Shown piece after piece: positions 1 to 40,771 of a stretch of 40,771 bases of DNA (the stretch's first letter is position 1; every line of letters begins with the position of its first letter). The notes below the pieces were generated by a model. The model did not search any database. It was not told the DNA's origin and saw only the letters and a program-made list of their open reading frames with translations. Source of the stretch: Peptococcaceae bacterium (GTDB lineage Bacteria > Bacillota > Desulfitobacteriia > Desulfitobacteriales > Syntrophobotulaceae); contig JAAYUV010000115.1 in NCBI GenBank assembly GCA_012517475.1, positions 1-40,771 of the forward strand, in the 5' to 3' direction. The translations under genes and the position numbers were made by a program.

Positions 1-32
1 GATTTTCCGAGGCGATGTTGAACCTTTATTTA

Positions 33-104
33 AAAGGAATTCGCCTCTGCGGAAAGGTTTTTTAGCACTAACTATTTCCATTTTGAGGCCTCGAATTCCT
101 TTTT
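33..104. repeat. Inverted repeat at the window edge
   Basis: An arm AAAAGGAATTCG near 33-44 is matched by its reverse complement CGAATTCCTTTT near 93-104, with CCTC/GAGG close to the inner ends. No intact gene lies here. It could be a terminator left from the prophage or the end of a lost mobile element; the sequence does not decide. Only the inverted repeat is observed. Confidence 0.45.
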
Positions 105-113
105 ATTTGTTAA

Positions 114-383
114 ATTTATCTACTTTTTCAGGAGAAACTAAATAGCGAAAACAAACGATTAGTTGAATTGTATTACTATTTTAATTTGTCTTATGAAGAC
201 ATTGCAAAAATCAATGATACTTGCGGGCAAGCAGTAGAACAAAGAATTTTTCGATCACTGCTGAGAGTCCGGAGGAGCAGCCATAAGAATTTACTTGAAA
301 GTTTTTTGTATTGGTATGGTCAGGAGAAAAATTATTACAAAGGTACAGGTTATCAGGCTTGGAAAAATAGTTTATGGGGGTAA
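114..383 (+). pseudogene. Sigma-70 region 4-like fragment (phage remnant)
   Basis: A reading frame open from 114, with no good ATG (the only plausible start is the TTG at 168), encodes a segment resembling the helix-turn-helix of sigma-70 region 4: YYYFNLSYEDIAKI, a short turn, then QRIFRSLLRVRR. Small phage-encoded sigma-like regulators of late genes carry such a motif. No ribosome site precedes the TTG, regions 2 and 3 are absent, and the tail after about residue 35 looks unrelated. I read it as the C-terminal scrap of a phage sigma-like regulator. It could also be a chance open frame. The assignment rests on pattern resemblance only. Confidence 0.3.
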
Positions 384-387
384 TATT

Positions 388-750
388 ATGGAAACTGCTA
401 TGAGGTTAGGTTCAAAAAAAGAATATGAAATTCGCTTTAATGCTTTAAGGAAGGCATTTGAGAAATATAGAGACTTGCCGGAAGATCGTCCGCTTAAGGC
501 TATTATTGATACCAATATTGAGATCTACAGGATTAGCTGTAAAAACTCTCTACACGACGAAAAAAAGAGAAGATTTGAGACTCTAATGATCAGATATATT
601 TTACCGGAAGAAAATAAAAGGATAGGAAAAGAGATCTCTTTACAGCAATATGTCTGTCTCACAACTGTTTGGAGAGATACGCAAGCTGCATTAAAAGACT
701 TAATGGTTATTTTCTTCGGAATTGATGGAATTCTTTTTGAGGATATGTAA
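388..750 (+). CDS. Phage-associated protein of unknown function
   Basis: This encodes 120 aa starting METAMRLG. I chose the ATG at 388 because a GGGGG ribosome site lies about 8 bases upstream; a longer frame from 295 has no such site. The protein is charged and probably mostly helical, with many Lys/Arg/Glu and a hydrophobic end (LMVIFFGIDGI). No signal peptide, membrane helix or catalytic motif is visible. Its place between a sigma-like scrap and a small-terminase-like gene suggests a phage gene from the DNA-packaging/late-regulation zone, where ArpU- or RinA-like regulators often sit, but I do not recognise the family and assign no function. The next gene starts one base after its stop. 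Confidence 0.55.
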   Translation: METAMRLGSKKEYEIRFNALRKAFEKYRDLPEDRPLKAIIDTNIEIYRISCKNSLHDEKKRRFETLMIRYILPEENKRIGKEISLQQYVCLTTVWRDTQAALKDLMVIFFGIDGILFEDM

Positions 751-751
751 A

Positions 752-988
752 ATGGCAGAAAAAGCGAGTAAGAAAAGGGGTGGTCAGCCCGGAAATAAAA
801 ATGCTGTAGGGAATCGGGGAGGAGGTGCCCCTTTTGGCAATAAAAATGCCTGGCGCCATGGAGCGTATGAACGGTATCCTCCGATTTATCCAGGCGAACG
901 TAAATATCTTAAATTAGCTGAGGAGCGTGAAAAATTGAAGAGAGAAAAGCTGTATCTATGGTGCAAAGATAAAGGCTTAATTGAATAA
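752..988 (+). CDS. Small terminase-like N-terminal protein (probably truncated)
   Basis: This encodes 78 aa from the ATG at 752, one base after the preceding stop. The N-terminus has the basic Gly/Asn repeat typical of PBSX-type phage terminase small subunits: GGQPGNKNAVGNRGG followed by APFGNKNAWRHGAYE. In full-length relatives this region precedes a DNA-binding and oligomerisation part and the protein is about 200 aa or more. Here it ends after a helical stretch rich in Lys and Glu (ERKYLKLAEEREKLKREK). Either it is a truncated small terminase or a short stand-alone phage protein with the same basic head. No large terminase follows, which supports decay. Confidence 0.55.
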   Translation: MAEKASKKRGGQPGNKNAVGNRGGGAPFGNKNAWRHGAYERYPPIYPGERKYLKLAEEREKLKREKLYLWCKDKGLIE

Positions 989-1145
989 AAGTAAGAACCA
1001 GGTATGAAATTGAGTACAGCTTTCTAAAACAAACACGAATAGGCAAAAAAGCCAGTTAATCCTGGTAATCCCGGAAAAATTCACTATTTGATTGATAACG
1101 TTACTAATCAAATTAAAGAAAAAAGTAACAAAAGGAGCGAGAAAA

Positions 1146-3450
1146 GTGGCAGTTAAATTTAGTGCTCTCTTCAGTGCTGAAGATAGAGTCAGTTCAACTT
1201 TAAGCGGTATTGACAGAGCAGGGAATGCCTGGAAAGTACCTTTAAAAAGCTTGCCGTCGCAGCAGGAGGAGTTTTTGCAGTAGATAAAATCGTCAATTTC
1301 GGGAAGGAAAGCGTAAATGCTTTCGCAAACTTTGAAAGTGGTATGAATGAGGTCTTTTCATTGCTTCCGGGTATCTCAGAAAAAGCTATGGATGAAATGG
1401 CTGCTCAGGCTAAAAAACTAGGAAAAGACATGGAAATACTTCCGGAAGAGATAATACCTGCTATGTATCAGGCATTATCCGCAGGGGTACTCAGGATAAT
1501 GTTTTTGATTTCCTTGCTTCATCAAACAAATTGGCTGTAGGAGGAGTGGCACAACTTGAGGATAGTGTTGGAGTTCTTTCTACAATAGTAAATAACTATG
1601 CTGGCATGAATTTAGAAGCCAGCAAAGCAAGCGACTTATTGTTTAAAACAGTTACCAAAGGTGTAACAACTATACCTGAACTTGCTGCATCAATGGGAGG
1701 AGTAGTTTCATCCGCGGCCTCAGTTGGAATTGCTTTCGACGATGTGTCAGCGGCCATGGCTACGATGACTTCAAGCTTAGGTAAAGGTTCTACAGCTGTA
1801 GCCACAACAAAATTAGCACGACTGTTTGAAGAGTTAAGTACAACAGGTTCACAGGCGGATAAGGAATTCAGAAGTATAGCCGGGGGAGGTTTTAGGGACT
1901 TTCTTAAAAGTGGAGGCTCATTACAAGAAGCTCTTCAAATGCTTAATAAAGACGCTAAATCACAGAATAAAACAATCAATGAATTTTTTAGCAGCGTAGA
2001 AGCTGGAAGTGCGGCACTCATACTCGGTAGTACTTCGGCTAATGTATTTTCACAAAATTTAATAGAAATGAAAAATTCTGCGGGAGCAACGGACGAAGCA
2101 TTTAACACCATGAATACCGGCCTTAAGGATACTTTTGATGGTTTGAAAAATAAGTTTGAATGGTTCAAGGTTGAAGTAGGCCAGCGGCTCGGGAAGGCTG
2201 TATCAGGATGGTTTGATAAGAGCCAAGAGACGTTTAATAAGATTGAGTCTGCCTTTGATACCATGTTCAGCAAGGTCGATGAAGGATTGCCTTTGTTTGA
2301 AGCCTTTAAGATTGCCTTTAAGGACATAATTCCTCCGGATACGATGGCCATGATAGATGACCTGGGATCTTTCCTTGGATTCATTTTTCAGAAAGTAAAA
2401 GACATTGCCGGATATATTACGGGCAATTGGCCGTCGGTAAAACCTGTAGTCATAGGCATAGGTACAGCGTTTGCCGCATGGAAAATCGGCTCAGTCATCG
2501 CAAATGTTGTTGGACTCGGGAAAGAATTGTGGGTAGTCGTGGCAAGGTTGAAGCTGACCGAACGGGCGACCTGGGCAAACGTAGCGGCAAAAGCTGCAGA
2601 TAAGGTTGAAACAATGGCTATTATGGCATTGTATGCAGGGGACTTTGCACGGTCCTTATGGACCAGCGTAACGGCAATCGGCGCTCAAACGACAGCATTC
2701 ATTGTCAATAAGGCCCAGATGGGGGCCCAGGCGGCCGGAATGATGCTGTTAAAAGGGGTACAACTGGTATCCACAGGAATTACTGCAGAACTTACGGCCG
2801 CGCAATGGGCTTTGAACGCCGCTTTTATCGCTTCTCCTATCGGATGGATTGTGCTTGGTATTGGCGCGCTGATCGCCGCGGGTGTACTCCTGTACAAGAA
2901 CTGGGATACCGTAAAGGCCAAGGCTCTGGATCTTTGGGCTGGAATACAGGCCGCCTTCGCGCCCATAGGAGACTTCTTTGCCGGCATTTGGTCCGGGGTG
3001 CAGGCCGGGTTCAAGGCCTTTATCAACTTTATCATTCAGGGGCTTAACTTCATGATCCGGGGGCTTAATAAATTATCCGTGGATATCCCGGATTGGGTGC
3101 CGCTGGTCGGAGGGAAAAACCTTGGATTTTCTATCCCGGAAATCCCCATGCTGGCGGCCGGAAGCAAATATTCTCCGGATACATTCATCGCCGGGGAACG
3201 AGGACCGGAGCTGATTACCGGTGCTGAAGGTTCCCGGGTCTTCCCATCGGATGACACGGACAGAATCATAAGTGCTCTGGAAAGCAAAAACCGGCCGATA
3301 TCAGTCTCTGCATCCCCGTTTACTCCCGATGACAGGATGGATGAGGATAATGTATCGACTGAAAAAAACATCAATATCAATCTGAACGGGAACGGGTCCA
3401 TTCAGGGAAGAGGCCTTTCCAAGGACGAAATGCTGGACTATCTGAGGTAA
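1146..3450 (+). pseudogene. Phage tail tape-measure protein, broken by two frameshifts
   Basis: Three consecutive pieces in three frames reconstruct one TP901-type tape-measure protein. Piece 1 starts at a GTG (1146) behind AAAGGAGCGA and reads VKFSALFSAEDRVSSTLSGI. Near 1241-1250 the sense moves back one frame to KLAVAAGGVFAVDKIVNFG and on through FESGMNEVFSLLPG. Near 1485-1495 it moves back again to QDNVFDFLASSNKLAVGGV. Each change equals loss of one base. The remainder runs open to 3450, with hydrophobic segments (for example the PIGWIVLGIGALIAAGVLLY helix near 2835-2900) and the usual tail end (FIAGERGPELITGAEGSRVF). A tape-measure protein sets tail length and is not functional in this state. 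The first half (to about 2150) is visibly more AT-rich than the second, suggesting a mosaic. Indels from sequencing error cannot be excluded. Confidence 0.8.
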
Positions 3451-3713
3451 TGTACAAAATTAGAGTACTATCCGATAGCAAGGAATTAAACAAACCTTTA
3501 ACCTCAATCCCCAGCTTTGCAATGGCGATGGAAACTGCATTAAAAATTAAAAAGTCTATAGAGAAAACAAATAATGTCAAGATATCCGACAGCTGCATCA
3601 AGGTCCTTGAAGGGGTTGAGAAGCTAATAAATAAAGATGAATCATTGAGAAGGTACATTAAAAGCCAGAATATTGTACCATGCAATGAGATAGTTAGGAT
3701 GATCCAAGATTAA
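3450..3713 (+). CDS. Small phage-type hypothetical protein
   Basis: This encodes 87 aa whose ATG overlaps the tape-measure stop as TAATG, with TGAGG a few bases upstream, so translation was probably coupled to the tail gene. It is Lys/Ile/Ser-rich and likely helical (LKIKKSIEKTNNVK, IKVLEGVEKLINKDESL), with no membrane segment or recognisable motif. Base composition is more AT-rich than the tail gene's second half. Its position after the tape measure is where small tail-assembly or baseplate genes occur, but I do not recognise it. It is intact as a frame, but its context is a decaying prophage. Confidence 0.5.
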   Translation: MYKIRVLSDSKELNKPLTSIPSFAMAMETALKIKKSIEKTNNVKISDSCIKVLEGVEKLINKDESLRRYIKSQNIVPCNEIVRMIQD

Positions 3714-3746
3714 ATGGGCGTTGGACAGTTAAGGAGATGATAAACA

Positions 3747-4283
3747 TTGAGTGGAAAACATGTACCTGCCATTTCAGCCAAAATCATAAAGGCCTCGGAG
3801 CCGAGGGAAGATGTTATCCGGAAATCCCTGGAATCTGAGATTATCACGGAAAACAACGGATTGACCTGGCTTCAGCCGGCCGTGCAGCAAACCGGGTTAA
3901 AAGAAATGGTGGACCATTCGACGATTCTTCCTCAGTGCATCAGGGCATATAAGGACAACATTGCCGGTTTTGGGATAGAGGTAAAATACAGCGATGATAT
4001 CGAAGAAACTCCGGAGATGGCGGCCGAATACGCCCTGGCAGAGGAAATAATTGAGCTGCTTAACCTGGACATGGATACGAAAGAAGTCTTTGAGGACGTT
4101 ATTGAGGCTAGGGAGACATACGGTATCGCCTATCTTGAAGTGCTGCGGAATATCGCCGGTGAAGTTAACCAGATAGAATTCATCAAAGATACACCAACAA
4201 TCCGGAAAACCTTACCCCTGGATCCGGCGGTCGAGATTGAATATTTCGAACCCGTTACGGAGTACTCTAGAAAACATGAATAA
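3747..4283 (+). pseudogene. PBSX-type phage portal protein, N-terminal fragment
   Basis: A 178-aa frame begins with a TTG at 3747 behind a strong AAGGAGATGA site. It resembles the start of PBSX-family portal proteins: a leading KIIKASEPREDVI, then GLTWLQPAVQQTGLKEMVDHS and STILPQCIRAYKDNIAGFG, then a region on lasting membership of the assembly (IEARETYGIAYLEVLRNIAGE). Portal proteins of this family are roughly 450 aa, so about 60 percent is missing; the sequence ends in EYSRKHE and a stop, after which composition becomes AT-rich. The portal would form the DNA entry ring of the capsid. A portal gene downstream of a tape measure is the reverse of normal phage order, so the remnant has been rearranged. 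Confidence 0.65.
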
Positions 4284-4301
4284 TAAATCAAAATGAAGTA
4301 G

Positions 4302-4331
4302 TAATACTATAACTTTGGAGTTATAATATTA
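4302..4331. promoter_or_regulatory. 13-bp inverted repeat, candidate operator of the XRE gene
   Basis: TAATACTATAACT (4302-4314) is matched by AGTTATAATATTA (4319-4331), 12 of 13 pairs, around a TTGG loop. It contains TATAAT and lies 60 bases before an XRE regulator. Antitoxins of this type commonly bind palindromes over their own promoter, so an operator is the favoured reading. There is no T-run after it, which argues against an ordinary terminator for the broken portal gene. Confidence 0.4.
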
Positions 4332-4391
4332 ATAGAGGAGGGAATAATACGGTTGAAGTATAATAGATTGGCTTGATAGGAGTAATAACCT

Positions 4392-4679
4392 ATGAAATGG
4401 GACGAATTAAGAAAAGACCTTGTGTCTACCCTTACTGAAGATGAGCAGGATGAAATAGCTCTGAAAGTAAAAATAATAGGAGAAATTTTACAGGCCCGGC
4501 AGGAGCGCCGGATCACCCAAATGGCATTGGAAGAGTTAAGCGGTGTCCGGCAGCCGGTGATTGCGCGTCTTGAAAACGGAGAAACGGATCCACACCTTAC
4601 CACTATCCTCAAAATTCTCCGGCCGCTGGGTAAAACTTTAGCCGTGGTTCCTTTAAAAGGGGATACAACGCCCAGGTGA
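4392..4679 (+). CDS. XRE-family regulator, HigA-like orphan antitoxin
   Basis: This encodes 95 aa from the ATG at 4392 behind ATAGGAGTAA. Residues about 41-75 form a Cro/C1 helix-turn-helix: ITQMALEELSGVRQPVIARLENG, where AxxSGVxQPVIARLE is characteristic. The first 35 residues are a helical extension (TEDEQDEIALKVKIIGEIL), as in the HigA antitoxins that follow a RelE/HigB toxin. No RelE-like frame precedes it; the 108 bases upstream hold only an inverted repeat and a ribosome site. It is therefore either an orphan antitoxin left after toxin loss or a stand-alone repressor. The TERM downstream is not obvious, and the next gene begins 49 bases later with its own ribosome site. Confidence 0.7.
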   Translation: MKWDELRKDLVSTLTEDEQDEIALKVKIIGEILQARQERRITQMALEELSGVRQPVIARLENGETDPHLTTILKILRPLGKTLAVVPLKGDTTPR

Positions 4680-4728
4680 TGAGGGTATATTTGGGAGAAT
4701 ATATATATGATGAAGGGATGGTGAGTAA

Positions 4729-5208
4729 ATGAAAAAGCTTAAGGTATATCTTGAAACAACTATTTTTAATTTTTTCTATGCAGATGATGCCCCTGATAAA
4801 AGGGATGACACTATAAAGCTTTTTAAAGAAATTGCAGAAAGAAAGAATGAGGCATATACGTCTTACGCAGTTGTCAATGAGATAAATAAAGCCTCGGATG
4901 AGACAAAACAAAAACTATTTCGTCTCTTCAATGAATATCCTGTTGCAGTTTTAGATGAGGGTGAAGAGGTTGATAAGCTTGCTGATATTTATATTGCCGA
5001 AGGTATAATACCATTAAAATACCGTGACGATGCGGTTCATATAGCTATGGCAACGATAACAGGAATGGACATAATTCTTAGCTGGAATTTTAAGCATATT
5101 GTGAAAAGGAAAACTGTAATAATGGTTAATCTTATTAACACAAGGGAAGGTTATAAAAACATTGATATATATTCTCCGTCGGAGGTGATAGAAAATGAGG
5201 ATGAGTAA
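4729..5208 (+). CDS. PIN-domain protein, probable toxin ribonuclease
   Basis: This encodes 159 aa with ATG at 4729 behind GGGATGGTGAG. PIN-fold features are visible in order: a first strand with an acidic residue (KVYLETTIFNFF, E9), a second acid at E51 (SYAVVNEI), and the third acidic cluster with its helix (YRDDAVHIAMATITGMD, D100/D101), followed by the ILSWNFKH strand with N120. PIN proteins are metal-dependent RNases, often VapC-type toxins. The 3' end overlaps the start of a 55-aa basic gene by 14 bases, so the two are translationally linked. The order (toxin first) is opposite to classical vapBC. Toxin function is inferred from fold and context. Confidence 0.7.
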   Translation: MKKLKVYLETTIFNFFYADDAPDKRDDTIKLFKEIAERKNEAYTSYAVVNEINKASDETKQKLFRLFNEYPVAVLDEGEEVDKLADIYIAEGIIPLKYRDDAVHIAMATITGMDIILSWNFKHIVKRKTVIMVNLINTREGYKNIDIYSPSEVIENEDE

Positions 5209-5362
5209 TGAGCCACGGGCTTTGAAAGAAATTCACGAGATAAGAGAAAAAATGTATGAAGAAACAAAGCATCTTACCCCAGAGGAAAGAGCTGAAAAGC
5301 GTAGAAAAGAAGGCAAGGAAATAGCAGAGAAATATGGACTAAAAATTGTGCAGAAGGTATAA
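5195..5362 (+). CDS. 55-aa partner of the PIN protein, probable antitoxin
   Basis: A short gene not obvious by length: ATG at 5195, overlapping the PIN gene by 14 bases in another frame, with an excellent GGAGGTGATA ribosome site inside the end of that gene. The product is highly charged and helical: PRALKEIHEIREKMYEETK, then HLTPEERAEKRRKEGKEIA and a final KYGLKIVQK. Small helical proteins with an EIHxIREK motif next to PIN genes are, from memory, a recurring arrangement, and a neutralising partner is the natural inference. No DNA-binding motif is clear. A 10-bp hairpin starts seven bases after its stop, closing the two-gene unit. Confidence 0.6.
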   Translation: MRMSNEPRALKEIHEIREKMYEETKHLTPEERAEKRRKEGKEIAEKYGLKIVQKV

Positions 5363-5368
5363 TTGTTT

Positions 5369-5393
5369 AGTAGGCTACCCTGAGTAGCCTACT
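5369..5393. terminator. Hairpin after the PIN pair
   Basis: AGTAGGCTAC (5369-5378) and GTAGCCTACT (5384-5393) form a perfect 10-bp stem with a CCTGA loop. It is followed only by a weak T-rich stretch (GTTTACTTTTG), so it is a modest intrinsic terminator or a processing hairpin separating the PIN unit from the HicB-like gene. Confidence 0.6.
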
Positions 5394-5415
5394 GTTTACT
5401 TTTGTAGGTGAGACA

Positions 5416-5787
5416 ATGATTAAGTTTACTTATTTAGCTGTGTTTGAACCCTCAGAAAAAGGCTATAGCGTATACTTTCCCGACCTTCCGGGTTGTGTGA
5501 GCTATGGAGAAAGTTTAGAAGATGCACAGAAGCAATCTGCAGAAGCTTTGGGGTTGCATATATACGGTATGGAAAAGGACGGGGATGAAATACCGGCTCC
5601 CTCAAAAACGCCTCAGTTAGATCCCGAAACAGCAGCTGGATATATTGTCGAACCTGTTACAGCCATTGTTGAGTGGGACAGCGATTTCACAAAACTGACT
5701 CCATTTGAAAGGGAACGGCTCTTGGAAGCTGATAGGGAAGTTCTGGCCGGCGAAGTTGTAGACCACAACGAAATAGACTGGAAGTAG
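5416..5787 (+). CDS. HicB-like antitoxin, orphan
   Basis: This encodes 123 aa with ATG at 5416 behind GTAGGTGAG. The N-terminal half is a clear HicB fold: YLAVFEPSEKGYSVYFPDLPGC, then ESLEDAQKQSAEALGLHIYGM and a GDEIPAPS turn. HicB proteins neutralise HicA, a small dsRBD-like mRNA interferase, and regulate their own operon. No HicA-sized gene flanks it; 53 bases upstream are a hairpin and 338 bases downstream hold no gene. The C-terminal tail (LTPFERERLLEADREVLAGEVV) differs from a ribbon-helix-helix and resembles the acidic toxin-wrapping tails of other antitoxins. Either the toxin was lost or the gene acts as a free-standing regulator. Confidence 0.7.
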   Translation: MIKFTYLAVFEPSEKGYSVYFPDLPGCVSYGESLEDAQKQSAEALGLHIYGMEKDGDEIPAPSKTPQLDPETAAGYIVEPVTAIVEWDSDFTKLTPFERERLLEADREVLAGEVVDHNEIDWK

Positions 5788-5949
5788 AATCTTTAGTGGT
5801 ACTTTTTATGGTATTATTTTGGCATTAATATTTCCGAAGAATATAAATAATGTGTAGAAAATAAGGGTGTTTCAGGTAGGAAAAAGACTACAAACCATCA
5901 AAAACAATAGAAAAGCACTTTCCAACGATTGAGTGGGAGTAAGATACTC

Positions 5950-5996
5950 AAAACGGTTATGATTCACATTGAAAAAAGTAAATCTAACCGTTTTTA
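5950..5996. repeat. 10-bp inverted repeat with long loop
   Basis: AAAACGGTTA at 5950-5959 pairs with TAACCGTTTT at 5985-5994, followed by further T and AATTT. It may act as a weak terminator for the HicB-like transcript. The 25-base loop is long for an efficient terminator. Confidence 0.4.
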
Positions 5997-6011
5997 ATTT
6001 ATAAATATTTA

Positions 6012-6040
6012 TTGACTTTATTATAAAAAATCTATATGCT
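6012..6040 (+). promoter_or_regulatory. Candidate sigma-A promoter for the small membrane protein
   Basis: TTGACT at 6012-6017 and TATGCT at 6035-6040 are separated by 17 bases. The -35 matches 5 of 6 and the -10 matches 4 of 6 of the vegetative consensus. It lies about 85 bases before the ATG at 6126 in the correct orientation. Confidence 0.4.
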
Positions 6041-6125
6041 GGAAAAACGAGGAACACTTTTCCATAATGTACCCGATTCAGATAATAACCTGTTTAATTT
6101 TTAAGAGTGGCAGGCAGGTAAAGAA

Positions 6126-6332
6126 ATGAGTAAACAAGCAATTTTCGGACTGATCATACTAGTCATAAATATTATTGTCTATTTGTTTTATCCATCGCCC
6201 CTGTTGCTTATCACAATTGCTGCGCTGGCTACCGTTTTGCTGATCAAAAGCAACATCTTTGCGAAGAGGAAGAAGCCTGTGAATAAAAATAAGGCGACCA
6301 CAGGACAAAAAAAGAAGAAAAAAAAGAAGTGA
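6126..6332 (+). CDS. Two-helix membrane peptide with polylysine tail
   Basis: This encodes 68 aa. Two hydrophobic segments (about residues 5-23, IFGLIILVINIIVYLFYP, and 26-41, LLITIAALATVLLI) form a hairpin in the membrane, followed by a strongly basic cytoplasmic tail that ends in a run of seven lysines. The ribosome site is poor (GGCAGGTAAAG). No family is recognised. The last codons form one arm of the terminator shared with the convergent lipoprotein gene. The basic tail could bind anionic lipid, nucleic acid or ribosomes, but that is speculation. Conservation is unknown; the clean frame and upstream promoter support a real gene. Confidence 0.55.
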   Translation: MSKQAIFGLIILVINIIVYLFYPSPLLLITIAALATVLLIKSNIFAKRKKPVNKNKATTGQKKKKKKK

Positions 6333-6347
6333 TTTCGAAAAATCACT
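6328..6347. terminator. Bidirectional terminator between convergent genes
   Basis: AGTGATTT (6328-6335), loop CGAA, AAATCACT (6340-6347). It spans the stop regions of both flanking genes. T-rich sequence follows on the minus strand (complement of the A-rich lysine codons), and a weaker CTTTAT follows on the plus strand, so it can serve both transcripts. Confidence 0.65.
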
Positions 6348-6858
6348 CTTTATAGCCATCATTGGCAGCTTGTTTGTCTAATGTTGTTTGAGCCAGGTAA
6401 GCTGCCCGTTTAGCTTGTTTAAATTCTTCCTGAGCCAGTGAAAGCTGGTTTTTTTGTTTGCTTTCAAAATACTTTAGTACTTCGTTTACAGACTGATCCA
6501 GAAGGGTTACGGTTGTCACCAGCATTTCTTTCGCTTCCTGATATTGAGGTGCTGTTTCCAGAGATTTTGTCTTATTTAATAAATCAGTGGCCTGGTTATG
6601 CAATTTGGCTAAATTGGATTTATACAGCTCCAAATCTACGTCGCCGCTGGTCATATCTCCCAAATAAGATTGAAAAGTATCCGAGAGCGTATTGTATTCC
6701 CCCAGTATTTTACTGAAAGACGTTTTAGCCTGCGAAGCTTCTTTTTTCGTAGTTTCTGTTGGCGCCGGGGAGTTTTTGGGGGGACTGCTTTGACAGCCGC
6801 TTATGCCGAGAAAGACGATCAGCAGACATATAGCCCATGTGAGTTTAGCCTTTGACAT
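6343..6858 (-). CDS. Lipoprotein of unknown function
   Basis: This encodes 171 aa. The N-terminus MSKAKLTWAICLLIVFLGIS followed by GC is a lipoprotein signal peptide with lipobox LGISGC, so the mature protein should be anchored to the outer face of the membrane at Cys22. A Pro/Ser/Thr-rich linker follows (about 23-45), then a helical, probably coiled-coil body (LGEYNTLSDTFQSYLGDM, LYKSNLAKLHNQATDLLNK, KYFESKQKNQLSLAQEEFK). No enzyme motif is visible. A good ribosome site (AGGAGGAAAT) precedes the ATG. It is convergent with the small membrane peptide and upstream of the cheR terminator, so it is its own transcription unit. No family name can be given. Confidence 0.75.
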   Translation of the reverse strand: MSKAKLTWAICLLIVFLGISGCQSSPPKNSPAPTETTKKEASQAKTSFSKILGEYNTLSDTFQSYLGDMTSGDVDLELYKSNLAKLHNQATDLLNKTKSLETAPQYQEAKEMLVTTVTLLDQSVNEVLKYFESKQKNQLSLAQEEFKQAKRAAYLAQTTLDKQAANDGYKE

Positions 6859-6907
6859 AATTTCCTCCTAGTTCAAAACAAGTTTATTACCATTATAAGC
6901 ACTTTTA

Positions 6908-6935
6908 ATTATATAAGCATTATAACCAATTTCAA
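6908..6935 (-). promoter_or_regulatory. Sigma-A-type promoter of the lipoprotein gene
   Basis: On the minus strand TTGAAA (6935-6930) and TATAAT (6913-6908) are 16 bases apart, a strong vegetative promoter. Transcription would start near 6901, about 40 bases before the ATG at 6858. Confidence 0.55.
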
Positions 6936-6960
6936 GGAGTAAACTCATTTTGTATGCAAT

Positions 6961-7006
6961 AAAAAAACATATGTTCCATTAATAGTTTGCCATAACAGAA
7001 CATATG
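6961..7006 (-). terminator. Terminator of the yaaR-cheR unit
   Basis: Arms CATATGTTC (6968-6976) and GAACATATG (6998-7006) form a 9-bp stem with a 21-base loop. On the minus strand it is followed directly by seven T residues (complement of 6961-6967), placing an intrinsic terminator about 50 bases after the cheR stop. Confidence 0.6.
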
Positions 7007-7052
7007 CTCTGGATAAAGGGTGGCTTTACGGTAAATTCAGGGAAATTTTACC

Positions 7053-7847
7053 CTACTGCTTCTGATAAAAAAAGGAAGAGATAGATTTCAGGCCAAGATG
7101 ATTTTTGCCAAATAAATGTTCCGTACTTCCCGTGAAAAGAATGCCGCCCGTATTTAAGGAATCGGTGAATTTTTGGTAAAGGACATCTTTGGCTTCATCT
7201 GTGAAATAAATAACTACATTACGGCAGGCAATAATATCAAATCCCCGGTCAAAACGATCGGTTAATAGATTCTGTTCATGAAAAGAAACATTTTTCCTTA
7301 CCGAATCTTTTATCTGAAATTTTTTGTCCACCGGAGTAAAATATTTTTCAAACAGCGGACGGGGAGTGCTGGCAAAATCTCTTTCTTCATAGATACCGGA
7401 TCGAGCCTGCTGCAGGACATTAATATCAATATCCGTTCCAAGAATACTATACCGTACATTCGGAAAATATTCTGCCATAATGATTGCCATGGTGTGGGCT
7501 TCCTGCCCGCCTGAGCAGCCGGCGCTCCAGATTTTCAAAGATGTCTTGCCGGCTAAGAGTTGCGGGATAATCTTTTCCCGGTAAACATCCCATAGTTTAA
7601 CATCTCGAAAGAACTGCGTAACGTTTATGGTGAGGTGTTTAAAGAAAGAATCATAAAGCACGCTATCACGGTCCAGGGCTTTGAGAAAATCCGTATAATT
7701 CTCTTTATAACCATGGGTCGCCATAAAATTATTAATACGTCGTTTCATTTGATTTTCTTTGTAATAATTCAAATCAAGTCCGCTCAAAGTTTGAAATGCT
7801 TTTACAAATTTCTCGTAGTCATGAACAATCCCAAAGTAAGTTGCCAA
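7053..7847 (-). CDS. cheR: Chemoreceptor methyltransferase CheR
   Basis: This encodes 264 aa from a TTG at 7847 behind AGGGGGAATAA. CheR transfers methyl groups from SAM to glutamates of chemoreceptors for adaptation. The helical N-terminal domain has HLTINVTQFFRD (71-82), the family signature before the SAM fold. The SAM pocket is SAGCSGGQE (108-116) and the second-strand acid is in LGTDIDINVL (D139). Later come DIIACRNVVIYF and LFTGSTEHL. The SAM motif is unusual: most CheRs have SAGCSTGEEPYS, here GGQEAHT. The gene sits 17 bases after a DUF327 gene on the same strand, away from the main che operon that holds its antagonist CheB. Identity is secure. Confidence 0.93.
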   Translation of the reverse strand: MATYFGIVHDYEKFVKAFQTLSGLDLNYYKENQMKRRINNFMATHGYKENYTDFLKALDRDSVLYDSFFKHLTINVTQFFRDVKLWDVYREKIIPQLLAGKTSLKIWSAGCSGGQEAHTMAIIMAEYFPNVRYSILGTDIDINVLQQARSGIYEERDFASTPRPLFEKYFTPVDKKFQIKDSVRKNVSFHEQNLLTDRFDRGFDIIACRNVVIYFTDEAKDVLYQKFTDSLNTGGILFTGSTEHLFGKNHLGLKSISSFFYQKQ

Positions 7848-7864
7848 GTTTATTCCCCCTATAT

Positions 7865-8305
7865 TTACGCAAATAAATCAATGATAAGGCCTTTAATTTC
7901 ATCTATCTTTGCCAGTATTTTCAAGGTTTCGGCCTGGGAAGAAAGTACTTGCTCTCCAAGTTCTTCAAGCGCACGGTCGATCTTGGTTACCCTTGCCATC
8001 ACTTTAGGCTGACCCCTATAGTCCCAGATCGTTTCTTCCTGCATGCTTCTGCTTTTTCCCAGTGTAGATTTAAGGAAACGTTTTACCATATTTTTAAATT
8101 CAGTCAATTCCTGAACGGACATGGTTTCAGACAGCTTTTTGCCCTGTTCGTCAAGACGCCGGAGAAAAAGTTCTAGTTCCTGGCTTTGCAGGCTGCTGGT
8201 ATGTGATAAAATATTGCTAAACTCAGAATCCTTTTTTTCAATGTTCTGAGGCAAACTGACGTTTACGGTTTTGGATTGGCCTGAGCTATTGACTCTTAAT
8301 GACAT
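7865..8305 (-). CDS. YaaR-type DUF327 protein
   Basis: This encodes 146 aa. I use the ATG at 8305 (MSLRVNSSGQSKTV) because GGAGGAA lies 5 bases upstream; a longer frame from 8347 has no site. The helical domain carries typical DUF327/YaaR features: a polar, Ser-rich N-terminus, FLRRLDEQGKKLSETMSVQEL, KFLKSTLGKSRSMQE-like basic segment and MARVTKIDRALEELGEQVL near the end. The family is widespread in Firmicutes and often near motility or signalling genes; its biochemical function is not known to me. It is the first gene of a two-gene unit with cheR. Its start is only 32 bases from the divergent M28 peptidase start. Confidence 0.75.
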   Translation of the reverse strand: MSLRVNSSGQSKTVNVSLPQNIEKKDSEFSNILSHTSSLQSQELELFLRRLDEQGKKLSETMSVQELTEFKNMVKRFLKSTLGKSRSMQEETIWDYRGQPKVMARVTKIDRALEELGEQVLSSQAETLKILAKIDEIKGLIIDLFA

Positions 8306-8337
8306 ATATATTCCTCCGAAAGGAAAAATCAAAGCAT

Positions 8338-9378
8338 ATGAAATCACGCCGGACTTTTATAAAGATGTTGGCAGGAATAGGAGCTTTTGTTATCCCTTGG
8401 ACAACTCTGCCCAGATATTGGGGACAAAAGGCAGAATATCTTTTAGGGGAACCTCCGGTTAAGCTTTATCTTCCTTCAGATATGGGGCAAAACTCGAAAA
8501 AACCTTCCCCGGAGGTGCTGGCCAAGAAGGCCATAGAAGACATTCGCGTTTTATGCAATCCCGATATGCAAGGACGGCGAGCGGGTACAGCAGGAGAGAC
8601 CAGGACTTTGGTCTATCTTCAGGAACAGCTCGAAGCCCTTCAGCTTAAGGCTTACGGCAATGATCATTATTGGCAGATGTTTTCCATTCCTCCCACGGAG
8701 GAACGTATTATTAATAACAGAGCTCTTTTTAGGCCGGATGAATCAGATAATTTACGGATTCCTGCAGCCAATATTCTTGCCGGTTTACCGGGCAGAAATC
8801 GGGAGGAAGCAATCATTCTTTCTGCGCATCTGGACCATTTGGGTATTTATAAGGGTAAATTATGCCCGGGCGCCAATGACAATGCTTCAGGGGTAGGTTG
8901 TGTGCTTGAGGTAATGCGGCGTCTGGTTAAAGAATCTGCGCAGGGGACCCGTCCATATCCCAACATTGTTGCTGCTTTTTGGAGCGCAGAAGAGATGGGC
9001 TTTCTTGGTTCTAAATATTTCGTCAAAAAACCGACAATTCCTCTTTCCCAGATTAAAGCGGTCGTGAACTTAGATACCGTAGGCAATGGTCAAAAAAAGG
9101 ACTTTATTCTCTGGGAGACCGGAGATAGTCCTTTAACAAATAAGGTGAAGGAAGCAATGCTGAAAAACGGAGCGGAAATTGAATTGGCCGGAGGGCAAGG
9201 GAATAACAGCGATCAAAGCTCATTTATCGGTACCGGGGTCCCGGCTGTAACTATACTCAGTAAGGATTGGTTATGGAAAAACCATACCCCTGAGGATAAT
9301 ATCTCATTGATCAATGAGGAAAAACTGGAGACAGCCTGTAATGTGCTTTATGACGTTGTTAAAAAAATTGCTTTCTAA
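8338..9378 (+). CDS. Tat-exported M28-family zinc peptidase
   Basis: This encodes 346 aa from the ATG at 8338 (AAAGGAAAAA upstream). The N-terminus has a twin-arginine signal, SRRTFIK, followed by a hydrophobic stretch (MLAGIGAFVIPW), so folded export by Tat is likely. The catalytic domain has the M28 zinc set: H164 and D166 in SAHLDHLG, D181 in GANDNASG, E218/E219 in WSAEEMGFLGS, D246 in VNLDTVG and H316 in NHTPEDN. These enzymes are aminopeptidase-like metallohydrolases of extracellular peptides; the substrate cannot be told. It is not a flagellar gene. It diverges from the DUF327 gene with 32 bases between starts, so its promoter must lie within that neighbour. It ends before a short hairpin. 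Confidence 0.88.
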   Translation: MKSRRTFIKMLAGIGAFVIPWTTLPRYWGQKAEYLLGEPPVKLYLPSDMGQNSKKPSPEVLAKKAIEDIRVLCNPDMQGRRAGTAGETRTLVYLQEQLEALQLKAYGNDHYWQMFSIPPTEERIINNRALFRPDESDNLRIPAANILAGLPGRNREEAIILSAHLDHLGIYKGKLCPGANDNASGVGCVLEVMRRLVKESAQGTRPYPNIVAAFWSAEEMGFLGSKYFVKKPTIPLSQIKAVVNLDTVGNGQKKDFILWETGDSPLTNKVKEAMLKNGAEIELAGGQGNNSDQSSFIGTGVPAVTILSKDWLWKNHTPEDNISLINEEKLETACNVLYDVVKKIAF

Positions 9379-9381
9379 GTT

Positions 9382-9398
9382 CCGGTAAAACCGGTTTT
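9382..9398 (+). terminator. Short terminator after the M28 gene
   Basis: CCGGT (9382-9386), AAA loop and ACCGG (9390-9394) followed by TTTT. A 5-bp stem is weak. It is in the 63-base gap between the convergent M28 and motB genes; a second AT-rich arm pair ATTAATT/AATTAAT (9402-9428) follows. Confidence 0.4.
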
Positions 9399-9441
9399 CT
9401 GATTAATTATAATTGAAAAAGAATTAATATCTTCATTTAAA

Positions 9442-10272
9442 TTAAGGACTTTTTGCGCCGGGTTCAACCAATTCATATTTCGAGCGCAAAATTACCAGAT
9501 CTACTCTCCTGTTGGCGGCCCTGCCCAATTCAGTCTTGTTGTCAGCAATAGGACGGTATTCGCCATAACCGGTTGCCGAAAGTCTTTGCGAATCGATTCC
9601 TCCTTCAGTGGTTAAGATCTGGACAACATTGGTCGCCCGGAGGACGGATAATTCCCAGTTGCTTGGGAATTTCCCTGTATGGATAGGCAGGTTATCCGTA
9701 TGACCCTCCACTTTAATATAATTGGAGGAAGCGGTAAGTACAGTGCTGATTTTCTTAAGAATATTTCTTGCAGCCGGAGTTATTTCGGCTGAGCCGCTGG
9801 CAAAAAGCAAAGTATCTTGAATACTGACAACGAGTCCTCTTTCCTCAATGGAAGAAACCAGCTTCGTTTGGATATTGTTTTCAAATGCAAATTGATCCAA
9901 TTTGGCTTTGACTCCCTCGATGGTGAGGTTTTCAAGGTCGTTTTTGCCGTTGCCCTCACTGGGAGTACTCTCCGGCTTATCCATTTGAGGGTTAACGGGC
10001 GGTTTGCTGCTCTGCCCGGGAACCTGGGAATTGCTCCCGCTGTCGATAATGGAAGGACCCGAAGGGGAGGTAGCAAGGTCAATCTTGGAGGCGCTTCCGC
10101 CGCCAAGGGTTACACTTAACGATTCGGCTACTGCTCTGAATTTGGCTGCATCAACTTTACTCATAGAATACATGACAATAAAGAAAATCATTAATAGTGT
10201 AATCAGGTCCGAGTATGTAATTAACCAGCGTTCATGGTTGGGGTGCCCTTCTTCTTTATGTTTTCTGCCCAT
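9442..10272 (-). CDS. motB: Flagellar stator protein MotB
   Basis: This encodes 276 aa. A short basic N-terminus precedes one membrane helix with the ion-binding aspartate D22 in ITYSDLITLLMIFFIVMYS. A Ser/Pro-rich linker (about 55-105) leads to an OmpA-like peptidoglycan-binding domain: FASGSAEITPAARNIL, then YIKVEGHTDNLP and ATGYGEYRPIADN, with NRRVDLVIL. MotB anchors the stator to the wall and, with MotA, conducts the ion that drives rotation. It begins 13 bases downstream of the motA stop, so the two form an operon. Whether it carries H+ or Na+ I cannot decide from the sequence. Length is normal. Confidence 0.95.
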   Translation of the reverse strand: MGRKHKEEGHPNHERWLITYSDLITLLMIFFIVMYSMSKVDAAKFRAVAESLSVTLGGGSASKIDLATSPSGPSIIDSGSNSQVPGQSSKPPVNPQMDKPESTPSEGNGKNDLENLTIEGVKAKLDQFAFENNIQTKLVSSIEERGLVVSIQDTLLFASGSAEITPAARNILKKISTVLTASSNYIKVEGHTDNLPIHTGKFPSNWELSVLRATNVVQILTTEGGIDSQRLSATGYGEYRPIADNKTELGRAANRRVDLVILRSKYELVEPGAKSP

Positions 10273-10285
10273 TTTATCACCGCTT

Positions 10286-11062
10286 CTATACTAATTCTTC
10301 TTGGGACTTATTTTCAGGCAGGTAACCGAGGTGGGTTCTAAGCTTTTCTTTCAAAATAGCAGGATTTTCTCCGGATTGAATGGATATTATCCCGTCCAGG
10401 ATCATCTCCATAGTCTGAACTTCCATTTGATTTTTTATTTTTAGTTTGGTTGCGATCGGAAGATAGACCAGGTTTGCTAAACAAACACCATAAAGGGTTG
10501 CAATAAAGGCAGCTGCGATAGAAGACGAAAGGGAATCCGGATCGGTTAGGTTACCGAGTACATGAACCAAACCCATAACAGTTCCGATAATTCCGAGGGT
10601 AGGGCTGTATCCGCCGGCTGCTTCAAAAAAACTGATGCCGATTTTATGCCTGTTTTCCAGTACGGCAATGTTAGATTCCAGAATATTCTTCGTGACTTCA
10701 GGGTCTGTTCCGTCAATAACCAACTGCATGCCTTGTTTGGTAAACTTATCTTCGACTGTTTCCAATTCCTGTTCTAAACTCAATAATCCTTCCTGGCGGG
10801 CTTTTTCCGCAAAACGTACCAAGGTAAAGTAAGCTTTTTCTACGCCGAAGGACTGATTCATAAATGCTATCCTAATCCATTGCGGCAATTTTTTTAATTC
10901 ATCCAAGGGAATGCCAACAACGGTTGCCCCAAGGGTTCCTACAATTACAATTAAAACTGGTGATAAGGCTACCAAAGAGCTTAGATGACCGCCCTCCAAA
11001 ATAAATCCCACAATAATGCCCAAAAAGCCCAATACGATACCCAAGATCGTGGTAATATCCAT
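10286..11062 (-). CDS. motA: Flagellar stator protein MotA
   Basis: This encodes 258 aa from an ATG with GGAGGAG just upstream. Four membrane helices are visible (about 5-23, 30-50, 150-172 and 180-203). The cytoplasmic loop has the conserved charged patch that contacts FliG: VRFAEKARQEGLLSLEQEL (82-100). The Gly/Pro motif SPTLGIIGTVMGLVHVL before helix 3 is classical. With MotB it forms the torque-generating stator. The unit runs away from the flagellar operons and is transcribed leftward; its 5' flank contains a REP-like palindrome 29 bases before the start codon. Confidence 0.95.
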   Translation of the reverse strand: MDITTILGIVLGFLGIIVGFILEGGHLSSLVALSPVLIVIVGTLGATVVGIPLDELKKLPQWIRIAFMNQSFGVEKAYFTLVRFAEKARQEGLLSLEQELETVEDKFTKQGMQLVIDGTDPEVTKNILESNIAVLENRHKIGISFFEAAGGYSPTLGIIGTVMGLVHVLGNLTDPDSLSSSIAAAFIATLYGVCLANLVYLPIATKLKIKNQMEVQTMEMILDGIISIQSGENPAILKEKLRTHLGYLPENKSQEELV

Positions 11063-11090
11063 GTAAAGTATCTCCTCCTGCTTGCAATGT

Positions 11091-11145
11091 AAGGGGACAC
11101 ACCCGCTGAGTCATAGGTTTTCTCTCGAGGAGGGAATGTCCCCTT
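11091..11145. repeat. REP-like palindromic element, copy A
   Basis: The ends AAGGGGACA (11091-11099) and TGTCCCCTT (11137-11145) pair perfectly over 9 bp. The reverse complement of this 55-base element matches copy B at 26886-26940: both have GGGGACATTCC on one side and ACTCAGC[A/G]GGTGTGTCCCC on the other. Palindromes with GGGGACA ends resemble the repeats mobilised by REP-associated (RAYT) transposases; no transposase gene is in the window. Confidence 0.7.
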
Positions 11146-11232
11146 TTGAAATTCTGTTGTTAAGCTTTAATTTCTCATATATATTAACGTAAAAATTTTA
11201 TTTTTTTTTAGGAAATTATGAAGATTTTTAAG

Positions 11233-11278
11233 AAAAATGAGCAAATTTTTAAAGAAAAATCTAAGTAAGCTCATTTTT
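11233..11278. repeat. Nested hairpin in the motA-flgM gap
   Basis: AAAAATGAGC (11233-11242) pairs with GCTCATTTTT (11269-11278) over 10 bases; inside, ATTTTT and AAAAAT can also pair. T-runs follow on both strands, so it has the shape of a bidirectional terminator, although no annotated gene ends here. Confidence 0.5.
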
Positions 11279-11367
11279 GTCAGCCGTTTAAAGACATAAA
11301 CCTAATCTATGCCTATTATACAGGAATTTGGTCGGAATAGGGGCAAATTTGTATGAAGATCGATTTT

Positions 11368-11397
11368 TTGTCAGGAATGGATCCGTTGTGGTAAAAT
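11368..11397 (+). promoter_or_regulatory. Candidate sigma-A promoter toward flgM
   Basis: TTGTCA (11368-11373) and TAAAAT (11392-11397) with an 18-base spacer each match the consensus in 5 of 6 positions. It would give a leader of about 180 bases before flgM, overlapping the downstream sigma-28-type site. Confidence 0.4.
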
Positions 11398-11507
11398 AAA
11401 GTCAGTAATATTTTTGGAAGATTATTATTTATGGCAATATGGCAAGAAAGCTTAAGCAGGGTTGAGGTAATAAAAGATTTTTTGGCTTAATCGGAATTTT
11501 TGGCTAT

Positions 11508-11534
11508 TTAGACTGTTTCGTTTCTAGTCGATAA
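11508..11534 (+). promoter_or_regulatory. Sigma-28-type promoter of flgM
   Basis: TTAG (11508-11511), 15 bases, GTCGATAA (11527-11534). The flagellar sigma-28/SigD consensus is TAAA-N15-GCCGATAA; spacing is exact, the -10 has one mismatch. It lies about 45 bases before flgM, as expected for the anti-sigma gene under its own sigma factor. Confidence 0.6.
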
Positions 11535-11582
11535 AAGATTTGAAAACAATTTATTCTTAAAATATCCGGGTTGGTGATGATC

Positions 11583-11864
11583 ATGAAAATAGACGGAACT
11601 TCGATTTCTCCCATAGGGAGTGTCCAAGCCGCCACGAAGGTATCTCAGATTAACAAAAACAATAACATTTCGGATCAGGATAAGCTGGCTGTTTCGGAAA
11701 ATGCCCAAGTTTTTCAAAAGCTTGTCCAAAAAGTGAAGGACCTGCCTGAAGTCCGGGAGGATAAAGTAAAAGAGATTTCAGATCTCATCAGCCGCGGTGA
11801 ATTCAGCCTTGATGCCGATTCTATTGCTGCCAGCATGCTGTCACAGGAAAAGATAGGGGGATAA
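11583..11864 (+). CDS. flgM: Anti-sigma-28 factor FlgM
   Basis: This encodes 93 aa; I prefer the ATG at 11583 with GGTGAT just upstream, though ATG 11577 is in frame. The N-terminal half is polar and likely disordered, and the C-terminal half has the family signature that binds sigma-28: VQKVKDLPEVREDKVKEISDLISRGEF (about 52-75), LDADSIAASML. FlgM holds sigma-28 inactive until export through a finished hook. It precedes flgN by three bases and heads the late-gene block, with a sigma-28-type promoter of its own. Identity is sound. Confidence 0.9.
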   Translation: MKIDGTSISPIGSVQAATKVSQINKNNNISDQDKLAVSENAQVFQKLVQKVKDLPEVREDKVKEISDLISRGEFSLDADSIAASMLSQEKIGG

Positions 11865-11867
11865 CAG

Positions 11868-12356
11868 GTGGCTGAAATACTAAGAAATTTTGAGAATAAT
11901 CTCAAAAAACAAATTGAATTTTATAAGAAGATTACCAGCCTGGAAAGAGAAAAACAACAAGCGCTTGTTGAAAATGAGATTCAGGAAATTGAAGCGATAA
12001 CCGCTCAGGAGGAGAAAATTCTGCTCGAAGTCAGCCGATTGGAAGAGGAAAGACTTCACTGGGCAGAATTTTTTGGTAAGGAAATGAGCAAGCGGGCGGA
12101 AGAGATTACTCTTGGAGAATTGGAGCAACGTTATCCAACGCTTCAAACTGTTCGGAAAGAGCTGGAGACCGAGATCAATGGGTTGAAAGCGCTGCACGAA
12201 ACCAATACAAAACTCCTGGAAAATGCGGTGAATTTAATTAATTTTACTATCTCATCCCTTACGAGCGAGAGACATAATACCTATGCCAATCCTGCCGAGA
12301 AAGTGGCCAAAAAAGAAGGAAACTCAAAAATCAGTTTCATCGATAAAAGTGTCTGA
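11868..12356 (+). CDS. flgN: Flagellar chaperone FlgN
   Basis: This encodes 162 aa from a GTG at 11868, three bases after flgM. It is a long helical protein: QIEFYKKITSLEREKQQAL, EAITAQEEKILLEVSRLEEE, and LHETNTKLLENAVNLINFT, which matches the C-terminal helix of FlgN that binds FlgK and FlgL. It would keep the hook-associated proteins export-ready. Its place between flgM and flgK is the canonical Firmicute order. The last 25 residues (after TSERHNTY) are polar and probably flexible. Primary sequence of this family is weakly conserved, so position carries part of the evidence. Confidence 0.85.
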   Translation: MAEILRNFENNLKKQIEFYKKITSLEREKQQALVENEIQEIEAITAQEEKILLEVSRLEEERLHWAEFFGKEMSKRAEEITLGELEQRYPTLQTVRKELETEINGLKALHETNTKLLENAVNLINFTISSLTSERHNTYANPAEKVAKKEGNSKISFIDKSV

Positions 12357-12383
12357 GATTTGCTTTTTGATTAAAAAAAAGCT

Positions 12384-12410
12384 CAAGATCTTTTGCGAAA
12401 TGGCCGATTA
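12384..12410 (+). promoter_or_regulatory. Sigma-28-type promoter of flgK
   Basis: CAAG (12384-12387), 15 bases, GCCGATTA (12403-12410), matching the -10 consensus GCCGATAA in 7 of 8 positions with correct spacing; the -35 is weaker. It is about 50 bases before the flgK ATG and would make flgK-flgL late genes. Confidence 0.5.
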
Positions 12411-12462
12411 ATAATATACGCAAGGTTTTCTACATGAATAATCAGGTAGAGGGGAACAGGAT

Positions 12463-14988
12463 ATGTATTCCACTTTCTTCGGGTTGGAACTAGCCCAGCG
12501 GGCACTGTCAACTTATCAGGCTGCCCTGGATGTTACAGGACATAATATCTCAAACGCCAACACCTCAGGGTACACCCGGCAGCTGGCCAATATCCAGGCA
12601 AGTACTCCCTTGAGCATACAAGCTTCCGGGAAAGAGCTGACACTGGGAACAGGCTCGACGATGGATAATGTCATCAGGGCCAGGGATTATTATGTGGATC
12701 GTCAGTTTAGGTGGGAAACTTCAAAATACGAATATTGGTCAGGTAAACAGGAAGCGTTGACGATGATTGAAGGACTGATGAACGAGCCGTCTGAATACAG
12801 CCTTCATGATGATATGGATAAATTTTGGAATGCCTGGAGCGAGTTGGCCAAAAATCCTGAAAATATGGGAGCCCGTTCTGTTTTGAGGGAAAGAGCCATG
12901 ACGCTCGTTGATACCATGCATCATATTGATCAGCAAATCACAGACCTTCAAAGCGACCTGGATGCCAGTGTGGCAGTAACTGTAAAACAGATTAATACCA
13001 TTGCCGACCAGATTAAGGAGTTAAATACCCAAATTAAGCGTGCTGAGGTGGGATTGGATAATCCCAACGATTTAAAGGACCAGCGTGACGCATTGGTAGA
13101 TGAGCTATCGAAGCTTGTTCCCGTCAGGGTTGTAGAAACCCAGGATCCGGGTTTTACCGACAGAAGTGTCGGTGTTTACAAGATTATTATCGGCAATGAC
13201 GCCGATCCCAATAATGTCCTGGTTAATGACCAGGCGGTAAGACATTTGCAGGATCCCCCGCCCAATATCAATGGCTTTAATCAGGTTGTCTGGGCAGATG
13301 CGTCGGGTTCGGCGGTCAAGTCCGGAGCGGCGGTCGGAGCGCCGCTTACCATTAACGACGGGGATACCCTTAAACTAAACATTGACGGAAACAGTTATGT
13401 GATTGATCTGTCACCGATAAAAGGGACTTACGATGGGACAGCCGGCAAAACGCTGGCGGATCTCGCCGCAAATTTGACCACTCAGATTAACGCAGTATCA
13501 ACAGCGGCTGATGTTACGGTTGCCTATACAGGGGGGCATTTTGAAGTTACCTCGGGTTCCGCCGGTTCCGGTTCTCTGATTGATTTTGAAACAGTTACGG
13601 GCAGTACAGGGAGGATATTTAATGATCCCGCCGCTTTGACCGCTAAGGCCGGGAATACGGGGACGGCTGCTGTAACGGTTACCGGGACTTACACCGGTGA
13701 TGGAAATACGCTTACAGCTACTTACAAAGCAGCTACCAAAGCGGTAGTAACGGCAGGCAGTGCTTTAAGCGGGGCTGCAAATAATTTTTCTGTTGCAGGC
13801 AGCAGCATCTCCATCAATGTAGACGGGGGAGGCGCGGTTGCGCTTGACCTGACAACCCTTGTCAACAGTGCAACGGGCAGCGCTACCTATGATTTTACGG
13901 ATTCCGGCCAGCGCACCGAGTTTATCAGCGACGTACAGGCTTTGATCAATACAACTTCTCTTAACGGTAAAATCACTGTCAGTATGGATTCCGGCAACAA
14001 ATTGGTTTTGACTTCTACCGGAACCAATAGTGGAGCAGCCTCAACTATCGCAATTTCAGGGGTTACAGGATCCGGAAGTTTATTGGGGCTGGCTGCAGCC
14101 ACAACGACGGGTGTAAATTCGGGATGGATCATTACCGATAACGCTACCCCTCCCAATACCGGAACGATTTCCGGTGACAACGGCAGCAATGCCTCGGCGG
14201 TGGCGGGACTTACTGTCACGACAGCATCTGCGTCGGGGCTTGCGGACGGGGATTCTTTTACTATTGATCTTACTCGTCCTGATGCTATGACAAAGCTTGG
14301 TTTTGATACGGAAATTGCCAGCAACTGGGTTGATCTTGGTACTGATATGGGAAAACTGAAAGCCGATATTGAAATACGCGATGAGTATCTTGAAGAATTT
14401 CGTGATCAGATGGATGTTTTAGCTCAAGGGATCGCCAATGCGGTGAATGCCCTCCATAATACCGGACAAGGACTTAAAACAGAAACGACAGGGATTGACT
14501 TTTTTACCGGGGGTACCAGCACCCAGATCACCGCGGCCAGTTTAACGGTGAATTCCACGATTATGAATGACCTTGACAGGATTGCAACGGGAGCTCGAAG
14601 CAGTACCCTGTCGGTAGGGGACGGAAGGGTAGCGTTGGCTATCGCTTCCCTTTCCCAGGGGTGGAAAAGTCTGAACAGTCAGATTGGGAATAATATCTTT
14701 GGGGTGAATGGAGCGAAACCGGTTAACGCCGCTTCATTCGGTGATTATTATAATGCGGCCATTGCCCAGATGGGAGTAGATGTACAGCAGAGTAAACGAA
14801 TGGCGGAGGGGCAATCCGTTCTTGTTACTCATATGGGCAACTTAAGGGAATCCTCTTCCGGTGTTTCTTTGGACGAGGAAATGGCCAATTTGGTTAAATT
14901 TCAAAAAAGCTACAGCGCTGCGGCCAGGATTGTGACGATACTGGACAGTTTGTATGAAAAAATTCTGGGAATGGGTGTAACCAGGTAG
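12463..14988 (+). CDS. flgK: Hook-filament junction protein FlgK, enlarged
   Basis: This encodes 841 aa; FlgK is usually about 450-650. The conserved ends are intact: the N-terminal rod-hook signature FFGLELAQRALSTYQAALDVTGHNISNANT with SGYTRQ (5-40), and the C-terminal SGVSLDEEMANLVKFQKSY (799-817) and ILDSLYEKIL. Between about 275 and 600 a Thr/Ala/Gly-rich insertion contains two similar beta-type units, near 297-376 (TLKLNIDGNSYVIDL, then a helix and GGHFEVTSGSAGSGS) and 447-533 (SINVDGGGAVALDL, then a helix and GNKLVLTSTGTNSG), which look like Flagellin_IN modules. The insert should face outward on the junction. A sigma-28-type promoter and a ribosome site (GAGGGGAACAGG) precede it. Confidence 0.93.
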   Translation: MYSTFFGLELAQRALSTYQAALDVTGHNISNANTSGYTRQLANIQASTPLSIQASGKELTLGTGSTMDNVIRARDYYVDRQFRWETSKYEYWSGKQEALTMIEGLMNEPSEYSLHDDMDKFWNAWSELAKNPENMGARSVLRERAMTLVDTMHHIDQQITDLQSDLDASVAVTVKQINTIADQIKELNTQIKRAEVGLDNPNDLKDQRDALVDELSKLVPVRVVETQDPGFTDRSVGVYKIIIGNDADPNNVLVNDQAVRHLQDPPPNINGFNQVVWADASGSAVKSGAAVGAPLTINDGDTLKLNIDGNSYVIDLSPIKGTYDGTAGKTLADLAANLTTQINAVSTAADVTVAYTGGHFEVTSGSAGSGSLIDFETVTGSTGRIFNDPAALTAKAGNTGTAAVTVTGTYTGDGNTLTATYKAATKAVVTAGSALSGAANNFSVAGSSISINVDGGGAVALDLTTLVNSATGSATYDFTDSGQRTEFISDVQALINTTSLNGKITVSMDSGNKLVLTSTGTNSGAASTIAISGVTGSGSLLGLAAATTTGVNSGWIITDNATPPNTGTISGDNGSNASAVAGLTVTTASASGLADGDSFTIDLTRPDAMTKLGFDTEIASNWVDLGTDMGKLKADIEIRDEYLEEFRDQMDVLAQGIANAVNALHNTGQGLKTETTGIDFFTGGTSTQITAASLTVNSTIMNDLDRIATGARSSTLSVGDGRVALAIASLSQGWKSLNSQIGNNIFGVNGAKPVNAASFGDYYNAAIAQMGVDVQQSKRMAEGQSVLVTHMGNLRESSSGVSLDEEMANLVKFQKSYSAAARIVTILDSLYEKILGMGVTR

Positions 14989-14997
14989 GAGGGATAA

Positions 14998-15933
14998 ATG
15001 ATGCGAGTGACCAATAATATGCTTACCCAAAATCTGCTGAAAAATTTGGAGTATGCCAATAATAAGATGGATCTCATTCAGACCCGTCTTGCTACTGGAG
15101 AAGCCATAACCAAACCGTCCGACGACCCGGTCAAAATTGGTATTTCATTAAGAATAAAAAGCTCGATCACTTCCATGGGGCAGTGGAAAACCAATGCCAG
15201 TGAAGCTCAGACTTATCTCAATACGGCGGAAGGAATTTTGGGGAACATGACATCTATGCTTCAGAGAGTCAGGGAACTGGCGGTGCAGGGGGCAGACGGT
15301 TCCAATTCTAATGATGACCGGGCCCAGATTGCCAAGGAGGTTGACCAGATGACCCAGCAATTTCAGGTGCTTGCCAACAGCCAGGTAGGGAGTAAATATA
15401 TTTTTAGCGGGACCTTGGTTGACACCCCGCCGATGGAAGAATATACCCAACCGATTTCCAGTCCCCCCCCTGCCCTAACCAAGTGGAACGGGAACAGTAC
15501 GCTATTCCAATTCGAAGTGGGATCTAATCTTCAAATGCCGGTATCCGTTGATGGAACCAAACTTTTTGGCATTACGGATAACGGAGACGGAACCCAAAGT
15601 TCTTCGTTTTTTAATACGCTGTATAAATTAAGTTCGTCTTTGTATAGCGGGAACCAGGCACAGACGGAGGAAGCACTCGGGGAGATAGATTCCCAAATCG
15701 ACAATGTGCTGGCTCTGCGGTCCGAATTAGGCGCCAAAACCAATAGAATGGAAGTTATTTCAGATCAGCTGGAAAACAGTATTAATAACTTAAAAGGCAA
15801 TCTTTCCGATATTCAGGATGCGGATATGGCGGAAACCATTATGGAATTCAAGTCTGTCCAAAATGTTTACCGCGCAGCCCTTTCGGTCGGTTCACAAATC
15901 ATACAGCCGTCTCTGGTTGACTTTATGAGATAG
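14998..15933 (+). CDS. flgL: Hook-filament junction protein FlgL
   Basis: This encodes 311 aa. AGGAGGG precedes two adjacent ATGs (14998 and 15001), either of which could start. The N-terminus MRVTNNMLTQNLLKNLEYAN with SGEAI-type continuation (TRLATGEAITKPSDDPV) and the C-terminal NVYRAALSVGSQIIQPSLVDF are flagellin-like helices typical of FlgL. It joins FlgK to the filament at the hook tip. It begins nine bases after flgK. The central part (about 135-235) is variable, with proline-rich turns. Length is near the family norm. Confidence 0.94.
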   Translation: MMRVTNNMLTQNLLKNLEYANNKMDLIQTRLATGEAITKPSDDPVKIGISLRIKSSITSMGQWKTNASEAQTYLNTAEGILGNMTSMLQRVRELAVQGADGSNSNDDRAQIAKEVDQMTQQFQVLANSQVGSKYIFSGTLVDTPPMEEYTQPISSPPPALTKWNGNSTLFQFEVGSNLQMPVSVDGTKLFGITDNGDGTQSSSFFNTLYKLSSSLYSGNQAQTEEALGEIDSQIDNVLALRSELGAKTNRMEVISDQLENSINNLKGNLSDIQDADMAETIMEFKSVQNVYRAALSVGSQIIQPSLVDFMR

Positions 15934-15968
15934 TTCTCAAAATTCAGACCTTTCCGGGAGTGATAGCC

Positions 15969-16529
15969 TTGATAGACCTGCGGATATCCCAACAATTTGC
16001 AAGATTGGGGCTTCAGATTAATGATGTTCAATATGAACTGAAACAGACGAAACCCGATCTGGAAGTAAAACAGTTGCCGGCTGAACTCGACCTGGAAATT
16101 ACCAATCCCGATTTGAAAATTGACTACACTCCCATGCTGGAGTCAATCGGCTTGGGCAGTTTTGCCTTTGTAACCCGTACTTTTGTGGATGCCGCTAAGG
16201 AAGAATATTTAATGAATTTGGAAAAGGAGATGCAGGTAGGGGATCAGATCGGAGCTATTGAGAATGAGATGTCTATCGGGGACATCCTTTTTAAATCGAC
16301 TGAGCCCAAAGAAGCGGAAATTGAACTGGCAGCGATTTCACCCATTGAGATTACCTATATCCCGGCAACAGTCAAACCGAATGCAGAGCTCGGGGGAGTC
16401 GAATTTAACCTGAACTATGGAAGTATATCGGTGGAAAATTTTGTTTTTCCGTCAGTTAAGGGATATTTGGAACAGGAACCATACTTAAAAATCGAGCCTG
16501 TTGGGCAGGCTTTGGATAGAAGGAAATAA
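15969..16529 (+). CDS. DUF6470 (YviE-like) protein
   Basis: This encodes 186 aa from a TTG at 15969, for which GGGAG sits 8 bases upstream; a GTG at 15960 in the same frame is too close to that site. The product has repeated short acidic/beta strands, for example LEVKQLPAELDLEITNPDLKIDY and IEITYIPATVKPN, with no membrane segment. In Firmicutes this gene lies between flgL and fliW, as here; the B. subtilis member is yviE, whose role is not defined to my knowledge. It is co-transcribed, with FliW 30 bases on. Function unassigned; the family call rests on order and pattern. Confidence 0.75.
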   Translation: MIDLRISQQFARLGLQINDVQYELKQTKPDLEVKQLPAELDLEITNPDLKIDYTPMLESIGLGSFAFVTRTFVDAAKEEYLMNLEKEMQVGDQIGAIENEMSIGDILFKSTEPKEAEIELAAISPIEITYIPATVKPNAELGGVEFNLNYGSISVENFVFPSVKGYLEQEPYLKIEPVGQALDRRK

Positions 16530-16559
16530 GCTAGAAATTTGTCAAGGAGCTGTTGGATT

Positions 16560-17006
16560 ATGGCAAACGAAAAGAAAGTGATTACGTTTCCAAAAGGGCT
16601 GCCAGGTTTTGAGGAAGAAAAGTCCTTCATTTTGAGCGAAGAAGAGGGGATTCCTTTAGCCCAGCTGGATTCCGAGAGAAATAAGGAAATCGGATTTGTT
16701 CTTTTACGTCCCCAGCTTTTCTTTTCGGAATATCTTCCTGGAGTTGATCTTACCCCTGATGAAATTGAACTAATGGAAATTGGCCCGGACGATCAGGTGG
16801 ATGTTTGGGCTATTATGACATTGTGTTTGAAAGATATGTCCCTTTCCACGGTTAATTTACGGGCTCCCCTTATTATCAATTCCAGAACCAACAAAGGAAT
16901 CCAGATTATCCTCGGTGATGAGAGCTTTTCCTACCGGCAGCAAATATTTTCCGGGATGGAGAATCATCCGGGGGCAGAGGGCGCCAGGGAGGGGGCAATC
17001 GGCTAA
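16560..17006 (+). CDS. fliW: Flagellar assembly factor FliW
   Basis: This encodes 148 aa from the ATG at 16560 behind AAGGAGCTG. The family start ITFPKGLPGFEEEKSFIL (10-27) is present, followed by FVLLRPQLFFSEYLPG and the central acidic segment of the beta-barrel, and NLRAPLIINSRTNKGIQIIL near the end. FliW binds cytoplasmic flagellin; when flagellin is exported, FliW is freed to bind and block CsrA. The stop is immediately followed by the csrA ATG, so the two are tightly coupled. Position directly before csrA and flagellin is the hallmark of this circuit. Confidence 0.95.
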   Translation: MANEKKVITFPKGLPGFEEEKSFILSEEEGIPLAQLDSERNKEIGFVLLRPQLFFSEYLPGVDLTPDEIELMEIGPDDQVDVWAIMTLCLKDMSLSTVNLRAPLIINSRTNKGIQIILGDESFSYRQQIFSGMENHPGAEGAREGAIG

Positions 17007-17267
17007 ATGCTTGTTTTATCAAGAAAAGTAAACGAGAGAATCCTGATTGGTGATGATATTGAAATTATCATTGTTGCCGCAGCCGGTGACAATGTGCGCA
17101 TTGGGATCAAAGCGCCCAAGGATGTAAAAATCCTGCGCAGCGAAGTGTACGAGGAAGTCCAGAAACAAAATATGGAGGCCGTTTCAGTTATCAAATTTGA
17201 TGATGAAACCGTGTCTGCAAAATTAAAAGAAATGTTGAACGGCCAGATTGATAAAAATAAGAAATAA
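17007..17267 (+). CDS. csrA: RNA-binding regulator CsrA
   Basis: This encodes 86 aa, starting directly after the fliW stop. The N-terminus MLVLSRKVNERILIGDDIEI and VRIGIKAPKDVKILRSEVYEEV are textbook CsrA, giving the five-strand dimer that binds GGA in RNA hairpin loops. At 86 residues it is slightly longer than the usual 60-75; the C-terminal tail (SVIKFDDETVSAKLKEML) is typical of Firmicute members that interact with FliW. It probably represses flagellin translation through the leader at 17461-17540. A rho-independent terminator follows at 17294. Confidence 0.96.
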   Translation: MLVLSRKVNERILIGDDIEIIIVAAAGDNVRIGIKAPKDVKILRSEVYEEVQKQNMEAVSVIKFDDETVSAKLKEMLNGQIDKNKK

Positions 17268-17293
17268 TCATACATATCTTATAAATTGAATGG

Positions 17294-17318
17294 GGCTCTC
17301 TGAGGAGAGTCTTTTTTT
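17294..17318 (+). terminator. Terminator after csrA
   Basis: GGCTCTC (17294-17300), loop TGAG, GAGAGTC (17305-17311) followed by seven T. A 7-bp stem with one G-T pair. It separates the flgM-csrA transcript from the flagellin unit. Confidence 0.8.
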
Positions 17319-17397
17319 ATAAACAATCAAAGATAAAATCCATTTGATATTATTATTAAACGAAATAGAAAGATATTAAGAGATATTCAACTGTAAT

Positions 17398-17426
17398 TTG
17401 CAATAAACGCTTTTTTTGGCTATAAA
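17398..17426 (+). promoter_or_regulatory. Flagellin promoter candidate
   Basis: TTGCAA (17398-17403) and TATAAA (17421-17426) with a 17-base spacer look like a vegetative promoter. The overlapping GGCTATAA could also be a degenerate sigma-28 -10, but no TAAA stands at the right distance. Transcription would begin near 17433, giving a leader of roughly 105 bases. Confidence 0.45.
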
Positions 17427-17460
17427 GATTAATTTTGTTTAGACGAAATTATGGGTAAGT

Positions 17461-17540
17461 AGGAGGTTTCCATTGCCGGCGGAAACCGAAAACAACTTAT
17501 CGCATGGATGCGATAAAGAAAATTCATGGAGGGATAATCA
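17461..17540 (+). promoter_or_regulatory. Flagellin leader with CsrA-type sites
   Basis: Two hairpins are visible: GGTTTCC (17464-17470) with GGAAACC (17481-17487), and TTATCGCA (17497-17504) with TGCGATAA (17509-17516). The second presents GGA (17506-17508) in its TGGA loop, the shape CsrA recognises. A second GGA (17528-17530) begins the GGAGGG ribosome site of flagellin, 22 bases further. This mirrors the two-site arrangement known for hag of B. subtilis. Another AGGAGG lies at 17461-17466 at the foot of the first hairpin. Confidence 0.65.
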
Positions 17541-17550
17541 TGATAGTTAA
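17473..17550 (+). CDS. Possible 25-aa leader ORF overlapping flagellin
   Basis: A TTG at 17473 stands 6 bases after AGGAGG (17461-17466), and the frame stays open for 25 codons, passing through the CsrA-type hairpin and ending in TAA at 17548-17550, inside flagellin codons 3-4. The peptide has no motif (it begins PAETENNL). The ideal ribosome-site spacing is what suggests translation; the start codon is weak and the frame short, so it may be a coincidence. Confidence 0.25.
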
Positions 17551-19009
17551 CACCAACATTGCGAGCTTAAATGCTCAAAGAAGCCTTAACGGCACCAACG
17601 GTGCGATGCAGAAATCTCTGGAGAAACTTTCTTCAGGATACCGCATCAACAAAGCTGCCGATGATGCAGCAGGTCTGGCCATCTCTGAAAAAATGCGCGG
17701 TCAGATCAAAGGTTTGAACCAAGCTGTCCGCAACGCCCAGAGTGGTATTTCCTTAATCCAGACTGCTGAAGGCGCTCTGAACGAGACCCACAGCATCCTT
17801 CAGAGGATGAGGGAACTGGCAGTCCAATCAGCATCTGATACGAACACGTCTGATGATCGGTCCAAAATCCAGGCTGAAATGGATCAGTTAGCCAAAGAAA
17901 TTTCCCGTATTTCCAATACAACTGAGTTCAATACCCAAAACCTGTTGGCAGGTGGATTAAACGACACATTCCATATCGGTGCAAACGCAGGGCAAAATAT
18001 TTCCCTGTCGGTCAGCGCTATGGATGCGAAAGCATTAGGTGTTTCTGGTGACTCCGTTGCATTAGGTTCCTTTACTACTGCCGGCGGTGTTACATCTGTT
18101 TCCAACTTGGGCGCAGGGTTGACCGCACAACAATACAAAATTACTTCAACTGCAACGGCAGGTACTTCCGGCGCAACTGCAACTGCAGCAGCTACAACAA
18201 CCGGTGGCGCCAGTACTATTGGAACGATCGGTGGGGCTGAATATACCGGTGTAAATAATGCTCAGCTGAAAATCCGTATCGACAGTATTGATGGATCCAA
18301 TGTACCAACAGCGATATCGGTTTCATTTGACAACGGTACGACTTGGGGGGCATCAACTGCATATTCAGCCGGTATGAGCATAGGGAATGGCTTGACCTGG
18401 ACTGCAGGTGCAGGCACCTATGTAGCTGGTAACCAAGTTTCTGCATCTTTGACAGCCGCATCCTATACTGCGCAATTAGTTAATAGTGCTAATGCAGCTG
18501 TTGGAAGTGCTGTTACACTGAATAGGTCACAGACCTCAACCCTTATCGGTGATTCGGCAACAGGTGCGACTGTACAAATTAACTTTGCTGCAGGCGGTAT
18601 TACAGCTGCAACCAATGCTAACCTGTTTACTGTTACAACCCAGGCATCCACACAAGCTCAAATCGGCGTTGGTGGAACTGTAACCGCTTTAGCAGATACC
18701 AAAGCAGGAATTAACGTATCCGGTCAAGGCGCAGCCAATACAGCAATCACAACCATCGACAATGCAATTAAGCTAGTATCACAGGAGCGTTCCAAACTCG
18801 GTGCTATGCAGAACCGTCTGGAGCACACCATCAACAACCTGAACGCAGCTTCCGAGAACCTGACTTCTGCAGAATCCAACATTCGCGATGTGGATATGGC
18901 TGCTGAAATGTCAGCCTTCACCAAGAACCAGATCCTCAGCCAGGCCGGTGTGGCTATGCTGGCGCAGGCCAATCAGGTACCCCAGGCTGTTCTCAAACTC
19001 TTGGGTTGA
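17540..19009 (+). CDS. Flagellin
   Basis: This encodes 489 aa from the ATG at 17540 behind GGAGGG. The N-terminal D0/D1 region [18 protein letters not shown], then [19 protein letters not shown] and the C-terminal helices [21 protein letters not shown] followed by [11 protein letters not shown] are textbook flagellin. It polymerises into the filament after export with FliS. The centre (about 175-400) is a Gly/Ala/Thr-rich variable domain exposed on the filament, with several Ser/Thr runs that could be glycosylated. It is preceded by its own promoter and regulated leader and followed by a strong hairpin. Gene names hag/fliC vary by species; I give none. Confidence 0.97.
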
Positions 19010-19043
19010 TCATTATCTTCGTACAAGTCAGCCGGCATATAGC

Positions 19044-19074
19044 AGGAGCCGACCGGTCCTACCGGTCGGCTCCT
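19044..19074. terminator. Very stable hairpin after flagellin
   Basis: AGGAGCCGACCGGT (19044-19057), CCT loop, ACCGGTCGGCTCCT (19061-19074): a perfect 14-bp GC-rich stem 35 bases after the stop. No T-run follows (GACAACTATAG), so it may terminate, or protect the abundant flagellin mRNA from 3' decay. A second 7-bp hairpin, GTATTCG / CGAATAC (19095-19115), comes next. Confidence 0.7.
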
Positions 19075-19178
19075 GACAACTATAGTAATACTCTGTATTC
19101 GGCGTAAGCGAATACTTTCATATAGGGATTCATAAAGGGATTGGTTCTCTATATTAGAGAGTGAGAGGAGGGATAAAA

Positions 19179-19550
19179 ATGGTTAGCCCTATCCAGCCAA
19201 CCGGGCAGGTACCTGTAATACCAATTGATACGTTTGCCGGTCAGAAGTTGGAACGCGGCCAGGAGGATATGCCCCGTCTGGTCGTGGACAAGAAAAGCGA
19301 TGTATCCTCAGCCAAGGAAGAGGTTCCGAGGGAAGAGGTTGAAAAGGCGGCAGAAAAATTAAATCGCTTAATGGGTTTGATAGAGAAAAGAATGAAATTT
19401 GAGATACATGAGAAAACCAACAGAGTTATGGTTAAAATTATTGATGAACAAAGCGGAGAGGTTTTAACGGAAATCCCACCCAAAAAGGTACTGGACATGT
19501 TGAGTTCTTTTGAAGAGTTTGTTGGATTATTAGTGGATAAAAAAGTATAA
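19179..19550 (+). CDS. flaG: FlaG family protein
   Basis: This encodes 123 aa from the ATG at 19179 behind GAGGAGGG. The first 50 residues are polar and unstructured. The rest is the compact FlaG domain: VEKAAEKLNRLMGLIEKRMKFEIHEKTNRV then VKIIDEQSGEVLTEIPPKKVLDM (about 45-105). FlaG is linked to filament length and stands next to fliD in many bacteria, but its mechanism is not settled. A small perfect palindrome TCTCTA-TAT-TAGAGA (19146-19160) precedes its ribosome site. fliD begins 33 bases after its stop. Confidence 0.9.
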   Translation: MVSPIQPTGQVPVIPIDTFAGQKLERGQEDMPRLVVDKKSDVSSAKEEVPREEVEKAAEKLNRLMGLIEKRMKFEIHEKTNRVMVKIIDEQSGEVLTEIPPKKVLDMLSSFEEFVGLLVDKKV

Positions 19551-19583
19551 TAAAATTCTAAGATATTATTTGGGGGTGAAAAG

Positions 19584-21029
19584 ATGTCTTCAAGCAGTGT
19601 AAATTTAGCAGGCATATCCGGCTATGATTTCAGCGGCATCGTGGAAGCCATGGTGACGAAATACAGTACGCCTTTGACCCGGATGACGGAGAAACAAACT
19701 ACGCTGGAAACAAAGAAAAATGCCTGGAGAGACATCAATACCCGGCTGTCCGCTTTGGAAAACACCTTGGATAAATTGCGGCAGTCTTCAACCTGGGCAG
19801 CAACTTCGGCAGCTTCCAGCAACACAGATATTCTGAGTGCCAAGAGTACGGCCGGAACTGTCAAAGGCAGCTACAATATTAAGGTTACGCAATTGGCTGC
19901 GGCACAGACTGCAGTGAGCAGTATCCAGACAGTAGAGAAAAGTTCTTCTTCCACCGGTGTATCGGCCGGCACATTCCGGATTACATCCGGTGAGAAGACA
20001 GCTGTTATTTCAGTTGATGCCGGGGATAGTCTGGATGAGATCGCTCAAGCCATCAATAATGCCAAAGTCGGAGTAAACGCTTCGGTTATTAAAGTTGACG
20101 GCGGATATAGATTGGCCCTGCTTTCTGCGCAAACGGGAACGGAGAATGCGGCTTCATTTCAGGAGGTTTCGGGGACAGTTCTCCACACCCTTGGAGTGTT
20201 AAATGGGAGCAATGCTTTAAATGTCAGTCAGGAAGCCAAAGACGCCAAGATCGTTGTAAACGGGATCTCTGAAATTACCAGTTCATCGAATACTGTAACC
20301 TCTGCCATACCCGGCATGACCTTAACCTTGAATGAAGAAGCGCCGGCTACCACTGTGATAGTCAATGTTTCCGCGGACTATTCACAAGCGCAGAGCGCTG
20401 TCCAGAGTTTTATAGACCAGTATAATTCTACGATGACATTTATTGAGGACAAACTCAAATATGTTAAAGATACCAAAACTAAAGGAGATCTGTTTGCTGA
20501 CCCGGTATTGCAGGGTATACAGAGCAGGTTAAGGGGCATGGTATCGGGAAGCATGAATAATCCTACAAGCCCTTTTAAAAATCTTTCTGAAATGGGTATT
20601 ACAACGTCTTCCGATGATTTTGGAAAAAGCGCCAGTCTTGAGTTTGACACTGCCAAATTTACAGAGGCCCTGGAAAAAAATGCAGACAGTGTTGCCAATT
20701 TATTTGGTGCGGCTTCCGGAGGGGTAGAACCGGTTACCGAATCTTCGCAAACAGAAAGTGCTCAGGGCTTAGCCAACATCATGAAGGAATATCTCCATCC
20801 CATGGTGATGTATCAGGGGACAATCGATAAGACCGAAAACAACTATGATCAGCAGCTGACCGACCTGAAAAAACAGATAGAAGATTTTAATGAAAAGATA
20901 GCTGATTACGAAGAAAGAACCAGACTCAGGTTTTCAGCTTTGGAAACCCAGCTGGCGAGTTTGGACAGCCAGAGTAACTGGCTGACAAGTCAGATTAATT
21001 CCATGAGTAAATCCGACAGCAAAAGCTAA
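19584..21029 (+). CDS. fliD: Filament cap protein FliD
   Basis: This encodes 481 aa behind GGGGGTGAAA. The N-terminal GISGYDFSGIVEAMVTKYSTPL (12-33) is the FliD signature, followed by a heptad region (KNAWRDINTRLSALENTLDKL). The middle holds an IN-like motif (SGEKTAVISVDAGDSLDEIAQ) and the C-terminus a coiled coil (YDQQLTDLKKQIEDFNEKI, TQLASLDSQSNWLTSQI). FliD caps the filament and guides flagellin polymerisation. It lies in the usual flaG-fliD-fliS order. Sequence length and domains are normal. Confidence 0.95.
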   Translation: MSSSSVNLAGISGYDFSGIVEAMVTKYSTPLTRMTEKQTTLETKKNAWRDINTRLSALENTLDKLRQSSTWAATSAASSNTDILSAKSTAGTVKGSYNIKVTQLAAAQTAVSSIQTVEKSSSSTGVSAGTFRITSGEKTAVISVDAGDSLDEIAQAINNAKVGVNASVIKVDGGYRLALLSAQTGTENAASFQEVSGTVLHTLGVLNGSNALNVSQEAKDAKIVVNGISEITSSSNTVTSAIPGMTLTLNEEAPATTVIVNVSADYSQAQSAVQSFIDQYNSTMTFIEDKLKYVKDTKTKGDLFADPVLQGIQSRLRGMVSGSMNNPTSPFKNLSEMGITTSSDDFGKSASLEFDTAKFTEALEKNADSVANLFGAASGGVEPVTESSQTESAQGLANIMKEYLHPMVMYQGTIDKTENNYDQQLTDLKKQIEDFNEKIADYEERTRLRFSALETQLASLDSQSNWLTSQINSMSKSDSKS

Positions 21030-21063
21030 AGGTTTAAAATAAATTGTTAAGAGGGGTGTTGTT

Positions 21064-21474
21064 ATGAATGCAGTTCAACAACAAGGAGTGTATACTAACC
21101 CCCAGGCTGCATATAAGCAGACTGCTGTAGAGACGGCTTCGCCGGAAAAACTATTGGTTATGCTGTATGCAGGAACCGTCAAGTTTCTTCACCAGGCTGA
21201 AAAGGCCCTTGAAGAGAAAAGATATGAAGATGCGCATAACAGTTTGATGCGTGTCGGGGATATTATTACAGAATTGAATATGACTCTCAACCTGAATGAG
21301 GGCGGAGAAATCGCCGTAAACTTAAGAGAGTTATATAATTTTTATTTCGGTGAAGTGGTAAAAGCCAATATTAAAAAAGACGCATCATATTTAAAACCTG
21401 TGATTGACTTTTTTGAAACATTCAGGGATGTTTGGGTTGAAACCGCCCGGATTGCACGTATGGGGGCTAAGTAA
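21064..21474 (+). CDS. fliS: Flagellin export chaperone FliS
   Basis: This encodes 136 aa behind AGAGGGG. The helical signature EKLLVMLYAGTVKFLHQAEKAL (28-50) and VGDIITELNMTLNLNEGGEIAVNLRELYNF are standard FliS. It binds the C-terminal helices of flagellin and prevents premature polymerisation. Its last residues (ARMGAK) and stop overlap the ATG of the next gene as TAATG, so the two are coupled. Confidence 0.95.
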   Translation: MNAVQQQGVYTNPQAAYKQTAVETASPEKLLVMLYAGTVKFLHQAEKALEEKRYEDAHNSLMRVGDIITELNMTLNLNEGGEIAVNLRELYNFYFGEVVKANIKKDASYLKPVIDFFETFRDVWVETARIARMGAK

Positions 21475-22022
21475 TGTTAGAGAATTTAGCCCGGGAACTT
21501 ATTGGCCTTTATCGTGAAGATCTGGCGGATTACGGGGAACTTTTGGATAAAATGTGGGAGTATGAGCTTTTTCTGGAGGGGAAAACGGATTCTCCTAAAG
21601 GCGAAAGGGACGAAAGTCCTAGTCTCCAACTTCTGTCCAGGATGGATGAAAATTTTGAAAAGGAATTATTCAGTTTTTCGACCTGCCGTGAGGAAATATT
21701 TACCCGTTTAAGAGATAGAAAAGCGGAAACGGATAAGATCGAAAACCTGATTTCTCAGGAAACGGGGATTCCTTTTGAAACAAGCCGGCTGAAACCCGTC
21801 CTTAACCAGTCCTTGTATGAGGAGCTTCAGTTATTGGTAGGGGAATTAAAACAAAGAATGGGCGCGGTTTTACAGAAAGATGAAGTCATCATTCCCAGGC
21901 TAAGGATGGAGCTTGAAGCGGTCAAGCTGGAGCTTCACAGGTTCCAGGGTGCTAAACGTACAAAAAATGCCTATGAGAAAACGGTTCAAAGAGAAGCTCG
22001 TTTTATAGATAAGACGAAATAA
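21474..22022 (+). CDS. Coiled-coil protein at the FliT/FlgN-like chaperone position
   Basis: This encodes 182 aa whose ATG overlaps the fliS stop. It is highly charged and almost wholly helical: RLRDRKAETDKIENLISQ, LNQSLYEELQLLVGELKQRM and LRMELEAVKLELHRFQGAK. No membrane segment or enzyme motif is visible. In many flagellar operons the gene after fliS is fliT, a chaperone of FliD; FliT is usually near 110-130 aa, so this one is longer and sequence alone does not prove the assignment. The last 30 residues are basic. It ends the late-gene run and is followed by a terminator. Confidence 0.6.
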   Translation: MLENLARELIGLYREDLADYGELLDKMWEYELFLEGKTDSPKGERDESPSLQLLSRMDENFEKELFSFSTCREEIFTRLRDRKAETDKIENLISQETGIPFETSRLKPVLNQSLYEELQLLVGELKQRMGAVLQKDEVIIPRLRMELEAVKLELHRFQGAKRTKNAYEKTVQREARFIDKTK

Positions 22023-22031
22023 ATGACCTTC

Positions 22032-22063
22032 AAAAAAATCTCCTTTTTAAAGGGATTTTTTTT
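22032..22063 (+). terminator. Terminator of the flaG-fliS unit
   Basis: An A-rich arm (AAAAAAATCTCCTTT) pairs with AAAGGGATTTTTTTT around a TT/A loop, with one wobble position, and ends in eight T. It closes the late-gene transcript before cheA. Confidence 0.75.
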
Positions 22064-22181
22064 ACTTTACGCTTTGAAGGAAAAAGTAGTATAAATGAAA
22101 TGAGAAACAAATTAGGGTAAAAAGTATATTTTTAGGATAAAAATAACATATTGTTCAGTTAATTTGGAGGATTTTAATAAT

Positions 22182-22223
22182 ATGCGGCGAATTTTGATAG
22201 TTAAAGTATTTTTAAAACGATAA
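22182..22223 (+). CDS. Possible 13-aa leader peptide before cheA
   Basis: ATG at 22182 after TTTGGAGG (22163-22170, spacing 11) encodes MRRILIVKVFLKR. The start RRILIV resembles the first strand of CheY-type receivers, so it may be a remnant of one, or a small leader, or chance. It is 40 bases from the cheA start. Confidence 0.2.
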   Translation: MRRILIVKVFLKR

Positions 22224-22263
22224 CAGAGTGAAATAAATAATAAATGGAGTAAGGGGTGCTACA

Positions 22264-24417
22264 ATGAGCCAAGATGATAAGAAGAATATGGGAATAGATC
22301 TTGAGGACTTTTTAGAATTCTTTTTACTGGATTCTCAAGAGCAAGTAGAAAGACTTGGCTCCGGTCTTCTGCAATTGGAAAGGGATGGGGAGAATATTGC
22401 GCTTGTAAATGAATTGTTCCGAAGTGCTCACAGTCTTAAAGGAGCATCCGGAACAATGGGTTTTACGCCGATTGTTGAACTCACACACGCTGCTGAAGAT
22501 TTGCTGGATAAACTTCGTCAGGGCAAAATGCTCGTTACCAACGAAATCATCGATGTTCTTCTTGCGGTGACGGATAAGGTAAAAATGATGCTGGCTCAGG
22601 TTGAACAGCGGGTGGAAATAACAGAAGAATATAGCGAATTAAAAGATCAAATGCACGTTCTTGCCGAGACCGGGGCATTGTCCCAAACAAGAACCCCTGT
22701 TTCAAAGGCGGCCGAAGTCAGGAGACAAACCCCGACACAAGCCGATTTTACGTTAACCGCTGCAGAGCGGGGAATCGTGGATGAAGCCCTGATATCAGGA
22801 AAGGCAATATTGCAGGTTGAAGTTCTTTTCGCTCCCAATACCTTGATGAAGGCTGTCAGAGCGGTGATGGTTATTCAACGATTGGAGCCGTTGGGCAGAG
22901 TGGTGAAAATACTGCCTTCTATTGAAGAACTGGAGGCAGATACAGCGGAAAGGTTTCATCTTCTTTTTATTACAGTGGAGCCCCCTGAGGAAATCAGGGC
23001 AGATGTTCTCGAAGTTTCAGAAATTATGGAAGTATGGATTAGGCATTATTCCCTTTCGGACTCTTTTAAAAACCATAAAGATTTTTCTGCAGACTCGGAT
23101 TTCAATAGCGATTTTAAAGCCAATGAGCAAAACGAAAACAGCACACCCGGCGGGGAAGACAAAGAAGACGGCAGTCACCCTCTTCAACAGGCTGCAGCGC
23201 AAACTGCGGCAGATGCCAAGGATAATGCTGCAAATCAGGTACATACAATCAGAGTTGATACCGTTAGGATGGATAACCTGATCAATCTTGTAGGGGAAAT
23301 GGTTATTACCAGGACAAGGCTGGTGAAGATCGGAAATGACCTGAAGGCTCAAAATCGTTCCGATGCGCTCATTGACGGACTGAATGAGACCAATGTCTAT
23401 TTGGGACGTTTAATGAGTGATTTGCAGGAAAGTGTGATGAGACTCAGAATGGTTCCGGTAGGAACTGTGTTCAGCCGATATCCTCGCTTGGTCAGAGATT
23501 TCTGCCGCAAGACCGGCAAAAAAATTGAATTAGTGATTAAAGGCGAAGAAACTGAACTGGATAAAACGGTCATTGAAATGATTGGCGATCCGTTGACCCA
23601 TATTATCCGCAACTCTGTTGACCACGGGATTGAAGCACCTGAAGAACGGATTGCGGCGGGTAAACCCGAAGTGGGAACGATTACCCTGGATGCCTACCAT
23701 GAAGGTAACCATATTGCTATAACGGTTTCGGATGACGGAGCTGGGCTGGATATAGAGAAGATATACAAAAAGGCCCTGGAAAAAGGTTTAATCGGAGACA
23801 GAGAGGAAATGTCCGAAAAGGATATTACCAATCTTATTTTCCTCCCCGGATTCAGTACGGCGGATAAAGTGACAGATATGTCCGGGCGCGGGGTAGGAAT
23901 GGATGTCGTGAAAAAGGCGCTGAATAATCTGGGCGGTCTTATCGATATTAAAACAAGAAGGGGAGAGGGAACGTCATTTATTATTCGCCTGCCCCTCACC
24001 CTGGCAATTATTCAGGCGTTGCTTGTAGAAGTCGGTCAGGAAATTTATGCGGTTCCTTTGTCCTCTGTAATTGAAACCCTGCTGGTTAAAACAAATGAAA
24101 TTAAGACTGTGGGCGGCTTGCCCATGGTTCAATTAAGAGGAAACACCTTGCCCCTTATCTCTTTAAAAGAAAAATTCGACCTGCATGATGAAAATAAAAT
24201 CCAGAATGAAGTTTTTGTAGTCGTAGTTGGGCTGGGGGATAAGGTAATCGGACTGATTGTTGATGAATTGCAGGGTCAACAGGAGATTGTCATCAAAACC
24301 CTCGGGGATTACCTCAACGGACTGCCGGGAATTGCCGGCGCAACAATACTGGGTGATGGAAAAGTAACTCTGATCCTTGATATCGGATCTCTTATCCAGG
24401 ATATTTTAATTAAATAA
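22264..24417 (+). CDS. cheA: Chemotaxis histidine kinase CheA
   Basis: This encodes 717 aa behind TAAGGGGTGCT. Domains in order: HPt (about 12-125) with phosphorylated H56 in LFRSAHSLKGASG; a P2 response-regulator-docking domain (about 170-260); an acidic linker; a dimerisation helix pair beginning IRVDTVRMDNLINLVGE; the ATPase with N box HIIRNSVDHGIE, and GAGLD and GRGVGMDVV loops; and the C-terminal CheW-like domain (ALLVEVGQEIYAVPLSS). CheA passes phosphate from receptors to CheY and CheB. Class II style as in Bacillus. The adjacent cheW and cheB complete the core pathway; no receptor gene is in the window. Confidence 0.97.
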   Translation: MSQDDKKNMGIDLEDFLEFFLLDSQEQVERLGSGLLQLERDGENIALVNELFRSAHSLKGASGTMGFTPIVELTHAAEDLLDKLRQGKMLVTNEIIDVLLAVTDKVKMMLAQVEQRVEITEEYSELKDQMHVLAETGALSQTRTPVSKAAEVRRQTPTQADFTLTAAERGIVDEALISGKAILQVEVLFAPNTLMKAVRAVMVIQRLEPLGRVVKILPSIEELEADTAERFHLLFITVEPPEEIRADVLEVSEIMEVWIRHYSLSDSFKNHKDFSADSDFNSDFKANEQNENSTPGGEDKEDGSHPLQQAAAQTAADAKDNAANQVHTIRVDTVRMDNLINLVGEMVITRTRLVKIGNDLKAQNRSDALIDGLNETNVYLGRLMSDLQESVMRLRMVPVGTVFSRYPRLVRDFCRKTGKKIELVIKGEETELDKTVIEMIGDPLTHIIRNSVDHGIEAPEERIAAGKPEVGTITLDAYHEGNHIAITVSDDGAGLDIEKIYKKALEKGLIGDREEMSEKDITNLIFLPGFSTADKVTDMSGRGVGMDVVKKALNNLGGLIDIKTRRGEGTSFIIRLPLTLAIIQALLVEVGQEIYAVPLSSVIETLLVKTNEIKTVGGLPMVQLRGNTLPLISLKEKFDLHDENKIQNEVFVVVVGLGDKVIGLIVDELQGQQEIVIKTLGDYLNGLPGIAGATILGDGKVTLILDIGSLIQDILIK

Positions 24418-24497
24418 ATGGTTTTTGATTCCGTTTATTTATTAAAAATAAAAAAGAAAGAAATCTACCAAATCCAATTTTACAAGGGGGTAGTGAA

Positions 24498-24944
24498 ATG
24501 GCGGAAGAACAATTGGTTACTTTTTTGTTAGGTACGGAGGAATTTGGTGTAGATATTATGAAGGTACAGGAAATCATTCGAATTCCCCCTATTACCAGAG
24601 TTCCTAAAGCGCCGGATTTTGTAGAGGGTGTCATTAATTTAAGAGGAAACATTATCCCGGTTGTGAATCTAAGGGTGCGTTTCGGTATGACGTTGGATGA
24701 AGAAACAGACCTCAGCCGAATTGTAGTCCTTCAAGTGAACGGCAAAGTTTTCGGAGTGAGAGTTGACGGGGTGACTGAAGTCCTGCGGTTAGACGGCGAA
24801 TCGATTGAGCCGCCGCCGCCGGTAGCTCTGGGAATGGATTCCAGCTTTATCCGCGGTGTGGGCAAAATTGGGGAAAGGTTGCTTATCCTTCTTAACCTGG
24901 ATCAATTAATGGGCGGGGACGCGGTAAATGAACAAACCGCATAG
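24498..24944 (+). CDS. cheW: Chemotaxis coupling protein CheW
   Basis: This encodes 148 aa behind AAGGGGGTAG. The SH3-like fold is shown by EQLVTFLLGTEEFGVDIMKV, the conserved PDFVEGVINLRGNIIPVVNLR (about 35-57) and GVRVDGVTEVLRL. It links receptors to CheA. The 3' end overlaps cheB by 17 bases, so translation of cheB is probably coupled. Terminal residues after GDAVNEQTA are flexible. Confidence 0.96.
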   Translation: MAEEQLVTFLLGTEEFGVDIMKVQEIIRIPPITRVPKAPDFVEGVINLRGNIIPVVNLRVRFGMTLDEETDLSRIVVLQVNGKVFGVRVDGVTEVLRLDGESIEPPPPVALGMDSSFIRGVGKIGERLLILLNLDQLMGGDAVNEQTA

Positions 24945-26073
24945 GCCGATCAGGGTACTTGTTGTTGATGATTCTCCTTTTATCCGAATGTCGTTAAAAA
25001 AAATACTTAGCAGGGACTCTGATATTGAAGTAGTTGATACTGCCCGTGACGGCCGCGAGGGAATCCTTAAGCTCCAAGCTCTGAAGCCTGATGTGGTAAC
25101 CTTGGATGTTGAAATGCCTGTAATGAACGGGCTCCAAGCTTTAGAAGAAATCATGCGCTGGCAGCCTACCCCCATTATTGTTTTGAGTTCGGTTACGACG
25201 GATGGGGCTAAGCTGACAATGAAAGCTTTTGATCTTGGGGCTGTCGAGGTAGTGGCTAAACCTTCGGGTCAGCAAGGGGACGATTTGCTCGCGCTTTCCG
25301 AGGACATTGTGCTTAAAGTCAAGAACGTTGCGGGGATAGATACTTCTCGGTTGCATAAAAGAGAAATTGAAATTCCCAAAACAACTGCCCCCGAAAGTCG
25401 TTTTACAGGTATTTTGAAAAATGAAACAGCTGCTTCCATCGACCCGCATGATCCGGTCAAAACATCCGGGAAACAGAGTTTGCTTCCCAGAAATAAAATT
25501 GAAGTGGTCGGAATAGGTACTTCCACCGGCGGCCCCACTGCTTTGCAAATTGTTTTGAATAAATTGCCGAAGGATATTCCTGTTCCGGTTATCGTTGCGC
25601 AGCATATGCCCGCAGGATTTACAGCGCCACTGGCCGCAAGACTCAACGGCCTCTGCCAGGTTGTGGTCAAAGAGGCGGAAGACGGAGAAGTGCTGAAACC
25701 CGGTACGGTATATATCGGTCCTTCAGGAAAGCAATTTCAGATCAGGAAAACCAAAAATGAATTGCTTGCCCATATCAGCACGGAGTCCCCGATTTCAACC
25801 CTTTATAAGCCTTCGGTTGATGTCATGTTTATGTCTTTGGCCAGGGAAGTAGGGGCAGGAGTCCTGGGAATTGTCATGACCGGAATGGGCAATGACGGTT
25901 TGAATGGGATAAAGAATCTGAAGACACAAGGTGCTTTTACCATAGCCGAATCCGAAAAAACGTGTATTGTGTATGGAATGCCAAGATCCATCGTGGATGC
26001 AGGACTGGCAGACCGGGTTGAGCTGCTTCAGGATATCGGTAAGGTTATTATAGATTGCGTAAACAGGAGGTAG
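24928..26073 (+). CDS. cheB: Chemotaxis methylesterase CheB
   Basis: This encodes 381 aa whose ATG lies inside the end of cheW. The N-terminal receiver has VVDDSPFIR, phosphoacceptor D60 in VTLDVEMPVMNG and K111. The catalytic domain has S199 in GIGTSTGGP, H226 in AQHMPAG and D323 in TGMGNDGLNG. CheB removes methyl groups from receptors, opposing CheR, which is encoded elsewhere in the window. It is followed directly by flgC, not flgB, after three bases, an unusual junction. Length is normal. Confidence 0.97.
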   Translation: MNKPHRPIRVLVVDDSPFIRMSLKKILSRDSDIEVVDTARDGREGILKLQALKPDVVTLDVEMPVMNGLQALEEIMRWQPTPIIVLSSVTTDGAKLTMKAFDLGAVEVVAKPSGQQGDDLLALSEDIVLKVKNVAGIDTSRLHKREIEIPKTTAPESRFTGILKNETAASIDPHDPVKTSGKQSLLPRNKIEVVGIGTSTGGPTALQIVLNKLPKDIPVPVIVAQHMPAGFTAPLAARLNGLCQVVVKEAEDGEVLKPGTVYIGPSGKQFQIRKTKNELLAHISTESPISTLYKPSVDVMFMSLAREVGAGVLGIVMTGMGNDGLNGIKNLKTQGAFTIAESEKTCIVYGMPRSIVDAGLADRVELLQDIGKVIIDCVNRR

Positions 26074-26076
26074 TTT

Positions 26077-26559
26077 ATGGGCCTCTTTTCCGGAATGAAT
26101 ATCAGCGCATCAGCGCTTACAGCGCAAAAATTGCGGTTGGATTTAATTTCCAACAACATTGCCAATATGAATACAACCAATTCGGGCCGGACTACTCCGG
26201 GGGGAAATCCCATTCCTTATCAGCGGGAGATTGCCATCTTTTCCTCACGTCCTCCGCAAAAGGACTTTGCTTCATTATTTCAGGACGCCCGCACGCAGTT
26301 AAGCAGCGAAGGTGTTCAAGTAACGCAAGTGATTGAGGATGAATCGCCTTTTCGTCTTGAATATAATCCGAATTCTCCGGAAGCGGCGAAGGTAGCGGAG
26401 CAGGGAATACCTGTCGGGTATGTACGCTATCCCAATGTCAATCTTTCTCAGGAGATGATTGATATGATATCCGCTTCCAGATCGTACGAAGCCAATGTAA
26501 CTGCTTTGAATGCGTCTAAGGCTATGGCCTCAAAAGCATTGGAAATTGGAAAGGGGTAA
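26077..26559 (+). CDS. flgC: Flagellar rod protein FlgC
   Basis: This encodes 160 aa behind AGGAGGTAG. The N-terminal rod signature SGMNISASALTAQKLRLDLISNNIANMNT (5-33) and the C-terminal SQEMIDMISASRSYEANVTAL are FlgC. With FlgB, FlgF and FlgG it forms the rod. In most bacteria flgB directly precedes flgC; here cheB does, and no flgB is in the window. It is followed by fliE after five bases. The length (slightly long) and the 36-90 insert (PPQKDFASLFQDARTQLSSE) are within family range. Confidence 0.95.
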   Translation: MGLFSGMNISASALTAQKLRLDLISNNIANMNTTNSGRTTPGGNPIPYQREIAIFSSRPPQKDFASLFQDARTQLSSEGVQVTQVIEDESPFRLEYNPNSPEAAKVAEQGIPVGYVRYPNVNLSQEMIDMISASRSYEANVTALNASKAMASKALEIGKG

Positions 26560-26564
26560 GCTGA

Positions 26565-26879
26565 ATGAGTAACGGAATCGTACCGATCACTCCTATCGCT
26601 CCACTTGCTCCGCTGGATAGTAAAGAACTGACAGGGACAAAGGGTACTGACAAAGGAAATACGGATTTTTCCGGCTTTCTCAAAGATGCGCTCACAAAAT
26701 TGGATAATACCCAGGCGGAGGCTGAACAGGCAACCATTGCAATGGCTACCGGAGAAACGGATAACTTTCATACCCCGGTGATTGCCTTGGAAAAAGCCAG
26801 TTTGGCTCTCGGGTTGGCAGTCACAGTCAGAAACAAGGTTTTAGATGCCTATCATGAAATCATGCGCATGCAAATCTGA
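26565..26879 (+). CDS. fliE: MS-ring/rod adaptor FliE
   Basis: This encodes 104 aa. The conserved region is near the middle: DFSGFLKDALTKLDNTQAEAEQATIAMATG, then VIALEKASLALGLAVTVRNKVLDAYHEIMRMQI at the end. FliE joins the MS ring to the rod and is exported first. It follows flgC by five bases with GGGG upstream. After its stop a REP-like palindrome separates it from fliF. Confidence 0.95.
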   Translation: MSNGIVPITPIAPLAPLDSKELTGTKGTDKGNTDFSGFLKDALTKLDNTQAEAEQATIAMATGETDNFHTPVIALEKASLALGLAVTVRNKVLDAYHEIMRMQI

Positions 26880-26885
26880 TTTATT

Positions 26886-26940
26886 AGGGGACATTCCTTC
26901 ATATAAAGGAATACCTACAACTCAGCAGGTGTGTCCCCGT
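26886..26940. repeat. REP-like palindromic element, copy B
   Basis: AGGGGACATTCC (26886-) to TGTCCCC (26932-26938), with an inner hairpin ATTCCTT / AAGGAAT (26893-26912). It is the inverted counterpart of copy A (11091-11145), sharing both end blocks and the ACTCAGC[A/G]GGTGTGTCCCC half. It lies between fliE and fliF and will fold in the operon mRNA. Confidence 0.7.
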
Positions 26941-26962
26941 ACCGAATAAGGGGGAGAAAGCG

Positions 26963-28567
26963 TTGAATTTTTCCTTAACGGAGATTTTGAATTCCGTCAA
27001 GAATTATTGGAAGAAATTGACTCGCCCGCAAAAGGTTGTTTTAGTGCTGGCTCCTCTTGTTGTTGCCACTGCCCTTTTAAGTCTTATTTATTGGGCAAGC
27101 CGTCCTCAATACGAGACGCTGTTTACCAAATTAAGTTCGAACGAAGCCGGGTCGATTACAGCGAAATTAAAGGAATTAAAAATTGATTACCAGTTGTCGG
27201 ACAGCGGTGCAACTATCCTTGTTCCTCAAAAACAAGTCTCTGAAGTCCGTCTTCAACTGGCCAACGCCGGTTTACCCAAAGACAGCACCTTTAGTTTTGA
27301 AAATTTAGACCAGATGAGAATCGGAGAGACCGACCAGGATCGCAGGTTAAGGTATATTCTTGGCCTTCAAAATGAATTGGAAACGACAATCAAAACACTT
27401 AACGGAGTGGAGTATGCGAGGGTTCATATTGTTTTGCCTGAGCATTCTTTATTTGTAGAAAATCAAAAAGATACCACCGCCGCTGTAACCATCAAAACGG
27501 CGTACGGAACAAAGATAGGAGAAGATCAGGTCAGAGCTATTGCCAACTTGCTGGCTTATTCTGTCGAGGGATTGGTAACAGACAAAGTGACGATTGTGGA
27601 TACCAATGGAAATGTTTTATCCGATATGATAGGAAAAAGTAATCTCTCCAGCAAATTAACGGCCAATCAAATTCAAGTTCAGCAAACGATTGAAGAGAAC
27701 ATTCAAAAATCAGCTCAAAGTATGCTGGATAAGGTCTTTGGGGCTGGAAAAACCATTGTGAGAGCAAATGCAACCTTAGATTTTGACCAGAAAAAAATTA
27801 CCAGTCAAAAAAGTGAAAACGGAGCTATTGAAAGCAGGCAGCAAACCTCTGAAAAAAGCTCAACCCAATCGGGAAACGGCGGTGCAGCCGGAACTCAGAG
27901 TAATGTGCCCGGATATCCGGTAACAGGACAGGGGAACAGCACTTCTACCTCGGAAAAAACAAGTACGACCGAAAATTTCAAACCGAGCGTTACCCAGGAG
28001 GAGACGGTAGTAAGTCCAGGCCAGATCAAACGTTTAACGGTTTCAGTCCTGGCCGATTCAGACAGTGTAACCCAGGAACAGGTTGGGAATCTTCAAAACA
28101 TTGTTTCGTCTGCAATAGGAATTAATGTGAACAGGGGAGATGAAATACAAGTGGCCTTATTGCCGTTCAATAAAACAACGATGTTGGAAGAACAAGCAGC
28201 TATGCAGGCAGCGGCTAAAAAAGCGAATATTATGCTCTATACTCAAATAGCCGGGGCTGTTATAGCCGGCATAGTATTCCTCGTATTTCTCCTCAGGTTA
28301 AGGTCAAGAAAAAGAGACCATTACGATTTTGATTCCATGGCTGTTCCGGACGGTCAAAAACTCGTTACTTTGGAAGAAGCAGAACAGATCTTTGCAGCAC
28401 AGATGGAAGCTGAACGTCAAGCCGAATTAAAACTTGCTAAGAAAAAAGTTAGATCCTCTGAAGAAATTGAAAAAGAGAAAGTTCGAAAAGAAGTCGAAAA
28501 GTACACGAAAGAAAATCCGGATGATGTAGCGAGACTGGTTAAAACCTGGTTAACAGAGGAGCAATAA
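26963..28567 (+). CDS. fliF: MS-ring protein FliF
   Basis: This encodes 534 aa from a TTG at 26963 behind AGGGGGAGA. One membrane helix lies at about 26-46 (VLVLAPLVVATALLSLIYW) and the second at about 428-448 (IAGAVIAGIVFLVFLL). Between them are the ring-building motifs ILVPQKQVSEVRLQLANAGLPKD and YARVHIVLPE, and a Ser/Thr/Gly-rich linker near 300-335. The C-terminal tail (KYTKENPDDVARLVKTWL) binds FliG. It forms the base of the motor. fliG starts two bases after its stop region. Confidence 0.96.
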   Translation: MNFSLTEILNSVKNYWKKLTRPQKVVLVLAPLVVATALLSLIYWASRPQYETLFTKLSSNEAGSITAKLKELKIDYQLSDSGATILVPQKQVSEVRLQLANAGLPKDSTFSFENLDQMRIGETDQDRRLRYILGLQNELETTIKTLNGVEYARVHIVLPEHSLFVENQKDTTAAVTIKTAYGTKIGEDQVRAIANLLAYSVEGLVTDKVTIVDTNGNVLSDMIGKSNLSSKLTANQIQVQQTIEENIQKSAQSMLDKVFGAGKTIVRANATLDFDQKKITSQKSENGAIESRQQTSEKSSTQSGNGGAAGTQSNVPGYPVTGQGNSTSTSEKTSTTENFKPSVTQEETVVSPGQIKRLTVSVLADSDSVTQEQVGNLQNIVSSAIGINVNRGDEIQVALLPFNKTTMLEEQAAMQAAAKKANIMLYTQIAGAVIAGIVFLVFLLRLRSRKRDHYDFDSMAVPDGQKLVTLEEAEQIFAAQMEAERQAELKLAKKKVRSSEEIEKEKVRKEVEKYTKENPDDVARLVKTWLTEEQ

Positions 28568-28569
28568 TC

Positions 28570-29574
28570 ATGGCTGGTGGGTTTACAGGACTTCAAAAAG
28601 CGGCAATACTACTCATCACCCTTGGCCCTGAGAGGTCTTCAGAGATTATAAAATTTCTTTCCGAACCGGAAATTGAGCAGTTAACTTTAGAAATGGCTAA
28701 TTTACGGAAGGTATCTGAAGAACAGAGGGATTCTGTAGTTGATGAATTTCATAAGATGTGTCTGGCGAGCAATTATATAGCGCAGGGTGGTATCGATTAT
28801 GCCCGGGATGTGCTGGAGAGGGCTTTGGGAGAACAGAAAGCATTTGATATTATCAGCAGGCTTTCGACTTCACTGAAGATGCGGCCATTTGATCTTGTCC
28901 GCCGTTCAGATCCCAAACAGTTGTTTTCTTTTATCCAGGGGGAACATCCTCAGACGATTGCTTTAATCATGACCCATCTTCCGGCGGAGAAAGCCGCAAC
29001 ACTTTTATCCAGTCTGCCTCAGGAGATACAGGCAGAAGTGACCAAGCGGATTGCGTTAATGGGCAGGACCAGTCCGGAAGTGCTTAAGGAAATTGAAAAG
29101 GTGCTGGAGCATAAAATTTCCAATCTTGCTCCAACCGATTATACGTCTTCCGGCGGAATTCAAGCGGTCGTGGATATGCTGAACAGAGCAGACCCGGGAA
29201 CTTTGAAAATTGTGATGGATGTCCTGGAGATGGATGATCCTGATTTAGCTGAACAGATCAAGAGACAGATGTTCGTCTTTGAAGATATCGTTCTCCTGGA
29301 TGACCGGGGTATTCAACTGGTACTCCGGGAAGTTGAGACCAAAGATCTTGCTCTGGCTCTCAAGGGAACCAATGAGGAAGTAACCAATAAGATCCTGAGT
29401 AATATGTCCAGTCGTGCTTCCTCTATGCTCAAGGAAGATATGCAGTTTATGGGCCCTGTAAGACTGAGAGAAGTTGAAGAAGCACAGCAAAAGATTGTTA
29501 AAGTGATCCGCAAGTTAGAAGAAGCAGGTGCAATTGTCATATCCAGGGGTGGCGCGGATGAAATTATTTACTAA
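28570..29574 (+). CDS. fliG: Motor switch protein FliG
   Basis: This encodes 334 aa behind GAGGAG. The N-terminal AILLITLGPERSSEIIKFLSE binds FliF; the middle domain has the EHPQTIALIMTHL motif; the C-terminal torque domain has MFVFEDIVLLDDRGIQLVLREV and the charged ridge that meets MotA (KGTNEEVTNKILSNMS). It forms the rotor ring of the C ring. fliH begins within its last 17 bases. Confidence 0.96.
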   Translation: MAGGFTGLQKAAILLITLGPERSSEIIKFLSEPEIEQLTLEMANLRKVSEEQRDSVVDEFHKMCLASNYIAQGGIDYARDVLERALGEQKAFDIISRLSTSLKMRPFDLVRRSDPKQLFSFIQGEHPQTIALIMTHLPAEKAATLLSSLPQEIQAEVTKRIALMGRTSPEVLKEIEKVLEHKISNLAPTDYTSSGGIQAVVDMLNRADPGTLKIVMDVLEMDDPDLAEQIKRQMFVFEDIVLLDDRGIQLVLREVETKDLALALKGTNEEVTNKILSNMSSRASSMLKEDMQFMGPVRLREVEEAQQKIVKVIRKLEEAGAIVISRGGADEIIY

Positions 29575-30427
29575 AAGTTCTATTCTGAAGAGCACAACCG
29601 TAGAGATAACTTCTCCAAGAATTCTGGAATCCCCGGATCTTGAGAAGGAATACAAAAAATTTGCCAAACGTCAAGGTGTTCCTCTTGAGTTTCCGGTCCT
29701 TTCAACGCCCGGGGAAGCCCAATTGGCAGAAGAATCTGCGGAAATCCAGACGGTCTCGCCGTTGGACCGAATGAAGGAAGAGTCCAATACCATATTGCTT
29801 CAGGCCAGACAACAAGCAGAACAAATTTTGGTTGATGCCAGAAATAAAGCGGAAGAAATAATCCGGACTGCACAGGAAGACAGCATGGCTTTAAGAAAGT
29901 CTGTGGAGGAAGAAGTCCAGCAAGTCATCATACCGCTTGCTCAAGCCCAAGGATATGAAAAAGGGGTTAAAGAAGCCGTAGAAGAGGCGGAAAGGCTGAG
30001 AAAACAGTCTAAAGCTTATCTGGAGATGGCACAAAATATCCTCATGGATGAACTTCATAAAGCAGATAAGGAATTAGTAAGACTTTGCCTGGTAATCAGT
30101 GAAAAAATATTGCATTCGGTTCTGGAATTTGAACCGGAGCGATTAGTGAGCATGATTCGAAACCTTACTTTGCTGCCCAGGGAAAAAGAGGGGATCAAAA
30201 TTCATCTTTCCGGCAGGGACTGGGAGTGGTATAAAATGCTTCCCCTTGAGGATAAACCCCCTTATCCGGTTATTGTGGATGAAACCTTAAAGCCTGGTGA
30301 CGCTTTTCTGGAATGTGCCGAAGGGGTTTTCGATGCCAGGATTAATTCCCAACTGGAAAAAATTGAACAACATTTATTTGAGGAGCTAGACCATGGCAGA
30401 CTGGACGGCTTTAGCAAAAAAGATTGA
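29558..30427 (+). CDS. fliH: Export ATPase regulator FliH
   Basis: This encodes 289 aa. I start at the ATG 29558 inside the fliG end (GGGG upstream), not the longer frame. Residues about 85-175 form an Ala/Glu-rich coiled coil (ILLQARQQAEQILVDARNKAEEI, EAVEEAERLRKQSKAYLEM), and the C-terminus is the FliH/VATPase-E-like domain (DELHKADKELVRLCLVISEKIL). It holds FliI inactive and brings it to the gate. The 3' end overlaps fliI by 35 bases. Confidence 0.9.
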   Translation: MKLFTKSSILKSTTVEITSPRILESPDLEKEYKKFAKRQGVPLEFPVLSTPGEAQLAEESAEIQTVSPLDRMKEESNTILLQARQQAEQILVDARNKAEEIIRTAQEDSMALRKSVEEEVQQVIIPLAQAQGYEKGVKEAVEEAERLRKQSKAYLEMAQNILMDELHKADKELVRLCLVISEKILHSVLEFEPERLVSMIRNLTLLPREKEGIKIHLSGRDWEWYKMLPLEDKPPYPVIVDETLKPGDAFLECAEGVFDARINSQLEKIEQHLFEELDHGRLDGFSKKD

Positions 30428-31706
30428 ACAGGTTGAACCTGTTTCTGCGCAAGGACTGGTTTCCAGGATTACCGGTCTTATTGTGGAGGCTGACGGCCCG
30501 AGGGTTAATGTAGGGAGGTATTGTCATATCTTATCTTCCCTTTCCGGGGCAATTCCGGCTGAAGTAGTAGGCTTCAGAGGGTCGAAAACCCTGTTGATGC
30601 CCCTTGGTGAACTGGAAGGCGTGGCTCCCGGGGACAGGGTAATTCCTCAAAAAGAGAAGCTAATGGTAAAAGTAGGACCCGATTTACTGGGGAGAATTCT
30701 GGATGGTCTTGGGCGTCCTCTGGATGGGCGATCTTTGGAAACACAAAAAGCTTATCCCCTTCACAACAGTCCTCCAAGCGCTTTGCTCAGACCGCGGATC
30801 AGAGAGCCTTTAAATGTGGGTGTGAGGGCAATCGATGGACTTTTAACCTTAGGCAGAGGACAAAGAATGGGTATCTTTGCGGGCTCCGGAGTGGGAAAAA
30901 GCACACTCCTTGGGATGATGGCACGCAATACCGAAGCTGATGTCAATGTCATTGCCTTGGTTGGGGAGAGAGGACGGGAACTTCGTGATTTCATGGAGAA
31001 AGACCTCGGACCGGAGGGAATTGCCCGTTCCGTTATTGTTGTCGCTACATCGGACCAGCCTGCTTTGGTAAGACTGAAAGCCGCATTTACTGCCACTGCA
31101 ATCGCAGAATATTTTCGTGATAATGGAAATAACGTACTTTTTATGATGGATTCCGTTACCCGTTTTGCCATGGCGCAAAGGGAAGTTGGATTAACTGTTG
31201 GAGAGCCTCCGGCTACGAGAGGATATCCCCCTTCCGTATTTGCCTTATTGCCCAAACTTTTGGAACGTGTAGGCATGTCGGAGAAAGGAAGCATCACCGG
31301 AATTTATTCGGTTTTGGTGGACGGGGACGACCATAACGAGCCGATCGCCGATGCTGTCAGGGGAATTCTGGATGGGCATGTCGTGCTGTCCAGGGACCTG
31401 GCGTCTAAGAATCATTACCCTTCTATTGATGTACTCCAATCAGTCAGCAGGGTGATGAATGATGTGGCAGATGCCCAAATATTAGCGATGGCGGGTAATA
31501 TTCGCGAACATCTGGCAGTTTATCAGGATGCCAAGGATCTGATCGATATTGGAGCCTATGTCGAGGGGAGTAATCCGAGAATCGATAACGCCATCCGGCA
31601 TATCGAAAGGATTTGGTTTTTTCTTCGGCAACATGTTAATGAGAAGTTTGATTTTGAAGAGATGATGACTGCTATGAGAAATATATTCGCGGAGGAAGAA
31701 CATTAA
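30393..31706 (+). CDS. fliI: Flagellar export ATPase FliI
   Basis: This encodes 437 aa. Walker A is FAGSGVGKST (162-171), followed by ALVGERGRELRDFMEKDLG and Walker B VLFMMDSVTRFA. The catalytic-loop region GLTVGEPPATRGYPPSVFALLPKLLER identifies a flagellar/type III ATPase, not an F1 subunit. It unloads substrates to the export gate with FliH and FliJ. Its stop overlaps the fliJ ATG as TAATG. Confidence 0.97.
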   Translation: MADWTALAKKIEQVEPVSAQGLVSRITGLIVEADGPRVNVGRYCHILSSLSGAIPAEVVGFRGSKTLLMPLGELEGVAPGDRVIPQKEKLMVKVGPDLLGRILDGLGRPLDGRSLETQKAYPLHNSPPSALLRPRIREPLNVGVRAIDGLLTLGRGQRMGIFAGSGVGKSTLLGMMARNTEADVNVIALVGERGRELRDFMEKDLGPEGIARSVIVVATSDQPALVRLKAAFTATAIAEYFRDNGNNVLFMMDSVTRFAMAQREVGLTVGEPPATRGYPPSVFALLPKLLERVGMSEKGSITGIYSVLVDGDDHNEPIADAVRGILDGHVVLSRDLASKNHYPSIDVLQSVSRVMNDVADAQILAMAGNIREHLAVYQDAKDLIDIGAYVEGSNPRIDNAIRHIERIWFFLRQHVNEKFDFEEMMTAMRNIFAEEEH

Positions 31707-32137
31707 TGGCCTTTAAATTCAGGTTGGAAACCAGCCTCCGTCTTGCAAACCAGGAGATGGATATTGCGCAGGGTCAGTTAGCTCAGGAACTGCGGGTTTT
31801 GCGAACATTCTCAGAACAAAGGGATTATCAGCTAAGTATTTTTCTCCATTCTTTGGAAGGGCAAAAAAAAGCTTGTCTCATGGAACCTCAAAACCTAAGT
31901 CTTTGGCTGAAATTTTCCCTGGAACAAAAAGAAAAACTGTCAAATTGTGAGAAACGGCTGCAGGAACAAGAGAAAATTGTTGCAAAATACAGGGAAAATC
32001 TAGTAGAATGCCGAATTAAAGTAGAGAAATTTAAAAGGCTTAAGGAAAAACAGCTTAAGCTTTATGAAATAGAAGAATTAAAAAAGGAGCAGGGCATAAT
32101 TGATGAAGTAGCCCAAAGCCGGACAGGTTGGAGATAA
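31706..32137 (+). CDS. fliJ: Export chaperone FliJ
   Basis: This encodes 143 aa, coupled to fliI. It is one long antiparallel coiled coil: FKFRLETSLRLANQEMDIAQGQLAQEL at the start and KYRENLVECRIKVEKFKRLKEKQLKLYEIEELKKEQ near the end, the part that resembles a gamma-subunit stalk. It couples FliI to FlhA. The gene normally next in this order (fliK) is missing; the next gene is flbD, 27 bases on. Confidence 0.87.
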   Translation: MAFKFRLETSLRLANQEMDIAQGQLAQELRVLRTFSEQRDYQLSIFLHSLEGQKKACLMEPQNLSLWLKFSLEQKEKLSNCEKRLQEQEKIVAKYRENLVECRIKVEKFKRLKEKQLKLYEIEELKKEQGIIDEVAQSRTGWR

Positions 32138-32164
32138 AGTTGATCCGGTAGACAGGAGGCAGTT

Positions 32165-32386
32165 ATGATCTATGTTTCGAGACTGAATAATAAAGAATTT
32201 GCCTTAAACCCCGATCTCATCGAGACCATAGAGGCCACCCCGGATACCGTTATTACCTTGACGAATGACAACAAATATATTGTCAGAGAATCAATTGAAG
32301 AAATCATATCACGGATTGCCGACTTCCGCAGACGTTGCCATCCGGACTTCAGAGGGGGAAAAAATATAGATGAAAATTCGATTTAA
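32165..32386 (+). CDS. flbD: FlbD/SwrD-family flagellar protein
   Basis: This encodes 73 aa behind ACAGGAGGCAG. The family motif is plain: MIYVSRLNNKEFALNPDLIETIEATPDTVITLTNDNKYIV, then ESIEEII. In B. subtilis the same gene (swrD) raises motor power; a general mechanism is not known. Position just before fliL is conserved, but it normally follows flgE/flgG. Its end overlaps fliL by 17 bases. Confidence 0.9.
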   Translation: MIYVSRLNNKEFALNPDLIETIEATPDTVITLTNDNKYIVRESIEEIISRIADFRRRCHPDFRGGKNIDENSI

Positions 32387-32813
32387 CAAAAAGATTTTAC
32401 TATTTGTGGGTGTTTTTGTAATTGGCGCAGGTTTGGGTGTAGGAGGAATGATCGCAAAGGAGAAATTCTTTCCTAGTGCGGATGCGAAAGTTGTTTATGT
32501 AGATAAAAAGTCGGAAACAATCGGTCCTCTTATTGAGCTCAAAGAATTTCTGGTGAACCTTGACGGCGGGGGCATGGTAAAAACAGAGATTGCTATTGAA
32601 GGGGTCAATGCGAAATCGGAAGAGAAAATTAAGGCCAAGGAAATATTCCTGCGTGATCGCATTATTTCGGTACTGAGTTCAAAGAAGATATCGGATGTTC
32701 GTTCCAGTCAAGGCCGTGAAAATATGAAAACTGAACTGGTAGCCAAATTGAATGAAGTCTGCAAAGATGAAGTGAAAGATGTCCTTTTTAAGAGTTTCAT
32801 GTATTCCCAGTAA
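32370..32813 (+). CDS. fliL: Stator-associated protein FliL
   Basis: This encodes 147 aa. One N-terminal membrane helix (about 8-28, ILLFVGVFVIGAGLGVGG) is followed by an external domain with IELKEFLVNLDGG, then EIFLRDRIISVLSSKKISDVRS. FliL surrounds the stator and supports torque. The ATG at 32370 lies within flbD, so the genes are coupled. A 68-base gap then precedes fliM. Confidence 0.93.
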   Translation: MKIRFNKKILLFVGVFVIGAGLGVGGMIAKEKFFPSADAKVVYVDKKSETIGPLIELKEFLVNLDGGGMVKTEIAIEGVNAKSEEKIKAKEIFLRDRIISVLSSKKISDVRSSQGRENMKTELVAKLNEVCKDEVKDVLFKSFMYSQ

Positions 32814-32881
32814 ACAATGCTGGGTATAGCTTGAATTCTTTTCCGGATTTGATTTGACAGCTTGTGTGAAGGAGGGATTGG

Positions 32882-33874
32882 ATGGGCGAAGTATTATCTC
32901 AGGCGGAAATAGATGCGCTGCTTCATGCTTTATCTGACGGATCAGTTGATGAAGAAACCATAAAAATGTCCACCCCTCAGAAAATCAGGGTATATGATTT
33001 TAAAAGACCGAACAAATTTTCTAAAGGGCATTTGAATTCTTTGCTCAATATTCATGAGAATTTTTGCCGGGCTCTGGCTACTTTTCTTGCCGGTAACCTG
33101 CACGCCGCGGTTGATGCCACGGTTTTATCCACGGAGCAAGTTACTTATGATGAATTTACACGTTCCTTGCCTTATCCGACAATCCTGGGAATTTTCGGTA
33201 TGTCTCCTTTGGAAGGAAGTGCCCTTATCGAATTAAGTCCTTCCCTTGCTTTCATTATGGTGGATCGTTTGCTGGGGGGTCAGGGGCTGGAACAAGTAAA
33301 GAAAAGGGATCTAACCGAAATTGAAAGGAAGATCATCGCCAGCAGGCTGGCCAGGATAGTACAGATCTTTGGAGAAGCCTGGATAGAAATCTTTGATGTA
33401 CACCCACAATTACTGGATATGGAGACAAATTCCCAGTTTACACAAATTGTGGCTCCTAATGAGATGGTTGTTGTCATCACCATGGAGGTCAAAATTGCAG
33501 AATCAAAGGGTATGATTAATATCTGTCTTCCCTATATCGTGATGAAACCAATCCTTGATAAATTAAATAACCTGCTGCTTTTTTCTTCAGGGGGAAAAGT
33601 GATCTCCCAGGAGGAAAGGCAGCTTATCCGGGAAAAAATTGAATGGGCAAAAGTTCCGATGAAAGTTTTTATGGGAAGAACACTGATTACGGTTCAGGAT
33701 CTTTTGCACCTGGAACGAGGGGACGTAATCCCCCTCAATCAAGGGATAAAAGAACCATTATCCGTTTATGTGGGGGAATTCATGAAATTTAAAGGGGTTC
33801 CTGGTTTGTATGGAAACAAGATGGCGGTACAAATTACAGAAGTAATAACCAAAGGAGGGGATAATGATGGGTAA
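32882..33874 (+). CDS. fliM: Motor switch protein FliM
   Basis: This encodes 330 aa behind GGAGGG. The N-terminal VLSQAEIDALLHAL (4-17) binds phosphorylated CheY. The centre (YDFKRPNKFSKGHLNSLLNIHENFC) is a CheC-like domain and the last 85 residues are a SpoA/FliN domain (VFMGRTLITVQDLLHLERGDVIPLNQ). It transmits CheY-P binding to FliG. Its end overlaps fliY by 11 bases. Confidence 0.97.
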   Translation: MGEVLSQAEIDALLHALSDGSVDEETIKMSTPQKIRVYDFKRPNKFSKGHLNSLLNIHENFCRALATFLAGNLHAAVDATVLSTEQVTYDEFTRSLPYPTILGIFGMSPLEGSALIELSPSLAFIMVDRLLGGQGLEQVKKRDLTEIERKIIASRLARIVQIFGEAWIEIFDVHPQLLDMETNSQFTQIVAPNEMVVVITMEVKIAESKGMINICLPYIVMKPILDKLNNLLLFSSGGKVISQEERQLIREKIEWAKVPMKVFMGRTLITVQDLLHLERGDVIPLNQGIKEPLSVYVGEFMKFKGVPGLYGNKMAVQITEVITKGGDNDG

Positions 33875-35057
33875 CGGAATGCTGTCACAGGAAGAAATTG
33901 ATGCTTTGTTATCCGGGTCCATGGATTCAGATCTTTCTGAAGATAACGGTTCTTCTTCTCTGGAGCAGCAGGTTGCAATCAGTGACATAGAAAAAGATGC
34001 CATGGGGGAGATTGCGAATATTTCCATGGGGACTGCGGCTACCACTTTGTCCCAGCTTGTTGGGAAAAGAGTAGAGATTACAACGCCAAGGGTGGATGTA
34101 ACAACCGCGCAAAAAATATTTGAAGAATATCCTGTGCCTCATGTACTGATTGATGTCAGATATAAAAAGGGGATTGAAGGTTCCAACATGTTGGTTCTAT
34201 CCCGTGAAGACGGATCGATCATTGTGGATTTGATGATGGGAGGATTGGGCGTAAACCCAACCAATAATCTTTCAGATCTGCAAATCAGCGGGATTTCAGA
34301 AGCAATGAATCAAATGATGGGATCAGCTGCTACTTCTATGTCTACAATGTTCAATTCCGTGGTGGATATTACCCCTCCCCGGGTAATCGTAAGCGAGGCC
34401 GGAGATGAAGCATCTCATTTATTAAAGAATTTAAATGTAAATGAACCGCTTGTCAGAATTTCTTTCCGACTCATTATCGAAGAGATTATTGACAGTGTAC
34501 TCATTCAAGTGCTGCCGCTTCAGGTAGCGAAGGGCATGGCTTCCAAGCTGATCGCGGAAATGAGCGTACACAGCTCCCCGGAAGCAGCACAAAAAAACCC
34601 ACCCGCGAGACCGGCGGAAAAGCCCGTTCAACATCATGCTCCGCCTCCGCCGCCTGAAATGAACTGGCAGCCCCCAATGGATATCTCTATGCCTCCTATA
34701 ACCAATCAAGGAAGCAGTTTCCATAATAAAGGGCAGCCGACATTCGTTCAGCCTGCACAGTTTGCCCCGCTTTCACCGGGAGGAGGACCGAGTCTTCCCA
34801 ATAATTTAGGATTGATTTATGACGTTCCCCTACAGGTCAGTGTCGAACTTGGCAAAGCGAGCAAAACCATTAAAGAAATTCTTGAGCTGGGGCCTGGTTC
34901 AGTTGTGGAGCTTGACCGGTTAGCAGGAGAACCTGTGGACATGATCGTAAATGGAAAGCTTATTGCCAAGTGTGAGGTGGTCGTAATTAACGAAACTTTT
35001 GGAATCCGCATCACAGAAATTATTAATCCCAATGACAGAATAGATACATTAAACTAG
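33864..35057 (+). CDS. fliY: Motor switch phosphatase FliY
   Basis: This encodes 397 aa behind AAAGGAGGGG. It is a three-part protein: a FliM-like CheY-P-binding peptide MLSQEEIDALLSGSM (6-20); a CheC-type phosphatase domain with both active centres, D45-x3-E49-x2-N52 (DAMGEIAN) and S142-x3-E146-x2-N149; and a C-terminal FliN/SpoA domain (VPLQVSVELGKASKTIKEIL). A proline-rich linker (about 245-300) joins the last two. It replaces FliN in the C ring and dephosphorylates CheY-P, so no separate CheC or CheZ is needed here. Two consecutive ATGs (33864, 33867) begin it. Confidence 0.96.
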   Translation: MMGNGMLSQEEIDALLSGSMDSDLSEDNGSSSLEQQVAISDIEKDAMGEIANISMGTAATTLSQLVGKRVEITTPRVDVTTAQKIFEEYPVPHVLIDVRYKKGIEGSNMLVLSREDGSIIVDLMMGGLGVNPTNNLSDLQISGISEAMNQMMGSAATSMSTMFNSVVDITPPRVIVSEAGDEASHLLKNLNVNEPLVRISFRLIIEEIIDSVLIQVLPLQVAKGMASKLIAEMSVHSSPEAAQKNPPARPAEKPVQHHAPPPPPEMNWQPPMDISMPPITNQGSSFHNKGQPTFVQPAQFAPLSPGGGPSLPNNLGLIYDVPLQVSVELGKASKTIKEILELGPGSVVELDRLAGEPVDMIVNGKLIAKCEVVVINETFGIRITEIINPNDRIDTLN

Positions 35058-35077
35058 TTTTTAAGGAGGAAGAACAA

Positions 35078-35440
35078 GTGGGTTACACAGTTATGCTGGT
35101 TGATGATGCTGCATTTATGAGAATGATGCTGAAAGACATTCTGTCTAACAATGGCTATCAGATCATTGGTGAGGCTGAAAATGGAGCGGTTGCAGTAGAA
35201 AAGTATTCTGACCTAAAACCCGATATTACCATCATGGACATTACCATGCCTGAAATGGACGGACTTCAAGCGGTGAAAGAGATTCGGTCCAAGGATCCTC
35301 AAGCCAAGGTTATTATGTGCAGTGCAATGGGACAACAGGCTATGGTTATTGAAGCAATTCAGTCGGGAGCAAAGGATTTTGTTGTCAAGCCATTTCAAGC
35401 AGAAAGGGTTTTAGAAGCCGTTTCGAAGGCTCTGAAATAG
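35078..35440 (+). CDS. cheY: Chemotaxis response regulator CheY
   Basis: This encodes 120 aa from a GTG at 35078 behind AAGGAGGAAG. The receiver residues are D9/D10 (LVDDAAFMR), phosphoacceptor D54 (TIMDITMPEMDG), S82 (CSAMGQQ) and K104 (VVKPF). It has no output domain, so it is the diffusible switch signal made by CheA and removed by FliY. Position after fliY is the standard Firmicute order. Confidence 0.97.
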   Translation: MGYTVMLVDDAAFMRMMLKDILSNNGYQIIGEAENGAVAVEKYSDLKPDITIMDITMPEMDGLQAVKEIRSKDPQAKVIMCSAMGQQAMVIEAIQSGAKDFVVKPFQAERVLEAVSKALK

Positions 35441-35445
35441 CTGTT

Positions 35446-35922
35446 ATGCCAACCATGCCAAACGGGATAGAAAATCAACCGTATAATCCTTCCATTACTA
35501 CACCTGCAGCAGCAGAGCCTTTCTCTTGGGCTGGTTTGATAGGAACCGTCTTTGTTTTTTTGATCATTCTGATGGTGTCTCTATGGATGATCAAAAGGCT
35601 CAATAAGTATTCTGTTCGAAATATGCAGTCTCCTTGGGCCAGGGTTCTTGACCGTCAGGTTCTTAACGGGCAGCAGGTATTGTATCTCGTTGAGATTGCG
35701 GGGCGGATGCAGGTACTTGGAGGAACTGACCATCATATTACGAAAGTATCAGAAATCAATGATCCTGATGTGGTTGCCGAAATTCTTGAAGAGATCGCCA
35801 ATCGACCGGAAGAGCAGATGGATAAATTGATGACCGGGATATGGAAAAAGCTGAGGCGAAAACCGAAAAATGATGTTTTTTCTGCTGAACTTGAGCGTTT
35901 GCTTGAGGAGGTAAAACGATGA
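35446..35922 (+). CDS. fliO: Flagellar export protein FliO/FliZ
   Basis: This encodes 158 aa from an ATG at 35446, 5 bases after cheY, with no clear ribosome site; a second ATG lies at 35455. After a polar lead, one membrane helix (about 30-50, GLIGTVFVFLIILMVSLWMIK) is followed by a cytoplasmic domain (WARVLDRQVLNGQQVLYLVEIAGRMQVLGG), typical of FliO. It helps assemble FliP. The final codons overlap fliP as ATGA and contain its GAGGAGG ribosome site. Confidence 0.85.
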   Translation: MPTMPNGIENQPYNPSITTPAAAEPFSWAGLIGTVFVFLIILMVSLWMIKRLNKYSVRNMQSPWARVLDRQVLNGQQVLYLVEIAGRMQVLGGTDHHITKVSEINDPDVVAEILEEIANRPEEQMDKLMTGIWKKLRRKPKNDVFSAELERLLEEVKR

Positions 35923-36569
35923 ACATGACGCTTGAACTGGGTCAAACCGGTTCTGCAGTACAACTTTTTTTGCTGATTTCGGTTCTTTCTTTAGCCCCTG
36001 CTATTTTGGTTTTAATGACTTCTTTTACAAGAATTGTCGTTGTGCTTTCTTTTGTTCGCAATGCGCTCGGTACACAGCAATTACCCCCGACGCAAGTCAT
36101 CATCGGACTTTCTTTATTTTTAACCTTTTTTGTCATGATGCCGACTTTTTCAGAACTAAACACCTCCGCACTTCAGCCGTATTTAAAAAGTGAAATCACC
36201 AAGGAACAGGCACTGAATAATGCCGAACAGCCTTTAAGAACCTTTATGTTTAAGCAAACCCGGGAAAAAGACCTCGAACTGTTCGTTAGTTTATCTCAGA
36301 GAGAAAGGCCGCAAACCTATGGGGATATCCCTACGTACGTATTGATTCCCGCTTTTGTAATCAGTGAATTAAAAACGGCATTTCAAATGGGGTTTGCTAT
36401 ATTTATTCCGTTTATGATTATCGATATGATTGTAGCGAGTACCCTCATGTCCATGGGAATGATGATGCTGCCGCCAATGATGATTTCCCTGCCGTTTAAA
36501 ATATTGCTTTTTATTCTGGTAGATGGGTGGCATTTAGTTGTACAATCTCTTGTTGCAAGTTTTAAATAA
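35919..36569 (+). CDS. fliP: Export gate protein FliP
   Basis: This encodes 216 aa. Family motifs are RIVVVLSFVRNALGTQQLPP (about 38-57), the IPTYVLIPAFVISELKTAFQMGF block and the DMIVASTLMSMGMMMLPPMMISLPFKI end. FliP is the main ring of the export gate. FliP often carries a cleaved signal sequence and is about 240-250 aa; this one starts at MNMTLELG with no such extension, so the precursor is short. The ATG lies inside the end of fliO. Confidence 0.95.
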   Translation: MNMTLELGQTGSAVQLFLLISVLSLAPAILVLMTSFTRIVVVLSFVRNALGTQQLPPTQVIIGLSLFLTFFVMMPTFSELNTSALQPYLKSEITKEQALNNAEQPLRTFMFKQTREKDLELFVSLSQRERPQTYGDIPTYVLIPAFVISELKTAFQMGFAIFIPFMIIDMIVASTLMSMGMMMLPPMMISLPFKILLFILVDGWHLVVQSLVASFK

Positions 36570-36593
36570 GCGGGATGAGCTAGGGGTAATGCC

Positions 36594-36866
36594 ATGACAC
36601 AAACCCAAATTCTCAATATAGCCAAAGAAGCGATTGGGACTGCGATTATTGTTGGAGGCCCTATCCTGCTGATTAGTCTTTTAGTGGGACTTATCGTAAG
36701 TATTTTTCAAGCCATGACCCAGATACAGGAACAAACGCTGTCATTTATTCCAAAATTGCTTTGTATCGCTATCATTCTTCTATTGCTTGGTCCCTGGATG
36801 CTCAATGTGATGACAGCCTATACATCCAATCTGTTTACCCAACTCGTAAATTTTGCGCGGTACTAA
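36594..36866 (+). CDS. fliQ: Export gate protein FliQ
   Basis: This encodes 90 aa. Two membrane helices (about 15-38, GTAIIVGGPILLISLLVGLIV, and 52-75, LLCIAIILLLLGPWML) are joined by the conserved IFQAMTQIQEQTLSFIPK. FliQ packs around the FliP-FliR ring. GATGAGCTAGGGG precedes it. The fliR start follows 14 bases after its stop. Confidence 0.96.
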   Translation: MTQTQILNIAKEAIGTAIIVGGPILLISLLVGLIVSIFQAMTQIQEQTLSFIPKLLCIAIILLLLGPWMLNVMTAYTSNLFTQLVNFARY

Positions 36867-36880
36867 ACGGAGGAAGAGTT

Positions 36881-37660
36881 TTGAGTTTATCAGATCTGTT
36901 GCAATGGAATCTTTCTTTGTTTATACTTATTTTTTCACGCTGGTCAGGGATGGTCATGATTGCCCCCGTTTTTGGGGCAAGGGGAGTTCCCGGGATGGTA
37001 AAGTTAGGCTTGGCGGCCAGCTTGTCCCTTGTACTCTTTCCCTTAGTATTGGCGAAACAGCCGGCCATTCCTAATGAGTTGTTTCCTTATATCGCCATTA
37101 TTGTGAAAGAGATTTTAATTGGACTTGCGTTAGGTTTTGTGATGAATTTGGTAACTGCCATTATGCAGGGTGCAGGGCAGCTGATTGATTTTCAGATAGG
37201 ATTTTTGATGGGAAACACCATTGATCCCATCAATGGGATGCAGAGCCCCATGACTGGAAGTTTTTTGATGGTTTTAACCACGATGTTACTCCTGGCGACA
37301 AATGCTCATCACTATATCATCGCTGCAATGGCCAGGAGTTATGATTTTTTACCGATTAATCCTTCGGGGATTACCCATGGAGCAGCCTTTTATATCGAAA
37401 TTACGGCCCGTGTCATTGTTCTCTCTCTGCAGATTGCCATGCCTGTTTTCGGGGCCTTGTTCCTTGCCGACGTAGGGGTGGGACTTTTATCAAAAACAGT
37501 TCCGCAGCTTAATATGTTTTCAGTAATTTTTCCTGTGAAAATTATCTTTGGGATCGCCCTTCTCTTTCTCATGATACCTTTTTTCGGAGAATCCGTTTCC
37601 CGGATTTTTGATACATCCATGCAGTGGATCTTTGAACTCCTAAGGGGGTGGAAGTCATAG
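36881..37660 (+). CDS. fliR: Export gate protein FliR
   Basis: This encodes 259 aa. I use the TTG at 36881, which has CGGAGGAAG 5 bases upstream and gives the usual length; a longer frame from 36761 runs through fliQ and is not real. Motifs are SGMVMIAPVFGARGVPGMVKLGL, KEILIGLALGFVMN, and GAGQLIDFQIGFLMG, with several membrane helices. FliR closes the gate ring. It overlaps flhB by 13 bases. Confidence 0.94.
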   Translation: MSLSDLLQWNLSLFILIFSRWSGMVMIAPVFGARGVPGMVKLGLAASLSLVLFPLVLAKQPAIPNELFPYIAIIVKEILIGLALGFVMNLVTAIMQGAGQLIDFQIGFLMGNTIDPINGMQSPMTGSFLMVLTTMLLLATNAHHYIIAAMARSYDFLPINPSGITHGAAFYIEITARVIVLSLQIAMPVFGALFLADVGVGLLSKTVPQLNMFSVIFPVKIIFGIALLFLMIPFFGESVSRIFDTSMQWIFELLRGWKS

Positions 37661-38715
37661 CGGAAAAAAGGTTCCCGGCAACTCCCAAACGAAGGCAGGA
37701 AGCAAGGAAAAAAGGCCAGGTGCTAAAGAGTCAGGAACTGACTTCAGCGGTTATGCTTCTGGCGCTTGTTGGATTAATGAAGTTTTGGCTTCCCGGTGCT
37801 TTTAACCGGATAGCCGATCTTTTTCGATATCTGACCAATCTTTCCGTGGAATGGAGTATCCGTACTGTATGGAATGTTTCCCTGACTGTTTCCTGGCAGT
37901 GTTTGCTGATATTGGGGCCAATTTTTCTGGCTTCTATGGTGGTCGCTGTCGTCATTAATTTCTTGCAGGTAGGGTCCCTTTTCACGATTGAAACGATTAA
38001 ACCTCAGTTTTCGAGACTTAATCCCATAGAAGGCGTCAAAAGAATGTTCGGGGTTAAGGCCTTGGTCCAACTGGTCAAATCGTTGCTGAAAGTGGTCATC
38101 ATCGGGTATTACTTATATGACGTAATCCAAAAAAATATGGGTATATTTCCGGCCCTTCAGGGAGTAAGCGTCCCTCAATCCGTTGTCCTCTTAGGAAACA
38201 TTTTGTTTGAATTAGCCTGGAAGATTGCTTTGGCTTTTTTGGTTCTTGCCATTGCCGACTTTCTCTATCAGTGGTGGGAATATGAGAAAAACCTGCGAAT
38301 GTCCCATGATGAAATCAAAGAGGAATATAAACAAACCGAAGGAGACCCTCAACTAAAGGCTCAAATTAAAAAAAGACAGAGAATGATGGCAATGCGCAGA
38401 ATGATGGAAGACCTTAAACAGGCTGATGTGGTTGTGACAAACCCCACCCATTATGCAGTTGCGTTAAAATATGACCCCTCCAAACACCCTGCTCCTTATG
38501 TGGTTGCCAAGGGACAAGATGAAATAGCACGAAGGATAAGGGCTTTAGCCGAGGAAAACAATATCATGATTATGGAAAATAAACCGCTGGCGCGTGCTCT
38601 TCATGCTCAAGTAGATCTTGGGCAGGTAGTTCCGGCGGATTTATATAAAGCCGTAGCAGAAGTTTTGGCATTGGTCTACAAGCTGAATAAACGAAAAAAA
38701 TATTATTCGGCGTAA
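37648..38715 (+). CDS. flhB: Export switch protein FlhB
   Basis: This encodes 355 aa from a GTG at 37648 within the fliR end. The N-terminal cytosolic peptide (EKRFPATPKRRQEARKKGQVLKS) precedes four membrane helices. The C-terminal domain contains the self-cleavage site NPTH (265-268), in VVTNPTHYAVALKY. After hook completion, cleaved FlhB switches export from hook to filament substrates, a decision normally fed by FliK, whose gene is absent from this window. Length is normal. Confidence 0.97.
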   Translation: MEVIAEKRFPATPKRRQEARKKGQVLKSQELTSAVMLLALVGLMKFWLPGAFNRIADLFRYLTNLSVEWSIRTVWNVSLTVSWQCLLILGPIFLASMVVAVVINFLQVGSLFTIETIKPQFSRLNPIEGVKRMFGVKALVQLVKSLLKVVIIGYYLYDVIQKNMGIFPALQGVSVPQSVVLLGNILFELAWKIALAFLVLAIADFLYQWWEYEKNLRMSHDEIKEEYKQTEGDPQLKAQIKKRQRMMAMRRMMEDLKQADVVVTNPTHYAVALKYDPSKHPAPYVVAKGQDEIARRIRALAEENNIMIMENKPLARALHAQVDLGQVVPADLYKAVAEVLALVYKLNKRKKYYSA

Positions 38716-38794
38716 CTCTTTTTTCCTGAAGAATAATCCTTAAAGGTCATCTAATCATTATTACTATTCGAACAGCAGGGAGGCTCCCTTTCCT

Positions 38795-40771
38795 ATGGCG
38801 ACCACCGTACGCACAGGCAGGATAGCACAATATAAGGATGTCATTGCAGCCTTCGGTATTGTCGGGATTATTGTCATGATGGTAGTTCCATTACCCGCAA
38901 GCTGGCTTGACTTTCTGATTACACTCAACATCACCGTTTCTGTCCTTATCCTGATGTTGGCAGTGTTTACCAAAGACCCGCTTGAGTTTTCGGTTTTACC
39001 ATCCCTGCTGTTGACCATGACACTTTTTCGTTTGGCTTTAAATCTTTCAACAACCAAGTTGATTTTGCTGCAGGCGAATGCCGGAAATGTGATTCAGCAG
39101 TTTGGAGAATTCGTTATACAGGGAAATCCCGTTGTAGGTTTTATCGTTTTTTGTATTCTTGTTATTGTTCAGTTTATTGTTATTACCCGGGGAGCCGAGC
39201 GTGTTTCCGAAGTGGGCGCCCGTTTTACCCTGGATGCTATGCCGGGAAAACAGATGAGTATCGATGCCGATCTCAATGCGGGGATTATCAACGATCAAGA
39301 GGCCAGACTCAGAAGGAGGAAGATTCAACAGGAAGCCGATTTTTATGGGGCAATGGATGGAGCCAGCAAATTTGTCAAAGGCGATGCCATCATTGCGATT
39401 ATTATCCTGTTCATTAATATTATCGGCGGTTTTATTATCGGCATGCTTACCATGGGGATGTCGATCACGAACGCTTTGCATACCTATACACTTTTGACGA
39501 TTGGTGACGGGCTGGTATCTCAGATCCCGGCACTCTTGATATCAACAGCGACCGGTCTGGTTGTCACCAGGGCGGCATCCGATACCAACCTTGGTCAGGA
39601 TTTGGCTACCCAGCTTTTTAGAACACCCAAAGCGCTCTACATTACTGCCGTCGTTCTGACTGCCTTAGCGCTCCTCGGTTTGCCCAAGATTCCTTTGTTT
39701 TCTTTAGCAGGACTTACTGCCGGGATTGGGTATTATCTCCAAAAGAATTCAGTTGCTACAGCCCAAAAGGAATCTGCTGCGGCTCTCAAAAATGAGGTTG
39801 AGGAAACGAAAAAACCTGAGAATGTTATGAATATGCTGGGAATAGATCATATGGAACTGGAAATCGGTTATGCCCTGATTCCTCTAGTAGACTCCGGGCA
39901 AGGAGGAGACCTTCTTGACAGGATCGTGTTAATCCGCAGGCAAATGGCAGGGGAATTGGGCTTTATCGTTCCGGTTATTCGGGTTAGGGATAACATGAAT
40001 CTGCAGCCCAATCAATATGTGATCAAGATTAAAGGCGCAGAGGTCGCATCAGGGGATCTTTTGGCTGACCATTATCTGTCCATCAGCAGCGGCATTGATG
40101 ATGATTCGATCCCCGGAACACCGACCAAGGAACCGGCATTCGGGTTGGAAGCCAAATGGATCAGTTCTTCTTACCGGGAGCAGGCTGAACTTTCGGGTTA
40201 TACCGTTGTTGACGCCCCAACTGTTTTGGCCACTCATTTGACTGAAGTGATCAAAACCCATGCCCATGAGATTATTACCAGGCAGGATGTGAAAAAGCTG
40301 ATTGATCATGCCAAGGAACAAGCTCCCGCCGTAGTGGAGGAACTCATACCTGACCTCTTGAACTTAGGGCAGGTTCAGAAAGTCCTTTGTAATCTTCTCC
40401 GGGAACGGGTATCTATCAAAGATATGGTTTCTATTCTGGAAAGCCTGGCGGATTATGCCGGATTAACAAAAGATACGGACCGGCTGACTGAACATGTCCG
40501 TCAGGGTTTAGCCCGGCAAATCATTCAGCCGTTACTTGATTCCCAGAAGAAGTTACCTGTTTTGACTGTCGAACCGCGGATTGAACAAATGATTCTTGAT
40601 AATCTTCGGCCTTCGGATTATGGAAACTACGTGAATATTGATCCCAATGTCATGCAAAAATTGTTAAAACAAATATCCGGAGAAGTGGAAAGGGTTATTT
40701 TGAAAGGATATAATCCTGTTATCTTATGTGCGCCGGTAGTCCGGATCAACTTAAAAAGAATGACAGAGCGA
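38795..40771 (+). CDS. flhA: Export gate protein FlhA, C-terminus cut by window end
   Basis: The frame from the ATG at 38795 runs open to the last base: 659 codons of a protein usually 680-700 long. The N-terminal membrane part has about eight helices and the FHIPEP signature region (GARFTLDAMPGKQMSIDADLNAG) with the export-specific loop. The cytoplasmic part from about 350 has LEIGYALIPLVDSGQGGD and LTEVIKTHAHEIITRQDV. FlhA is the proton-coupled platform binding chaperone-substrate complexes. Its ribosome site (GGGAGG, 38778-38783) is 11 bases away and can pair with the TCCCT just after it. Missing the last 20-40 residues is due only to the window edge. Confidence 0.97.
   Translation, partial: MATTVRTGRIAQYKDVIAAFGIVGIIVMMVVPLPASWLDFLITLNITVSVLILMLAVFTKDPLEFSVLPSLLLTMTLFRLALNLSTTKLILLQANAGNVIQQFGEFVIQGNPVVGFIVFCILVIVQFIVITRGAERVSEVGARFTLDAMPGKQMSIDADLNAGIINDQEARLRRRKIQQEADFYGAMDGASKFVKGDAIIAIIILFINIIGGFIIGMLTMGMSITNALHTYTLLTIGDGLVSQIPALLISTATGLVVTRAASDTNLGQDLATQLFRTPKALYITAVVLTALALLGLPKIPLFSLAGLTAGIGYYLQKNSVATAQKESAAALKNEVEETKKPENVMNMLGIDHMELEIGYALIPLVDSGQGGDLLDRIVLIRRQMAGELGFIVPVIRVRDNMNLQPNQYVIKIKGAEVASGDLLADHYLSISSGIDDDSIPGTPTKEPAFGLEAKWISSSYREQAELSGYTVVDAPTVLATHLTEVIKTHAHEIITRQDVKKLIDHAKEQAPAVVEELIPDLLNLGQVQKVLCNLLRERVSIKDMVSILESLADYAGLTKDTDRLTEHVRQGLARQIIQPLLDSQKKLPVLTVEPRIEQMILDNLRPSDYGNYVNIDPNVMQKLLKQISGEVERVILKGYNPVILCAPVVRINLKRMTER

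Follow-up and report, generated by a model that had tools for sequence, protein, structure and literature searches.

A family of short, apparently mobile hairpin elements with two copies in the motility region of a Peptococcaceae bacterium

Two related imperfect palindromes, here called copies A and B, lie among the motility genes of a Peptococcaceae bacterium, in the 40,771-nt stretch of contig JAAYUV010000115.1 (assembly GCA_012517475.1) that was analysed as a whole and is called the window below. It is likely that they represent a non-autonomous family of short mobile hairpins, which are moved as a single strand, probably by a Y1 HUH transposase of the RAYT/TIRYT group. The evidence comes from the spread of the family, from stem pairs that covary, from a conserved 3′ tail and from an empty site in a congener.

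Results

Two copies of an imperfect palindrome in the motility region

A first-pass annotation of the window had described two copies related as reverse complements, at 11091-11145 and 26886-26940, with the common halves GGGGACATTCC and ACTCAGC[A/G]GGTGTGTCCCC. Both copies were found there and both halves are correct in each, the palindromes proper spanning 11093-11143 and 26887-26938, 15.8 kb apart and mutually inverted. The genes that it had named as neighbours were confirmed with Pfam: motA follows about 30 nt downstream of the end of copy A, and copy B occupies the gap that separates fliE from fliF. The features are as follows.

10286 to 11062, minus strand: motA (Pfam PF01618 and PF20560), downstream of copy A
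11085 to 11092, minus strand: 3′ tail of copy A, TTACATTG, which resembles the family tail consensus TTTCCTT
11093 to 11143, minus strand: copy A, a 51-nt palindrome GGGGACATTCC-N29-GGTGTGTCCCC in the 5′ leader of motA, oriented as motA
26565 to 26879, plus strand: fliE (Pfam PF02049), upstream of copy B
26887 to 26938, plus strand: copy B, a 52-nt palindrome GGGGACATTCC-N30-GGTGTGTCCCC in the fliE-fliF gap, oriented as both genes
26939 to 26947, plus strand: 3′ tail of copy B, GTACCGAAT, its exact ends ambiguous by a base or two
26963 to 28567, plus strand: fliF (Pfam PF01514 and PF08345), downstream of copy B

The middles of the two copies were said to differ, and alignment agrees: A and B are identical at 42 of 51 aligned positions with one gap, and the longest unbroken identity is 11 nt. 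The spaced two-half pattern gave 2 matches in the window and 0 in 100 shuffles. When a single 11-mer half was used with one mismatch allowed, 2 matches were reached in 20/100 and 6/100 shuffles. A single half alone is within chance expectation; the spaced two-half pattern is beyond chance. Read backwards, the pattern has 0 matches across the whole of the window's own genome. As single-stranded DNA, copies A and B fold better than their shuffles on either strand (z −2.7 to −4.0).

Copies in the window's own genome and in other genomes

The exact pattern occurs only twice in the window's own genome (3.68 Mb, 115 contigs), as copies A and B. A covariance model, R1, was built from 55 members with A and B among these; it scores each of the two at 63.5 bits and adds three decayed copies (C2:27629-27695, C28:26621-26687 and C113:53435-53495), which brings the total by model to 5 copies, two intact and three decayed. 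The annotation had proposed that copies be counted genome-wide and that a RAYT gene be looked for. The count yielded these three further, decayed copies and the search a RAYT-like Y1 gene, described below, so that the idea of a REP-like element survives the refuting condition set for it. The C28 copy has a partial 3′ half in tandem, ahead of the full 3′ half. The C113 copy (L245) sits in the loop of a GC-rich, terminator-like hairpin with a T-rich tail, between acyl-carrier-protein-like (acpP-like) and rnc-like genes, as we read the ORFs. Since a similar element stands within the same hairpin in the congener G001 (contig C13, L246), this insertion is older than the split of the two. The chance of some pair among five random copies being as close as A and B is about 9% by our own arithmetic, and the window was chosen for holding both.

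Exact two-arm matches, a few of which overlap owing to nested elements, number 71 in FK_Sedi_B_Bin.80 (labelled Actinobacteria by its depositors), 44 in BRH_c20a, 22 in MnB_11 and 6 in SKW22; the reversed pattern gave 0 in these four genomes. Within the class to which the window's genome belongs, exact matches were found in 23 of 82 genomes and R1 matches (E up to 0.001) in 36 of 82, the latter being a lower bound as the strict filters of that search lose weak matches. An exact 18-mer scan of genome contigs returned 20 stretches, 14 in four genomes holding the family and 6 chance matches; these six (L019, L020, L024, L025, L029 and L030) lack a 5′ half at the matching position and were not kept as members, and L014, with a degenerate 5′ half, was retained in alignment A1 only.

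Four IMG/VR contigs carry one element each (33-48 bits with the model). Two of them, the phage-like L209 (element at 1355-1396) and L212 (920-961), are identical across the 1.4 kb compared, so that three phages at most are represented. In both, phage-tail-like genes surround an open frame that contains the element and reads straight through it. A scan of a plasmid collection gave one weak partial match, and a scan of a phage collection gave none.

Of 89 copies, 3 lie inside a called ORF. Twelve regions fetched from other genomes have copies standing beside ordinary-looking, unrelated genes, and the ORFs near them include no common transposase. Elements also form clusters, in tandem and element-within-element arrays; in L062 and at G003:C64:116269-116345 a bare hairpin of about 30 nt is nested in the loop of another copy. 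These small palindromes thus form an apparently mobile family, which is spread over many genomes of bacteria and is also present in a few phage-like contigs.

Structure of the element and its flanks

The two arms oppose each other over eleven positions, with one T·G pair and one T-T mismatch. Members had been collected with exact or nearly exact arms, so that part of the arm constancy results from how the set was made; for evidence of a stem that does not depend on this choice, the positions just inside the arms were used. It can be seen that, first, among 83 unique elements pair 12 is standard in 81 (T-A 64, C-G 17) and pair 13 in 67 (C-G 36, G-C 21, T-A 10), against 73 and 53, respectively, in the best of 1000 shuffles; pairs 14-16 are not above shuffles. 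Secondly, in a thinned alignment of 55 members both sides have changed in 37 cells versus 16.7 expected, a count that is inflated by shared descent, as such counts are, and that 0 of 500 shuffles equalled. When the structures were slid by 1-3 columns, at most 16 such cells were obtained. Two of five covariation measures are not above shuffles, namely pairs with both-side change (422 of 500 shuffles as high) and further pair types (456 of 500). Covariation is thus seen in two pairs of the stem, those next to the inner ends of the fixed arms.

Predicted folds of the 83 unique elements comprise 64 with one hairpin, 18 with two hairpins and 1 otherwise. The unit measures 47-59 bp, with a loop of 25-37 nt, in 82 of the 83 and 30 bp in one. 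A three-way-junction fold (ATTCC...GGAAT, ACC...GGT) was not adopted, though copy B as DNA has its lowest energy in this form; GGAAT was counted in 14 of 83 loops versus 1.5 expected, an excess that shared descent can explain.

Outside the 3′ arm runs a tail with the approximate consensus TTTCCTT, in which position 4 is C in 84 of 87 elements. The 5′ flank, by comparison, has a consensus specific to the genome, with exceptions in each: CCGATC in FK_Sedi (29 elements), ATTCGTT in BRH_c20a (12), TCAAAA in MnB_11 (17) and nearly so in SKW22 (6). Copy A has TCAAAA as its 5′ flank and copy B lacks it. No GTAG, GT(A/G)G or CGTC tag was seen at the element ends when the 5′ and 3′ flanks were read.

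It is conceivable, if rather unlikely, that the family is a hairpin replicator of its own kind, which crosses bacterial phyla and phages and lands inside hairpins. A non-Y1 enzyme would then read the ends, the mismatch and the 3′ tail, and the 5′ flank would be re-tuned from genome to genome, as CCGATC, ATTCGTT or TCAAAA. The landing sites on such a reading would include other hairpins, among them the terminator-like hairpin and the element's own loops.

An empty site between fliE and fliF

Here 87 nt separate fliE from fliF, versus 26 nt in the congener G001, and the flanks of the gap align closely between the two. The net gain of 61 nt equals the 52-nt imperfect palindrome plus a tail of roughly 9 nt, which would make up the element of about 61 bp at site B. 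Because the congener gap is 61 nt shorter and without the element, copy B looks like a lineage-specific insertion; since its site is empty in G001, it would be young relative to the split from the congener. The earlier suggestion that differing centres reflect age is not supported by this, nor by the centres of the family, which vary throughout. Model R1 was run on 25 loci of relatives found with fliE and 25 found with motA as query, and the element was at neither site in any of them; L182, among the loci found with fliE, does not have a genuine fliE-fliF arrangement. The only other match, weak and short and elsewhere in the fliE locus of G001 (14.8 bits, E 0.017), was taken as chance. Near motA some 30 nt besides the element are also different in G001, and that site therefore does not define the element ends. 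The case for movement rests on the one clean empty site of copy B.

MITEs are non-autonomous and have inverted ends, as this element does. Copies A and B might be the inverted-repeat ends of an ordinary DDE transposon without its gene, and the 11-bp terminal inverted repeats, the short size and the lineage-specific insertion would agree with such an origin. However, no target duplication is visible at site B when the flanks of this single clean site are compared by eye, and the bases that follow the 3′ arm are conserved from genome to genome, as a target would not be. Furthermore, the hairpin pairs covary, and among the nested forms there are bare hairpins only about 30 nt long. It seems improbable, then, that the family consists of MITEs.

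Y1 transposase genes and their flanking repeats

Searches with Y1_Tnp (PF01797) covered 18 genomes, the window's own included, and found 90 places. Sixty-five were examined: all 29 in the own genome and four further genomes (26 in the four), and 36 of 61 in thirteen element-bearing or related genomes. The three matches in the own genome are one 268-aa RAYT-like gene and two partial matches at contig ends. This gene is flanked by GGGGACGGTTCT repeats, which also begin GGGGAC but differ from the element in layout, and its 3.3-kb locus holds no copy of the element by model. None of the 65 places is flanked by the element, as judged by the arm pattern and then by model R1 on all 65, at least 14 of them having one flank under about 330 nt owing to a contig end. 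A full copy near a Y1 gene was seen only at L043/L096 and L155, 1.2-1.4 kb off, and was taken as coincidence; the L141 Y1 locus has one weak model match (13.8 bits). Several element-bearing genomes have no Y1 match at all, namely SKW22 (6 copies), G003 (9 by model), G008 (1, in an assembly that is 98% complete) and G001 (2 weak). The annotation had stated that such elements are moved by RAYT transposases, and the loci examined do not show this: the own RAYT-like gene has GGGGACGGTTCT at its flanks instead, and the element flanks 0 of the 65 Y1 places.

Other repeats were found beside Y1 genes. At L004 (895-1965; G000:C44) a RAYT-like Y1 gene stands between a run of GGGGACGGTTCT repeats and a single inverted copy of the same repeat; this gene with its repeats is a candidate REPtron/TIRtron of the window's genome. 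Repeats around Y1 genes were read in part of the 65 loci, in batches of 14, 4, 11 and 6, with overlap. Where flanks were read, several long Y1 genes have other GGGGAC or GGGGTC repeats and others have none. The Y1 genes of L033, L036, L050, L135, L144, L045 and L096 have flanking repeats of their own of the GGGGAC or GGGGTC type, often in a gene-specific short stem, as if repeat and enzyme had diverged together.

Comparison with known repeats

The closest published relatives that we have seen appear to be the terminal repeats of TIRtrons. In passages of Di Nocera et al. (2013, PMC3733652), some TIRs of TIRtrons, whose transposases are called TIRYT, share the motif GGGGWSAS, some are partly or wholly self-complementary, and families occur in dimers or clusters; RAYT-like genes of species without GTAG repeats are described there as flanked by terminal repeats. 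The 3′ arm of the element read from its outer end, GGGGACAC, fits GGGGWSAS. In contrast, the 5′ arm GGGGACAT departs from this motif at the final base, and no Y1 gene among the 65 places in 18 genomes is bounded by GGGGACATTCC/GGGGACACACC. A Y1 enzyme acting in trans is our first guess because TIRtron repeats are the closest published kind that we have seen.

Like the REPs and REPINs that go with RAYT (PMC2817692; see also PMC3116915), the element is a short palindrome with a non-complementary middle, mostly extragenic, clustered and without a gene of its own; unlike them, it has no GT(A/G)G head and no flanked RAYT, and it has loops of 25-37 nt and a 3′ tail of about TTTCCTT. Tagged REPs share with it a palindrome that forms a stem-loop, but a REP tagged with GTAG or CGTC measures 20-40 bp according to a passage of PMC3733652, against 47-59 bp in 82 of 83 elements here, and the unpaired GTAG/CGTC tag is missing. 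More than 100 REP copies per genome are usual, as a passage of PMC2817692 has it; the element has 6-71 exact copies in four other genomes and 5 by model in the own genome. CGTC-REPs, in the part of PMC3733652 that treats them, are tagged palindromes for which no dedicated transposase is known, in which they resemble the element, but the tag of the element is close to TTTCCTT rather than CGTC. The tagged REPs described so far come mainly from gamma- and alphaproteobacteria, as stated in a passage of the same paper.

Among the matches listed in a literature search by arm sequence all were unrelated by title, and those listed for REP terms held nothing on the family, nor did the passages searched of PMC3733652, PMC8049555, PMC2817692 and PMC2267715. 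The family is new as far as these literature searches show.

The name REP-like palindrome, given to the copies by the annotation, suits them in kind, as the family is repeated, its members are short, form hairpins and are mostly extragenic, and they cluster in tandem or nested in one another; it does not extend to the GTAG/CGTC tag, the size or the flanked gene. By these three features the element is not a standard RAYT-REP. That it should nevertheless be one, moved by the 268-aa RAYT-like protein of its own genome, is quite improbable. Such a gene does exist, and its repeat likewise begins GGGGAC; against this stand the different repeat and layout at that gene, the locus free of the element by model, the lack of a tag, and the 6 copies of SKW22 in a genome with no Y1 match.

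Position relative to host genes

Copy A lies just upstream of a ribosome-site-like AGGAGG in the motA leader, and copy B just upstream of GGGGGAG ahead of fliF. Both copies would be transcribed as hairpins. Being untranslated, transcript-oriented and placed directly before ribosome-site-like sequences, they could be a cis-acting RNA or an operator kept for motility control. However, the element is absent from both sites in the congener and the other relatives examined, and its neighbours in the twelve fetched regions of other genomes are unrelated. The Rfam search of the window gave no match at gathering scores, and the motA and fliF leader RNAs fold no better than shuffles (z only −0.9 and −1.4). 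A scan for loops of 3-8 nt found no terminator-like site around motA. In codirectional settings 47 of 65 copies are opposite to transcription (two-sided p 0.0004, from crude ORF calls and with related copies counted apart), unlike both copies of the window. A motility-specific role is unlikely, because the leaders fold ordinarily, neighbours elsewhere are ordinary and orientation is mostly opposite to transcription; a conserved control element at these two sites is thus a very improbable account of the family.

The annotation had also suggested that the inverted copies could invert the late-flagellar/chemotaxis block. In 13 genomes, the window's included, a single contig holds motA and fliE no more than 42 kb from each other; they are always divergent there, with fliE pointing away from motA. 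In G007 the two genes are about 2.1 Mb apart. As the relatives are without the copies, the shared order says only that the window appears to hold the ancestral motA/fliE arrangement. With 11 nt of unbroken identity, homologous recombination between the copies would not be efficient. The inverted layout 15.8 kb apart might speak for inversion sites by which the block is flipped, but this reading finds no support and is very unlikely, given that the one assembled arrangement of the window has the same order as the 12 relatives that hold both genes within 42 kb, and given this short identity.

Discussion

We therefore return to a short hairpin moved by an enzyme encoded elsewhere. Movement most likely takes place in the form of single-stranded DNA, which would fold into a hairpin whose 11-position arms keep one T-T mismatch and one T·G pair and are lengthened by a further two or three pairs. 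The hairpin, together with the adjacent tail, would be recognised in trans by a transposase, and insertion would take place without duplicating the target. Most likely this enzyme would be a Y1 HUH transposase of the RAYT/TIRYT group. In the window's own genome, one intact copy would have inserted ahead of motA and another in the fliE-fliF gap, while older copies would have decayed.

The family offers a workable case outside the gamma- and alphaproteobacteria, with defined ends and tail, covarying pairs and one datable insertion, in genomes that range from rich (71 exact matches) to poor (2). Once the enzyme is identified, it should become clear whether RAYT-like proteins serve all repeats of this sort or some of them have a different mover. 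Since copies A and B sit in the leaders of motility genes, they are a natural test of the effect of a mobile hairpin on expression.
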